Shown here in pieces: positions 1 through 54,104 of a stretch of 54,104 bases of DNA. The notes under the pieces are model-generated. The model did no database searches. It was given only the letters and a program-made list of their open reading frames with translations, and was not told where the DNA came from. Location: positions 1 to 54,104 of the forward strand of contig NZ_AFXZ01000044.1 in assembly GCF_000224335.1 (NCBI RefSeq), written 5' to 3'. Source of the stretch: Bizionia argentinensis JUB59. Its GTDB lineage: Bacteria > Bacteroidota > Bacteroidia > Flavobacteriales > Flavobacteriaceae. Numbering within the stretch: position 1 is the first letter of the stretch; the number at the start of each line of letters is the position of its first letter. Position numbers and translations under genes: made by a program.

Positions 1-20
1 ATTGAAAAGCTTTAGATAAC

Positions 21-49
21 AAAAAAGCCGCTAATTTTGCGGCTTTTTT
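21..49. terminator. Bidirectional rho-independent terminator
   Basis: An 11-bp stem (AAAAAAGCCGC / GCGGCTTTTTT) closes a 7-nt loop, with an A-run on one side and a T-run on the other. It lies just beyond the stop of the minus-strand gene at 68 and can also end a plus-strand gene left of the window. Confidence 0.85.
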
Positions 50-67
50 GTGTTTTAGATAATAATA

Positions 68-451
68 TTATTGGCTAGCATTTTTTACAATATTGTGAAC
101 CCATGCAATGGCGTCACTTAAGTTATCGAAAATCTCGTAGGGTTTATCATAAAAATTACGTTCATATTCTGCGTTATTACGCATAATTTCTGTTTCAGGA
201 ATCATGGCAATAGCAAGTAAGTTTGGTATTTTTTCTGTTTCTACATAGGTTAACGGATCTACAGAATAGGATTTAACACGGTTGGAAATGTAACCAATAT
301 TTTTACCAGAAAAATGCTTTTCAATGACTTCCTTTAAGCTTTTGTTATGTTCTTTATTTACTTCCATACCTTCCTTTATTTGACAAATTAGGAAGTCGTC
401 AAAAACAAAAAATTCTGCTCCTGGTAAATCGTAGTATTGAAATAAGCTCAT
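68..451 (-). CDS. Small STAS/SEC14-like (SpoIIAA-like) protein
   Basis: This is a 127-residue soluble protein with no signal peptide or membrane segment. The layout (short N-terminal strands, a central segment GYISNRVKSYSVDPLTY, a hydrophobic strand LLAIAMIP, and a C-terminal helix FDNLSDAIAWVH) resembles the small STAS/SEC14-like proteins common in Flavobacteriaceae. The assignment rests on recalled similarity of the overall pattern, and no catalytic motif is visible. It stands alone on the minus strand between a strong terminator at 21-49 and a 425-bp gap, so it is probably monocistronic. Its function is unknown. The family is sometimes linked to anti-sigma-factor antagonism or lipid binding, which nothing here tests. 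Confidence 0.6.
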   Translation of the reverse strand: MSLFQYYDLPGAEFFVFDDFLICQIKEGMEVNKEHNKSLKEVIEKHFSGKNIGYISNRVKSYSVDPLTYVETEKIPNLLAIAMIPETEIMRNNAEYERNFYDKPYEIFDNLSDAIAWVHNIVKNASQ

Positions 452-876
452 AATGGGACGTGAATTAAAGTGATATATGAATGAATGAGTCGTTTCTTTA
501 TTGCGTGTTTTTTTAGTTTCAGTTTAAATAGATATTTAAAGTACTGAATTTAAATTATATAAGGTGATTTATTTATTCGAAATAAAAAGTATACGCGAAC
601 ATATTTCCCATTAAAAATAATGCCTCATATATTTCCCGTATAATATCCTATAAATCTGTAAAGACTGATATTTTTAACTAAAACAAGGAGCGATTAAAAA
701 TATTCAATAAAGTATCAGGATGAAGAGTTTTTCGGTACTACAGGGTGTTTACCATAAAATAAAGAAGCAATGAGAGTCTTGAATTCAAGATCTCATTGCT
801 TTTAAACTAACTAACCAACCTATTAATGAAAACGGTCGTTTATATTAATTATTATGGCATTAACGAAACTTTAGCA
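452..876. other. Intergenic gap, no gene seen
   Basis: This is AT-rich sequence between the STAS-like gene and clpB. No ORF with convincing codon use is present on either strand. The only clear structure is the palindromic terminator at 766-800, which serves clpB. The part from 452 to 760 shows nothing recognisable beyond presumed promoter sequence for the minus-strand gene ending at 68. Confidence 0.6.
766..800 (-). terminator. Palindromic terminator downstream of clpB
   Basis: A 10-bp stem (AGCAATGAGA / TCTCATTGCT) flanks a second palindrome, TCTTGAATTCAAGA, at 777-790, so almost all 35 nt can fold on themselves. A T-rich tract follows in the minus direction. It begins about 75 bp after the clpB stop codon. 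Confidence 0.7.
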
Positions 877-3480
877 TTATTCCTTAACCAAGTCGCCTTG
901 ATTTCTAAATACTAAATGATCATCGAAAGCATCTAGTAAAATAATACTATCCGTAGAAACGTTACCCGAGAGAATTTCTTTACTCAATTCGTTCAGTACT
1001 TCTTTCTGGATTACCCGTTTAACTGGTCTTGCACCATATTCTGGATTGTAACCTTTTTGTGCTAAATAGGATACTGCTTCTGGTGTCGCGTCAAAGGTGA
1101 TGCCTTGTTTTCCTATCATTTTCGTGATACTCTTTAACTGTAAACCAACAATTTCAGTAATGTTATCCTTGGTTAAAGGTGTAAACATAATCGTGTCGTC
1201 AATACGGTTTAAAAACTCCGGTCTAACCGTTTGTTTTAATAAACCAAGTACTTCTATTTTTGCCAATTCCATGGCGGCATCTACATCTTTTGTGGCTTCA
1301 AATTTCTCTTGAATTATCTGACTTCCCATATTGGAAGTCATAATGATAATCGTGTTTTTGAAATCCGCTAAACGACCTTTGTTGTCTGTTAAATGTCCTT
1401 CATCCAATACTTGTAATAAAATATTGAAAGTATCTGGATGTGCTTTCTCAATTTCATCCAGTAAGACAACCGAATATGGTTTACGTCTTACAGCTTCTGT
1501 TAACTGTCCACCTTCATCATAACCTACATATCCTGGAGGCGCACCAATTAATCTGCTCACAGCGTGACGTTCCTGGTATTCGCTCATATCAATTCGAGTC
1601 ATTGCTGCTTCATCATCAAATAGATATTCAGCTAATGCTTTCGCTAATTCTGTTTTACCAACACCAGTTGTTCCTAAAAACAGGAAGCTTCCAATAGGTT
1701 TTTGCGGATTTTGTAATCCTGCGCGCGATCGTCTTACGGCATCACTGACGGCAATAATAGCTTCATTTTGTCCAACAACACGTTTGTGTAATTCGTCTTC
1801 TAATTTTAATAGCTTTTCACGGTCGGTTTGTAGCATTTTTGATATTGGAATCCCCGTCCATTTGGCAACCACATCGGCAATATCTTCATAAGTTACTTCT
1901 TCCTTAATTAAAGAGCTTTCACTTTGATTAGCTGCTAGTTCCTTTTGAAGGTTTTCTAAACGTTCTTGCGCTTCTTGAATTTTTCCGTAACGAATTTCAG
2001 CTACTTTTCCATAGTCCCCATCGCGCTCAGCACGTTCGGCTTCTAGTTTAAATTCTTCAATATTTGATTTTGCATTTTGAATATTATCAACGACTTCTTT
2101 TTCACTTTTCCATTTCGCATTTAGTTCGTTACGATCTTCTTTTAAATTCGCTAAATCAGCACGTAAGGATTTTAATTTTGATTCATCTTTCTCACGTTTT
2201 ATAGCTTCAATTTCAATTTCCAATTGCATCACTTTTCTGTCTAAAACGTCAAGCTCTTCTGGTTTGGAATTGATTTCCATTCGTAATTTTGCTGCCGCTT
2301 CATCCATTAAGTCAATGGCTTTATCCGGTAAAAAACGGTTAGTAATATAGCGTTCCGATAATTCCACAGCACCAATAATAGCTTCATCTTTTATACGAAC
2401 CTTATGGTGTGTTTCATACTTTTCTTTAATACCTCGTAGAATAGAAATAGCACTTTCTGTATCAGGTTCGTCGACCATTACTTTTTGAAAACGACGCTCT
2501 AATGCTTTATCCTGTTCAAAGTATTTTTGATATTCATCTAGGGTTGTTGCTCCAATAGCACGAAGTTCACCACGAGCCAATGCAGGTTTTAAAATGTTGG
2601 CTGCATCCATTGCACCTTGTCCGCCACCAGCACCAACCAAAGTGTGGATTTCATCAATAAAAAGTACAATGTCTCCATCACTTTCTGTTACCTCTTTGAT
2701 TACGGCTTTTAAGCGCTCTTCAAACTCCCCTTTATATTTTGCGCCTGCAATTAGAGCACCCATATCTAAAGCAAAAATTTGTTTATCGATTAAATTCTCT
2801 GGGATATCGCCATCTACAATTCTATGCGCTAAGCCTTCAGCAATAGCGGTTTTACCAGTTCCTGGCTCTCCTACTAAAATCGGGTTGTTTTTGGTTCTTC
2901 GAGATAAAATTTGAAGGATTCTTCTAATTTCTTCATCCCGACCAATAACAGGGTCTAATTTTCCGTCTTTAGCTAATTGGTTGAGGTTTTTCGCATACTT
3001 ATTAAGTGAGTTATAAGTTTCCTCTTGGCTTTGAGAGGTTACACGATCGCCTTGACGTAATTCATCAATAGCTGCTTTTAAATGTTTTTCAGTTACGCCT
3101 TGATCTTTTAACATTTGTGAAATCTTGCTATTCGATTTAAAGATAGCGAGTATTAAATGTTCGATAGATACGTATTCATCCGTCATTTTTTTTGCAATAA
3201 TCGCCGCTTCGTTTAAAGATTTATTCGCCTCTCGAGAAAGCATGATTTCGCCACCAGAAACTTTAGGAAAGCTTTCTAATTGCTTATCTAATGTCTGTTG
3301 TAAAATTGAAATGTTTACATTTAATTTCTTTAAAATAAAAGGTAAAACGTTTTCATCGACATTAAAAAGCGCTTTAAAAATGTGTTCATTTTCTATTTGT
3401 TGATGTCCAAAGCTTTGCGCAAGCTGCTGTGCTTGCTGGATGGCTTCCTGTGATTTAATTGTATAGTTGTTGAAATTCAT
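877..3480 (-). CDS. clpB: ATP-dependent chaperone ClpB (Hsp100 disaggregase)
   Basis: The protein has 867 residues, the normal ClpB length. An N-terminal Clp repeat domain (about 1-145) is followed by AAA+ domain 1 with Walker A GEPGTGKT at 204-211 and Walker B around LFIDEIH (D276, E277). A long charged coiled-coil middle domain (about 400-530) precedes AAA+ domain 2, with GTTGVGKTE and [10 protein letters not shown]. The middle domain and the lack of a ClpP-binding loop separate it from ClpA and ClpC. ClpB works with DnaK to pull apart aggregated proteins in the cytoplasm. It is monocistronic, with a palindromic terminator behind it at 766-800. Two inverted repeats lie 104-147 bp upstream of the start and are candidate heat-shock regulator sites. 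Confidence 0.97.
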
Positions 3481-3500
3481 ATGTATATGGTGTTGTGTTT

Positions 3501-3514
3501 TCCGCCAAAGCGGA
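3501..3514. repeat. Short GC-rich palindrome
   Basis: TCCGC-CAAA-GCGGA forms a 5-bp hairpin just upstream of clpB. It stands out from the AT-rich surroundings and resembles short palindromes that recur between genes in flavobacterial chromosomes. That recurrence is recalled, not seen here. Confidence 0.4.
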
Positions 3515-3583
3515 TAGTTTTATATTTAGTAATCCTTATTTTCTATGTATAATAATCAATAACCTCACCATCTTATTTTGAAC

Positions 3584-3627
3584 GACAAAATGTCTGCGTA
3601 AGCCTTATTGGGCGTGACGTTTCGTCA
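3584..3627. promoter_or_regulatory. Two inverted repeats upstream of clpB (candidate operator)
   Basis: GACA-AAA-TGTC lies at 3584-3594 and TGACG-TTT-CGTCA at 3615-3627. Both have half-sites separated by 3 nt, and their centres are 32 bp apart, about three helical turns. They sit in the divergent region between clpB and ytxJ. No CIRCE element is visible. Binding of a regulator is inferred from symmetry alone. Confidence 0.4.
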
Positions 3628-3692
3628 GTTTGTAAGATTGTTAAAGTTGTTTCGACTACCTTTAAGGTACACTATTTAAGAAGAGATAAAAA

Positions 3693-4079
3693 ATGAGTTT
3701 TATAAATAAATTATTTGGAGGTTCTAATGAGCCTAAAGAAGAAAAGGTCTTACCTTGGAAAGCCTTAACAACTGTGGCACAATTAGATGAAATTGCTGAA
3801 AAGTCTAAAACAAAAACACAGATTATTTTTAAGCATTCTACACGTTGCGGTATTAGTAAAATGGCTATGAATCAATTTGTGGATGATTATGATGTTGATT
3901 TAAATGTAGATTTATATTATCTCGACTTATTAAATTTCCGAGACGTTAGTAGTGAAACGGGTTACAAGTTTCAAGTGCTTCATGAATCACCGCAATTATT
4001 AATTATAAAAAATGGTGTTTCTGTGGCACATGCTAGTCATGGTGCTATTAATAGTATGGATTTACAGCGTTACGTATAG
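3693..4079 (+). CDS. ytxJ: Bacillithiol system redox-active protein YtxJ
   Basis: This is a 128-residue thioredoxin-like protein. The active-site region KHSTRCGIS carries a single cysteine (C52) where classical thioredoxins have CxxC, so it is a monothiol type. A cis-proline equivalent lies in HESPQLLIIKNG, near residues 100-112. YtxJ-family proteins are proposed bacilliredoxins that remove bacillithiol from mixed disulfides in the cytoplasm. Bacillithiol is the usual low-molecular-weight thiol in many Bacteroidota. The gene is divergent from clpB across a 212-bp region that carries inverted repeats, so shared stress control is possible but unproven. The next gene, the fluoride operon, has its own leader. 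Confidence 0.85.
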   Translation: MSFINKLFGGSNEPKEEKVLPWKALTTVAQLDEIAEKSKTKTQIIFKHSTRCGISKMAMNQFVDDYDVDLNVDLYYLDLLNFRDVSSETGYKFQVLHESPQLLIIKNGVSVAHASHGAINSMDLQRYV

Positions 4080-4169
4080 TATTTATATCTTGTGATGGGT
4101 GCTCTCGAAATTATTTGAGCGTTTTTCTATTGATCTGTTATTTTTAATTTACCTTTGTATTTCAAATAT

Positions 4170-4222
4170 TTGGCAATGAGGTCTGCCTTAAACCGTTCTA
4201 TCTAGAGCTAATGACATCTACT
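4170..4222 (+). ncRNA. Fluoride riboswitch aptamer (crcB motif)
   Basis: The sequence matches the known fluoride aptamer layout almost position by position. P1 is GGCA (4172-4175) paired with TGCC (4184-4187), enclosing ATGAGGTC. The linker TTAAACC follows, then P2 GTTCT / AGAGC with an ATCT loop, then TAATGACATCTACT. The loop GAGGTC can pair with GACATC as the expected pseudoknot, with one G-A mismatch. It ends 42 nt before the start codon of a CLC transporter, the expected kind of target gene. In this family fluoride binding turns on genes that expel fluoride. Confidence 0.88.
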
Positions 4223-4262
4223 TTAATGGCTTATGCCAATGTAGAATCATGTATTTAAGGCA
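4184..4262 (+). promoter_or_regulatory. Predicted translational expression platform of the fluoride riboswitch
   Basis: TGCCTTAAA (4184-4192), which includes the 3' strand of aptamer stem P1, is perfectly complementary to TTTAAGGCA (4254-4262). The latter ends 2 nt before the ATG at 4265. The two pairings exclude each other: without fluoride the ribosome-binding region would be masked, and with fluoride the aptamer would hold 4184-4187 and free it. A small hairpin (TGGC / GCCA, 4227-4238) lies between. There is no T-run, so a transcriptional terminator is unlikely. The mechanism is inferred from base complementarity. Confidence 0.6.
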
Positions 4263-4264
4263 AT

Positions 4265-5569
4265 ATGAAAAATAATAGAATTAAGAAGTTTTTACTCTCA
4301 TATGAACAAATTCCCACATTATTATATCTTTTAAAATGGATTTTAATCTGTTTGACATTGGGTGTCATAACAGGAAGTATTTCGGCTTTTTTTCTGATCA
4401 GTTTAGAATGGGCAACAAATTGGCGAGAATCTCACCTCTGGATTATAGGCTTCCTGCCTCTTGGTGGACTATTAATTGGCTTATCTTATCATTATTTTGG
4501 GAGTAGCGTTGTAAAAGGCAATAACTTATTGCTTGAGGAATTTCATAGTCCAAAAAAAATAATTCCGTTTAGAATGGCGCCATTGGTGTTGTTTGGAACT
4601 ATTGTAACGCATCTCTTTGGTGGTTCAGCAGGTAGAGAGGGAACAGCAGTACAAATTGGAGGCGCAATTGCAGATCGATTTACAAAAAGTTTAAAATTAT
4701 CAAAACGCGATAGACAAATTGTATTAATTGCAGGAATTAGTGCTGGATTTGCTTCTGTATTTGGAACGCCGTTAGCAGGTGGTGTTTTTGCTTTGGAGGT
4801 TTTAATTCTTGGAAGAATAAGATTAGATGCTATTGTTCCTAGTTTTATGGCAGCCGTTTTTGCTGATTATTTTTGTACAATTTGGGGTGTTTCTCATACG
4901 CAATATACGATAAGTACAGTAGCGGAAATGACGCCTGTAAACCTTTTATGGTGCTTGTTGGCAGGGATTATTTTTGGTCTTGTTGCTATGCTTTTTTCTA
5001 AATCTACCCATTTGTTTTCCAGTCTTTTTAAAAACAATGTAAAATATCCACCATTAAGACCGGTTATTGGCGGAACAATATTAGCAATCGCTATATATTT
5101 TATGGAAACCACAAAATATATTGGCCTTGGAATACCAACAATTGTGGATGCATTCAACATAAACCTGAATTCGTATGATTTTATATTAAAACTCTTATTT
5201 ACATCATTTACACTTGGCGCAGGTTTTAAGGGCGGTGAAGTAACGCCTTTATTCTTTATAGGTGCGGCTTTAGGTAATGTATTAATCTGGTTTATACCGC
5301 TACCAATGCCATTGCTGGCTGGAATGGGGTTTGTTGCAGTTTTTGCGGGAGCAACAAATACACCAATTGCATGTACTATAATGGGGATAGAGCTTTTTGG
5401 AATTGAATCGGGTGTTTTTATTGGTCTGGCTTGTTGCACGGCTTATTTGTTTTCTGGACATTCGGGCGTTTATTCTTCACAAATTATAGGAAGCCCAAAA
5501 CACAACTTATTTATGCGCGAGAAAGGTCTTCCTTTATCTGAAATTAAAAATAAAAGATCTCAAAAATGA
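4265..5569 (+). CDS. CLC-family transporter, probable F-/H+ antiporter (CLC-F clade)
   Basis: This is a 434-residue membrane protein with the many hydrophobic helices of the CLC fold. The gating-glutamate motif reads GREGTAVQ (E125). The first selectivity motif, GSGIP in chloride-selective CLCs, is replaced by KGNNLL around residues 84-89. These departures, a single short transporter without CBS domains, and the fluoride riboswitch upstream all point to the fluoride-exporting CLC-F group. Automatic annotation would probably call it a voltage-gated chloride channel. It would expel fluoride from the cytoplasm in exchange for protons. The stop codon overlaps the start of the DUF190 gene by 4 nt (ATGA), so the two are co-translated. 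Confidence 0.85.
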   Translation: MKNNRIKKFLLSYEQIPTLLYLLKWILICLTLGVITGSISAFFLISLEWATNWRESHLWIIGFLPLGGLLIGLSYHYFGSSVVKGNNLLLEEFHSPKKIIPFRMAPLVLFGTIVTHLFGGSAGREGTAVQIGGAIADRFTKSLKLSKRDRQIVLIAGISAGFASVFGTPLAGGVFALEVLILGRIRLDAIVPSFMAAVFADYFCTIWGVSHTQYTISTVAEMTPVNLLWCLLAGIIFGLVAMLFSKSTHLFSSLFKNNVKYPPLRPVIGGTILAIAIYFMETTKYIGLGIPTIVDAFNINLNSYDFILKLLFTSFTLGAGFKGGEVTPLFFIGAALGNVLIWFIPLPMPLLAGMGFVAVFAGATNTPIACTIMGIELFGIESGVFIGLACCTAYLFSGHSGVYSSQIIGSPKHNLFMREKGLPLSEIKNKRSQK

Positions 5570-5907
5570 AAGACTTAATAACGATTCGGATTTATTTTGA
5601 ATATGGTCAGAAAATTAAAAATCAATCCCTTTGGAAAAAATTATTTGCTTCCGATTTTTCAACAGAATTAATGAAAAGTGCAAAAGCATTTGGCTTACAT
5701 CAGGTTCTGCATCTAAATGTTAATAAAGGTTATTTGAGTAATCAGAAAATGAATTGGGGAACAAACGAAATACGGCATCATAAACACCCACATCTTATTG
5801 AGATAATGGATTCAGAACTTAAAATAAATCAATTTTTGAAAGAGCAAAAGCACTTATTAGATGAAACTAAAATTGTAATAGTTAAAAATGAAGTGGTTCT
5901 AAAATAA
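5566..5907 (+). CDS. DUF190 family protein, co-transcribed with the fluoride antiporter
   Basis: This is a 113-residue soluble protein with the DUF190 pattern: an N-terminal strand TIRIYFEYGQK, a helix KSAKAFGLHQVLHLNVNKGY, and a final strand KIVIVKNEVVL. The fold is ferredoxin-like and related to PII signalling proteins. DUF190 genes often sit beside fluoride channel genes (crcB/fluc), and here one sits beside a CLC-F gene. Its start overlaps the antiporter stop (ATGA at 5566-5569), which places it in the same riboswitch-controlled operon. A role in regulating fluoride export is likely by association, but its molecular function is not known. Confidence 0.8.
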   Translation: MKDLITIRIYFEYGQKIKNQSLWKKLFASDFSTELMKSAKAFGLHQVLHLNVNKGYLSNQKMNWGTNEIRHHKHPHLIEIMDSELKINQFLKEQKHLLDETKIVIVKNEVVLK

Positions 5908-6209
5908 TGTTTTTTAAAGGTTTAAGTGATTTCCTTAAATATTATGAATTAAGAACCCTTATAATAAATTAAGGTTTATTATGTTTGAAAAACCCTATCC
6001 TTTCCATTCTACAAAAAGAACTTAATAAAAAGAAGAGTTTATACAAACACGCTTGAGTTTCAAGCAGAATTATCTTCTGGAATTGGTTTTTAAACTCAAA
6101 AGCTATCAGCTATTCTGATTGTGGAAGTTTTGTTGTTCTAAAGAGGAAAATTATTTTATAGGGTTGTTGCAAATATTTAATTTAGTATATACAAACAAAG
6201 AAACTATAC
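5908..6209. other. Intergenic gap, no gene seen
   Basis: About 300 bp of AT-rich sequence separate the fluoride operon from the SBF-like transporter. A weak inverted repeat (AACCCTT / AAGGTTT, about 5954-5976) could end the fluoride operon, but the T-run is poor. No ORF, RNA gene or recognisable mobile-element remnant is visible. Confidence 0.5.
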
Positions 6210-7184
6210 ATGAAAATAAAGATTGATAAGTTTGTTCTCTTTATTATTGGAATCATATTATTAGCTTATTTTTTTCCGCAATGGGGATCGGAAGAAAGTG
6301 ATATCCCTATCGATACGATCAGTGCGATTGGAATTTCGCTTATTTTCTTTTTCTATGGGCTTAAATTAAATCCAACACAATTAAAAGCGGGACTCAAAAA
6401 CTGGAAATTGCATCTTTTAGTTCAGGGAGCCACATTTTTAATGTTTCCGTTATTGGTTTTATTGTTTCGCCCATGGATTCAAAATGAAGGACAAGAAACC
6501 ATTTGGTTAGCCTTCTTTTTCTTGGCGGCATTACCATCAACCGTATCATCATCGGTTGTTATGGTGTCTATGGCTAAAGGAAATATTCCAGCAGCTATTT
6601 TTAACGCTAGTATCTCTGGAATTATTGGTATTGCTATTACACCGCTTTGGATGGGTTTGTTTATTAATGATACACAAACAGATTTTGATTTCACAGACAT
6701 TTACATCAAGCTTATTGTTCAAATAATTTTGCCCGTAATTTTAGGACTTTTATTACAACGCTTTTTGGATGAATTTGCGCGTAAACACAGTCGTAAATTA
6801 ACAATATTTGATAAGTCTATAATCTTATTAATAATATATAAAAGCTTCGCAGAGTCTTTTAATAATGAGATTTTTAGTTCTGTATCACTTTTAGATTTAC
6901 TCGCAATTTTTGTAGGAGTAATTGTATTGTTTGTTATCGCTTTTTCTTTAACAGGTTTTATTTCTAGAAAGTTAAAACTTAACAAAGAAGATCAAATAAC
7001 GGCGCAGTTTTGCGGGACAAAAAAATCATTAGTACACGGTACGGTTTTTTCGAAAATATTATTCGGGAATATGGCGATTATCGGTGTCATCTTATTGCCG
7101 CTAATGTTATTTCATGCCATACAAATTTTAATAATTAGTATAGTTGCCAGCAGATTATCTAAAAGGCCAGCGTCTAATTTGTAA
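6210..7184 (+). CDS. SBF-like (SLC10A7/YfeH-type) bile acid:sodium symporter family protein
   Basis: This is a 324-residue integral membrane protein with about nine to ten hydrophobic helices and no signal peptide. The segments FFYGLKLNPTQLK, FFLAALPSTVSSSVVMV and FCGTKKSLVHGTV are characteristic of the SBF-like branch, which includes bacterial YfeH and animal SLC10A7, rather than true bile-acid carriers. The substrate is not evident, and members have been linked to organic anions and to calcium homeostasis. It is monocistronic. A bidirectional terminator at 7199-7230 separates it from the convergent fumarylacetoacetase gene. Confidence 0.85.
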   Translation: MKIKIDKFVLFIIGIILLAYFFPQWGSEESDIPIDTISAIGISLIFFFYGLKLNPTQLKAGLKNWKLHLLVQGATFLMFPLLVLLFRPWIQNEGQETIWLAFFFLAALPSTVSSSVVMVSMAKGNIPAAIFNASISGIIGIAITPLWMGLFINDTQTDFDFTDIYIKLIVQIILPVILGLLLQRFLDEFARKHSRKLTIFDKSIILLIIYKSFAESFNNEIFSSVSLLDLLAIFVGVIVLFVIAFSLTGFISRKLKLNKEDQITAQFCGTKKSLVHGTVFSKILFGNMAIIGVILLPLMLFHAIQILIISIVASRLSKRPASNL

Positions 7185-7198
7185 TTACAAAGTATAAA

Positions 7199-7230
7199 AA
7201 AGCCCACAAAGAATAAATCTTGAGGGCTTT
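7199..7230. terminator. Bidirectional terminator between convergent genes
   Basis: The stem AAAGCCC / GGGCTTT (7199-7205 with 7224-7230) has A-rich and T-rich flanks. It lies between the SBF-like gene (+) and fumarylacetoacetase (-). Confidence 0.7.
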
Positions 7231-7257
7231 CTATATTTTGAAATGTTGTTTTTTAGA

Positions 7258-8547
7258 TTACTTTTTTTTCGGTACAAAAATAGGTAAAAGCTCGGTAGAT
7301 ACTTCACCAAAACCAATACGTGTTCCATCTTTTTCACAATGACCACGCATAATAACGGTGTCATGATCGTTGATAAACTTACGTTCCGTACCATCTTTTA
7401 ATGTAATCGGTTTTTCACCACGCCATGTTAACTCTAACATAGATCCAAGTGAGTCTGGAGTAGACCCTGAAATGGTTCCACTTCCCATCATATCACCAGA
7501 GTTTACTGGACAACCATTAACGGTATGATGCGCTAATTGCTGAACCATATTCCAATACATATATTTGAAATTCGATTTACTAACAACCGTTTCTTTAGCT
7601 GTTTTTGGTTTAATAGCTACTTCTAATTTAATATCGTAGCTCTTTTTTCCTGTATATTGTAAATATGGTAACTGCGGTTTTAATGGCTTCGGACTTTCCA
7701 CGCGGTATGGTTCTAGAGCATCAAGTGTTACAATCCATGGTGAAATGGAAGAAGCAAAGCTTTTAGCCAAGAATGGTCCTAATGGAACATATTCCCATTT
7801 TTGAATATCGCGAGCAGACCAGTCATTAAATAAAACCAGACCGAAAATATATTCTTCTGCTTCATCAATCGGAATTGGTTCGCCTAAATCGTTAGCAGCG
7901 GTAGTAATAAACGCCATCTCTAATTCGAAATCAATTAGCTTACTCGGGCCGAAAACAGGCGTATCGCTATCAGCAGGTAACGTTTGTCCTTGTGGTCTGT
8001 GAATAGGGATTCCCGAAGGAATAATAGAAGAGCTTCTACCATGATATCCAACTGGAATATGCAACCAGTTTGGCATTAATGCATTGTCTGCGCCACGGAA
8101 CATAGTTCCAACATTGGTAGCGTGTTCTATACTAGAATAGAAATCGGTATAATCGCCAATTTGAACTGGCAGTTGCATTTCAATTTCATCCAAACGAAAA
8201 AGCACAACTTCTTTGTGTTTTTTATTGTCTTTTAAACTACTATTTTCGGCATCAAATATTTCAGCAATTCGATCTCTAACTAAACGCCAGGTTTTTCTAC
8301 CATCAGCGATGAAATCGTTAAGCGTGTCTTGAAGAAAAATATCATCTGTTAAAGGAATTCCTTCAAAATACCCTAATTGATGCAACGCACCTAAATCTAT
8401 GGCAGTATCACCAATTCGTGTTCCGATGGTAATGATATCATCACGTGTTAAAAACACACCGAAGGGAATGTTTTGTATTGGAAAATCGGAGTTTTTATCG
8501 ACGTGTAACCAAGATTTTCTATCTGGATCATTAGCTGTAAGTGGCAT
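7258..8547 (-). CDS. fahA: Fumarylacetoacetase
   Basis: This enzyme splits 4-fumarylacetoacetate into fumarate and acetoacetate, the last step of tyrosine and phenylalanine breakdown. The N-terminal domain (about 1-115) contains NIPFGVFLTRDD. The FAH catalytic domain shows YTDFYSSIEHATNVG and VGYHGRSSS, then DFELEMAF (metal-binding acidic residues), NDWSARDIQKWEYVPLGPF, and MMGSGTISG near the C-terminus. I chose the ATG at 8547, which begins MPLTANDPDRKSW (429 residues). The longer frame to 8586 would need a TTG codon and adds 13 residues with no family support. No neighbouring genes of tyrosine catabolism are visible. Confidence 0.95.
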   Translation of the reverse strand: MPLTANDPDRKSWLHVDKNSDFPIQNIPFGVFLTRDDIITIGTRIGDTAIDLGALHQLGYFEGIPLTDDIFLQDTLNDFIADGRKTWRLVRDRIAEIFDAENSSLKDNKKHKEVVLFRLDEIEMQLPVQIGDYTDFYSSIEHATNVGTMFRGADNALMPNWLHIPVGYHGRSSSIIPSGIPIHRPQGQTLPADSDTPVFGPSKLIDFELEMAFITTAANDLGEPIPIDEAEEYIFGLVLFNDWSARDIQKWEYVPLGPFLAKSFASSISPWIVTLDALEPYRVESPKPLKPQLPYLQYTGKKSYDIKLEVAIKPKTAKETVVSKSNFKYMYWNMVQQLAHHTVNGCPVNSGDMMGSGTISGSTPDSLGSMLELTWRGEKPITLKDGTERKFINDHDTVIMRGHCEKDGTRIGFGEVSTELLPIFVPKKK

Positions 8548-8685
8548 AACTAAAAGTGGTTTAATGTTTGTAAAAATTCTACTCAAACCTACATAACTTT
8601 TCTTTTTAATACTAATTTAAGGCAAAAAATATAGCAATACTTTAACCTTTGAGAAAATTTAAATAGGTATAGTAAATATATGTTT

Positions 8686-8720
8686 TTTGGTGCTTTAAAC
8701 TAATGTATTCCTTATTTTTG
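8686..8720 (+). promoter_or_regulatory. Promoter of glyA
   Basis: A TTTG element at 8686-8689 is followed 23 nt later by TATTTTTG at 8713-8720, matching the Bacteroidota -33/-7 pattern (TTG, TAnnTTTG). The predicted transcript starts near 8727, about 20 nt before the glyA ATG. Confidence 0.6.
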
Positions 8721-8747
8721 CACTTTATTCAACTATAACTAAAATTT

Positions 8748-10019
8748 ATGGAACGCGACGAACAGATTTTTGAATTAATAGAAGCTGAAAAACAACGCCA
8801 GCTTAATGGTCTTGAATTAATTGCATCAGAAAACTTTGTTAGTGACCAGGTCATGGAAGCTGCAGGTTCTGTTTTAACTAATAAATATGCTGAAGGTTAT
8901 CCTGGTAAACGCTATTATGGCGGTTGCGAAGTGGTGGATGAGGTAGAGCAGTTAGCAATAGATCGTGCAAAAACATTATTTGGAGCAGCTTATGCAAACG
9001 TACAACCGCACTCGGGTAGTCAGGCAAATACAGCTGTTTATTCAGCGTGCTTAAAACCTGGAGATAAAATTCTTGGTTTCGACTTATCGCATGGTGGGCA
9101 TTTAACGCATGGATCGCCTGTAAACTTTTCGGGAAAATTATACAATCCTGTTTTTTACGGTGTAAAGAAAGAAACGGGTCTTATTGATTATGATCATGTT
9201 GCTGAAGTAGCTGAACGTGAAAAGCCAAAAATGATTATTTGTGGAGCATCTGCTTATTCTCGTGATATGGATTTTAAACGTTTCCGTGAAATTGCTGACA
9301 GTGTTGGTGCTTTGTTATTGGGAGATATTTCTCATCCTGCAGGTTTAATAGCGAAGGGTATTTTAAACGATCCTTTACATCATTGCCATATTGTAACAAC
9401 TACAACACATAAAACGTTGCGTGGTCCTCGTGGTGGAATGATTATGATGGGTAAAGATTTTGATAACCCATTCGGTTTAAAACTGAAAAATGGCAACTTA
9501 CGTAAAATGTCTTCTTTATTAGATTCTGGTGTATTCCCAGGTAATCAAGGTGGGCCATTAGAACATATTATTGCGGCTAAAGCAATTGCTTTTGGAGAAG
9601 CCTTATCCGAGGATTTTATGCACTATATGTTGCAAGTGAAGAAAAATGCAGCTGCTATGGCAAAAGCATTTGTGGATAGAGATTACCATATTATTTCTGG
9701 CGGAACGGATAACCACATGATGTTAATTGACTTACGTAACAAAAATATCACTGGAAAAGAAGCTGAAAATGCTTTGGTAAAAGCTGATATTACTGTTAAT
9801 AAAAACATGGTTCCTTTCGATGATAAAAGCCCATTTGTAACTTCTGGTATCCGAATTGGAACACCAGCTATTACAACACGTGGTTTAAAAGAAAAAGACA
9901 TGGAAGCTATTGTAGCTTTAGTGGATGAAGTAATTATGAATTATGAAGATGATGCGAAATTAGAAGCAATTAGCGAAAAAGTTAATGCTATGATGAGCGG
10001 TTTACCTTTGTTTGTATAA
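8748..10019 (+). CDS. glyA: Serine hydroxymethyltransferase
   Basis: This cytoplasmic PLP enzyme converts serine and tetrahydrofolate to glycine and 5,10-methylenetetrahydrofolate, the main source of one-carbon units. It has 423 residues, the usual length. Family signatures include [10 protein letters not shown] near the N-terminus, [26 protein letters not shown], and the PLP-lysine segment [14 protein letters not shown], in which the lysine forms the Schiff base. The C-terminus carries [15 protein letters not shown]. It has its own promoter at 8686-8720 and a strong terminator at 10043-10074, so it is a single-gene unit. Confidence 0.98.
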
Positions 10020-10042
10020 TTACAAATGCTTTATAAAACATA

Positions 10043-10074
10043 AAACCTGCTTGTTAATTCAAGCAGGTTTTTTT
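10043..10074 (+). terminator. Rho-independent terminator of glyA
   Basis: An 11-bp perfect stem (AAACCTGCTTG / CAAGCAGGTTT) with loop TTAATT is followed by a run of Ts. It may also serve the convergent beta-helix lipoprotein gene. Confidence 0.88.
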
Positions 10075-10097
10075 ATGAAGTATTTTGTAGGAATTTT

Positions 10098-11645
10098 CTA
10101 AAAGGACGTATGCTGATAAGCGCCAGCATCTGGAGTAGATGTTCTGTTTACATTTAGAATATCATTACCTACTTGATTAGAAAACGGATTCGTGCCAATA
10201 TCAATGGCACCCGAATTATCTCCAATTATCAATTTGTTTTTATGGGTGTTTTTGAAGTCAGGGTCGCTGTTAAAACGCATAGCCTCATAGCGTGTAGTGT
10301 CATCAAAATCGTAATTAGCACCAGAAAAATTATTGTTGGAATCTTGAAAACGCACCAATGAATTTGTGAATTTAAAGTTGAAAATATTTCCAGGGTCAGC
10401 CACTTCATCTAAAATAAATTCAGGATTATCATTTCCATAAATAATACAGTTGTTGAAATTGGCTTCTGTTAAATCGAATAAATATACAGCATCGGCTGTT
10501 TCACGGAAATTATTTAAGAGTAGGGCAGGGAACTGACGGAAACTATTATTCCAATAATTCGCAATAGTACAATGTGTGAAATTATATTTTCCACCTTCTG
10601 TTCCTGCAAAAGAGGATTGTCCTGAATTATTAATCACAACATTTTCTGCCGTAATAGAGGTGTTTCTTCCTAAAATTCCGAAGTTACTACTGTTATATAT
10701 TTGAGAATTGGTAATCGTTAATTTGGCATTTGGTTCATTTGCATTGCTATCACTTATTATTCCAACACCCGCATTTTTAATAGTCGCGTATTTAATAGTA
10801 TTATTTACACTTCCCTGAAAGAGCCAAATAGTTCCCCATTGGCCAGGAATATCACTAAAATTAGGTTCCAGACGATTACCTTGGAAAATAACTTCATTCT
10901 CCAAAAGATCTTGATCTGTACTGAATGTGCCATTAACGTTAATAGAAGCGCCATCGGCAACCAATATGCCTGAATTAGAATGAAAATGAACGCGCGCACC
11001 GGCATCAATGATTAAAGTTTCACCATTAGGAACAGCGGCATAACCATAAATAACATAGGGTTTTTGGTTGGTAAAATTAAATTCACTTGGTTCTAAATAA
11101 CGACCTTCAATTTCGGTTTCTAATATTTCGCCACCAATATTTAATGTTAAGGTTTCAATAATTCCTGTGGATTGATCCTTATTAGGATATATAAAAACAG
11201 CGTCTTTAACAAGTGTAACTAAATTGACAGCTTGCATTTTGGAGCCTGTATCAAATTCAATTTTATCGGTATATAAAAACGCGCCGGTGTTTGGCAGGTT
11301 ATTAATATCTATGGTAGTTTCAATAAAAACATACATGCTGTCTTTGGCAAGAATTTCTACGTTTTCAAACGAGTTTCCAGACATGCCATCTACATTTAAG
11401 CGGTATTCAGAACTGATTCCAGAGGCTAGTTTAATGGTTGGAATACTAATGTCATCCTTACTCCGGTTATAAACAATTAAATTATAAGTGCTGGATCCGA
11501 TGTTGGTAAAAACGGTATCTAAATAAACCGTATCTTTTGAAAACTCTAGGTTTCCAGAACTCGGTGCGAACTCTAAGTCCTTACGACAAGAACTCCAAAG
11601 CATTAAAAAGCCAACGCAAAAAAGAAAATAAATAATACGTTTCAT
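10098..11645 (-). CDS. Parallel beta-helix lipoprotein, function unknown
   Basis: This 515-residue protein has a lipoprotein signal (about 1-20, lipobox WSSC). The N-terminal half looks like beta-sandwich modules, with segments such as KDTVYLDTVFTNIGSS. From about residue 200 to 490 it becomes a right-handed parallel beta-helix: repeated short strands with Asn/Gly turns (GTIWLFQGSVNNTIKYATI, AKLTITNSQIYNSSNFGIL, NFNNCIIYGNDNPEF). It ends with DAGAYQHTSF, a tail typical of flavobacterial beta-helix proteins. It is exported to the outer membrane. No polysaccharide-lyase catalytic triad is recognisable, so enzymatic activity is unproven and a carbohydrate-binding or structural role is equally possible. 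Confidence 0.75.
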   Translation of the reverse strand: MKRIIYFLFCVGFLMLWSSCRKDLEFAPSSGNLEFSKDTVYLDTVFTNIGSSTYNLIVYNRSKDDISIPTIKLASGISSEYRLNVDGMSGNSFENVEILAKDSMYVFIETTIDINNLPNTGAFLYTDKIEFDTGSKMQAVNLVTLVKDAVFIYPNKDQSTGIIETLTLNIGGEILETEIEGRYLEPSEFNFTNQKPYVIYGYAAVPNGETLIIDAGARVHFHSNSGILVADGASINVNGTFSTDQDLLENEVIFQGNRLEPNFSDIPGQWGTIWLFQGSVNNTIKYATIKNAGVGIISDSNANEPNAKLTITNSQIYNSSNFGILGRNTSITAENVVINNSGQSSFAGTEGGKYNFTHCTIANYWNNSFRQFPALLLNNFRETADAVYLFDLTEANFNNCIIYGNDNPEFILDEVADPGNIFNFKFTNSLVRFQDSNNNFSGANYDFDDTTRYEAMRFNSDPDFKNTHKNKLIIGDNSGAIDIGTNPFSNQVGNDILNVNRTSTPDAGAYQHTSF

Positions 11646-11675
11646 GTGCTTATTTTTATTGTTTTTTAAATGGCA

Positions 11676-11693
11676 TCCCGATAGCTATTGGGA
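11676..11693. repeat. Short palindrome of the TCCCGATAGC type
   Basis: TCCCGATAGCTATTGGGA is an 18-bp near-perfect palindrome with one G-T position, located upstream of the beta-helix lipoprotein gene. From memory, the core CCCGATAGCTATCGGG recurs in intergenic DNA of many flavobacteria. Only this copy is visible here, and it shares CCCGA/TCGGG arms with the hairpin at 50061-50074. Confidence 0.45.
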
Positions 11694-11837
11694 CTGTTTG
11701 GTATATACTTGTTTGGCATGCAATTTAGCAGTTCTCATGGATAATAACACTTTTAGCATACTCGCTTCATAAAATGATATCAATTTGCTCAAAAATATAA
11801 CTTTTGGACTGATGATTTCTTATGAAACCTATAATAA

Positions 11838-12221
11838 TTAGAGAAATATGTTTTTAATATCCTCGGTAATTCTAGTTGGTCGCATACGGTTACTATCCAT
11901 ATAAACCCATTTAGTTTCCGATTTAGCGAGAAGTGTTTCCCCATTTAGTATTTCAACAATACGTGTGCACTTGACGCCTTCCGAATTTGGTACATAGGTT
12001 TTTAGCGTAATCAGATCGTCCAAAAAAGCGGGTTTTTTGTAGGTGATATGATGTGATAACATGATCCATAAAAAACTATCTGTTATCTCTTTTGGTGCAT
12101 TTGTAAACCAATGCAGTTTGGCAACGTCCTCAACCCATTTTACATAACGAACGTTATTAACATGGTTGAGGTCGTCTAAATCATCAGTAGTAACTTGTAT
12201 TGTGGTTTGAAATGTTTGCAT
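11838..12221 (-). CDS. Acyl-CoA thioesterase, hotdog fold (YbgC/FadM type)
   Basis: This 127-residue cytoplasmic protein has the 4-hydroxybenzoyl-CoA thioesterase layout. The motif TDDLDDLNHVNNVRYVKWVEDVA near the N-terminus carries the catalytic Asp region and the NHVNN turn, and the long central helix and beta strands (HHITYKKPAFLDDLITLKTYV, TLLAKSETKWVYMD) follow. It would hydrolyse acyl-CoA thioesters, but the natural acyl group cannot be read from sequence. It lies 72 bp downstream of the glutaminyl cyclase on the same strand's opposite side (its start precedes that gene's stop at 12294), so the two may share a transcript. Confidence 0.85.
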   Translation of the reverse strand: MQTFQTTIQVTTDDLDDLNHVNNVRYVKWVEDVAKLHWFTNAPKEITDSFLWIMLSHHITYKKPAFLDDLITLKTYVPNSEGVKCTRIVEILNGETLLAKSETKWVYMDSNRMRPTRITEDIKNIFL

Positions 12222-12293
12222 ACTAACTCTTTTACCGTTTGACTTTATTTCTAAATGGTTCTTATTTATGTGAAGAAAGGGAGTAATTAAAAT

Positions 12294-13328
12294 CTACTTT
12301 TCAACTACTTCAATCTCAAATAATTTATCCCAATATTTACCAGTTACAAAAATGGTTTTGGTTTCTGGATTATAAGCAATTCCGTTTAAAACATCTAATT
12401 TCGGGTGTTTTGTTACATTATTCTGTAAGGGTGAAAAATCAATCACGCCTTCAACTGCACCGTTTTCTGGGTTTATAATTGCCACACCATTTTTATTCCA
12501 GCGGTTGGCGTATATTTTTCCATTTACCCATTCTAATTCATTTAATTCAACCACTTTTCCTTTGTTATGATAAGCTTGAATATAACTTTCTTCCGTTAAG
12601 GTTTCAGGGTTAAGTGTCCATATTTTTTCTGTGCCATCACTTTTATAAAGTTTAGAGCCGTCATTACAAATTCCCCAACCTTCAAGGCTTTCGCCATATT
12701 TAAAACTTCCGATTTTTTCAAATGAATCCACATCGTAAACAAAACCAGTTCCTTTTTTCCAAGTCAACTGATAAATTTTATCATTAAGAATAGATATGCC
12801 TTCGCCGAAATATTCATTAGATAAATCGATGTTCTTTAAAACATCACCAGTTTTATAATCTACTTTCCGCAATTTAGATCCCCCATATTGCCCAGTTCCT
12901 TCATATAATTCACCCTTATAAAACTCCAAGCCTTGTGTGTAGGATGAAGGATCGTGTGGGTATTCATTTATAATTTTATAACTGTATATTTTAGGTGTTT
13001 GGTTATTTAGTATGGTAATGTTTTTGGTTACGCTTGTCGCTTCACCATTCAAGCTAAAAGAGGCGATTACTTCATGAATACCTAATTTTATATTCTGAAG
13101 TATTTCAGTTGTTTTAATCTTTTTTCCATCCAATGTATAGTCAACCTCGCTCATTTCATGGTTTTTCGGGTTGGAAATAGAGAGCTTTAGCTCATCACCA
13201 AGGGTAAAAGCATCATTGGAGACGTTGGTTTTGATAGAAATATCTTTTTTTGCTTCATTAATATTGGTGCCACAAGATGATAAAGTAAGGCATAAAATTA
13301 TGATAGTAAGAGACTTATAAAGCTTCAT
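12294..13328 (-). CDS. Glutaminyl-peptide cyclotransferase, lipoprotein (beta-propeller type)
   Basis: This 344-residue lipoprotein (lipobox LSSC, C19) carries a short immunoglobulin-like region at about 30-110 and then the five-bladed propeller of the Glu_cyclase_2 family. Recognisable segments are EYPHDPSSYTQGLEFYKGE, LYEGTGQYGGSKLRKVD, EGWGICNDG, NELEWVNGKIYANRW and LNGIAYNPETKTIFVTGKYW. The family turns N-terminal glutamine of exported proteins into pyroglutamate, which protects them. In Bacteroidota it acts in the periplasm or outer membrane, consistent with the lipid anchor. It is the first gene of a possible two-gene unit with the downstream thioesterase. The SRP RNA gene is divergent. 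Confidence 0.88.
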   Translation of the reverse strand: MKLYKSLTIIILCLTLSSCGTNINEAKKDISIKTNVSNDAFTLGDELKLSISNPKNHEMSEVDYTLDGKKIKTTEILQNIKLGIHEVIASFSLNGEATSVTKNITILNNQTPKIYSYKIINEYPHDPSSYTQGLEFYKGELYEGTGQYGGSKLRKVDYKTGDVLKNIDLSNEYFGEGISILNDKIYQLTWKKGTGFVYDVDSFEKIGSFKYGESLEGWGICNDGSKLYKSDGTEKIWTLNPETLTEESYIQAYHNKGKVVELNELEWVNGKIYANRWNKNGVAIINPENGAVEGVIDFSPLQNNVTKHPKLDVLNGIAYNPETKTIFVTGKYWDKLFEIEVVEK

Positions 13329-13382
13329 GAGGAGTTATTTATTTAAGGCAAGATATTTATTAAAATTCAGTTTAAAAAATCA

Positions 13383-13412
13383 TTGTGAACATTTTAAAAG
13401 ATTGTATATTTG
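13383..13412 (+). promoter_or_regulatory. Promoter of the SRP RNA gene
   Basis: TTG at 13383-13385 and TATATTTG at 13405-13412 are separated by 19 nt, the ideal Bacteroidota -33/-7 spacing. The predicted start falls near 13417-13420, at the 5' end of the RNA. Confidence 0.75.
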
Positions 13413-13416
13413 CCGC

Positions 13417-13514
13417 GGGCAAGTCCTACACAACCAGCTCCTGTTGAATCCTCCAGGGCGGGAACGCAGCAAAGGTAAATGGTCGTAGCGGTGTGATGTA
13501 GGTAGCTTGCCCTT
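13417..13514 (+). ncRNA. ffs: Signal recognition particle RNA, small bacterial type
   Basis: About 98 nt form one long hairpin: the ends GGGCAAG and CTTGCCC pair, as do CCTACAC and GTGTGATGTAGG further in. The conserved apical SRP core reads CCTCCAGGGCGGGAACGCAGCA, here split as CCTCCAGGGCGGG then AACGCAGCAAAGG. This asymmetric loop and tetraloop region binds Ffh. A run of seven Ts at 13513-13519 forms the terminator. The RNA is part of the particle that targets membrane proteins co-translationally. Confidence 0.95.
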
Positions 13515-13663
13515 TTTTTATGCCTTTACTTTTCCTTTCCAAATATGAAAGGATTTATATAAATGAGATTTGTAGACGGTTAGTTTACAAATCTTTTTCA
13601 TTTTATAGCATATTCCATATTTCATTCTTAATTTTACGATCTTAAATTTCACACGAAAAACGT

Positions 13664-14467
13664 ATGTCTAAAGTTGTTTTGATTACAGGCGGTTCATCGG
13701 GAATCGGAAAATCGGTTGGCGATTATTTAACTCAAAAAGGATTTACTGTTTACGGCACGAGTCGTTCTCCAGAAAAATATACTGCTAATAATTTTCCTCT
13801 AATAGGGTTGGATGTTACTAAGACTGAAACCATATTGGAAGCAGTAAAAATAGTTATTGAAAAAACTGGTAGGTTGGATGTGGTTATTAATAATGCAGGC
13901 GTTGGTATTACGGGGCCAATAGAAGAAATTCCAGAACAAGAAATAAAAAATAATTTTGAAACCAATTTTTTCGGACCTATCAATGTTATAAAAGCGGTAT
14001 TGCCACAAATGCGTAAGCAACAATCGGGTTTAATAATCAATGTCACATCTATTGCTGGCTATATGGGATTGCCTTATCGTGGTATTTATAGCGCTAGCAA
14101 AGGCGCCTTGGAACTCGTTACAGAGGCATTCCGAATGGAAGTGAAGGCATTTAATATTCAAATGACTAATGTGGCGCCTGGAGATTTTGCTACCAATATT
14201 GCTTCGGGACGATATCATGCACCTGTTTTAGAAAATTCGCCTTACAAAAATCAATATGGAACGTCGTTAAAGTTAATGGATTCGCATGTTGATGCGGGGA
14301 AAAATCCGTTAGAAATGGCGAAGGCAATTCATCAAATTATAAATTCGCCAAATCCTAAAGTACATTATAAAGTAGGCGAGTTTATGCAGAAATTTTCCAT
14401 TGTTCTCAAACGTATTCTGCCGGATAAAATTTATGAAAAATTACTTATGAATCATTATAAATTGTAA
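13664..14467 (+). CDS. Short-chain dehydrogenase/reductase
   Basis: This 267-residue protein is a classical SDR. The cofactor motif TGGSSGIG lies at 8-15, NNAG near residue 76, and the catalytic Ser and YxxxK in the segment around NVTSIAG and YSASKGA. The C-terminal part, with MQKFSIVLKRILPDKIYEK, resembles SDRs acting on lipophilic or steroid-like substrates, but the substrate is not determinable. It is cytoplasmic and stands alone between the SRP RNA and the transaldolase gene (86 bp gap). An A-rich stretch precedes the ATG, and no clear Shine-Dalgarno is seen. Confidence 0.88.
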   Translation: MSKVVLITGGSSGIGKSVGDYLTQKGFTVYGTSRSPEKYTANNFPLIGLDVTKTETILEAVKIVIEKTGRLDVVINNAGVGITGPIEEIPEQEIKNNFETNFFGPINVIKAVLPQMRKQQSGLIINVTSIAGYMGLPYRGIYSASKGALELVTEAFRMEVKAFNIQMTNVAPGDFATNIASGRYHAPVLENSPYKNQYGTSLKLMDSHVDAGKNPLEMAKAIHQIINSPNPKVHYKVGEFMQKFSIVLKRILPDKIYEKLLMNHYKL

Positions 14468-14553
14468 TTTTACAATCCTTTATTCAAAGGATTTAGGACA
14501 CTAATATTTATTAATAATTTCTGTTTTTGCAGAAGTGACACAAACTATTACTT

Positions 14554-15207
14554 ATGAAATTTTTTATTGACACAGCAAATTTAGATCAGATTCGCGAAGC
14601 CCAAGATTTAGGAGTTTTGGATGGTGTAACAACAAATCCATCTTTAATGGCTAAAGAAGGCATTACCGGACACGATAATATTATGAAGCATTATGTGGAT
14701 ATTTGCAATATTGTAGATGGCGATGTGAGTGCTGAAGTTATTGCTACAGATTATGACGGGATGGTTCGTGAAGGTGAAGCGTTAGCTGATTTACACGAGC
14801 AGATTGTGGTTAAATTACCAATGATTAAAGATGGTATTAAGGCTTGTAAGTATTTTTCTGATAAGGGTGTTAAAACGAATGTAACATTGGTTTTTTCAGC
14901 TGGGCAAGCGTTATTAGCGGCTAAAGCAGGAGCAACCTATGTGTCGCCTTTTATTGGTCGTTTAGATGATATTTCTACAGATGGTTTAAATCTTGTTTCT
15001 GAAATTCGTCATATTTATGATAACTATGGCTTTGAAACTCAAATTTTAGCTGCTTCTGTGCGCCACACTATGCACATTATCGATTGTGCTAAATTAGGAG
15101 CCGATGTCATGACAGGACCTTTAAGTGCTATTGAAGGGTTGTTAAAACATCCATTGACGGATATTGGTTTAGCGAAGTTTCTTGAAGATTTTAAGAAAGG
15201 TAATTAA
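14554..15207 (+). CDS. Transaldolase of the FSA/TalC family
   Basis: This is a 217-residue TIM barrel of the short transaldolase / fructose-6-phosphate aldolase family. The Schiff-base lysine is K87 in VVKLPM. Two positions that tell the activities apart are visible. E61 (in AEVIA) stands where E. coli FSA has Gln, and F133 (in SPFIGRLDD) stands where FSA has Tyr. Both favour true transaldolase (TalC-like) over FSA, although automatic naming often gives fructose-6-phosphate aldolase. It would serve the non-oxidative pentose phosphate pathway. A strong terminator follows at 15227-15263, so it is a single-gene unit. Confidence 0.92.
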
Positions 15208-15226
15208 GCTAAAGAATTTATAGAAT

Positions 15227-15263
15227 AAAAAAGCCTTAACATTATATTTGTTAAGGCTTTTTT
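15227..15263. terminator. Bidirectional terminator after the transaldolase gene
   Basis: A 15-bp perfect stem (AAAAAAGCCTTAACA / TGTTAAGGCTTTTTT) with loop TTATATT lies between the transaldolase (+) and the TlpA-like lipoprotein (-) genes. Confidence 0.9.
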
Positions 15264-15284
15264 GTTGTTAATATTTTGCAATTT

Positions 15285-16721
15285 CTATTGATTGAGTAAG
15301 CCTAAAAGTTCCTCTTCAAACATAATAGAAAACATATTAGTATGCGCATTAACGATTTTGCCTTTTTTATCAATAATCATAACTTTATTAATAGGTGAAA
15401 TAGCTAATTTTTGTTTGGCTAATTCTGGATTTTTAAAAATAAATTCGTTGTCTTTAGAATAGTTATATTTCAAAATAAGACTCTTCCATTCCTGCTGTTT
15501 ATTAGTAGTAGCATGGATAGCAATAAAATTAACTTCAGGATACTTCACTTTTAATTCCTCTGCTTTTTTATGGCTATCATTGTGAGAGCTATATGTATTT
15601 GACCAAAAATAAAGCACAGTAGGCTTATTTATAACATCTTTTAAATTTAACTCTCTGTTGTTATAATCTAAAATACTGATTTCTGGTAGAAAACTTCCTG
15701 TTTTTAATGCTTTTAATGAACTAACCATTTCGGTAATATACGTGCCATTTTCCACATGCGTATTTTTAGCCGTGTAAGAGTTTAGAACTTCGTCGTATTC
15801 ATCCGTATTTTTACTTTTACTAATAAACTCAAAAGCAGTCTGCGCTAATAATCTATTTTTAATGGAATCATTGATCATTAACCTATCAATTAAATCGAGT
15901 TTGATAAGGTTATAGTTCTTGGATTTAACGTCAAGTACTGTATCATCCGATTTTTTAAAATGCTCGGATAACGCCATGTTTTCAAAATGATGTTTTAAAA
16001 AGGAGTAGTATGGAAAAAAATCCATCAATTCGCTATAGTCGTAATCTATCTCCGATCTGAAGTCATAAAAATTACTTGGAAGTGCCTCAAAATTGGCGCG
16101 TTCAGAATTAGCATAATTTACAAAAGGATAGACTTCTTTGCTTAAATAGTAATCGTAATTAATACTACCTTCAACTAAATTATTAAAAATATCAGATGTG
16201 GGATTTTTTACATTAAACTTCTTAAGCTTGTTAAACTTATGATTTCGAATAGAGTCTAAACGGCGCTCAAATTCATGGGGTGCCAATTGACTGTAACCAA
16301 GTACTACTTTATCCTCCGCCTCGCCATCTAGAAAAAGGTTTATTAAATAATTGTTTTTTCTGGCGCCACGACCTGTATAAACTAAAGATTCATCAAACTC
16401 CAGGGTGTTTAATCTAAATATGATACTATCATTAGGTTCTAATAAAACCATTTGATACTCTAAACCCTCAGCTGCCCATAGACGAAAGGTGTAAAGCCCT
16501 TCTTCCATATTTGCTACCTTATATAAAAAACGGTTACTTTCATCAAGAAAAACGGTATCTAATACTTTTTTAGATTTTGAAAGAATAACAAAATTTTCTC
16601 TTGGATTTACAACTTCTCCTCCAAAATAAGCTGCGCCTTCTTCAATTTTTGAATCTTTCTCACAAGATATCAAAATTAAAGTAGATGCAATTAAAGTAAA
16701 AACAAGTTTGAATTCTCTCAT
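15285..16721 (-). CDS. TlpA-like thioredoxin-fold lipoprotein without active-site cysteines
   Basis: This 478-residue lipoprotein has lipobox LISC (C20). An N-terminal beta domain (about 25-115) resembles the DUF4369-type domain found before TlpA folds. A helical middle and a C-terminal thioredoxin-like domain (about 345-478) follow. At the place of WCxxC the sequence reads WSNTYSSHND (373-382), and C20 is the only cysteine in the protein. The cis-proline region (AISPINKVMIID) and KGKIV hairpin are kept. It therefore cannot act as a thiol oxidoreductase, and a binding or chaperone role is the likeliest alternative. It is anchored in the periplasm or outer membrane and is monocistronic. Confidence 0.8.
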   Translation of the reverse strand: MREFKLVFTLIASTLILISCEKDSKIEEGAAYFGGEVVNPRENFVILSKSKKVLDTVFLDESNRFLYKVANMEEGLYTFRLWAAEGLEYQMVLLEPNDSIIFRLNTLEFDESLVYTGRGARKNNYLINLFLDGEAEDKVVLGYSQLAPHEFERRLDSIRNHKFNKLKKFNVKNPTSDIFNNLVEGSINYDYYLSKEVYPFVNYANSERANFEALPSNFYDFRSEIDYDYSELMDFFPYYSFLKHHFENMALSEHFKKSDDTVLDVKSKNYNLIKLDLIDRLMINDSIKNRLLAQTAFEFISKSKNTDEYDEVLNSYTAKNTHVENGTYITEMVSSLKALKTGSFLPEISILDYNNRELNLKDVINKPTVLYFWSNTYSSHNDSHKKAEELKVKYPEVNFIAIHATTNKQQEWKSLILKYNYSKDNEFIFKNPELAKQKLAISPINKVMIIDKKGKIVNAHTNMFSIMFEEELLGLLNQ

Positions 16722-16818
16722 AGTTGGGGTAATCTAAAAAAGCGGTCTTAGTTCACAAATGTAAAAGTTGTACTACCCACATCTTGTTAATACCTTGTTA
16801 AATATTAATATAGTTGGT

Positions 16819-16854
16819 TTTGTTTCGGCTTATGGAGGCTTTTTAGTACTTTTG
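16819..16854 (+). promoter_or_regulatory. Probable promoter of the ABC-F gene
   Basis: TACTTTTG at 16847-16854 fits the -7 consensus. TTTG at 16819-16822 lies 24 nt upstream, slightly longer than the usual spacing. The start of transcription would be near 16861, about 14 nt before the ATG. Confidence 0.5.
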
Positions 16855-16874
16855 CAAAAATTAAAAAGTAATAA

Positions 16875-18500
16875 ATGTTATCAGTTTCAAATTTATCGGT
16901 TCAATTTGGCAAGCGTGTCCTTTTTGATGAAGTAAGTACCACGTTTAATAATGGTAATTGCTATGGAATTATTGGAGCCAATGGTTCTGGGAAATCTACC
17001 TTTTTAAAAATTATCTCTGGAAAACAAGACCCCACATCGGGTCACGTTCATTTAGAGCCAGGCAAACGTATGTCGGTTTTAGAGCAGGATCACAACTTGC
17101 ATGATGAGAATACGGTTTTGGAAACCGTAATTATTGGAAACAAGCCGTTATATAAATTAAAATCCCAAATAGATGCACTTTACGCAGACTATACGGATGA
17201 GAACGCCGAGAAAATTGGTGAACTTCAGGTCTTATTTGAGGAAATGAGCGGTTGGAATGCCGATAGTGATGCGGCAGCTATGCTATCTAATTTAGGTATA
17301 TCGGAGGAACATCATTACACCTTGATGAAGGATTTAGACGGGAAGCAAAAAGTGCGTGTGCTTTTAGCCCAAGCTTTGTTTGGTAATCCAGATGTGCTAA
17401 TTATGGATGAGCCTACCAACGATTTGGATTATGAAACTATTTCGTGGTTGGAGCATTTTTTAGCAAATTATGAAAACTGTGTCATTGTCGTTTCTCACGA
17501 TAGACACTTTTTAGATTCAGTTTGTACACATATTTCCGACATTGATTTTGGTAAAATAACGCACTTTTCTGGAAGTTATACATTTTGGTACGAATCATCG
17601 CAATTAGCGGCCAGACAGCATGCACAACAAAATAAGAAAGCTGAAGATAAGAAGAAAGAATTAGAGGAGTTTATTCGTCGATTTTCTGCTAACGTTGCTA
17701 AGAGTAAGCAAGCAACAAGTAGAAAGAAAATGATTGATAAGCTAGATATTTCTGAAATTAGAAGAACTAGTCGTCGTTATCCAGCTATTATTTTTGAACG
17801 TGAGCGTGAAGCTGGCGATCAGATTTTAAATGTTCAAGGTCTTTCAGCTTCTCTAGATGGTGACGTGTTATTTAGTAACATCGATTTGAATTTGAATAAA
17901 GGTGATAAAGTTGTTATCTATTCTAAAGATTCTAGGGCAACAACAGCGTTTTATCAAATATTAAATAATAAAGATCAAGCGGATGCAGGGAAATTTGATT
18001 GGGGAATAACAACCATACAATCTTATTTACCACTTGACAACAGTGAGTTTTTTGAAAATGATTTAACATTAGTTGATTGGTTACGTCAATGGGCTAAAAC
18101 TGAAGAAGAGCGCGAAGAAGTTCATATTCGTGGATTCCTTGGGAAGATGATTTTTAGTGGCGAAGAAGCTCTGAAAAAATCTAATGTATTGTCTGGAGGA
18201 GAAAAAGTACGTTGTATGTTAAGTCGTATGATGATGATGCGTGCAAATGTATTGCAGTTAGATGAACCAACAAACCACTTGGATTTGGAGAGTATTACGG
18301 CGTTTAATAATTCGCTAACAAATTTTAAGGGTACAATATTATTTACAACCCATGATCATGAATTTGCGCAAACTGTTGCAAATAGAGTCGTGGAGCTAAC
18401 ACCAAATGGTATTATAGATAGATATACAACCTTTGATGAATATATGCAGGATCCGAAGATTAAGGAAATGCGAGAGAAAATGTATACTGTTACAGCATAA
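16875..18500 (+). CDS. ABC-F family ATPase (YbiT-like)
   Basis: This 541-residue soluble protein has two ATP-binding cassettes and no membrane domain. Cassette 1 has Walker A GANGSGKST and Walker B VLIMDEPTNDLD. Its signature segment reads MKDLDGKQKVR, departing from canonical LSGG. The linker (about 245-305) is rich in Lys/Arg and reads RRFSANVAKSKQATSRKK. Cassette 2 keeps LSGGEKVR and VLQLDEPTNHLDLES, but its Walker A region is replaced by VVIYSKDSRATTAF. This asymmetry is typical of the YbiT branch. ABC-F proteins act at the ribosomal E-site on stalled or starved ribosomes. A TAA microsatellite and terminator follow directly. Confidence 0.9.
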   Translation: MLSVSNLSVQFGKRVLFDEVSTTFNNGNCYGIIGANGSGKSTFLKIISGKQDPTSGHVHLEPGKRMSVLEQDHNLHDENTVLETVIIGNKPLYKLKSQIDALYADYTDENAEKIGELQVLFEEMSGWNADSDAAAMLSNLGISEEHHYTLMKDLDGKQKVRVLLAQALFGNPDVLIMDEPTNDLDYETISWLEHFLANYENCVIVVSHDRHFLDSVCTHISDIDFGKITHFSGSYTFWYESSQLAARQHAQQNKKAEDKKKELEEFIRRFSANVAKSKQATSRKKMIDKLDISEIRRTSRRYPAIIFEREREAGDQILNVQGLSASLDGDVLFSNIDLNLNKGDKVVIYSKDSRATTAFYQILNNKDQADAGKFDWGITTIQSYLPLDNSEFFENDLTLVDWLRQWAKTEEEREEVHIRGFLGKMIFSGEEALKKSNVLSGGEKVRCMLSRMMMMRANVLQLDEPTNHLDLESITAFNNSLTNFKGTILFTTHDHEFAQTVANRVVELTPNGIIDRYTTFDEYMQDPKIKEMREKMYTVTA

Positions 18501-18520
18501 TAATAATAATAATAATAATA
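18498..18520 (+). repeat. (TAA)n microsatellite at the stop codon of the ABC-F gene
   Basis: About 7-8 copies of TAA begin at the stop codon itself and run to the terminator. They give repeated stop codons in one frame and have no visible effect on the protein. Confidence 0.85.
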
Positions 18521-18553
18521 AAATCTCTAGCGTTGCTAGAGATTTTTTTTTGA
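18521..18553 (+). terminator. Rho-independent terminator after the ABC-F gene
   Basis: An 11-bp stem (AAATCTCTAGC / GCTAGAGATTT) with a GTT loop is followed by a long T-run. Confidence 0.9.
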
Positions 18554-18575
18554 GTTTTATATTTTAATAAAACAT

Positions 18576-18812
18576 TTAATTTGCATTGAGTTCTGAATTC
18601 ACATTATCCACAACTTTTATTGCTTCGGGTAGCTCTTCAATATTCACATAAATATCTTGGGACCCAGCAATAGTAGGTCCGAAACCAGCCAATCTACCAG
18701 ATTCTGTTTCGTCTTTTACTATAGCCGAAATGCCCAAAGCATCAAGCTTATTTACAATTAGTTGAGCAATAATAAAACTGCCGGTATAAATTTTCTTATA
18801 ATCTGAATCCAT
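18576..18812 (-). CDS. DUF2007 domain protein
   Basis: This 78-residue protein matches the DUF2007 pattern: a first strand KKIYTGSFIIAQLIVNKLDALGI that begins with residues for surveying or 'signal-transducing' folds, a central VKDE...GP turn, and a final helix. The fold is ferredoxin-like and related to the putative signal-transducing domain family, which often occurs alone in Bacteroidota. No catalytic residues and no membrane segment are seen. Its partner and function are unknown. It is monocistronic and converges on the ABC-F gene. Confidence 0.8.
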   Translation of the reverse strand: MDSDYKKIYTGSFIIAQLIVNKLDALGISAIVKDETESGRLAGFGPTIAGSQDIYVNIEELPEAIKVVDNVNSELNAN

Positions 18813-18975
18813 AGTAATGTGAGTATTTATTTATACTTTTAAAGGTATGAAATAACAGTTCTAAAATCTAGCTTTCAGCTATATTTAAGAGCTAAAAATC
18901 TTACTCATTCCATCACGTTATTTTTCCGTTAAATAAAAAATAGTCGTAATAAGTCCTTTACTTCAATTATATAAT

Positions 18976-18983
18976 TATATTTG
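18976..18983 (+). promoter_or_regulatory. -7 element of the cold-shock gene promoter
   Basis: TATATTTG matches TAnnTTTG exactly and lies 29 nt before the ATG. No good TTG lies at the expected -33 distance, so only the -7 half is firm. Confidence 0.5.
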
Positions 18984-19012
18984 TGTATTATTAAAATTTT
19001 TAAACTATTACA

Positions 19013-19204
19013 ATGAGTAAAGGAACAGTAAAATTCTTCAACGATTCTAAAGGATTTGGATTTATCGTAGAAGATGACACAAACAAAGAACATTTTGTTC
19101 ACATTTCTGGATTAATTGATGAAGTGCGCGAAGGTGATGCAGTTGAATTCGATTTAGAGGAAGGTAGAAAAGGATTGAATGCAATAAACGTTAAAGTATT
19201 ATAA
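19013..19204 (+). CDS. Cold-shock domain protein (CspA family)
   Basis: This 63-residue single cold-shock domain begins MSKGTVKFFNDSKGFGFI, with RNP1 KGFGFI. The second RNA-binding motif reads EHFVHIS in place of the usual DVFVHIS. These small OB-fold proteins bind single-stranded nucleic acid and melt RNA structure. It is acidic and compact, like housekeeping Csps. The gene is monocistronic with a -7 element at 18976-18983 and a strong terminator at 19229-19260. Whether it responds to cold cannot be told; no long cold-shock leader is visible. Confidence 0.93.
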   Translation: MSKGTVKFFNDSKGFGFIVEDDTNKEHFVHISGLIDEVREGDAVEFDLEEGRKGLNAINVKVL

Positions 19205-19228
19205 AATATTTTTAACTTATTGAAAGAC

Positions 19229-19260
19229 AAAAAAGCCTCGAATTTATTCGAGGCTTTTTT
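19229..19260. terminator. Bidirectional terminator between csp and pheT
   Basis: A 15-bp perfect stem (AAAAAAGCCTCGAAT / ATTCGAGGCTTTTTT) with a very short TT spacer lies between the two convergent genes. Confidence 0.9.
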
Positions 19261-19282
19261 ATTGCATTTATGTTTTGTTTAT

Positions 19283-21709
19283 TTAGCGCAGCTCTGCACC
19301 TAACTGATTTTCAAAACTGGCTTGTAGTTTGGCCATAATCTTATCTATTTGCTTATCCGTTAATGTTTTGTTTTCGTCTTGAAAAGTAAAACTCACCGCG
19401 TAACTCTTTTTACCTTCAGGCAGATTACTACCTTGATAAACATCAAATAAATTCACGTTTTTTAATAACTGCTTTTCTACTTGTTTGGCTAGTGTATGAA
19501 TACTTTCAAAGGTAACAGAATCATCAATTAGTAAAGCGAAATCACGACGAATTTCTGGGTATTTGGAGATAGCTGTAAAAGAAATACGGTTATACTTAGC
19601 AGTTTCAAAAACATCATCCCAATTAAAATCAGCAAACAGTACCGGCTGCGAAATACCAAAATGTTTCAGAATGGATTTTTTAACCATTCCGAATTCCACT
19701 AATTTCGTTTTGCCAAATGATAATATAACACCTTCACTAAAGGCATCAGATTTTGCTGGTGTTGCTTTTAACCGTTTTATGCCCAAACGTGCAAAAATCG
19801 TTTCAATGGTTCCTTTTAAATAGAAAAAGTCACTTGGTTTACTTTCTGTATTCCAACGGTTATCATGACGATTTCCTGTTATTAATATGGATAAATGCTT
19901 CTTTTCTTCACGCTTATCTGCGTAATTATGATATGTTTTTCCAAACTCGAATAACTTTAAATCGTCTTGACGACGATTTACATTATGACTAATGCTTTCC
20001 AGCCCAGAAAACAACATAGATTGTCTTAAAACACTCAAGTCAGTGCTTAAAGGGTTTAGCATTACTACGCTTTTTTCGGCCTTTAAATCAGTATTCAACG
20101 CAATATACTCTGGGTTGGTTAATGAGTTGTTTAGCGTTTCATAAAAACCTTGTGAAACCAACTGATTACTGATAATATTTTGTAATTTATAATCTTCAAA
20201 CTTGGAGGTGTTTGAAATTGATGCATTTAATTTTTCTGTGGTTTTTATATTATTGTATCCGTAAACGCGCAAGATTTCTTCAATAATATCTGCCTCTCGT
20301 TGTACATCGTTTCTGTATGCCGGAACAGTTAGGCCTAATCCCGTTTCGGTAACGTTATTAATTTTTATATCTAAAGAAATTAAAATACTCTTGATGGTAT
20401 CTTGAGGGATTTCTTGTCCAATTATTTTTTTAGTATTCTCAAAACTTAAACGGACTTGAAAATCCTCAAACTTATTTGGGTAAAAATCTATAACTTCACT
20501 TGTGATCAACCCACCTGCAATTTCTGTAATTAATAGCGCGGCACGTTTTAAAGCATACTCTGTAATGTTAGGGTCAATACCACGTTCAAAACGAAACGAA
20601 GCGTCGGTGTTTAAACCATGTCGCTTGGCTGTTTTTCTTACGCTTATAGGATTAAAATAGGCGCTTTCAAGAAATATACTTGATGTGTTTTCATTAACAC
20701 CAGAATCTATACCGCCGTAAACACCAGCGATGCACATGGGTTTGTCGGCATTACAAATCATTAAATCTTCCTCATGTAATTCACGCTCAACACCATCCAG
20801 AGTAATAAATTTTGTTCCTGTAGGTAGTGTTTTAACCTCTATTTTATTACCTGTAATTTTATTAGCATCGAAGGCGTGTAAAGGTTGGCCAAGTTCATGA
20901 AGCACGTAATTGGTAGCATCTACCACATTATTAATTGGTGTAATGCCTATGGCTTTTAAACGATTTTGTATCCATGCTGGTGAATCTGTAACTTTTATAT
21001 TAGATATGGTTAGGCCACAGTAGCGAGGTGCTAAATTTTTATCTAAAACATCAACATCTATTTTTAGAGAACGATTATCTACTTGAAAGGCGCTAATAGA
21101 TGGGGTTATAATAGCAGTATTGATGTCTTTTTGGGTAAATCCAGCACGTAAATCACGAGCGACACCAAAATGACTCATGGCGTCTGAACGGTTTGGCGTT
21201 AACCCAATTTCAAAAACATGATCATTTTCTATTTTAAATAATTCGGAAACTAAAGAGCCAACTATGGTTTTTGAATCCAATACCATAATACCGTCATGGG
21301 ATTTTCCTAAACCAAGTTCATCTTCAGCACAAATCATCCCGTGACTTTCCTCACCGCGAATTTTGCCTTTCTTGATGGTCCATGCTTCGCCTTCTTCCGT
21401 GTATAACGTGGTTCCAATAGTGGCAACAGGTACTTTCTGTCCTGCAGCAACGTTTGGTGCGCCACAAACAATTTGTAATGGTGCGTCGCTACCAATATTA
21501 ACGGTTGTAATCTTTAGCCTGTCTGCATTTGGATGTTGTTCGCAAGTCAGTACTTCGCCAATTAAAATACCTTCCAAACCGCCTTTTACGGATTGATAAG
21601 GGGTTAGACCTTCTACTTCAAGTCCTAAATCGGTTAAAAGTTCACTAATTTGTTCTGGATTCCAATCCGTTTTTATGAATTGTTTAAGCCAGTTGTAAGA
21701 AATCTTCAT
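19283..21709 (-). CDS. pheT: Phenylalanine--tRNA ligase beta subunit
   Basis: This 808-residue subunit is the usual bacterial length. An N-terminal EMAP-like tRNA-binding domain (about 40-155, with ADRLKITTVNIG and CGAPNVAAGQKVP) is followed by the B3/B4 editing region and B5 domain. The synthetase-like core holds RQSMLFSGLESISHNVNRR. A C-terminal anticodon-binding FDX-ACB domain (KYPEIRRDFALLIDD) ends the protein. It pairs with PheS to charge tRNA-Phe. The pheS gene is not in this window, so the two subunits are encoded apart, which is common in this phylum. It has a textbook promoter at 21733-21763 with a 9-bp inverted repeat around the -33 element. Confidence 0.98.
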   Translation of the reverse strand: MKISYNWLKQFIKTDWNPEQISELLTDLGLEVEGLTPYQSVKGGLEGILIGEVLTCEQHPNADRLKITTVNIGSDAPLQIVCGAPNVAAGQKVPVATIGTTLYTEEGEAWTIKKGKIRGEESHGMICAEDELGLGKSHDGIMVLDSKTIVGSLVSELFKIENDHVFEIGLTPNRSDAMSHFGVARDLRAGFTQKDINTAIITPSISAFQVDNRSLKIDVDVLDKNLAPRYCGLTISNIKVTDSPAWIQNRLKAIGITPINNVVDATNYVLHELGQPLHAFDANKITGNKIEVKTLPTGTKFITLDGVERELHEEDLMICNADKPMCIAGVYGGIDSGVNENTSSIFLESAYFNPISVRKTAKRHGLNTDASFRFERGIDPNITEYALKRAALLITEIAGGLITSEVIDFYPNKFEDFQVRLSFENTKKIIGQEIPQDTIKSILISLDIKINNVTETGLGLTVPAYRNDVQREADIIEEILRVYGYNNIKTTEKLNASISNTSKFEDYKLQNIISNQLVSQGFYETLNNSLTNPEYIALNTDLKAEKSVVMLNPLSTDLSVLRQSMLFSGLESISHNVNRRQDDLKLFEFGKTYHNYADKREEKKHLSILITGNRHDNRWNTESKPSDFFYLKGTIETIFARLGIKRLKATPAKSDAFSEGVILSFGKTKLVEFGMVKKSILKHFGISQPVLFADFNWDDVFETAKYNRISFTAISKYPEIRRDFALLIDDSVTFESIHTLAKQVEKQLLKNVNLFDVYQGSNLPEGKKSYAVSFTFQDENKTLTDKQIDKIMAKLQASFENQLGAELR

Positions 21710-21732
21710 GAATCATGGGTTAATTAAGTTTG

Positions 21733-21763
21733 CAAAGATAAAATATTGGAACTAGCATTCAAA
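21733..21763 (-). promoter_or_regulatory. Promoter of pheT
   Basis: Read on the minus strand, TTTG (21763-21760) is followed after 19 nt by TATCTTTG (21740-21733), the exact Bacteroidota consensus. The transcript would start near 21726, about 17 nt before the ATG. Confidence 0.8.
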
Positions 21764-21773
21764 CAATGCTAGT
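21751..21773. promoter_or_regulatory. Perfect inverted repeat over the pheT -33 element (candidate operator)
   Basis: ACTAGCATT (21751-21759) and AATGCTAGT (21765-21773) are exact inverse complements separated by CAAAC, which contains the -33 element. A protein bound here would cover the promoter. No T-run follows, so it is not a terminator. Confidence 0.45.
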
Positions 21774-22001
21774 GAATTTGTGTATTAAATTGCAAATAGA
21801 AGTGAAGTTGGTTGAAGGCGTGCATTTTTTGACGTAAATCTTTAGAATCTCAATGAAAAAATATCTTAATCAGAATGTCATCACTTTGATTACTAATGTT
21901 TTGTGTGGATTAGTATTAGTTTTTTATGAATAAATCTAAAATATAACTTTGTTAATGAGTCATGGCATAGGGTAAACTCCAGAAATTAAGATTATAATAT
22001 A
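21774..22001. other. Intergenic gap, no gene seen
   Basis: This is AT-rich sequence between the pheT promoter and the trmL stop codon (292 bp in all from 21710). No ORF, terminator with a T-run or RNA structure is recognisable. Confidence 0.5.
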
Positions 22002-22454
22002 TTAATGGAGCTGCTTAATTCCTTCGTAAACAACAATGCTAACGGCATTTGCTAAATTTAAACTTCTAACATGATTACTGTATAAAGGTATTTTAAATAG
22101 TTTATCTTCATGGTTTTCCAATATTTTTTTTGATAAGCCCACAGATTCTTTACCAAATATTAAAAATAGATGGTCCTGATACGGGATGTCCCAATAATTC
22201 TTTTGACCGTGGCTTGATAGAAAAGCCATGTTAGCATCTTTATTTTTGCTAAAAAAATCTTCTAAATTATCGTAATAAAAAATATTTAGATGTTGCCAAT
22301 AATCCAAGCCAGCACGTTTTAAGCGTTTATCACTAATTTCAAAACCAAAGGGTTTTACCAAATGAAGATTGGACCCAGATGCTAAAGCTAATCTACCAAT
22401 ATTTCCAGTATTGTTGGGTATCTCGGGTTCTATAAGTACAATGTTTAATGGCAT
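22002..22454 (-). CDS. trmL: tRNA (cytidine/uridine-34 2'-O)-methyltransferase TrmL
   Basis: This 150-residue protein is the short SPOUT methyltransferase type. Motif 1 reads LIEPEIPNNTGNIGRLA near the N-terminus. The knot residues appear as LIFGKESVGLSKKIL and IPLYSNHVRSLNLANAVSIV, where the trefoil knot binds S-adenosylmethionine. TrmL methylates the ribose of the wobble nucleotide in certain tRNA-Leu species. It lies 76 bp after recG on the same strand, so recG-trmL may be co-transcribed. Confidence 0.93.
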   Translation of the reverse strand: MPLNIVLIEPEIPNNTGNIGRLALASGSNLHLVKPFGFEISDKRLKRAGLDYWQHLNIFYYDNLEDFFSKNKDANMAFLSSHGQKNYWDIPYQDHLFLIFGKESVGLSKKILENHEDKLFKIPLYSNHVRSLNLANAVSIVVYEGIKQLH

Positions 22455-22530
22455 ATTAATTTAGTTTAAGGAAAGGTATTATTAATTGTGATATTTTTTT
22501 TTTTTAAGGCTGGTTATTTCTAGGATAGAA

Positions 22531-24678
22531 TTAAGATATATAATTCCAGATGTTTTTGTATTTACTCATTTGTTGATAAGTAAACAGTATAGCATTATTG
22601 TTGGGTCTGGATAGGGTTGGGTCGCTATCCAAAAGCTGTTTGGCGCAGTAACGCGCCGTTTTTAGAATATCACCATCTTTGATGAGGTCGGCTATTCTTA
22701 AATTGAGGACGCCACTTTGTTGTTTTCCCATAATATCACCAGGTCCACGGAGTTTTAAATCTACTTCAGCAATATCAAAACCGTCATTGGTCCGAGTCAT
22801 TGTTGCTAAACGTGTTTTGCTGTTGATGCTTAATTTCCGACTCGTCATGAGAATACAGTAACTTTGCTCGGCGCCACGACCTACACGGCCTCGTAATTGA
22901 TGTAGTTGAGACAGCCCAAAGCGCTCTGCACTTTCAATAATCATAACGGAGGCATTTGGTACATTTACGCCGACTTCAATTACAGTTGTTGCAACCATTA
23001 TTTGTGTTTCACCTTTAATAAAACGTTGCATTTCGTAATCTTTATCGGCTGCTTTCATTTTTCCATGAACGATTGAAATCTGATATTTAGGCTGAGGGAA
23101 ATCGCGAGAAACACTTTCATACCCATCCATTAAATCCTTGTAATCCATTGTTTCATTCTCTTGAATAAGTGGATAAACGATATAAATTTGTCTCCCTTTT
23201 TCTATTTCATCACGGATAAATCCAAATACATTTAATCGGTTGTTATCATATCTATGTACTGTTTTTATGGCTTGCCTTCCCGGAGGTAATTCATCGATAA
23301 CCGAGATGTCTAAATCGCCATAAACAGACATGGCTAATGTGCGCGGAATTGGCGTAGCGGTCATAACTAAAATGTGGGGTGGAATGATGTTTTGTGAAGC
23401 TTCATTTTCGGTGGATTGAGGAGAGCTTTGAGGTCCTTTTCGCCACAATTTGCTACGTTGTTCCACACCAAATCTATGTTGCTCATCGATGATGGCAAGG
23501 CCTAAGTTTTTAAATTTCACCTTGTCTTCCAGTACAGCATGTGTGCCAATTAGTATCTGTAATTCGCCATTTTCAAGCGATTCATGAATTTCTCGTCGAC
23601 TTGAAGTCTTACTTGATCCAGTGAGTATTTTAATGCTGATATTTAATTTGTTACACCACTCTAGTAGTCCGTTGTAGTGCTGTACTGACAGAATTTCAGT
23701 TGGTGCAATTAAGCAGGCTTGAAAACCGCTGTCAAGTGCTATTAACATTGCCATGAAGGCGACAATAGTCTTCCCAGAGCCAACATCGCCTTGTAAAAGA
23801 CGATTCATTTGTGCTTTGCTACCTAAGTCTTGACGGATTTCTTTTAATACGCGCTTCTGGGCATTGGTTAATTCAAAGGGTAAATGCTCTTTATAAAAGC
23901 TATTAAAATACTCGCCAACCTTATCAAATGGAAGACCTTTTATTTTCGACTTGTGAATGAGGTTCTTAAGAATTAATTGTAATTGTATATAGAACAATTC
24001 TTCGAACTTTAATCGGTATTGTGCACGCGCCAAAAGTTCTTGGTTTTTGGGGAAATGAATATTGAAAAGCGCTTCACTTTTAGATATTAATTTCTCGCTT
24101 TCCAAAATTTCTGGAGAGAGTGTTTCAATAAATCGGCCTTTTGTTTCTACAAACAATTGTTGCATGATTTTATTAACCATCCGGTTCGTTATTCCTTTAT
24201 TGTTTAACTTTTCAGTGGATGGATAAATGGGTTGCATGGCGGAGCGCAAACTGGCCTCATGTTCTTCCTGAAGTTCCATTTCGGGATGCGGCATACTAAA
24301 CCTGCCATTGTAACTATTGGTTTTTCCAAAAATGACATAAGGTGTTTGGAGTTTTAAATTGTCCCGAATCCACTTTTGACCACGAAACCAAACCAATTCC
24401 ATAGTACCTGTTTCATCTTGAAAAGTGGCAACTAAACGCTTGCCACGTTTTTGAGCTATTTCTTCAAATTTTATAACTTTACCAACAACTTGAACTTCGG
24501 CATTATTACTTTGTAAGCCGTTAATTTTGAAGTATTGCGTGCGGTCTAAATAGCGATTTGGGAATAAGTTAATTAAATCCTGATAGGTATGAATACCAAG
24601 TTCCTTCCGCAGTAAATCGGCACGATTAGGACCAACGCCTTTTAAATAATCGATGGGGGTTTGTAGATTGGTAGTCAT
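22531..24678 (-). CDS. recG: ATP-dependent DNA helicase RecG
   Basis: The protein has 715 residues, slightly longer than E. coli RecG. An N-terminal wedge/OB domain (about 50-160) contacts branched DNA. Superfamily 2 motifs follow: GDVGSGKT, the DEQH box in IIDEQHRFGVEQR, TATPIPRTLA, and in the second lobe TTVIEVGVNVPNASVM and QLHQLRGRVGRG. It remodels stalled replication forks and Holliday junctions. An insert of about 15 residues rich in Ser/Gln lies just after the DEQH region. It is divergent from the M1 peptidase gene (81 bp between starts). Confidence 0.97.
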   Translation of the reverse strand: MTTNLQTPIDYLKGVGPNRADLLRKELGIHTYQDLINLFPNRYLDRTQYFKINGLQSNNAEVQVVGKVIKFEEIAQKRGKRLVATFQDETGTMELVWFRGQKWIRDNLKLQTPYVIFGKTNSYNGRFSMPHPEMELQEEHEASLRSAMQPIYPSTEKLNNKGITNRMVNKIMQQLFVETKGRFIETLSPEILESEKLISKSEALFNIHFPKNQELLARAQYRLKFEELFYIQLQLILKNLIHKSKIKGLPFDKVGEYFNSFYKEHLPFELTNAQKRVLKEIRQDLGSKAQMNRLLQGDVGSGKTIVAFMAMLIALDSGFQACLIAPTEILSVQHYNGLLEWCNKLNISIKILTGSSKTSSRREIHESLENGELQILIGTHAVLEDKVKFKNLGLAIIDEQHRFGVEQRSKLWRKGPQSSPQSTENEASQNIIPPHILVMTATPIPRTLAMSVYGDLDISVIDELPPGRQAIKTVHRYDNNRLNVFGFIRDEIEKGRQIYIVYPLIQENETMDYKDLMDGYESVSRDFPQPKYQISIVHGKMKAADKDYEMQRFIKGETQIMVATTVIEVGVNVPNASVMIIESAERFGLSQLHQLRGRVGRGAEQSYCILMTSRKLSINSKTRLATMTRTNDGFDIAEVDLKLRGPGDIMGKQQSGVLNLRIADLIKDGDILKTARYCAKQLLDSDPTLSRPNNNAILFTYQQMSKYKNIWNYIS

Positions 24679-24759
24679 AAAGGCGAATTTAAGTTATTTT
24701 AAGCAATTGATAAAATGCATTTTTTGTATTTTGGAGCAGTCTTTGACCCAAATAACTTT

Positions 24760-26763
24760 ATGAAACTCCTTTTCTTATTCTGTTTTTCTTTCTTTATATC
24801 TTTTGTTAGCGCGCAACAGTCGGATTATGTGGATTTTAATAAAATTAAAGCGTTTATTGTTCCTAATGTTTCTACTAAAAGTATCTCCGGACGTGTTACC
24901 TGTACTTTTGATATTTTAAAGCAAACAGACTCTATTTTTCTAGATGCTCAAAATATGACGTTTTCAAATGTTTTTCTGAATGGAAAAAAAATTACATATA
25001 AAAATGATGGTAAAAGATTGATTTTAATGGCGTCTTTTAATGCTAATGACGCTAATACCTTAACATTTCAATATCAAGCAACACCTAAAAAAGCACTCTA
25101 CTTTGTAGGTTGGGATTCTGAAGCGCCTAATCAAGTTTGGAGTCAAGGTCAAGGAAAATATACCAGTAATTGGCTGCCGAGTATTGATGATATGAATGAT
25201 AAAATTGAATTTGATTTATCCATCGATTTTGATTCCAATTATGAAGTTATAGCAAATGGGAAGTTAGTTAACAAAGAGATTCATGATAATAATACGACTT
25301 GGAATTTTAATATGAATCAACCTATGGCGAGCTATTTAGTGGCTTTGGCTATTGGGAAATATGATAAAAAAGTAGAAATAGCTAAAAGTGGTATTCCTCT
25401 AGAAATGTATTACTATGCTAAAGACTCTTTAAAAATTGAACCAACTTATCGGTATACGAAACAACTATTCGATTTTTTAGAAACCGAAATAGGTGTGCCT
25501 TATCCATGGCAGAATTACAAGCAAGTACCGGTTCACGATTTTCTGTATTCTGGTATGGAAAACACGAGTTTAACTATTTTTGCTGATACGTTTGTAATAG
25601 ATTCTATAGCATTTAATGATAGAAACTATGTGAATGTTAATGCCCATGAGTTGGCGCACCAGTGGTTTGGTAATTTGGTTACGGAAACATCTGGAACGCA
25701 TCATTGGTTGCAGGAAGGTTTTGCTACTTATTATGCATTATTAGCAGAACAAAACGTTTTTGGCGAAAACTATTATTACGCACGATTATATGAGTATGCA
25801 CAGGAGTTATTGGAGCAGGATTTGGGTGGAGCAGGAACATCGGTATTAAATCCGAAATCGAGTAGTGCCACTTTTTATAAAAAGGGTGCTTGGGTTTTAC
25901 ATGCGCTGCGAGAAAAAATTGGTGATGTTGCCTTTCAGGCAGCTATAAAAGCATATTTAGAGACGCATCAATTTAAAAATGTAGAAACTATTGATTTTAT
26001 TCGCGAAGCTGAAAAAGCTTACGGTAATAAGCTCGATACCTTTGTGGCATTATGGATAAAATCAGATACGTTTCCGTATAATAAAGCTTTAGGGAGTTTA
26101 GAGAAATCTATGTATATTCAGGAGTTTTTAATGGCAGATTGCCAAGCCAAAAACGCAAAATGCGATTATTATTTATCGGCACCTTTATCCGAAGATGCAA
26201 AAGCGAAAATAGTAGCTCAAGTTCCCGAACGTTTAACTGCGGACGTTTTTAGTGATGGTTTAAAAGTGCGTCAGGCTATTGCGCAAAACTTAGCAAAAAT
26301 TCCAGAATCGCTCAAAACGAATTATGAATCTTTATTAATGGACAAATCTTATCTAACCATTGAAGCTGCCCTGTATAATTTATGGGTTAATTTTCCTGAA
26401 AACCGTTCCACTTACTTAAATAAAACAAAAACGATTCAAGGATTAAATGATAAAAATGTTCGTTTACTTTGGCTGGTTTTAGCACTTTCTACACCTGACT
26501 ATGAGGATGTGAATAAGCAAAAATATTTTGATGAATTGGTGTTATACACGTCAGCTGATTATAATTTTGAAGTTCGGCAAGGCGCGTTTTCGTATTTAAG
26601 TTCGTTGAATCTTTTTACAGAGCCAGCCTTGCGTAATTTAATTGCTGCCACCCATCATCATAATTGGCGCTTTAAATCGTTTGCCAAAAACGTATTAGAA
26701 GTTTTATCGAATAATGAAAAATACGACGCTATTATTCAGCGTTTAACTTTAAAAAATCAATAA
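24760..26763 (+). CDS. Secreted M1 family metallopeptidase (aminopeptidase)
   Basis: I start this at the ATG at 24760, which gives a clean signal peptide (MKLLFLFCFSFFISFVSAQ) and 667 residues. A longer frame from 24715 would bury the signal. The zinc site is HELAH (H296, E297, H300) followed by E319, the HExxH-x18-E pattern of M1 enzymes. The substrate-binding SGMENTS motif lies just before. M1 enzymes remove N-terminal residues from peptides; this one works in the periplasm or outside the cell. The C-terminal 200 residues look like the helical repeats of the family. Two patatin genes follow 2 nt later, probably in one operon. Confidence 0.92.
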   Translation: MKLLFLFCFSFFISFVSAQQSDYVDFNKIKAFIVPNVSTKSISGRVTCTFDILKQTDSIFLDAQNMTFSNVFLNGKKITYKNDGKRLILMASFNANDANTLTFQYQATPKKALYFVGWDSEAPNQVWSQGQGKYTSNWLPSIDDMNDKIEFDLSIDFDSNYEVIANGKLVNKEIHDNNTTWNFNMNQPMASYLVALAIGKYDKKVEIAKSGIPLEMYYYAKDSLKIEPTYRYTKQLFDFLETEIGVPYPWQNYKQVPVHDFLYSGMENTSLTIFADTFVIDSIAFNDRNYVNVNAHELAHQWFGNLVTETSGTHHWLQEGFATYYALLAEQNVFGENYYYARLYEYAQELLEQDLGGAGTSVLNPKSSSATFYKKGAWVLHALREKIGDVAFQAAIKAYLETHQFKNVETIDFIREAEKAYGNKLDTFVALWIKSDTFPYNKALGSLEKSMYIQEFLMADCQAKNAKCDYYLSAPLSEDAKAKIVAQVPERLTADVFSDGLKVRQAIAQNLAKIPESLKTNYESLLMDKSYLTIEAALYNLWVNFPENRSTYLNKTKTIQGLNDKNVRLLWLVLALSTPDYEDVNKQKYFDELVLYTSADYNFEVRQGAFSYLSSLNLFTEPALRNLIAATHHHNWRFKSFAKNVLEVLSNNEKYDAIIQRLTLKNQ

Positions 26764-26765
26764 AT

Positions 26766-27704
26766 ATGCGAGCATTAGTAATATCAGGAGGAGGAAGTAA
26801 AGGTGCGTTTGCAGGCGGTGTAGCGCAATATTTGATTGAGGAGAAAAAGCATGATTATGATTTATTCATAGGTACATCAACAGGGAGTTTATTGGTGTCG
26901 CACTTGGCATTAAAAAATGTAGATAAAATAAAAACAATCTACACAAATGTAGATCAGAAAGCTATTTTTAATAGACGTCCGTTTTACATTAAAAAGAAAA
27001 AGGGTGTTGAAACTATTAGTATTAATCACTTCAATGTACTTCTTAACTTATTGCGTGGCAGTAACACTTTTGGTGAAAGCTATAATTTAAAAAAGTTGAT
27101 TCGGAAAACACTATCGGAAAGTGAATTTGAAAAATTAAAAGCTTCGAACAGAGATGTTGTGGTTACGGTTTCTAATTTATCTTTAAATCAAGTAGAATAT
27201 AAATCCATTAAAGATTTTACATATGATGAATTTTGCGAATGGATTTGGATTTCCTGTAATTACACGCCATTTATGACATTAGTTAAAAAGAATGGATGCG
27301 AGTATGCAGATGGTGGTTTAGGTTCCATGGTGCCTATTGAGGAGGCTATTAAGCGCGGTGCCACAACCATTGATGCTGTTATATTGAAAACCGAAGTAAC
27401 TTCGTTTAATAGAATGCCATCTCTAAATGCCTTTTCTTTATTAACGAACATGTTTGCATTTATGTTGGACAGAATAGAGCGTCAGAATGTTAGAATTGGT
27501 AAGTTTGTGGCTACCAATCAAAATGTGATAATTAATTTTTACTATACGCCAACAGTCTTAACAACGAATTCTTTAGTTTTCGATAAGCAAAAAATGACCA
27601 AATGGTGGCAAAGTGGTTTTGATTTCGCAAAGTATAAAAATCAAGAAACGAGTCCATTAGGACTGGAAGTAGAAACACCAACACCAACACCAAATCAAGA
27701 ATGA
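26766..27704 (+). CDS. Patatin-like phospholipase, first of a tandem pair
   Basis: This 312-residue protein has the complete patatin machinery. The oxyanion-hole GGGSKG lies at 8-13, the nucleophile elbow GTSTG at 36-40 (S38), and the catalytic Asp in ADGGLGSMVP. It has no signal peptide, so it is probably cytoplasmic or delivered to the inner membrane face. It would cleave acyl esters of phospholipids, with the specificity unknown. It starts 2 nt after the M1 peptidase stop, and its stop overlaps the next gene by 4 nt. The tail VETPTPTPNQE is low-complexity and absent from the second copy. Confidence 0.9.
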   Translation: MRALVISGGGSKGAFAGGVAQYLIEEKKHDYDLFIGTSTGSLLVSHLALKNVDKIKTIYTNVDQKAIFNRRPFYIKKKKGVETISINHFNVLLNLLRGSNTFGESYNLKKLIRKTLSESEFEKLKASNRDVVVTVSNLSLNQVEYKSIKDFTYDEFCEWIWISCNYTPFMTLVKKNGCEYADGGLGSMVPIEEAIKRGATTIDAVILKTEVTSFNRMPSLNAFSLLTNMFAFMLDRIERQNVRIGKFVATNQNVIINFYYTPTVLTTNSLVFDKQKMTKWWQSGFDFAKYKNQETSPLGLEVETPTPTPNQE

Positions 27705-28585
27705 GAGCATTAGTTATATCCGGCGGCGGCAGTAAAGGTGCCTATGCTGGCGGCGTAGCAAAATATTTAAAGGAAAACGAAGGTCGGACCTACGATATGT
27801 ATCTGGGAACATCTACTGGCAGTTTATTAATTCCGCATCTCGCGGTTAATAATATTCCGAAGCTCTACGATATGTATACCAACGTGCAGCAACATGATAT
27901 TTTTAGTGTTAGTCCCTTTATACAACGAAAAAAAGGTGATCGGGAGTATGTGTCTATCGATTTTGTTAATTCACTTTGGCAATTTATTCGTAGAAAACGC
28001 ACGTTTGGGGAAAGTAAAGCTTTAAAGCGACATATTAAACGCAATTTCACTAAAGAAGAATATGATAAAATTCGAAAGGATGATATTGAAGTGGTTGTAA
28101 CGGTTTCAAACCTATCTAAAAACTCGGTAGAATATAAGTCGATTAAAGATTATAGCTACGACGAGTTTTGTAATTGGATATGGATTTCCTGTAATTATAT
28201 TCCATTTATGTCTATAGCAAAAGTAAATGGTTTTGAATATGCTGATGGTGGTTTGGGCTGTGTGGTTCCTATTCGGGAAGCTATAAACCGCGGAGCCACG
28301 GAAGTTGATGCTATAATTTTAGAAGCAGAAAATATTGAGCATCAAAAGGTGCTTGGAAAAAACCCGTTTTCATTAATGATTAACTTATTCGGGCACTTAT
28401 TAAACCAAGTAGAACGTAATGATATTATTATCGGGAAATTAGCAGCAAAGAATAGAGGTGTAAAGCTTAATTTGTACTATACACCGTCAAGCTTAACGGA
28501 AAACTCATTAATTTTCAGTAAACGTTTAATGACAAAATGGTGGCAGCAAGGCTATGATTATGCAGAAGAAAGACATCAAAAATAA
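27701..28585 (+). CDS. Patatin-like phospholipase, second of a tandem pair
   Basis: This 294-residue paralogue of the preceding gene keeps GGGSKG (8-13), GTSTG (S38) and the Asp in ADGGLGCVVP. Long shared segments (VVVTVSNLS, SVEYKSIKD, CNWIWISCNY) show a local duplication, while the region around 75-130 has diverged. It overlaps the first patatin by ATGA, so translation is coupled. Both copies look active. Retention of two complete copies suggests different substrates or an obligate heteromer, which is inference. No terminator is visible before the convergent gene ending at 28608. Confidence 0.9.
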   Translation: MRALVISGGGSKGAYAGGVAKYLKENEGRTYDMYLGTSTGSLLIPHLAVNNIPKLYDMYTNVQQHDIFSVSPFIQRKKGDREYVSIDFVNSLWQFIRRKRTFGESKALKRHIKRNFTKEEYDKIRKDDIEVVVTVSNLSKNSVEYKSIKDYSYDEFCNWIWISCNYIPFMSIAKVNGFEYADGGLGCVVPIREAINRGATEVDAIILEAENIEHQKVLGKNPFSLMINLFGHLLNQVERNDIIIGKLAAKNRGVKLNLYYTPSSLTENSLIFSKRLMTKWWQQGYDYAEERHQK

Positions 28586-28607
28586 ATTTTAGTTTAATAG
28601 GATTAGA

Positions 28608-29126
28608 TTACCACATTTCACCAACTTCTTTTTTTATAAATGATAAAGCGGCATCACTAGGTGGGAGTTTTCCCATCATTTCTGTCAATACCACTTCGCG
28701 TAATTTGTTTGCCGTATCAGTTTGTTCTAACAACGTTGCTTTTCTTATTAATTGAATTGTCGCGTTTTTGGCAGCAGTAATAATATTCCAGCACTCATCT
28801 GTTACATAAATTTGCTGCGATAAATTGTGCTCAAATTCTTGTTCTATATTTTGAATGAGTAGAGATTCATAATCCTCCTTATTTGCCGAGAGTGGCGTTA
28901 CGCGAATTAATAATTTGGATGGCGCGATACGTTCAAGAAAAAGTGCCATACGCTCATAAGCTTGTAGCCGGATAGGCATGGCGTTAGCCTGCATGTCTTT
29001 ATGAAGTAAAAACCGACGACGGCCATCTTCATTTTTAGTGTGTTCTTTAAAAAAATAGAAAGTAACCAGTCCAGTAATAACTGCTGGAATGGTGTACATT
29101 AAAAGGTTTATTATCTGTTGTTCCAT
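28608..29126 (-). CDS. Membrane-anchored protein of unknown function (DUF7935-like)
   Basis: I place the start at the ATG at 29126, giving 172 residues. A longer frame to 29177 begins with implausible residues. One N-terminal transmembrane helix (about 6-26, LMYTIPAVITGLVTFYFF) precedes a cytoplasmic helical part with RLQAYERMALFLERIAPSKLL and a long second helical stretch. This pattern matches a conserved flavobacterial protein of unknown role, with no enzymatic motif visible. It is monocistronic and converges with the patatin genes. An orphan terminator lies on the other side at 29298-29335. Confidence 0.7.
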   Translation of the reverse strand: MEQQIINLLMYTIPAVITGLVTFYFFKEHTKNEDGRRRFLLHKDMQANAMPIRLQAYERMALFLERIAPSKLLIRVTPLSANKEDYESLLIQNIEQEFEHNLSQQIYVTDECWNIITAAKNATIQLIRKATLLEQTDTANKLREVVLTEMMGKLPPSDAALSFIKKEVGEMW

Positions 29127-29297
29127 GGTGCTATTTAAAAGTTGCACAAACATAAGTTGTTTTTTATTACAGCACAAATTATCACTTCGTAGAATGAAAG
29201 CGCATTTTTGTTATATGAAAACTTCTGTTCCTTTAATAACAAATTGTAAGCTTTGCATTACAAGCTACTTTGTATGTTCTATTAGTCGGAAACTTGT

Positions 29298-29335
29298 AAA
29301 TCGTCATGACAACTTTATGATTGACGATTTTTTTT
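29298..29335 (+). terminator. Orphan terminator hairpin upstream of lgt
   Basis: The 9-bp stem AAATCGTCA / TGACGATTT (29298-29306 with 29322-29330) is followed by a long T-run. It points in the plus direction, but the nearest plus-strand stop is 28585. It may end a small RNA that starts in 29180-29290, or stop read-through from the patatin operon. An inverted repeat TTGTAA / TTACAA lies just upstream. Confidence 0.6.
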
Positions 29336-29381
29336 ATTTTGACTAGGGTTTAGGAAGACGATCATACAAGATAATATATAA

Positions 29382-30182
29382 ATGTACCCCGAATTATTTC
29401 ATTTTTCACTACCCGAATTTCTATCAAACCTTTTTGGTATGCAGGAAATTACTGTATTTTCTTATGCCTTTTTAATCGCATTAGGGTCTTTAATTGCAGC
29501 GCTTTACACAAAATGGAGAGCCAAACGAGAATTAGGCGTTAGAAACCTACCAAACTCATTTTTCTATTTTATTTTTATGGCTGGCTTTGTAGGTGGGAAG
29601 TTATTTTTCTATTTACAGGATCCTTTATTATATATACAAAATCCAAGTATGCTAACAGATAATTTTTCTGGTGGTTTCGTTTTTTATGGCTCATTTGTGG
29701 TCATCATACCATATATAATTTGGTATTTAAAAACACATAAAATTCCCGTATTACCCATGCTAGACATTTTTGCGATAACTACAACTATAGTTCATGCAAT
29801 AGGTCGCTTAGGTTGTTTTGCTGCCGGTTGCTGTTATGGTTCACCATCAGAAAGTGGTTTTGGCTTGGTGTTTCCCACAACACATAACATATCTGTCCAT
29901 CCCACACAATTGTATGAAGTAAGCCTGCTCATCGCCATTATGTTATTTCTATTTTTTGTTAAAAGAAAACAACAATTTAAAGGTCAAGTATTTCTTACCT
30001 ATTTAATGCTGTATGCATTTGGAAGAGGAGTTTTAGAGCTTTTTAGAGGTGACGACCGCGGATTTATTATTGAGAATAGACTCTCACATTCACAATTTAT
30101 AGGGGTTTGTCTGATTGTGATTGCGGTATATTTCTATTATAAGTTTTACAAGCAAAATAAATTACAAATAATTAATTTTTAA
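29382..30182 (+). CDS. lgt: Prolipoprotein diacylglyceryl transferase
   Basis: This 266-residue inner-membrane enzyme has seven hydrophobic helices. It transfers a diacylglyceryl group from phosphatidylglycerol to the lipobox cysteine, the first step of lipoprotein maturation. Signatures include AIGRLGCFAAGCCYG, with the conserved Arg of the Lgt motif, HPTQLYE, and RGVLELFRGDDRG. It stands 4 nt before a MopE-like lipoprotein gene, and seven lipoprotein genes follow, so its product acts directly on its neighbours. Whether this is the only lgt of the genome cannot be seen from this window. Confidence 0.93.
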   Translation: MYPELFHFSLPEFLSNLFGMQEITVFSYAFLIALGSLIAALYTKWRAKRELGVRNLPNSFFYFIFMAGFVGGKLFFYLQDPLLYIQNPSMLTDNFSGGFVFYGSFVVIIPYIIWYLKTHKIPVLPMLDIFAITTTIVHAIGRLGCFAAGCCYGSPSESGFGLVFPTTHNISVHPTQLYEVSLLIAIMLFLFFVKRKQQFKGQVFLTYLMLYAFGRGVLELFRGDDRGFIIENRLSHSQFIGVCLIVIAVYFYYKFYKQNKLQIINF

Positions 30183-30186
30183 AACT

Positions 30187-30861
30187 ATGAAAAAGCACAT
30201 GTTTAAAACAATTTTACCAGCCCTGTTATTAGTAGGAGCGGTATTTGTTATTGGTTCAGGCTGCAGTGATGGATTTGAGACTTCCTATTTCGATAATGAT
30301 GGAGACGGATATGGAAACCCTAATGTTTCTGAAAGATTTACTATAAATGATGCGCCTTCAAACTACGTAGGTAATAGATCAGACTGTGATGACAAAGACG
30401 CAGACATTAATCCAGGAGCCACAGAAATTCCCGATAATGAAATAGATGAAAACTGCAACGGACTTTTCGGGATTACTTTTTATAAAGATTATGATAATGA
30501 TGGTTTTGGAGACCCAAATTCTGGTGCTGTTTATGAAATAAACTTTGGTGATCCTGCTCCAGACGGCATGGTGTATAATAATGCTGATTGCAATGATAGA
30601 AGTGATATGATAAACCCGTTAGCTGATGAAATTGTTGGGAATGGTATAGATGATAACTGTAATGGCGAAATAGATATTGATGATATAAAATATATTGATG
30701 CCGATGGAGATGGCTATGGTTCTCAAGTGCAATCGCCAGCTGATGGGGTTTTTAATTCTTTAGATTGTGATGATACCAATAGCGCTATTCATCCGTATGC
30801 TATAGATTTTAAAAACGGTATTGATGATGATTGTGATGGCATAACTGATGAAAAAATATAA
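30187..30861 (+). CDS. MopE-like lipoprotein with calcium-type Asp-rich repeats
   Basis: This 224-residue lipoprotein has lipobox GSGC (C26). Three imperfect repeats follow, each with a DNDGDGYG-like loop (about 35-42, again near 100 and 175) and a DCDD...NPGA...E...DENCNG unit with paired cysteines. This is the MopE-related 'putative metal-binding motif' family. The Asp-rich loops resemble EF-hand and dockerin calcium sites. The protein would sit in the outer membrane, probably facing out. It lies 4 nt after lgt and is probably co-transcribed with it. The ligand (calcium or another metal) is inferred from the motif. Confidence 0.82.
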   Translation: MKKHMFKTILPALLLVGAVFVIGSGCSDGFETSYFDNDGDGYGNPNVSERFTINDAPSNYVGNRSDCDDKDADINPGATEIPDNEIDENCNGLFGITFYKDYDNDGFGDPNSGAVYEINFGDPAPDGMVYNNADCNDRSDMINPLADEIVGNGIDDNCNGEIDIDDIKYIDADGDGYGSQVQSPADGVFNSLDCDDTNSAIHPYAIDFKNGIDDDCDGITDEKI

Positions 30862-30929
30862 AAAATCATCAAATTAAAAATAAATATGTAATTCTAGGGT
30901 AACAATTTTCAGCTTATTGGATATAAGGA

Positions 30930-30943
30930 TGACAAACATGTCA
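30930..30943. promoter_or_regulatory. Inverted repeat upstream of the lipoprotein cluster
   Basis: TGACA-AACA-TGTCA is a perfect 5-bp inverted repeat 24 nt before the first propeller lipoprotein gene. It resembles the half-sites before clpB, with a 4-nt spacer instead of 3. It could be an operator. The symmetry is short enough to be chance. Confidence 0.3.
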
Positions 30944-30966
30944 AACAAAAAAATATCTTAAAACAA

Positions 30967-32052
<1,086 letters not shown>

Positions 32053-32060
32053 TTTTAAAA

Positions 32061-32510
32061 ATGAAAACTATGAAAACTTTAAAAACAACAATGAAAACTC
32101 TAATACTACTAGCTTTTACACTCGTACTTTTTAATTGCGATAATGATGATGATGCAGCACCAAATATAGACGTATGTAATTATCAAGGCTTTACTTTTTT
32201 AGATACCAATGACAATACTCAAACATTAATTCCTGATTCGGAATTAACCACTGATTTTTTCCACACATCGTCCAATGGACCCGAAGTTGAAATTTATGAT
32301 ACAGCTAACCCTGGAGATTTCTGGTTTGTTACAGAAGTCGTTGATGCAAATGCATCTGGAGTTGGCCGTTTAAGTATTGGCGGTACCATTCACAATGTTA
32401 ACGTTACTTGTCAACGCACTGGAAGTGCTGTTAATGAAGAAATGCGCTTTGACGTAACTGCTAACGGTCTTGAAGCTGAATTTTGTGTAAAAATTAATGA
32501 ATACCATTAA
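32061..32510 (+). CDS. Small lipoprotein of the CNYQGF type, copy 1
   Basis: This is a 149-residue lipoprotein of unknown function. The first ATG is followed by two more in-frame (32070, 32091), and the third gives a compact signal peptide ending LFNC. The residues after the Cys (DNDDD) look like a surface-export signal. The mature part has two conserved Cys segments, CNYQGFTFLD and VNVTCQRTGSAV, and ends LEAEFCVKIN. The same pattern returns in the protein at 34670, so the pair are paralogues, and the ending also resembles the N-terminal domain of the 481-residue protein. No enzymatic residues stand out. Confidence 0.72.
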   Translation: MKTMKTLKTTMKTLILLAFTLVLFNCDNDDDAAPNIDVCNYQGFTFLDTNDNTQTLIPDSELTTDFFHTSSNGPEVEIYDTANPGDFWFVTEVVDANASGVGRLSIGGTIHNVNVTCQRTGSAVNEEMRFDVTANGLEAEFCVKINEYH

Positions 32511-32519
32511 AAACAACTC

Positions 32520-33209
32520 ATGAAAAAAATAAAAACACTTTTAATACTATTAGCAATAACAGCTTATAGTTGTGATAGTAACGATGATGCTGTTACGCCT
32601 GATCCTGTAGATCCAACAATTACTCAAGATGGATTTACATATCATCAAGACAATACGAACCCTACTTTTTATGAAACCTCCAATGCTTACATAGAGATTG
32701 ATATCGACGATAATGATGCCTATCCAAGTGTTCCAGATTATTACACATTCTTTTTTTTAAACGGAAGAATGTATGACAACGATACAAACATAAATGGTAC
32801 CACCGATGAGGTTTTACTATCGGTAAATACAACACAATTTGTTGCCCTTAGTATTGAGGTTTCCGTTAACTCTAGTTTAAATACTGGGCTTCCGCCATCG
32901 GCGGGAAATACATATATAGCTTCTGCTAACGATTCTAATGTAGTTATAGACTTACAAGTAGATTCATCTATACCACAAACATTTCTAAATGTAGGCGGTT
33001 CTAATATAGAATTTGGAGAAGGGAATGAGCAAAATAGTACGGTATTTCAACCAGCTTCAATGGGCCATTCTGTTACTATAAACGCTATGAATTTAGATAC
33101 CGTAAACCCTACAAATAGCACGATAGATGTAGATTACACGTTTGTAAACGCTGCAGGTGAATTAATTTCAGGACATTATCAAGGTACTTTAGGCGTAATT
33201 GAAGATTAA
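32520..33209 (+). CDS. Lipoprotein of unknown function
   Basis: This 229-residue lipoprotein has a short signal peptide ending AYSC, followed by DSNDDAVTPD, acidic as in surface lipoproteins. The rest is predicted beta-rich with many Asn/Asp/Thr. FTYHQDNTNPTFYETSNAYI and YTFFFLNGRMYD are the most ordered-looking segments. It lies 9 nt after copy 1 of the small lipoprotein and 13 nt before the 481-residue protein, clearly in the same operon. I do not recognise a family. A calcium-binding or adhesin-like role is possible from composition only. Confidence 0.65.
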   Translation: MKKIKTLLILLAITAYSCDSNDDAVTPDPVDPTITQDGFTYHQDNTNPTFYETSNAYIEIDIDDNDAYPSVPDYYTFFFLNGRMYDNDTNINGTTDEVLLSVNTTQFVALSIEVSVNSSLNTGLPPSAGNTYIASANDSNVVIDLQVDSSIPQTFLNVGGSNIEFGEGNEQNSTVFQPASMGHSVTINAMNLDTVNPTNSTIDVDYTFVNAAGELISGHYQGTLGVIED

Positions 33210-33222
33210 TAATATATAAAAT

Positions 33223-34668
33223 ATGAAAAATATACAAATAGTATTATTTCTAATTATTGCAACCTTTCTTGGCTGTAGTAATCAAAATGGAGAGGGTTCT
33301 TATCCAGATAATCCTTGTGAAGTAGGGGAGCAAGGTATGTATTTAAACGAAACCAATGGGACAAATGATCTTAATTTACATTTTGATAATTCTCTAGTAG
33401 TTGTTCAATATGTAACAGGACATCCAGATGGTGATTATTATCATATGTATAGTGTGCAATCTACACCAACAATGGATTTTTACACTTTTGCTATCCAACC
33501 GGGCGATACTTCTACTTTAGATCAAAATTTCAATAGTACGGCTGGAAGTTATTTAGTAATGGACGGCACACCTTATCCTCAAAATAACAATGTTGTAACA
33601 AATACCATTATTGGTGGATCACAAGTTGGCGATGCGGTTAAAATCGAATTTTCAGGGGATTATATTCCTGGAGCTCCTTTCGATCCCACTAAAATGAGCG
33701 GAGAGATGTGTGTAACTATAGATGAGGTTGTTAGTTATAATGAGTTTGTTTATATTACAGATGGTGCAAACCTTAAAGTTGTAAATGTTACAAATCCTTT
33801 ATCTCCTTCTTTAGCGACAAACGTAAGTTTACCTTCAAGTCATTATGTTAAAGTTATCAACAAGAGTGTTGCTATAGTAGGACAAACAGATGCTACAGAA
33901 CCTTATTTAAACACCATAAATATAACTAATCCTGAAAGTAGTTATGTAGCGGCTACAACATCAAAAAGTACCTCCAATACTATTTTAACAGAGGCTATTA
34001 AGTTAGATAATAAAGTGGTGTTAACAGACCAACATTCTAGAAATAAATTGTTTGTAACGGCTTCTAATGATATGGAAGAAATTGGTGACGCTCATGGTGG
34101 TTTTTGTGTTACAAACATGAATAACGATTATTTAGTTTTATTAGACGGTTTAGGCGCGTCCGCTTATAAGATTGGTTATAATTTTAATCTTACATTTCCT
34201 TTTTTACCAAGCAACGTTTCTGTTCTTTGGACATCTTTAGTAGGAAATAGGTTTGATAGAATTGAAAATGATGGGCAGTATGCTTATTTAGCAAACGTGG
34301 AAGGTCAAAAACTTGTAAAGTTAGAAGTCAATGCTTCAGCTATTAATCAATTAAGCGTGTTAAATATTGGCGGGCATCCATCTGCTTTAGAAATCTATAA
34401 TAATTATGCATTTATAACGATGTCTCCAACCTTAACAGCGCCATATAATGCCGGTTTTGATGGTATTAAAATGATTGATTTAAACACCATGCAGGTTATT
34501 GATAGTGTTGTGCTAACGAACGCAAGTGGTATAGTTGTTAAAGGAATTTACGCCTATGTAACCGATGGAAACGGTTTGCACATTTATGATATTAGTGCAG
34601 GAAATTTGGATTTAATATCAACATTCAACCAAGGATATGGTAATTATATATCCCTTTTAAACTATTAA
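33223..34668 (+). CDS. Propeller-like (LVIVD-type) lipoprotein B with an extra N-terminal domain
   Basis: This 481-residue lipoprotein has a signal ending FLGCS. An N-terminal domain (about 25-170) has its own beta character and ends MSGEMCVTIDEVV, like the endings of the small CNYQGF lipoproteins. The rest (about 175-481) is an LVIVD-type propeller closely related to lipoprotein A: VYITDGANLKVVNVT, DATEPYLNTINIT, GHPSALEIYNNYAFITMSPT, AYVTDGNGLHIYDIS. It therefore looks like a fusion of the small lipoprotein's fold with the propeller. It lies 13 nt after the previous gene, with only 1 nt before the next one. The function is unknown. Confidence 0.75.
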   Translation: MKNIQIVLFLIIATFLGCSNQNGEGSYPDNPCEVGEQGMYLNETNGTNDLNLHFDNSLVVVQYVTGHPDGDYYHMYSVQSTPTMDFYTFAIQPGDTSTLDQNFNSTAGSYLVMDGTPYPQNNNVVTNTIIGGSQVGDAVKIEFSGDYIPGAPFDPTKMSGEMCVTIDEVVSYNEFVYITDGANLKVVNVTNPLSPSLATNVSLPSSHYVKVINKSVAIVGQTDATEPYLNTINITNPESSYVAATTSKSTSNTILTEAIKLDNKVVLTDQHSRNKLFVTASNDMEEIGDAHGGFCVTNMNNDYLVLLDGLGASAYKIGYNFNLTFPFLPSNVSVLWTSLVGNRFDRIENDGQYAYLANVEGQKLVKLEVNASAINQLSVLNIGGHPSALEIYNNYAFITMSPTLTAPYNAGFDGIKMIDLNTMQVIDSVVLTNASGIVVKGIYAYVTDGNGLHIYDISAGNLDLISTFNQGYGNYISLLNY

Positions 34669-34669
34669 G

Positions 34670-35116
34670 ATGAAAAACATATACTTTTTAATTATTTTAC
34701 TTTGCACAGTTACATCATGCAACAATGATGATGATGTTAACAACGATGCAACTAATGAAACGCAATGTAACTATCAAGGTTTTTCATATCTCGATAATGC
34801 AAATAACGATCAAACGGTAATTCCGGAAAGCGAACTGAATACGCAGTATTTTCCAAATGCAAGTAACGGGCCGTATGGTGAACCAGGAATAGAAATTGCA
34901 TCATACACAAGTTCGCCATCCTTGTTTTTTACAACGAACGTTATAGAATTAAATGAAACGGGAACAGGAAGACTTACATTGGACGGAGGAGACGAAATTA
35001 TAGTAAATGTCATGTGTCAACGCGCAGGAACAGCTGTTGGAGATGAGGTAAGATTAGATGTTACTTATGGCGGTGTGGAAGTTGAGTTTTGCGTAATTAT
35101 AGACGAGGTTTTATAA
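34670..35116 (+). CDS. Small lipoprotein of the CNYQGF type, copy 2
   Basis: This 148-residue lipoprotein has signal MKNIYFLIILLCTVTSC, followed by the acidic NNDDDVNND. It shares CNYQGFSYLD, PESELNTQYF, VNVMCQRAGTAV and VEVEFCVIIDEV with copy 1 (32061), and the order of these blocks is the same. The four mature cysteines are conserved between the copies and probably form two disulfides. It begins 1 nt after the 481-residue protein, so it is in the same operon. Pairing of one propeller with one small lipoprotein occurs twice here (A/copy 1, B/copy 2). Confidence 0.72.
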   Translation: MKNIYFLIILLCTVTSCNNDDDVNNDATNETQCNYQGFSYLDNANNDQTVIPESELNTQYFPNASNGPYGEPGIEIASYTSSPSLFFTTNVIELNETGTGRLTLDGGDEIIVNVMCQRAGTAVGDEVRLDVTYGGVEVEFCVIIDEVL

Positions 35117-35126
35117 ATAATTTAAT

Positions 35127-35444
35127 ATGAAAATAAAATTAAGATATTTCGTTATTTTTATTAGTTTACTTGTTTTCAATTGTAAAAACGAAAGCAATAA
35201 ACAAGGTGTAAATAGCAATATCGAGCTTGAAGAGATCGAACACCTAAGTGAAGTCGAAAAAACTAAAATCGTTTCATATTATCTTATTAACGGAAGACAA
35301 TTACGCGAAAAAGATTTTCATGAGATCATTTTTTTAAATGATATTTCAGATTCTGTAAAAGTCATTCACTATGAAGGAAAAGACGCTTTTTTTAGTTTTA
35401 AATTTTCTAAAGCATTAAATTTTTATAATGCTAATAAAAAATAA
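35127..35444 (+). CDS. Small lipoprotein, last gene of the cluster
   Basis: This 105-residue lipoprotein has a signal peptide ending FNCK (about 1-18). The mature part has an acidic helix IELEEIEHLSEVEKTKIV and a strand-turn pattern YYLINGRQLREKDFHEIIFL, unlike the beta-rich neighbours. It begins 10 nt after copy 2 and ends 112 bp before a terminator hairpin. I do not recognise it. Its position at the end of the lipoprotein operon and before the sensor kinase suggests a part in the same process. Confidence 0.6.
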   Translation: MKIKLRYFVIFISLLVFNCKNESNKQGVNSNIELEEIEHLSEVEKTKIVSYYLINGRQLREKDFHEIIFLNDISDSVKVIHYEGKDAFFSFKFSKALNFYNANKK

Positions 35445-35512
35445 AAATTCTACTTTAGAGGACAAGAATGGCAATTGTTAAAAACTTAATTTAAATAGAA
35501 TATCAAAACTAT

Positions 35513-35520
35513 TACTTTTG
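35513..35520 (+). promoter_or_regulatory. -7-like element upstream of the sensor kinase
   Basis: TACTTTTG matches TAnnTTTG, but no TTG lies at the usual -33 distance. If active, the transcript would start near 35527 and run through the hairpin at 35556-35603 before the GTG start of the kinase. Confidence 0.35.
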
Positions 35521-35555
35521 TAATGAATCTTTAAAATCAATCTATTGCAAAATAT

Positions 35556-35603
35556 AAAACGCTATATCATATTCTTAACTAATTTGATCTGGCGTTTTTT
35601 TTT
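35556..35603 (+). terminator. Terminator or attenuator hairpin in front of the sensor kinase
   Basis: AAAACGC (35556-35562) pairs with GCGTTTT (35592-35598), with an inner ATCA / TGAT step, and nine Ts follow. It lies 112 bp after the last lipoprotein gene and ends 29 nt before the kinase's GTG start. No promoter is visible between the hairpin and the GTG, so the kinase may be reached only by read-through, making this a candidate attenuator. Otherwise it is simply the lipoprotein operon's terminator. Confidence 0.6.
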
Positions 35604-35631
35604 GGGTTTAACTGTAAAACCAGAAATAACA

Positions 35632-38478
35632 GTGAAACATAAGTCACCGCTATTTTTTGTTATTTTTATATGCTCTGTTGCTTTCTCGCAACAATATATC
35701 AATTACTCCACAAAAGACGGTTTGCCTAGTAACCATGTGTATAAAATAGCGCAAGATGTGAAAGGCTTTTTATGGTTTGCTACGGACAAAGGTTTGGTAA
35801 AGTACAATGGTAATACCATGAAAACCTTTACTACCAAAGATGGTTTAGCTGTTAATGATGTCTGGGACATGTACCCAACACCAGATGGTAAATTGTGGTA
35901 TCTATCCAAAGCTTCTAAACTAGGTTATATTGAAAATGACAGTGTTTTTGCTTTTGAAAGTGAACAGAAAGGGGAGGTTTTTAATCCAATTTTTACCAGC
36001 CAGATAGGGAATGACATTTTATTAACCAGCTCTTTAAGATTTCATGTTTTTAAAGATAATATTTGGAAGACTCTTGAAAACTATCCAATTAAAGGTACGG
36101 TTCCGCATAGCTACATCCAGCACCATTCTGTATCAAACTTTAAAACAACAGCAAAATACGACTCCATAACGGTGCTTGATATTAATAATAAGCCCGTTAA
36201 AACTTTTGATTTTACTGATAGATTAGATAAAATTCACAAAAGGGGCCAAATTACCGACAGCTTATTTTTTTGGGTAGACACTAAAAAATATGCAATTTTA
36301 AACCTAAATACGCTGCAACTACATAAACGAAATTTTAGTGATGAAATAGGACTAGCTGAAGTTAAGCATGCGCGGATTAATTTAGTGAATAATGAGTTGC
36401 AGATTTCTGGAGAAGGATTTATTGGTGTCTTGGATTCAGACTTTAATATTTCTAAAACCTTCTACATTCCAGAGTATTTTGAGGCGCATTTTGGTTTTAT
36501 TGATAGTTCTGGCGCTATTTGGTTAACTACTTTTACAAATGGCATATATTATTTGCCAATAGAAAAGCAAAATGTCACCTATTGCCTCCCTTCCCAGAAA
36601 ATAACCAGTATCAGCAACGTTAATAATAAAATTATTGCTAATGTTTTTAATAAAGGATTCTATAAGTATAATGATTCTACCAGCACATTTTCGCCCTTTA
36701 TAAATGAGGATGAATATGTTTACGGTTCAACTTATATTGAAGCACTGCAAACAGAATACTACCTATCTGTTTCAAATATTACGGCTTTTAAAAATAATAA
36801 AGCAAAGTATTTTAGTTTTTTAGATCGAAAATTTTCTGTCAACGATAAAGCACGTCAATTAGTGTTCTTTAATAATGATTTGTACGGGGCTTATTCATTA
36901 GGTATTAATAAAATAAACGCATCCAACTTTGAAATTGAAGCGCATTATCAGCAAAGTGCTATCAACCAATTATTCATTTTTAATAATCACTTTCTTGTCG
37001 CAACAACCAATGGATTAATGTATTTTAAAGATGAAAAATTTAATACTATTGCTTTTAATAAGCAACCTTTTAATAAACCTGTTTTAAGTATAGCAAAACT
37101 TTCTAATTCTGAAATTTTAATAAATACCGATGGTTTCGGAGCCTATGTCTCAAATTTAGAGACCATTGAGTTACTGCCAGACTCGGATTTTTTAATAGTA
37201 AACAAAGCTTTCATTGAAGGAAATACCATCTGGCTGGCAACCGAGTCTGGTATTGTAAAATATACAAAGCTCGATGAAAAATATACCTTGCAAATGTATA
37301 TTACCATTAATAATGGTTTGCCCTCTAACAACATTACAGATGTTTTTATTCAGGGAAATAAGCTCATAGCGGGCACAAATAATGGAATAGCCATTTTACC
37401 TAAAAATCAGAATGTTTCTACGCAGTTATTGGATATTTACATAGAAGACGCTTTTTACAATAGTGAACCTATTGTTAGTAGTAATTCGGCATTTAAATAT
37501 GAAAGTAACAATAATATAAACATAAAAATTTCGAGTATTGACTTTTCTGAAAATAGAAAGGATGTTTCTTATAATTATAAACTGGAACCGATTCAGAAAG
37601 AATGGATCAGTTCTACTACTATTAATTTAAATTTCAATAATCTTCAACCAGAAACCTATAACTTACTCATAGAGGCTAACGGTATTAAAAAACAATTAGT
37701 GTTTGTAATAGAGCCACTATGGTGGCAAAAATTATGGTTTAAAGGCTTAGCTATACTATTAGCTATTTATATTGTGGCTTTAATATCTCGTTATTTCGTT
37801 AAACGCTCACAACTTAAAAAAAATCAGAAAATATTTGAAGACCAACGTTTATCGGAACTTCAGCTAAAAGCGTTACGGTCTCAAATGAATCCGCATTTTG
37901 TTTTCAATTCCTTGTCGGCTATTCAATATTATATTGGTGAAAATAACTTTGCAACCTCTGAATTGTATCTCGTAAAATTTTCTAAACTGATCCGCCAATT
38001 TTTCGAGCTTTCAAAAGAAAACGAAATATCATTGGAGAGAGAAGTGGAGCTACTTAAAAACTATTTAGAAATTGAAAAATTGCGATTTAAAGAAAAACTA
38101 AACTTTGTAATTCAAGTAGAACCAGACATGGATTTAAAAACTACTGAAATCCCCACTATGTTGTTGCAACCTATAGTTGAAAATGCCGTAAATCATGGTG
38201 TTTTTAATAAAATGGAAAATGGATTGATAACAATAAACTTCAAATATATAGATGAACAGACTTTTATGGTTGAAGTAATTGATGATGGTGTGGGCTTTGT
38301 AAATACTAAAAAGCGAGTAACAGGAAAAGTGAAGTCATCAAATGTTTTAAAAGATAGATTGCATTTTTTAAATCAATCCAATAAGTGGGAAATAGGTTAT
38401 AAGAATCAAGAATTACATCCAGAGAAACCAGACAAAGGCAATAAATCTGTATTTTTAATTAAGAAAAATCTAAAATGA
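35632..38478 (+). CDS. Propeller sensor histidine kinase (LytS/YehU type)
   Basis: I start this at the GTG at 35632, which gives a clean signal peptide (MKHKSPLFFVIFICSVAFS) and 948 residues. The longer TTG frame from 35545 would run through a terminator hairpin. The large periplasmic part (about 20-690) is a two-component-regulator propeller, seen from repeats such as NYSTKDGLPSNHVYKIAQD and GFLWFATDKG, followed by a Y_Y_Y-like domain. A transmembrane helix (about 702-722) leads to a His_kinase domain with H755 in RSQMNPHFVFNSL and the ATP site LQPIVENAVNHG. Its stop overlaps the response regulator start by ATGA. It should sense an external signal, possibly linked to the upstream lipoproteins. 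Confidence 0.87.
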   Translation: MKHKSPLFFVIFICSVAFSQQYINYSTKDGLPSNHVYKIAQDVKGFLWFATDKGLVKYNGNTMKTFTTKDGLAVNDVWDMYPTPDGKLWYLSKASKLGYIENDSVFAFESEQKGEVFNPIFTSQIGNDILLTSSLRFHVFKDNIWKTLENYPIKGTVPHSYIQHHSVSNFKTTAKYDSITVLDINNKPVKTFDFTDRLDKIHKRGQITDSLFFWVDTKKYAILNLNTLQLHKRNFSDEIGLAEVKHARINLVNNELQISGEGFIGVLDSDFNISKTFYIPEYFEAHFGFIDSSGAIWLTTFTNGIYYLPIEKQNVTYCLPSQKITSISNVNNKIIANVFNKGFYKYNDSTSTFSPFINEDEYVYGSTYIEALQTEYYLSVSNITAFKNNKAKYFSFLDRKFSVNDKARQLVFFNNDLYGAYSLGINKINASNFEIEAHYQQSAINQLFIFNNHFLVATTNGLMYFKDEKFNTIAFNKQPFNKPVLSIAKLSNSEILINTDGFGAYVSNLETIELLPDSDFLIVNKAFIEGNTIWLATESGIVKYTKLDEKYTLQMYITINNGLPSNNITDVFIQGNKLIAGTNNGIAILPKNQNVSTQLLDIYIEDAFYNSEPIVSSNSAFKYESNNNINIKISSIDFSENRKDVSYNYKLEPIQKEWISSTTINLNFNNLQPETYNLLIEANGIKKQLVFVIEPLWWQKLWFKGLAILLAIYIVALISRYFVKRSQLKKNQKIFEDQRLSELQLKALRSQMNPHFVFNSLSAIQYYIGENNFATSELYLVKFSKLIRQFFELSKENEISLEREVELLKNYLEIEKLRFKEKLNFVIQVEPDMDLKTTEIPTMLLQPIVENAVNHGVFNKMENGLITINFKYIDEQTFMVEVIDDGVGFVNTKKRVTGKVKSSNVLKDRLHFLNQSNKWEIGYKNQELHPEKPDKGNKSVFLIKKNLK

Positions 38479-39215
38479 AAAATATAACCGCCATTTTGGT
38501 AGACGATGAGGATTCAAACTTAAAAGGTTTACAGAAAAAGATTCAAAGTTTATTTCCGGAAATTCAGATTTTAGGTGCTTATCAGAAACCGGAAGACGCT
38601 ATTTCTGCATTGGAAAAAGAAGCTGTAAACATATTGTTTCTAGATATTCAAATGCCCAGAATAAATGGTTTCGAATTACTTTCAAAACTAAAATGCATTA
38701 ATTTCCAAGTCATTTTTGTAACTGCTTACAGTGAATATGCAATTGAAGCTTTTAAAAAATCGGCCATCGATTATGTTTTAAAACCAATAGATAATAACGA
38801 TTTAGTTATTGCAGTAAATAAAGCATTGGATGTTGTTAAGTTAAAACATGAAAGTGCTAGTAATTTAAAGTTAGTAAATCTTTTAGAAGCGAGTATTTCA
38901 AAAAACAATAAAATTATTATCCCAACGCAAAAGGGGATTTCTTTTATACCTCAAGATGAGGTTTTTCATTTGGAGGGGTATGAAGGTTATACCAAAATAC
39001 ATGTAATTACTGGTGAGACCATAATAAGCTCCTACAATTTAGGGAAGTTTGAAAAGCTATTGAGTTCTAAATTTTTTAAATGCCATAAATCGCATATTAT
39101 TAATCTAGAAAAAGTAAGACATTTTGAAAATGAAGGCTATGTTGTTTTAGATAATGACTACCGTGTACCCATATCTAAAACAAACAAAAAAGCCTTTCTT
39201 AACTTATTTAATTAG
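38475..39215 (+). CDS. LytTR response regulator
   Basis: This 246-residue cytoplasmic regulator has a receiver domain (acidic pocket D10-D11-E12, phosphorylation site D57 in LFLDIQMP, T83, K103 in VLKPI) and a C-terminal LytTR DNA-binding domain (about 140-246, with EGYEGYTKIHVITGE and FKCHKSHIINLEKV). Its start overlaps the kinase stop by 4 nt, so the two are a pair. LytTR proteins bind direct repeats upstream of their targets. The downstream end overlaps by 8 nt the end of the convergent FMN protein gene (39208-39215). Confidence 0.93.
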   Translation: MKNITAILVDDEDSNLKGLQKKIQSLFPEIQILGAYQKPEDAISALEKEAVNILFLDIQMPRINGFELLSKLKCINFQVIFVTAYSEYAIEAFKKSAIDYVLKPIDNNDLVIAVNKALDVVKLKHESASNLKLVNLLEASISKNNKIIIPTQKGISFIPQDEVFHLEGYEGYTKIHVITGETIISSYNLGKFEKLLSSKFFKCHKSHIINLEKVRHFENEGYVVLDNDYRVPISKTNKKAFLNLFN

Positions 39216-40770
39216 GTTTAAACCCACCTAAATATTTACAATCTTTTAAATCTTGAACACTTGTAAATGGAACAACAGTTTTATTATACATATAGGTGCG
39301 ATCCAATTCTTTTGTTAAATTTTGATCATCAACATTTACCGCAACATCGTTCATTTTAAACTGACACGGATGCTCGTAACCTGAAGCATGCGTAATTTCA
39401 ATAAACTCTTTTCTAAAAGTTTTAAAATATTGCGCTAATCTAACTGATTTTAAAGTTGGATCTAAACCGCTTTGTAACCATTTACTTTGTGTTGCCACGC
39501 CACTAGGACAGCGATTAGTATGGCAAATTTGTGCTTGTATACAACCAATACTCATCATAGCTTCACGAGCAACATTTAAACAATCGGCACCCATAGCAAA
39601 AGCCATCGCAGCTTTAGCAGGAAAGCCTAATTTTCCACTTCCAATAAAAACGATGCGCTCTGTTAGGTTTCTATTTTTAAACACTTTGTACAAATCGCTA
39701 AATCCAAATACCCAAGGCAATGAAACGTGATCAGCAAAACTCGGGGGTGCAGCACCTGTACCGCCTTCACCACCATCCACAGTAATAAAATCCGGGCCTT
39801 TTCCAGTTTTAACCATAATATCGGCTAATTCTTCCCACTGCTCCATTTTTCCAATGGCTGCTTTAATACCAACAGGTAAGCCGGTTTTTTCTGCTATCTG
39901 TTCAATAAGTATCATTAATTCAGGTACATTTGAAAATGCCGAATGATTTGGAGGAGACAATACGTCTTTACCTAAAGGTACGTGTCTAATATCGGATATT
40001 TCTTGGGTAATTTTTGCTGCTGGTAACACACCACCTTTTCCTGGTTTTGCACCTTGAGATAATTTAATTTCAATAGCACGAACAAATGGATTTTTATTAA
40101 CTAAATCTATAAGTTTTTCCATCGAAAACGTGCCGTCTTCTCCTCGAATACCAAAATAGCCAGTTCCAAAATGAAAAATAACGTCGCCACCATGTGAATG
40201 ATATGGTGATAAACCTCCTTCACCAGTATTGTGATAAGCATCCGCCATTTTAACACCTTTATTTAAGGACTCTACCGCTCGTGCTGATAAGGAACCAAAA
40301 CTCATGGCACTGACATTAATTACAGAAGCTGGTCTATATGGTTTTCTTCTGTTATTATATAGTCCCATAACTTTAGCACAAGGCAAAAATGTTGGATCTA
40401 TAGTGTTCGGATGATTTTCTGCAATTTTGTAAGGCATCATAGCATTATTAATAAAAATATGCTGATGTGCGTAAATATCACGATCGGTACCGAAACCTTC
40501 ATAGTTGTTTTGCGACTTTGCCGATGCGTAAATCCAACTGCGCTCAATACGGTTAAAAGGTAATTCTTCGCGGTTATTGGCCACTAAATACTGCCGCAAT
40601 TCTGGGCCAATTTTTTCTAACATATACCTAAAGTGACCAACGATAGGAAAGTTATGACTAATAGTATGGCGTCTTTGAAAAAAAACATCACGAATAGCAA
40701 CCAAAACAAGAGCAATAAGTATCCACATCCACCAAGATATTTCACCTAAAAATTCGAGAAAAGTATTCAT
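39208..40770 (-). CDS. FMN-binding glutamate synthase family protein, membrane-anchored
   Basis: This 520-residue protein has an N-terminal transmembrane helix (about 11-27, WWMWILIALVLVAIRDVFF). A GltB-type FMN/alpha-beta-barrel domain follows, with MSFGSLSARAVESLNKG, NTGEGGLSPYH, KLSQGAKPGKGGVLP, TVDGGEGGTGAAP and the iron-sulfur ligands CIQAQICHTNRCPSG (C-x5-C-x4-C). It lacks the amidotransferase and C-terminal domains of true glutamate synthase. Members of this group appear widely in Bacteroidota, but the natural substrate is not settled. It is monocistronic. Confidence 0.88.
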   Translation of the reverse strand: MNTFLEFLGEISWWMWILIALVLVAIRDVFFQRRHTISHNFPIVGHFRYMLEKIGPELRQYLVANNREELPFNRIERSWIYASAKSQNNYEGFGTDRDIYAHQHIFINNAMMPYKIAENHPNTIDPTFLPCAKVMGLYNNRRKPYRPASVINVSAMSFGSLSARAVESLNKGVKMADAYHNTGEGGLSPYHSHGGDVIFHFGTGYFGIRGEDGTFSMEKLIDLVNKNPFVRAIEIKLSQGAKPGKGGVLPAAKITQEISDIRHVPLGKDVLSPPNHSAFSNVPELMILIEQIAEKTGLPVGIKAAIGKMEQWEELADIMVKTGKGPDFITVDGGEGGTGAAPPSFADHVSLPWVFGFSDLYKVFKNRNLTERIVFIGSGKLGFPAKAAMAFAMGADCLNVAREAMMSIGCIQAQICHTNRCPSGVATQSKWLQSGLDPTLKSVRLAQYFKTFRKEFIEITHASGYEHPCQFKMNDVAVNVDDQNLTKELDRTYMYNKTVVPFTSVQDLKDCKYLGGFKPN

Positions 40771-40831
40771 ATAATTTATTTTTATGTAAAGATATTTAAA
40801 AATTACTTGAAATTTTGGATATCTTTATTAA

Positions 40832-42391
40832 ATGGGGAAATCTAAAAAGTTTTGGCTAAAAATTGCTGCGGGAATTATTGTTAGTTTTGTTGTACTGCTG
40901 TTTGCTTTTCAGTGGATTATGAAAAGTAAGCTAGAAGATTATATTGAAAATGAGCTTCCAGACACGTTAATTGTTACGTATTCCGATTTAAGCTTGAATA
41001 TTTTTTCTGGTAGTTTAGAGGTAAATAAAATAGAATTGTCAAAAATTGGCGAAACTACGAAAGAAACGCTAGCAACTTTGAAACTCGATCAATTACGGGT
41101 TAAAAATGTGGGCTATTGGAATTATTTAGTCAATAATACTATTCGTGTTTCAAATATTCAATTGGACAATCCTGATGTTTTATATAATCATAATGCTAAA
41201 ATTCAAAAAGCGGCTTATAAACCTGATTCCAATAAATCGTTTGATAAAATTATTAAAGTTGATGGTTTCAAAATAAATAATGGAAATATCAAAATTATGG
41301 ATGTGGAAGCTGACTCATTAATGTTGCAGGTTGAAAATACAAATTTTTCTTTGAAAGATATTCGTTTTGATAAAAATACAAGCGAACAGAAAATTCCGAT
41401 ATCCTATACCGATTTAAACTTAATTTTTGATACGCTTTTTTTTAGAATGGGCGATTATGAAGACCTTACTTTAGGCAAATCAGAAATAAAGAATCAGCAA
41501 ATTAATTTCCAAGAATTGACTTTAAAAACGAAGTATTCAAAACAAGAATTATCGCGCATTATTTCTGTAGAGCGCGATCATTATAATGTTAAAATAAAAT
41601 CAGTGAAATTAGAAGATTTTGAATACGGTTTTCGACAAGATTCTATTTTTCAATTTAAAACTCCGAAGGTGACGTTTGCCGAACCTAATGCGAAAATATA
41701 CCGCGATAAATTGGTAACAGATGATGAAAGTATTAAACCTTTGTATAGTAAAATGCTGCGTGAATTAAATTTTGATTTATCCATAGATGAATTAATAATT
41801 GCAGATGCCAACATTAGCTATTCTGAAAAAGTAAAAGCCGATCGTCAAGCTGGCACGGTTAACTTTAATGATTTTCAAGCCACGATAAAGAATGTAAGTA
41901 ATACTTATATGTCACCAACCAAAACAACGTTGGATATTAATACGCAGTTTATGAATCATGCGCCACTACATGCTAGTTGGGAGTTTGATGTGAATGACGT
42001 AACCGATTTGTTTTTATTTAAAGCAGAAATAGACTTATTAGAAGCATCTTATTTAAATAAATTTCTGGTTCCCAATTTAAATGTTCGTTTAGAGGGAGAA
42101 TTAGATAAAACGTACTTAACTATAGGTGGTACTGATGATTTATCTCGAATTGATTTTAAAATTAAATATCAGGCTTTTGATGTGATTATCTTGAGAGAGG
42201 ATGGTAAAGAGGATAATAAGTTCCTTTCTAGTATTGCCAATATTTTTGTTTCTAAAGATAGTAATAAAAACAATTCTCAGTTTATAGAAGTCTCCAAAGA
42301 GGGTATTGAAAGAAGCAAAAATCAATCAGTTTTTAATTATATCTGGATCAATACGCGTGCTGGCTTATTAAAAGCAATGACTTTTGAATAG
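40832..42391 (+). CDS. AsmA-like / DUF748-type envelope protein
   Basis: This 519-residue protein has one N-terminal transmembrane helix (about 8-29). The rest is a long soluble stretch of short beta repeats with SLNIFSGSLEVNKIELS, a pattern typical of AsmA/TamB-like proteins that form a hydrophobic groove and move lipids across the envelope. No catalytic residues are visible. The AsmA-like role is assigned from overall pattern only. It lies 62 bp upstream of the divergent FMN protein start and ends 101 bp before the UvrD helicase gene. Confidence 0.6.
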   Translation: MGKSKKFWLKIAAGIIVSFVVLLFAFQWIMKSKLEDYIENELPDTLIVTYSDLSLNIFSGSLEVNKIELSKIGETTKETLATLKLDQLRVKNVGYWNYLVNNTIRVSNIQLDNPDVLYNHNAKIQKAAYKPDSNKSFDKIIKVDGFKINNGNIKIMDVEADSLMLQVENTNFSLKDIRFDKNTSEQKIPISYTDLNLIFDTLFFRMGDYEDLTLGKSEIKNQQINFQELTLKTKYSKQELSRIISVERDHYNVKIKSVKLEDFEYGFRQDSIFQFKTPKVTFAEPNAKIYRDKLVTDDESIKPLYSKMLRELNFDLSIDELIIADANISYSEKVKADRQAGTVNFNDFQATIKNVSNTYMSPTKTTLDINTQFMNHAPLHASWEFDVNDVTDLFLFKAEIDLLEASYLNKFLVPNLNVRLEGELDKTYLTIGGTDDLSRIDFKIKYQAFDVIILREDGKEDNKFLSSIANIFVSKDSNKNNSQFIEVSKEGIERSKNQSVFNYIWINTRAGLLKAMTFE

Positions 42392-42492
42392 GATGGTTTA
42401 ACTACCACTTTAAATTGTTTATAATTATTCGCAATTCTGGCTGCATAAGCGGCTAACAATGGCTAATTTTACACTTTTAAAATCGTTATAGT

Positions 42493-44826
42493 TTGGAGAA
42501 GTATTTAAGTCAGTTAAATGAAGCGCAACTCGCGCCAACGTTACAGAAAGATGGGCCGATGATTGTTATTGCAGGCGCTGGTTCTGGAAAAACACGTGTG
42601 CTAACGTATCGTATTGCGTATTTAATGAATCAAGGTGTTGATGCTTTTAATATTTTATCATTAACATTTACCAACAAAGCAGCACGCGAAATGAAAGAGC
42701 GTATTGCTACAATTGTTGGAGATAGTGAAGCGAAAAACTTATGGATGGGAACCTTTCACTCGGTTTTTGCCAAGATTTTGCGTTTTGAAGCTGATAAATT
42801 GGGATACCCCAGTAACTTTACTATATATGACACTCAAGATTCCGATCGATTAATCGCTTCGATTATCAAGGAAATGAATTTAGATAAGGAGATTTATAAA
42901 ACCAAACAGGTTCGTTCTCGAATTTCCTCTTACAAAAACAGCTTGATTACGGTTAAAGCTTATTTTCAGAATCCAGAATTAATGGAAGCTGATAAAATGG
43001 CAAGACGCCCGCGATTGGGTGATATTTATAAAAATTATGTAGATCGCTGTTTTAAAGCTGGTGTTATGGATTTTGATGATTTATTATTGAAAACCAACGA
43101 ACTTTTAACGCGTTTCCCAGAGGTGCTCGCCAAATATCAAGATAAATTCCGCTATATTTTGGTGGATGAGTATCAGGATACCAACCATTCACAGTATTTA
43201 ATTGTTCGTGCTTTATCGGATAGATTTCAAAATATCTGCGTGGTAGGGGATGATGCTCAAAGTATTTATGCCTTCCGTGGTGCAAATATTAATAATATTC
43301 TAAACTTCCAGAAGGACTATGACGATGTAAAGCTATTTCGATTAGAGCAGAATTACCGTTCTACAAAGAATATAGTTAATGCTGCCAACTCCATAATCGA
43401 AAAAAACGAAACTAAATTAGATAAAATTGTTTGGACAGCTAATGACGAAGGTCCTAAAATAAAAGTTAATCGTTCTTTAACTGATAGTGATGAAGGTCGT
43501 TTTGTTGCCAGTTCTATTTTGGATAATAAAATGCAAAATCAATTACTAAATAGTGATTTTGCCGTTTTATACCGCACCAATGCACAATCGCGTTCTATTG
43601 AAGATGCTTTGAGAAAACGTGGAATTCCCTACCAGATTTATGGTGGACTATCGTTTTATCAGCGTAAAGAAATTAAAGATGTTTTATCTTATTTACGCTT
43701 AATAATTAATCCCGCTGACGAGGAAGCTTTAAAGCGTGTAATTAATTACCCCGCTCGTGGTATTGGTCAAACAACTATGGATAGGCTGGTAGTTTCAGCC
43801 AATGGTTACGGTAAAACTATTTTTGAAGTTCTTCAAAACATCGATAAAGTAGATATTAATGTTAATTCTGGAGCACGTAATAAATTACGAGATTTCACCA
43901 CGCTAATTGAAAGTTTCCAAGTCATGAACCAAAATGCTAATGCTTTCGAATTGGCAGATCATGTGGCCAAAGCTAGTGGAATGATTCGCGAGTTGAATAA
44001 AGACAGTACGCCAGAAGGTGTTGCTAAATTAGAGAATATTGAAGAGCTTTTAAACGGTATAAAAGATTTCGTTGAAGGTCAGAAGGAAATTGTAGATGCT
44101 ACTGCATCCTTAGCCGAGTTTTTAGAAGATGTGGCTTTAGCTACAGATTTAGATGCCGATAAAGGTGATGCCGATCACGTAGCTTTAATGACCATTCACT
44201 TAGCTAAAGGGTTGGAGTTTCCGTATGTGTATATTGTAGGTTTGGAAGAGGATTTATTTCCGTCGGCAATGAGTATGGGAACCCGGAGCGAACTAGAGGA
44301 GGAGCGTCGTTTATTTTATGTGGCATTAACACGTGCAGAAAAACAAGCGTATTTAACCTATGCCTTGTCGCGATACCGTTGGGGAAAACTGATAGATTCT
44401 GATCCAAGTCGTTTTATTGAAGAAATTGACGAGAAGTATTTGGATATTTTAACCCCGGCTGAAGAGCGTCGTTTTAATCCAATGTTAGATTCTGATATTT
44501 TTGGCGATCCTGAACCCAATAAAGTTCGATTTAAAAAACCAGTACAACCGACATTTAAGAAAAAAGGTCCACCTGTTTCAAAAGTGGAGAAAAAGCAATT
44601 ACCGACTTCAAAAAACTTAAAACCTGTTAGTAAAACTGGTGGAAATACAAACTTGTTTGATGGTAAATTAGTTGTTGGAAATATGGTAGAGCATTTACGT
44701 TTTGGTAAAGGTGAAGTTTTAACAATTGAAGGTGCTGGAGCCGATGTGAAAGCGGAAATTAAATTTCACAATGGTGGTGTTAAAAAACTTTTATTGCGCT
44801 TTGCGAAATTAGAGATTATTGGGTAG
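42493..44826 (+). CDS. pcrA: UvrD/PcrA-type DNA helicase
   Basis: This 777-residue SF1 helicase starts at a TTG (42493). It is the only plausible start codon between the in-frame TAA at 42478 and the conserved N-terminus, MEKYLSQLNEAQ. Walker A GAGSGKTR lies at 28-35. Further motifs include YILVDEYQDTN, RLEQNYRST, GLSFYQRKEIKDVLSYLR, TIHLAKGLEFPYVYIVGLE and LFYVALTRAEK. A C-terminal KOW/Tudor-like region (VGNMVEHLRFGKGEV) follows a Lys-rich linker. It unwinds DNA 3' to 5' in repair, and in the PcrA branch acts with RNA polymerase. A plain Bacteroidota UvrD is the other possible name. Confidence 0.93.
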   Translation: MEKYLSQLNEAQLAPTLQKDGPMIVIAGAGSGKTRVLTYRIAYLMNQGVDAFNILSLTFTNKAAREMKERIATIVGDSEAKNLWMGTFHSVFAKILRFEADKLGYPSNFTIYDTQDSDRLIASIIKEMNLDKEIYKTKQVRSRISSYKNSLITVKAYFQNPELMEADKMARRPRLGDIYKNYVDRCFKAGVMDFDDLLLKTNELLTRFPEVLAKYQDKFRYILVDEYQDTNHSQYLIVRALSDRFQNICVVGDDAQSIYAFRGANINNILNFQKDYDDVKLFRLEQNYRSTKNIVNAANSIIEKNETKLDKIVWTANDEGPKIKVNRSLTDSDEGRFVASSILDNKMQNQLLNSDFAVLYRTNAQSRSIEDALRKRGIPYQIYGGLSFYQRKEIKDVLSYLRLIINPADEEALKRVINYPARGIGQTTMDRLVVSANGYGKTIFEVLQNIDKVDINVNSGARNKLRDFTTLIESFQVMNQNANAFELADHVAKASGMIRELNKDSTPEGVAKLENIEELLNGIKDFVEGQKEIVDATASLAEFLEDVALATDLDADKGDADHVALMTIHLAKGLEFPYVYIVGLEEDLFPSAMSMGTRSELEEERRLFYVALTRAEKQAYLTYALSRYRWGKLIDSDPSRFIEEIDEKYLDILTPAEERRFNPMLDSDIFGDPEPNKVRFKKPVQPTFKKKGPPVSKVEKKQLPTSKNLKPVSKTGGNTNLFDGKLVVGNMVEHLRFGKGEVLTIEGAGADVKAEIKFHNGGVKKLLLRFAKLEIIG

Positions 44827-44941
44827 TTTTTTTAATTCGAATAATTTTCTGACGATTTTTCTGAAAGTTTTGCTGCTCTAGTAATTTATTTGGTTTTACC
44901 GAGACTCAATTGTGATACTGTATTATAAAGTTAGAATTGTG

Positions 44942-44949
44942 TATTTTTG
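44942..44949 (+). promoter_or_regulatory. -7 element upstream of the Sua5/YrdC gene
   Basis: TATTTTTG matches TAnnTTTG and lies 31 nt before the ATG at 44980. No TTG lies at the usual -33 spacing. The element also argues against a longer reading frame starting at the TTG at 44947. Confidence 0.5.
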
Positions 44950-44979
44950 CTTAAGTTAACGATATTTTTAAATAATAGT

Positions 44980-45600
44980 ATGGCAGAGTTTATAAGGATT
45001 TATGAGGAAAACCCTAATCCGAAAGAGATTAAACGGGTTGTTGATGTTTTAAAAAGAGGCGGGTTAATTATTTATCCAACCGATACAGTTTATGGTTTAG
45101 GTTGCGATATTACCAATGTTAAAGCTTTAGAGAAGATAGCTCGGATTAAAGGTGTGAAGCTGGAAAAATCCAACTTTTCATTTATTTGTCACGATTTAAG
45201 TAATTTAAGTGACTATGTAAAACAAATTGATTCTGCGACATTTAAGATATTAAAACGAGCTTTACCCGGACCTTATACGTTTATTTTACCGGGAGCGAAA
45301 TCATTACCTTCAGTTTTCAAAAAGAAAAAAACAGTCGGAATCCGTGTGCCGAGCAACAATATTGCATTAGAAATTGTAAAACAATTAGGGAATCCAATAA
45401 TCTCCACATCTATTCGTGATGATGACTCGGTATTAGAATATACCACAGATCCTGAATTAATCCTTGAGAAGTGGAATAACCTAGTCGATTTAGTTATCGA
45501 TGCTGGTTATGGTGATAATGTAGCATCAACGGTTATTGATCTATCTGAAGAAACGCCTATTATCGTCCGTGAAGGAAAAGGTAGTTTAGAAATTTTTTAA
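44980..45600 (+). CDS. L-threonylcarbamoyladenylate synthase (Sua5/YciO/YrdC family)
   Basis: This 206-residue protein is taken from the ATG at 44980 (MAEFIRIYEENP). The frame is open to 44947, but a promoter element covers that TTG. The YrdC domain is complete: YPTDTVYGLGCD, NFSFICHDLSNLSDYV, ALPGPYTFIL and KTVGIRVPSN. It helps make the t6A base at position 37 of tRNAs that read ANN codons, from threonine, bicarbonate and ATP. Its length and ending match the YciO/YrdC single-domain types rather than full-length Sua5. A terminator follows at 45642-45672. Confidence 0.88.
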   Translation: MAEFIRIYEENPNPKEIKRVVDVLKRGGLIIYPTDTVYGLGCDITNVKALEKIARIKGVKLEKSNFSFICHDLSNLSDYVKQIDSATFKILKRALPGPYTFILPGAKSLPSVFKKKKTVGIRVPSNNIALEIVKQLGNPIISTSIRDDDSVLEYTTDPELILEKWNNLVDLVIDAGYGDNVASTVIDLSEETPIIVREGKGSLEIF

Positions 45601-45641
45601 GGCTAAAAATAAACAATTATTTCTATTAATTTTAAGACATA

Positions 45642-45672
45642 AAAAAGCTCAATCGTTAAGATTGAGCTTTTT
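45642..45672. terminator. Terminator between the Sua5/YrdC gene and the OmpA-like gene
   Basis: The 13-bp stem AAAAAGCTCAATC / GATTGAGCTTTTT (45642-45654 with 45660-45672), loop GTTAA, has a T-run on each side, so it can serve both converging genes. Confidence 0.88.
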
Positions 45673-45692
45673 AATTTAATATGCTTAAACGA

Positions 45693-46532
45693 TTATTTAC
45701 CGTCAGCTTCAAGGTTTTTCATTTCCTTGTCAATCATATCGTAGAATTCGTCAATTTTTGGTAAAATAACAATTCTTGTACGTCTGTTTTTTGATCTGTT
45801 ATCTGCAGTATCATTATCAACTAAAGGTTGGTATTCACCACGACCAGCAGCGATAAGTTGTTTAGACGATACGCCTAAATCTTCTAATACACGAACAACA
45901 GAAGTTGCACGCTTAACACTTAAATCCCAGTTGTCAATTAATGGTGGCTTGTTATAAGGTACAGGATCTGTATGAGCTTCCACCATACATTCAAATGTTG
46001 GCTTACTATTAACAACAATAGCAACTTTACCTAAAACTTCTTTAGCTCTAGTTGTAACATTGTAGCTACCACTTTGGAATAATAGTTTATCAGCAATAGA
46101 GATGAATACAACACCTTTTTCAACATTTACTTCAATGTCAGGATCGTTCATGCCTACTTCTTTCTTCAAACTGGTAACAAGTGCTAACATAACACTGTCT
46201 TTTTTACTAACAGCATCTTGCAAACGTGTAATTCTTAAATCTTTTTCCTTTAAGCTTTCTAATGTTTTTTCAACATTGCTAGCTCCTTTAGAAGTTAACA
46301 TTGTTAATGATTCATTACTTGATATAAGGTTGTCGTTAGTTCTTCTTAAATCAGCAACTCGATCTTCTAAACCTTGTGCTTTAGATAAGCAGGAGTTTAA
46401 CTTTATCGTTGCGGTATTTAATAAGTCTTGTGTTTCCTTTTGCTTAGATTCAAGAGCTGCATATTCTTTTTTAGAAACGCAAGATCCCAAGATAAACATG
46501 GCGGAAATACTTAATAAAATTAGTTTTTTCAT
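45693..46532 (-). CDS. OmpA-family lipoprotein
   Basis: This 279-residue lipoprotein (lipobox LGSC) has a central coiled coil (about 25-115, with AQGLEDRVADLRRTN and KEKDLRITRLQ) and an OmpA-like C-terminal domain (about 140-260), which binds peptidoglycan through PLIDNWDLSVKRATSVVRVL and NRSKNRRTRIVILPK. It would tie the outer membrane to the cell wall. Its sequence resembles flavobacterial OmpA lipoproteins and MotB-like domains. It is monocistronic, with a weak -7 match (CAAAATTA, 46573-46580 on the plus strand) upstream. Confidence 0.9.
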   Translation of the reverse strand: MKKLILLSISAMFILGSCVSKKEYAALESKQKETQDLLNTATIKLNSCLSKAQGLEDRVADLRRTNDNLISSNESLTMLTSKGASNVEKTLESLKEKDLRITRLQDAVSKKDSVMLALVTSLKKEVGMNDPDIEVNVEKGVVFISIADKLLFQSGSYNVTTRAKEVLGKVAIVVNSKPTFECMVEAHTDPVPYNKPPLIDNWDLSVKRATSVVRVLEDLGVSSKQLIAAGRGEYQPLVDNDTADNRSKNRRTRIVILPKIDEFYDMIDKEMKNLEADGK

Positions 46533-46724
46533 AATATTAAATGTGATTTTAAGATGTTATTTATTAACATACCAAAATTATAGAAAAGATTAGTTCATTC
46601 GGTAATGATTAACAAAAATTTTAACAAATTTATAAACAATTCGTTTTCAGAAAAGTAACGTTTAAATTCAACTATTTTTAACTGTATTAATAAACAAATG
46701 TGCTTTATTAATAATGGTTATTTT

Positions 46725-47705
46725 TCACAAGCTCTTTTTACCTAAAATAAAGTAATCCCAAATAATAGATTTTGTTTGGAAATAATTTGATTTTTGAGTC
46801 AATTTTCGCCGTTTTTGTAATAAGTGAGCTATGTTTTTATAATAACTAAAATGTGCTTTTAAAACCGATAGAATATGTGAGAACTTAAAGCCTACCAGGA
46901 ATTTAATGCATGCAATTCCATCTAGAATTAAGCGTGTTAAAACGAGTGAAAAGAGATTTTCAGGCGCATTTTTTGTTAATGTGAATAGACTGTTCCTAAA
47001 ATTCAAATACGTTTTTTTTGGATTGGTGTTTTGTAATGTGGCGCCACCAACATGATAAACAGTCGAAGTTCCTAGATACACACATTTATAATCCAAATTA
47101 AATGCACGCCAGCACATGTCAATTTCTTCCATGTGAGCAAAAAACGATTCATCAAAACCATTTAATGTTTCAAAAACAGATTTCCTGATGAAAAAACAGG
47201 CACCAGAAGCCCAAAATATGTCTGCTTTTTCTTGATATTGTTGTTCGTCTTTTTCTATAGAATCAAATACACGACCCCGACAAAATGGATAGCCATATTT
47301 ATCGATAAAACCACCAGCTGCTCCAGCATATTCAAAATAATCTTTGTTTTTGTAATCTAAAATCTTAGGCTGAATAATGGCCGTATCAGGATGTAAGTCA
47401 AACTCCGAAAGAATCGGTTTTAGCCAATTTTCCGTTACTTCTACATCACTATTTAATAAACAGTAAATGTCTTCCTCAACATGCCTTAAAGCATCATTGT
47501 ATCCCTTGGCATAACCACCATTTTCAGAATTTCGGATTGTTTTTATTGAAGGGAAATTTTGTTTAATAAAAGTAATAGAATCATCGGTAGATGCATTATC
47601 AGCAACATAAATAGTCGCTTCTTCCGAAAAAGCAACAACAGACGGTAAAAATTGTTCTAGAAGCGGTTTTCCATTCCAGTTTAATATAACAACGGCTATT
47701 TTCAT
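46725..47705 (-). CDS. Glycosyltransferase, family 2
   Basis: This 326-residue protein is a GT-A fold transferase. Its N-terminus reads VILNWNGKPLLEQFLP and VADNASTDDSI, the donor acidic motif is NSDVEV, and acceptor-binding parts include GAAGGFIDKYG, FFIRKSVFETLNGFDESFF and MEEIDMCWRAF. The C-terminal 70 residues are hydrophobic/basic helices that probably rest on the membrane. It would add sugars to a cell-surface polymer, but the sugar and acceptor are unknown. Its start overlaps the stop of the upstream nuclease-domain gene by 4 nt, so the two are coupled. Confidence 0.88.
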   Translation of the reverse strand: MKIAVVILNWNGKPLLEQFLPSVVAFSEEATIYVADNASTDDSITFIKQNFPSIKTIRNSENGGYAKGYNDALRHVEEDIYCLLNSDVEVTENWLKPILSEFDLHPDTAIIQPKILDYKNKDYFEYAGAAGGFIDKYGYPFCRGRVFDSIEKDEQQYQEKADIFWASGACFFIRKSVFETLNGFDESFFAHMEEIDMCWRAFNLDYKCVYLGTSTVYHVGGATLQNTNPKKTYLNFRNSLFTLTKNAPENLFSLVLTRLILDGIACIKFLVGFKFSHILSVLKAHFSYYKNIAHLLQKRRKLTQKSNYFQTKSIIWDYFILGKKSL

Positions 47706-48148
47706 AAGTTATAATCGGGGATATCTTTTAAAAAATTGTAACGTTCCGCTTCAAAATCCATTTGACAATAGTAATGATCCAAACCATTGGTCACCATTAA
47801 ATAGGTGGCTTTCAACGTTAAATTATACTGTGCAATTTGGTCGAATGTTTTCTGATTTACAGGAATACTAGGTGCTTTACATTCTACTATAATATGTATG
47901 CTACCGTCGGGATTGAAAACCACAATATCATAGCGTTTTTTTAAATCATTGACGCGTAATTCTTTTTCGACATTTATTAGCGATTTCGGGTATTTTTTAT
48001 CTGTCATTAAAACCTGCAGACAATGCTGACGCACCCATTCTTCAGGTTGTAAAATCACAAATTTTTTCCGAATAGGATCGAATATAGATACTTTATTTTC
48101 GCTATTTTTGAAACGGAACGAAAACTTGGGAAAATTGAGTGCTTGCAT
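47702..48148 (-). CDS. HsdR-N-like nuclease domain protein
   Basis: I start this at the ATG at 48148, giving 148 residues; a longer frame to 48199 lacks family support. It contains the type I restriction R-subunit N-terminal (PD-(D/E)xK-like) pattern, with YDIVVFNPDGSIHIIVECKAPS, where Asp and the ECK triad form the nuclease core. It has no helicase or specificity subunit beside it, so it is not a restriction system. Single-domain copies near holA and a glycosyltransferase are frequent in flavobacteria. Its role is unknown; DNA repair or nucleic acid processing is possible. Confidence 0.82.
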   Translation of the reverse strand: MQALNFPKFSFRFKNSENKVSIFDPIRKKFVILQPEEWVRQHCLQVLMTDKKYPKSLINVEKELRVNDLKKRYDIVVFNPDGSIHIIVECKAPSIPVNQKTFDQIAQYNLTLKATYLMVTNGLDHYYCQMDFEAERYNFLKDIPDYNL

Positions 48149-48251
48149 AGTTGCCACTAACGGTTTTGCCAAAGTTAACGTACAATAATCAAAAACCAAA
48201 TGCCTAAAGCTTTTTTAGTTTGGGTATTTTAAAATTCGAAAGTCAACCATT

Positions 48252-49256
48252 TTGGAGGAAGTCAAACAATTAGTTAGCGATATAAAAAACCGAAAGTTTA
48301 AACCTATTTATTTTTTAATGGGTGAGGAACCTTATTATATAGATAAGATATCCGATTATATACAAGAAAACGTTCTTACAGAAGAAGAACGCGGATTCAA
48401 TCAAATGGTGCTTTATGGTCGTGATGTTACAGTTGATGATGTTGTTGGACACGCCAAACGTTTTCCAATGATGGCCGAGTATCAGGTGATCATTGTTAAG
48501 GAAGCTCAAGATTTATCTCGAACTATAGAAAACTTTTTAGCCTATGCTAAAAATCCGCAACCGTCTACCATTTTAGTTTTCAATTATAAGTATAAATCAC
48601 TGGATAAACGTAAAGCACTTTATAAAGAGTTAAAGAAAACGGCTATTATTCATGAGAGTAAAAAAATGTACGATAACCAAATACCAACTTGGATTAATCG
48701 TGTTTTAGCAGGTCAGAATTATAGTATTACACCAAAAGGCGCACAAATGTTAACCGAGTTTTTGGGTACGGATTTAAGTAAAATCAGCAATGAACTTGAT
48801 AAGCTGAAAATTGTATTACCAGCAGGCACTCAAATAACACCAGAACTGATTGAAGAGAATATTGGAATCAGTAAAGATTATAATAATTTTGAATTACATA
48901 AAGCTATTGGGTACCGTGATGTACTAAAAGCAAATAAGATTATTAAATATTTTGGTGAAAACCCAAAAGACAACCCGATGGTTTTAACGGTTGGCTTTTT
49001 ACACACTTACTTTACCAAAGTTTTACATTTGCATGGTTTAAGTGATAAGTCGTCAAGAAGTGTAGCCGCTGCTTTAAAAATATCACCCTATTTTACGGAA
49101 GAGTATATTGTTGCCGCTAAAAATTACCCAATGAAAAAGGTGAGTGGTATTATTGCCGATTTGCGCATTTTTGATGTGAAAGGAAAAGGTGTTGGTGCCA
49201 ATGCGGTTCCTCAAGGTGACTTGCTTAAAGAGCTGTTAGTGCGGATTATGTATTAA
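48252..49256 (+). CDS. holA: DNA polymerase III subunit delta
   Basis: This 334-residue protein starts at a TTG (48252), the only plausible start near the conserved MEEVKQLVSDIKNRKFKPIYF. The early part (FLMGEEPYYIDKISDYI) and the middle (LSKISNELDKLKIVL, ISKDYNNFELHKAIGYRD) match HolA. It is part of the clamp loader that opens and loads the sliding clamp. It is divergent from the nuclease-domain gene (104 bp between starts). It ends 132 bp before the DJ-1/PfpI gene. Confidence 0.92.
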   Translation: MEEVKQLVSDIKNRKFKPIYFLMGEEPYYIDKISDYIQENVLTEEERGFNQMVLYGRDVTVDDVVGHAKRFPMMAEYQVIIVKEAQDLSRTIENFLAYAKNPQPSTILVFNYKYKSLDKRKALYKELKKTAIIHESKKMYDNQIPTWINRVLAGQNYSITPKGAQMLTEFLGTDLSKISNELDKLKIVLPAGTQITPELIEENIGISKDYNNFELHKAIGYRDVLKANKIIKYFGENPKDNPMVLTVGFLHTYFTKVLHLHGLSDKSSRSVAAALKISPYFTEEYIVAAKNYPMKKVSGIIADLRIFDVKGKGVGANAVPQGDLLKELLVRIMY

Positions 49257-49388
49257 TGTTTTAACATCTTACCCAGATTTATTAACACTTTCTATTAAAA
49301 TTCCGTTAAACATATTGGCTAATTCGTTTAAAGCCTTTATATCTAGTATATTAAGGTAGACGAATTAATAATCTTAAAAGTACTTATA

Positions 49389-49949
49389 ATGGAAAATTTA
49401 GATAATAAGAGAGTAGCAATATTAGCTACAAATGGTTTTGAGGAAAGTGAATTAAGAGAACCAAAGAAAGCATTAGAGAAAGCGGGAGCACACGTTGATA
49501 TAGTTTCATTAGAATCAGGAACAATTAAATCTTGGACAGATGGAAACTGGGGAGAAGCTTATAAAGTTGATAAAACTTTGGATGATGTTTCCCAAAGTGA
49601 TTATAACGCCTTAATGTTACCAGGTGGTGTGATAAATCCAGATTTACTTCGAAAGAATAAAAAAGCGGTAAGTTTTGTGAAATCATTTTTCGAAAATCAT
49701 AAACCTGTGGGAGCAATCTGTCATGCACCATGGTTATTAGCAGAAGCAGATGTTTTAAAAGGTAGAAAAGTAACATCTTACGACTCTATTAAAACAGACA
49801 TTATAAACGCCGGTGCTAATTGGGTGGATGAAGAAGTTGTAGTTGATCAAGGTTTAGTAACGAGTCGTTCACCAAAAGATTTACCAGCCTTTAACGCTAA
49901 ATTAGTAGAAGAGGTTTATGAAGGTAAGCATAAAAAACAGATGGCATAA
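49389..49949 (+). CDS. DJ-1/PfpI family protein
   Basis: This 186-residue protein has the PfpI fold. The nucleophile elbow reads AICHAPWLL (C111, H112), and the N-terminal GFEESEL carries a conserved Glu near residue 18. Such proteins have been reported as glyoxalase/deglycase or protease-like enzymes, and the natural activity is debated. It is cytoplasmic. The C-terminus is short (KHKKQMA). It is monocistronic, with a terminator at 49973-50005. Confidence 0.88.
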   Translation: MENLDNKRVAILATNGFEESELREPKKALEKAGAHVDIVSLESGTIKSWTDGNWGEAYKVDKTLDDVSQSDYNALMLPGGVINPDLLRKNKKAVSFVKSFFENHKPVGAICHAPWLLAEADVLKGRKVTSYDSIKTDIINAGANWVDEEVVVDQGLVTSRSPKDLPAFNAKLVEEVYEGKHKKQMA

Positions 49950-49972
49950 TTTAAACGGTGATCTGATTAATG

Positions 49973-50005
49973 AAAAACGCAAACTTTACGGTTTGCGTTT
50001 TTTTA
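49973..50005 (+). terminator. Terminator after the DJ-1/PfpI gene
   Basis: The 12-bp stem AAAAACGCAAAC / GTTTGCGTTTTT (49973-49984 with 49991-50002), loop TTTACG, is followed by further Ts. Confidence 0.88.
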
Positions 50006-50041
50006 TGTTTTTAACTGCGCTTTTACAAGACTTTAATTTCG

Positions 50042-50090
50042 GACCTCACAGGTTTCAAATCCCGAAATGTCGGGACTGTGAGGTCTTTTT
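50042..50090. repeat. Nested intergenic hairpin, repeat-like
   Basis: GACCTCACAG (50042-50051) pairs with CTGTGAGGTC (50076-50085). Inside, CCCGA (50061-50065) pairs with TCGGG (50070-50074), giving a stem with an internal loop. Five Ts follow on the plus strand, so it may also act as a second terminator. The arms resemble palindromic intergenic repeats I recall from other flavobacteria. Confidence 0.65.
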
Positions 50091-50096
50091 ACTTAC

Positions 50097-50573
50097 CTAT
50101 TCTTTCAATTCTTCCAAAACCAAATTGTAATCATATTGTAAATCCTCATGCAAGGTTTTTACAATCTTTTCAATCGCTAATATCTGTCGATCGTATATGT
50201 TTGATAACGTGACATTTCTTTTTATAGAAGGCGACATATCTTTCAAACATTCACAAAAATAGAGTAGGAGTTCTACTTCCGTTTCTTTCTTTAATGAATA
50301 GCGCGCATATTTTTTAATAAGTCGCAGTATTTTGCGAACACTCTTTTTTATATAAAAATAACTGTTGGTATTTATGGTTGAAAACTGCAAATCGATCTCG
50401 CTTTTAACTGAATCAATATAACCGGTTTCATCATGTAATTCAAATAATAAATAAGTGAGAAGCTCTTTATTTTCTTTTTTGAATTTGGACAAACGTAACA
50501 CCAGCTCCATTAATTCCTGATCAGATTTATGGTATAATTCTTTTTTTATGGTAACTACGGATACTGCTTTCAT
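50097..50573 (-). CDS. Hypothetical helical protein
   Basis: This 158-residue protein has no signal peptide or membrane segment. It is almost entirely helical and rich in Lys/Glu/Leu, with ELMELVLRLSKFKKENKELL, KKSVRKILRLIKKYARYSLKK and VELLLYFCECLKDMSPS. I do not recognise a family; similar short helical proteins appear in flavobacterial genomes without assigned roles. A palindrome-rich region flanks it on both sides (50042-50090 and 50582-50616). Function unknown. Confidence 0.65.
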   Translation of the reverse strand: MKAVSVVTIKKELYHKSDQELMELVLRLSKFKKENKELLTYLLFELHDETGYIDSVKSEIDLQFSTINTNSYFYIKKSVRKILRLIKKYARYSLKKETEVELLLYFCECLKDMSPSIKRNVTLSNIYDRQILAIEKIVKTLHEDLQYDYNLVLEELKE

Positions 50574-50581
50574 CTTTTGTT

Positions 50582-50616
50582 CCCGTGAACCTGTCTGCCG
50601 ACAAGCAGGAACGGGG
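50582..50616. repeat. Nested intergenic palindrome
   Basis: CCCGT (50582-50586) pairs with ACGGG (50611-50615), and CCTG (50590-50593) with CAGG (50606-50609), around a TCTGCCGACAAG loop. It is GC-rich compared with its surroundings and lies immediately upstream of the hypothetical gene. From memory it resembles a common flavobacterial intergenic repeat. Confidence 0.5.
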
Positions 50617-50727
50617 ATCTTTTAATTATTATTTCATTATCGATTATCCTAAAAGTATTATTGACTCTAAATGAAGTCTTTTTAGATAATTGACCACTTT
50701 TGTTCAGATGTTAAATATACTAAAAGT

Positions 50728-50766
50728 AAAAGACCTGATGTTAAAATAACAAACAGGCCTTTTTAA
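50728..50766 (-). terminator. Weak terminator after the fused E1 gene
   Basis: AAGACCTG and CAGGCCTT can pair with one A-C mismatch, and A-rich and T-rich flanks lie on the two sides. It starts about 20 bp beyond the stop of the minus-strand gene at 50786. Confidence 0.5.
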
Positions 50767-50785
50767 ATAAATAACACTTTAAAAT

Positions 50786-53197
50786 TTATCTCAATTTCGG
50801 AAAATCCGTTGGATTAGATTCATGAATTACGTTGTAAACAGCTTCAAAAACATCTTCTACAGATGGTTTAGAGAAATAATCGCCATCCGTTCCGTAAGCA
50901 GGTCTGTGTGCTTTAGCAGTTAAGGTTTCTGGCTTGCTGTCTAAATGCTTGTACGCATTTTGATTGTTTAAAACTTCGTTTAGAATAAATGCTGAAGCAC
51001 CTCCAGGAACATCTTCATCAATTACCATTAAACGATTTGTTTTCGCAACACTCTTTACAATGTCGTGGTTTATATCGAAAGGTAATAACGACTGGATATC
51101 AATAATTTCAGCACTAATACCTACTTCTTGTAATTCTTTAGCTGCTTGCTCAATTATACGAAGTGTTGATCCGTAAGATACTAATGTAATATCGCTACCG
51201 TCACGAATAGTTTCCACAACACCTAGCGGCGTTTTGAATTCACCAATGTTAGTTGGCATCATTTCTTTTAAGCGGTAACCGTTTAAACATTCCACAATCA
51301 ATGCAGGATCATCACTTTCTAAAAGAGTATTATAAAACCCTGCAGCTTTAGTCATGTTTCTTGGTACTAATACGTGAATTCCACGGATTAAATGCATGAT
51401 TCCTCCCATTTGAGAACCTGAATGCCAAATACCTTCTAGTCTATGACCACGCGTTCTGATAATTAATGGTGCTTTTTGTCGACCTTTAGTTCTGTACTGT
51501 AAGGTTGCTAAATCGTCACTCATTATTTGTAAAGCGTACAGAATATAATCCAAATATTGGATTTCAGCAATCGGGCGTAAACCACGCATAGCCATACCAA
51601 TTCCTTGACCTAGAATGGTAGCTTCACGAATTCCAACATCGGAAACACGTAATTCACCATACTTTTCTTGCATACCTTCCAGACCTTGGTTTACATCACC
51701 AATATGTCCAGCATCTTCACCAAAAACTAATGCTTCTGGGTATTTGCTGAAAATTGCATCAAAGTTATCACGAATCACTAAACGCGCATCTACTTCTTCG
51801 CTATCATCATTATAAGTAGGCTTAACTTCTTGAATCTTTAAAGCCGATTTACTTGAATGAGAATATAAGTGAGAACTATACTTTGGTTGTACAACGTCTA
51901 TATAATCGTTAATCCAGGTCGCTAATTTATTTTTAGTTTCAGATGATTCACTCACTACAAATCGCAGTACTTTTCGTGCTGTCGAAATAATATCTTTACG
52001 AATTGGCTCTGAAATATCAGCTAAATCGTTTTTAAGTTTTTCAATAAATACTTTGTTTGGGCTAGCATTAGCGACCTCTTCTAATAAAGCAACCAATTCG
52101 TTTTGCTCTTGTTTTAAAGGTTGAGTAAATGCTGTCCAAGCCGCTTTTTTACCATCGCGTACTTGTTTTTTAATGGTTTTTTCTACAGCAGATAAATCGT
52201 CATCTGTTGCAATACCATTTGCAATAATCCATTCACGTAGTTTTACGTTGCAATCGCGTTCTGCTTCCCAAGCTAAACGGTCTTCATCTTTATAACGCTC
52301 ATGTGAACCAGAAGTAGAATGTCCTTGTGGTTGTGTTAATTCTTGAACGTGAATTAAAACCGGAACATGTTCCTCACGGGCTACCTTTGCAGCTTGTTGA
52401 TATGTTTCAATTAAAGCCGGATAATCCCAACCTATAACACGTAAAATTTCGTAACCTTTTACGTCTTTTTCACGTTGGAACCCTTTTAATATTTCAGATA
52501 TATTTTCTTTAGTCGTTTGATGTTTAGCATGAACTGAAATACCATATTCGTCATCCCAAACACTCATAACCATTGGTACTTGTAAAACACCAGCAGCATT
52601 AATAGTTTCAAAAAACAAACCTTCACTGGTACTGGCATTTCCAATAGTTCCCCAAGCGATTTCGTTACCTTCGTTGGAAAAATTGGTTGTATCAATACCT
52701 TTTACATGTCTGTATATTTTTGATGCTTGTGCCAAACCTAATAAGCGGGGCATTTGCCCAGCTGTTGGTGAAATATCGGCACTAGAATTCTTTTGTTCTA
52801 AAAGGTTATTCCAGTTCCCGTTTTCGTCTAAACTTTGAGTAGCAAAATGACCTCCCATTTGGCGTCCTCCAGACATAGGCTCTTCTTTAATATCAGTATT
52901 GGCATATAATCCAGCAAAAAACTGCTCGATATTTAAAGCGCCAATGGCCATCATAAACGTTTGATCACGGTAGTATCCTGAACGAAAATCGCCATTTTTA
53001 AAGGCTTTTGCCATGGCTAATTGTGGTACTTCTTTACCATCGCCAAAAATTCCAAATTTTGCTTTACCAGTAAGCACTTCACGACGACCTAGCAAGCTAC
53101 ATTCGCGTGAGGTTACGGCAAGGTTATAATCGGATAAAACTTCGGTTTTAAAATCTTCAAAAGAAAGGTCTTTATTTACTTCAGGATTTGCTTTCAT
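50786..53197 (-). CDS. Fused E1 alpha/beta 2-oxoacid dehydrogenase (branched-chain type)
   Basis: This 803-residue protein joins the E1 alpha (about 1-440) and E1 beta (about 465-803) subunits of a thiamine diphosphate-dependent dehydrogenase, the first part of the branched-chain 2-oxoacid dehydrogenase complex or a close relative. Alpha carries RSGYYRDQT and SGSHERYKDEDR; beta carries VFGEDAGHIGDVNQGLEG and VVETIRDGSDITLVSYGS. In alpha the usual GDG...NN motif reads GNAS (186-189) and DDEYGIS (215-221). The metal ligands therefore look swapped: N187 stands where Asp is usual, and D216 where Asn is usual. It has its own promoter at 53217-53247. The E2 gene is not in the window. Confidence 0.9.
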   Translation of the reverse strand: MKANPEVNKDLSFEDFKTEVLSDYNLAVTSRECSLLGRREVLTGKAKFGIFGDGKEVPQLAMAKAFKNGDFRSGYYRDQTFMMAIGALNIEQFFAGLYANTDIKEEPMSGGRQMGGHFATQSLDENGNWNNLLEQKNSSADISPTAGQMPRLLGLAQASKIYRHVKGIDTTNFSNEGNEIAWGTIGNASTSEGLFFETINAAGVLQVPMVMSVWDDEYGISVHAKHQTTKENISEILKGFQREKDVKGYEILRVIGWDYPALIETYQQAAKVAREEHVPVLIHVQELTQPQGHSTSGSHERYKDEDRLAWEAERDCNVKLREWIIANGIATDDDLSAVEKTIKKQVRDGKKAAWTAFTQPLKQEQNELVALLEEVANASPNKVFIEKLKNDLADISEPIRKDIISTARKVLRFVVSESSETKNKLATWINDYIDVVQPKYSSHLYSHSSKSALKIQEVKPTYNDDSEEVDARLVIRDNFDAIFSKYPEALVFGEDAGHIGDVNQGLEGMQEKYGELRVSDVGIREATILGQGIGMAMRGLRPIAEIQYLDYILYALQIMSDDLATLQYRTKGRQKAPLIIRTRGHRLEGIWHSGSQMGGIMHLIRGIHVLVPRNMTKAAGFYNTLLESDDPALIVECLNGYRLKEMMPTNIGEFKTPLGVVETIRDGSDITLVSYGSTLRIIEQAAKELQEVGISAEIIDIQSLLPFDINHDIVKSVAKTNRLMVIDEDVPGGASAFILNEVLNNQNAYKHLDSKPETLTAKAHRPAYGTDGDYFSKPSVEDVFEAVYNVIHESNPTDFPKLR

Positions 53198-53542
53198 ACG
53201 TAACTAATTATTTTTGCAAAGGTAGGTATTATAAGTAATGTTTGCAATGAGTGGAACTGTTATAAAATTGATAAATTATAGGTAAAATGCTCAATTTGTT
53301 ATTAATAAGATAAAAAAATGACATATATACGAGATCTGTTACAGATAGTGTAGCGAAAATAAAATGATTCGAATAAAATGATCTTAATACCAAAGAGCCG
53401 TTAAGTAAGTAAAAATTTTATTGCCTATATTCTCCTAACAGAATTATTGTTATTAGCTGTATAGCAACTTGCTATTTGTCGAATAATTATTTTTTTTATC
53501 GTGTTGTTAACATATAGATTTTTTACTCTAATAGACAGTCTA
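53198..53542. other. Intergenic gap, no gene seen
   Basis: About 345 bp of AT-rich sequence separate the E1 gene and the decayed regulator. Apart from the E1 promoter, I see only a short direct repeat (AATAAAATGAT at about 53358 and 53374). No ORF with convincing codon use or RNA gene is present. Confidence 0.5.
53217..53247 (-). promoter_or_regulatory. Promoter of the fused E1 gene
   Basis: Read on the minus strand, TTG (near 53247-53245) is followed after about 20 nt by a TACCTTTG-like -7 element near 53224-53217. The predicted start is about 12-15 nt before the ATG at 53197. Confidence 0.6.
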
Positions 53543-54104
53543 ATGAATAAAATTTATAATGTTTTATTCTTGATGATCACCCTTTAATTATCGGTGCTTA
53601 CACGCTAGCTTTAGAATCAATTACAAAAAGTAATCCCGAATTTTCTTTTTGTATATATCAAGCCACTGAAATTGATGAGGCGGTTGATTTGATTGATATT
53701 AAATTCTTTCATTATAACTTGGATTTACTTCTTTTGGATATAAGGTTGCCGAGAAGTACTAGAAATAATCTGCATTCTGGGGAAGATTTGGGTTTTTACA
53801 TAGAGTCTAAAATATCTGATGTTAAAATTTTAATCATTATAGGATTAACCGACGGAATTAGGTTAATTAATATTTTATAAAGACTGAATCCTTTAGGTAT
53901 TCTAGTAAAAAGTGATTTAAATAATGAAATTATTATTTCAGCAATTAAGAGTGTCTTAAACGAACAATTATATTATAGCAATACAACTGTAAAACTGCAA
54001 AGAACATAAGTATCTCATGATGTTATACTTAATAATTTAGATATTTTATTGCTAATGGAATTAGTCAATGACGCAAAAATGAAAGAACTCCAAGAGTTAA
54101 TCCC
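53543..54104 (+). pseudogene. Decayed NarL-type response regulator (continues past the window)
   Basis: The frame starts at an ATG (53543) with MNKIYNVL, then loses one base near 53566; after the shift it reads ILDDHPLIIGAY and LLLLDIRLP, the receiver phosphorylation region. Two in-frame stops follow, at 53878 and 54007. Between and after them the sequence still reads LGILVKSDLNNEIIISAIKSV and AKMKELQELI, which match the later receiver and the linker of NarL-type regulators. The helix-turn-helix would lie beyond 54104. Three disabling changes in 470 bp make it a pseudogene. Sequencing error is unlikely to account for all three. Confidence 0.85.

Follow-up and report, generated by a model that had tools for sequence, protein, structure and literature searches.

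A predicted fluoride-export operon of Bizionia argentinensis with a fluoride riboswitch, a CLC-F gene and a DUF190 gene

Described fluoride exporters and the Bizionia locus

Operons in which a fluoride riboswitch controls a CLC-F (EriC-F) antiporter are an already known system. About 30% of CLC-Fs are reported to be under riboswitch control (PMC11139923), and according to the same source the family carries three signatures, GNNLI or GMGLI (versus GSGIP), GREGT/V and GEVTP. The Enterobacter cloacae FRM fluoride-resistance island is also a fluoride riboswitch operon, and the island table lists CrcB, neither CLC-F nor DUF190 (PMC5533749). CrcB (Fluc) exporters adjoining a DUF190 gene form a further related arrangement. 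CLC-F is treated as a stand-alone transporter in the cited literature.

The other systems to be compared are small PII-like proteins whose genes adjoin that of a membrane transporter. GlnK and other PII proteins work by attaching to a transporter in the membrane, AmtB being the partner of GlnK and SbtA that of SbtB. TM0021 (1O51), PH1503 (2DCL) and, from the pairs GlnK-AmtB and SbtB-SbtA, GlnK and SbtB share the fold that is predicted for the DUF190 protein described here, for which ligand and transporter binding are putative. No report linking DUF190 to fluoride was found in open-access papers (an earlier mention elsewhere is possible), and no description of a DUF190 subfamily accompanying CLC-F was found in the open-access literature. 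In a 2012 genome paper, DUF190 proteins are suggested to be modulators of other channels, related to GlnK (PMC3543383); this favours the general modulator idea and not a fluoride link.

The window (the whole stretch of DNA that was analysed, 54,104 nucleotides of contig NZ_AFXZ01000044.1 from B. argentinensis JUB59) contains the following features.

4163..4227, + strand: fluoride riboswitch aptamer (RF01734; cmscan 44.3 bits, E 4.4e-9)
4178..4183, + strand: pseudoknot 5' strand GAGGUC in the loop of P1, pairing with 4213-4218
4184..4192, + strand: UGCCUUAAA, P1 3' strand and junction (minimum-free-energy fold; duplex p 0.034 versus shuffles)
4213..4218, + strand: pseudoknot 3' strand GACAUC, pairing with 4178-4183
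4226..4258, + strand: possible uORF of 10 codons (MAYANVESCI), its stop codon 6 nt 5' of the CLC ATG (read from the sequence)
4254..4262, + strand: UUUAAGGCA, directly 5' of the CLC start codon, predicted to be a sequestered ribosome-binding region (fold and duplex test)
4265..5569, + strand: CLC-F fluoride/proton antiporter gene, 434 aa (Pfam, PDB match, motifs, tree)
5566..5907, + strand: CLC-linked DUF190 gene, predicted PII-like, 113 aa (Pfam PF02641, fold match, tree)

Together these are quite probably a riboswitch-controlled two-gene fluoride-export (resistance) operon. By homology, the first gene would encode a CLC-F antiporter exporting F- against H+; the second, whose start overlaps the stop of the first, would encode a PII-like DUF190 protein from a CLC-F-associated subfamily. 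Fluoride export had been proposed in an earlier, sequence-only reading of this DNA, and is supported here by the riboswitch match and by the CLC-F motifs and tree, transport itself being predicted; neither of the two results named there as refuting it was obtained. The window exporter resembles 6D0J in family, GNN/GMN filter position, GREGT/V and GEVTP, and differs from it in having a DUF190 partner; compared with the CrcB (Fluc) and DUF190 pairs, its exporter family is unrelated and its DUF190 belongs to another subfamily. Compared with the FRM island, the window has only CLC-F and DUF190. The genes for the bacilliredoxin BrxC (3693-4079) and an SBF-like transporter (6210-7184) were rejected as operon members: in none of the 29 other Flavobacteriaceae loci examined did tblastn detect either of them within 1.5 kb of CLC-F.

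The CLC-F gene and its leader

The ORF at 4265-5569 matches Pfam Voltage_CLC (E 1.5e-76). GREGT and KGNNLL, both pointed out in the sequence-only reading, are present, as is GGEVTP; E. coli ClcA has GREGP and GSGIP at the matching motifs. All three published CLC-F signatures are found in the window protein, with L replacing I at the end of the first (GNNLL). Its closest solved relatives are the Enterococcus casseliflavus (Eca) CLC-F structures 6d0j, 6d0k and 6d0n (best 2.2e-63), ClcA being next among the PDB matches (1.1e-11). On alignment with 6D0J (36% identity), N86, E125, E325 and T327 of the window protein correspond to Eca M79, E118, E318 and T320, so numbered in the paper and three higher in the PDB chain; an asparagine (GNN) thus stands at the methionine position. 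Residue roles for Eca CLC-F are those given in PMC12035849. Placement in a CLC tree had been proposed as a check: among 21 rows, 18 CLC-F rows including 6D0J lie on one side of a branch (98/98), and E. coli ClcA and the host's remaining two CLCs on the other, 6D0J being the only characterised CLC-F in the tree and the branches to it and to the outgroups being long. The product of 4265-5569 is, by these comparisons, a CLC-F, for which F-/H+ exchange is predicted by homology.

Annotation would name the transporter differently, as had been anticipated: 47 of 60 plasmid relatives (the best 60 of 119) are called 'voltage-gated chloride channel family protein'. This name, together with that of the Pfam family, is what speaks for a chloride-selective CLC, an identity that was rejected as extremely improbable, since the signatures, the PDB match and the tree all point to CLC-F and a fluoride riboswitch lies upstream of the gene. 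A CrcB gene lies elsewhere in the host genome, on a different contig, and neither a riboswitch nor a DUF190 adjoins it; both exporters together are reported in only about 3% of the strains surveyed in PMC11139923.

The match to RF01734, the Rfam fluoride riboswitch, covers the full length of the model at 4163-4227 of the + strand, exceeds the gathering score of 34 bits and is the only one in the whole host genome. An aptamer had been claimed at 4170-4222, and the covariance-model check was positive; position 4222 lies, as claimed, 42 nt before the CLC ATG (4265). Fluoride riboswitches are characterised by a pseudoknot joining the P1 loop to the 3' tail. In the window pseudoknot, five of six pairs are standard and one is a G-A mismatch, common to locus L004. 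The pseudoknot helix is absent from the Rfam structure line of the RF01734 match.

Pairing was evaluated on an alignment of 20 aptamers (the window, 12 of the 29 other Flavobacteriaceae loci and 7 of 16 further sources) under a bracket model comprising two hairpins and the pseudoknot. The model pairs 91.4% of 279 cells, a proportion that drops to 33-53% in slid versions. Both-side changes occur in 32 cells, a count reached in none of 500 shuffles (mean 12.8), and the covariation score of 0.342 was likewise not reached in any of 500 (0.195 shuffled), while further pair types show no excess over shuffles (14 vs 14.4). For the pseudoknot helix, 96.7% of the cells are paired over the 20 aptamers, with both-side changes in three of its six pairs. 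By model score and covarying pseudoknot, 4163-4227 is a fluoride riboswitch, with fluoride binding as a prediction.

In the minimum-free-energy fold of 4163-4285 (-25.6 kcal/mol, z -1.86, 10 of 200 shuffles equally good), the segment at 4184-4192 pairs with that at 4254-4262, in competition with P1. A duplex test of the aptamer against the start region gave p 0.034 in the window and p<0.05 in 7 of 18 leaders (median p 0.25), these leaders being mutually related and their start codons hand-picked. By the z-score and the 7 of 18 leaders, the translational OFF pairing is statistically weak. The full 9-base complement is also present in L004 and L010 and a partial one in L008; it is absent from L063 and L065, both riboswitch-bearing.

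From the leader we infer, with moderate confidence, that fluoride switches translation ON. At low fluoride, the P1 3' strand and junction would pair with 4254-4262 and sequester the region before the CLC ATG. With rising fluoride, the aptamer would bind F- and close the pseudoknot, which would retain the P1 3' strand inside the aptamer and free the region 5' of the CLC start codon, so that translation would go up. Control of transcription, by a terminator or antiterminator, is frequent among the fluoride riboswitches of other bacteria, and the translational pairing with p<0.05 in only 7 of 18 leaders speaks for it; it is unlikely here, given that the + strand shows no terminator-like site from the aptamer to the CLC start codon, that the hairpin at about 4218-4244 is without a T-run, and that the predicted alternative pairing covers the region 5' of the start codon.

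The uORF has equal length in L004, L010 and L073, and was rejected as a control element: it is fused in frame in L008 and L065 and overlaps out of frame in L063, so that no exit is conserved among relatives and no control is claimed for it. Leader remnants are visible by eye in L006, L007, L009 and L014; since RF01734 gives no match in these four even at E 5, they are called likely relic aptamers only.

Occurrence and subfamilies of the DUF190 gene

The overlapping DUF190 gene that had been announced is present: its ORF shares four bases with the CLC gene (ATGA, stop-start) and scores 26.3 bits with PF02641, where the cut-off is 23.4 (E 8.9e-6), a weak match but above threshold, and it is the sole DUF190 match in the host genome. 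Among CLC-linked DUF190 relatives, five of the eight scanned miss the Pfam cut-off. Low scores of this sort may account for the 17 of 57 plasmid matches annotated as hypothetical protein, the remainder being annotated as DUF190 (35) or lacking a listed gene (5).

A structure model of the protein, built from five sequences only, has a mean pLDDT of 73.6. Its best PDB fold matches are 1o51 (E 1.9e-4) and 2dcl (E 2.5e-4), both DUF190 structures, followed by GlnK (1.1e-3) and the bicarbonate-transporter regulator SbtB (1.6e-3), and CutA1 is also among the matches. Only three matches have E <=0.001, with a TM-score by query length of 0.46-0.59; in ninth place stands an amidohydrolase (2imo), showing that PII-like proteins do not make up all of the weaker rows. 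A PII (ferredoxin-like) fold is likely, judging from this model. In sequence comparison, CLC-linked DUF190s are without the GFG..SRIHT segment of the CrcB-linked type, and their ligand binding may therefore differ.

The Flavobacteriaceae set comprised 30 CLC-F loci including the window, with 1.5-kb flanks. A window-like DUF190 lies directly behind CLC-F in 8 of them (split between two frames in L006), a profile search giving the same 8, and no neighbouring DUF190 was found within these flanks in the other 22. RF01734 is passed by 12 of the 29 other loci and, within the 1.5 kb examined, by only L004 and L018 of the seven other DUF190-bearing ones; riboswitch and CLC-F/DUF190 pair are thus not tightly tied in this family. 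A second set, sharing at least two loci with the first, consisted of 80 Bacteroidota CLC-F loci from named genomes with flanks up to 4 kb. DUF190 is present in 4 and absent from these flanks in 76. In Galbibacter, Leeuwenhoekiella and a Bacteroidota MAG it is the gene immediately after CLC-F; in an Arcicella MAG it is preceded by a split enolase and an EamA gene. All four loci have a fluoride riboswitch, which in Leeuwenhoekiella precedes the CrcB heading the row.

Among 395 Bacteroidota genomes, any DUF190 was found in 169 and CLC-F (E <=1e-60) in 58, and a profile of the CLC-linked subfamily matched 26, strongly (E <1e-30) in 3, all three adjoining CLC-F. In the profile search of the Flavobacteriaceae and named-genome loci, the tail of the iterated profile drew in CrcB or long fused frames (L039, L040, L042), and these rows were not counted. 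With so few CLC-F loci and genomes carrying it, the subfamily is a minority partner in Bacteroidota, and its absence from most of the CLC-F loci examined there makes it dispensable for CLC-F. The sequence-only reading had called a DUF190 partner of CLC-F notable, and the pairing is indeed recurrent and involves a subfamily of its own, though most Bacteroidota CLC-F loci are without it.

Plasmid records were matched by the window DUF190 in 57 cases and by the window CLC-F in 119. Within the best 60 of the 119 CLC records, DUF190 follows CLC on the same strand in all 48 that are comparable, with -17 to 110 nt between the two matches. Three further records inspected each have a CLC gene just upstream of DUF190, and DUF190 is behind a CLC gene in all 51 checked of the 57 records; many of these look like near copies and are thus not independent events, and the count is biased toward the subfamily of the window because the query was the window protein. 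The genera belong to Bacteroidota, Nitrospirota (Manganitrophus), and beta- and gammaproteobacteria. The other 12 of the best 60 CLC records have no DUF190 match; two of them were opened, an alphaproteobacterial Sphingobium plasmid, in which an annotated DUF190 lies directly behind CLC-F anyway, and a Caballeronia record, which is unannotated. On the Emticicia plasmid, DUF190 is interrupted by a stop. A fluoride riboswitch precedes CLC-F in all ten CLC-F/DUF190 loci scanned (nine plasmid, one Bacteroidota genome).

The DUF190 tree (48 rows) was built with 23 of the 30 CrcB-linked loci and one Comamonas row; left out were the Emticicia row (internal stop), L006, L014 and L064 and, from the CrcB-linked rows, L041 (no CrcB) and six with reading frames >135 residues. 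All 18 CLC-linked rows fall on one side of a branch (99/92) recovered in 99% of bootstrap trees, the bootstrap not being settled. CLC-linked DUF190s are, in sequence terms, a separate subfamily.

That DUF190 is usually seen with CrcB, as had been stated, holds for 29 of the 30 best-scoring PF02641 loci in Bacteroidota, a count that is partly circular because the CrcB profile was built from 26 motif-chosen CrcB rows of the same loci; L064, another match of that profile, is named CrcB by Pfam. The association is not universal, for the four lower-scoring loci inspected all have DUF190 directly before an RND (ACR_tran) efflux gene, and no CrcB was seen near these four. Comamonas C11 has the gene order CLC-F, DUF190, CrcB, DUF190, EamA, its first DUF190 grouping with the CLC-linked rows and its second lying on the other side of the tree. 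On a P. syringae plasmid, CLC-F is followed immediately by a CLC-linked DUF190, and there are also two DUF190s from the opposite side of the tree, one before the CLC-F riboswitch and one after; no CrcB is present within the 8.3 kb viewed around CLC-F. The CrcB of a Klebsiella plasmid has no adjoining DUF190. By the P. syringae and Klebsiella arrangements, the matching of DUF190 to exporter is not strict.

Proposed role of the DUF190 protein

Taking fold, gene order and subfamily together, our best reading, put forward tentatively, is that the DUF190 protein binds and tunes CLC-F: it would bind the cytoplasmic face of the exporter and adjust or stabilise it, like GlnK on AmtB and SbtB on SbtA. 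It might instead be a soluble fluoride-stress protein, sensing a nucleotide or metal-fluoride state or buffering divalent metals, as suggested for CutA-like proteins. According to a review, fluoride upsets divalent metals, and transporters of divalent cations are enriched in the vicinity of fluoride exporters (PMC11139923); CutA1 is among the fold matches, the RND-linked DUF190s are another subfamily (four of four loci directly before an RND gene), and the P. syringae plasmid carries three DUF190s of two types around one CLC-F. We nevertheless hold this rather doubtful. In the tree, subfamily goes with exporter (18 of 18 CLC-F-linked rows on one side), even within Comamonas C11, where the DUF190s behind CLC-F and CrcB fall on opposite sides, a difference for which a free stress protein has no need.

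It is distinctly unlikely that the DUF190 gene is a passenger, kept by operon linkage, often on mobile elements, and adding nothing to fluoride tolerance. The apparent near copies among the plasmid records would fit such a gene, as would its absence from most Bacteroidota CLC-F loci examined and its split or stop-interrupted state in L006 and on the Emticicia plasmid; against it stand the occurrence of the pair in three phyla, the divergence of the sequences that form one group, and reading frames that stay close. Extending the tuning of CLC-F to all exporters, each known bacterial fluoride exporter class would have its own PII-like subunit, with one DUF190 set for Fluc and a different subfamily for CLC-F, the CLC-F type gating against proton leak at low fluoride, and further DUF190s would be matched to RND exporters. 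This is improbable, and is weakened by the P. syringae plasmid with both types around CLC-F and no CrcB in view; if true, DUF190 would be a general family of exporter-matched PII-like regulators.

Tuning of CLC-F by DUF190 would give a function hypothesis for a family that is still of unknown function in Pfam despite solved structures, and a PII-like partner offers a testable handle on post-synthesis regulation of fluoride exporters. Such a partner, found with CLC-F in at least three phyla, is partly missed by annotation. Having the two exporters and the two types of DUF190 in one row, the Comamonas operon lends itself to a natural specificity test.

Some of the CLC-F/DUF190 loci have neighbours coding for enolase, pyrophosphatase, phosphoglycerate mutase, universal stress protein, PAP2 and CrcB. 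The Klebsiella plasmid relative has the set of the FRM island (crcB, phosphoglycerate mutase, eno and universal stress protein), with a DHHA2 protein in place of the island's pyrophosphatase.

Upstream ORF and aptamer-like leaders

A possible short upstream ORF lies within the expression platform of the riboswitch that precedes the CLC-F gene:

window 4226-4258, upstream ORF of 10 codons (MAYANVESCI)

Its stop codon is separated from the CLC ATG by 6 nt, and an upstream ORF of equal length is also found in three relatives (L004, L010 and L073). The upstream ORF is fused in frame with the CLC gene in two others (L008 and L065), and overlaps it out of frame in L063.

The CLC-F leaders of four further relatives (L006, L007, L009 and L014) resemble decayed fluoride aptamers when examined by eye, and the Rfam fluoride riboswitch model gave no match in them. 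The CLC-F genes behind these decayed-looking leaders are intact. Taken together, this suggests that fluoride control was lost in some lineages.

Fluoride genes in the host and in other bacteria

The host genome encodes a second fluoride exporter, adjoined by neither a riboswitch nor a DUF190 gene:

G000:C34:5097-5435 (contig C34 of the host genome), CrcB gene

Genomes with both exporters (CLC-F and CrcB) are described as rare in PMC11139923. Leeuwenhoekiella marinoflava (L064) carries a single long row of fluoride genes:

L064 1714-8576, riboswitch, CrcB, enolase, CLC-F, DUF190, two PAP2 genes, MFS transporter and universal stress protein

On a P. syringae plasmid (L214, NZ_KY362372.1), one CLC-F gene is surrounded by three DUF190 genes of two types, in a cluster that also holds enolase and pyrophosphatase genes; CrcB is absent from the stretch examined. 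A Burkholderia cenocepacia plasmid (L215, NZ_CP073671.1) carries four fluoride riboswitches inside 8.3 kb, one of which heads a two-gene stretch ending with mutS.

Third DUF190 subfamily and another RNA of the window

Beside the CLC-linked and CrcB-linked types, a third DUF190 subfamily is represented by four loci (L204-L207), none with CrcB nearby. An RND efflux gene (Pfam ACR_tran) lies directly 3' of DUF190 in all four, and in L204 a CusB/HlyD-type fusion protein gene immediately precedes DUF190.

Another RNA, ordinary in kind, was detected in the window:

window 13410-13516, Bacteroidales small SRP RNA (111.4 bits)
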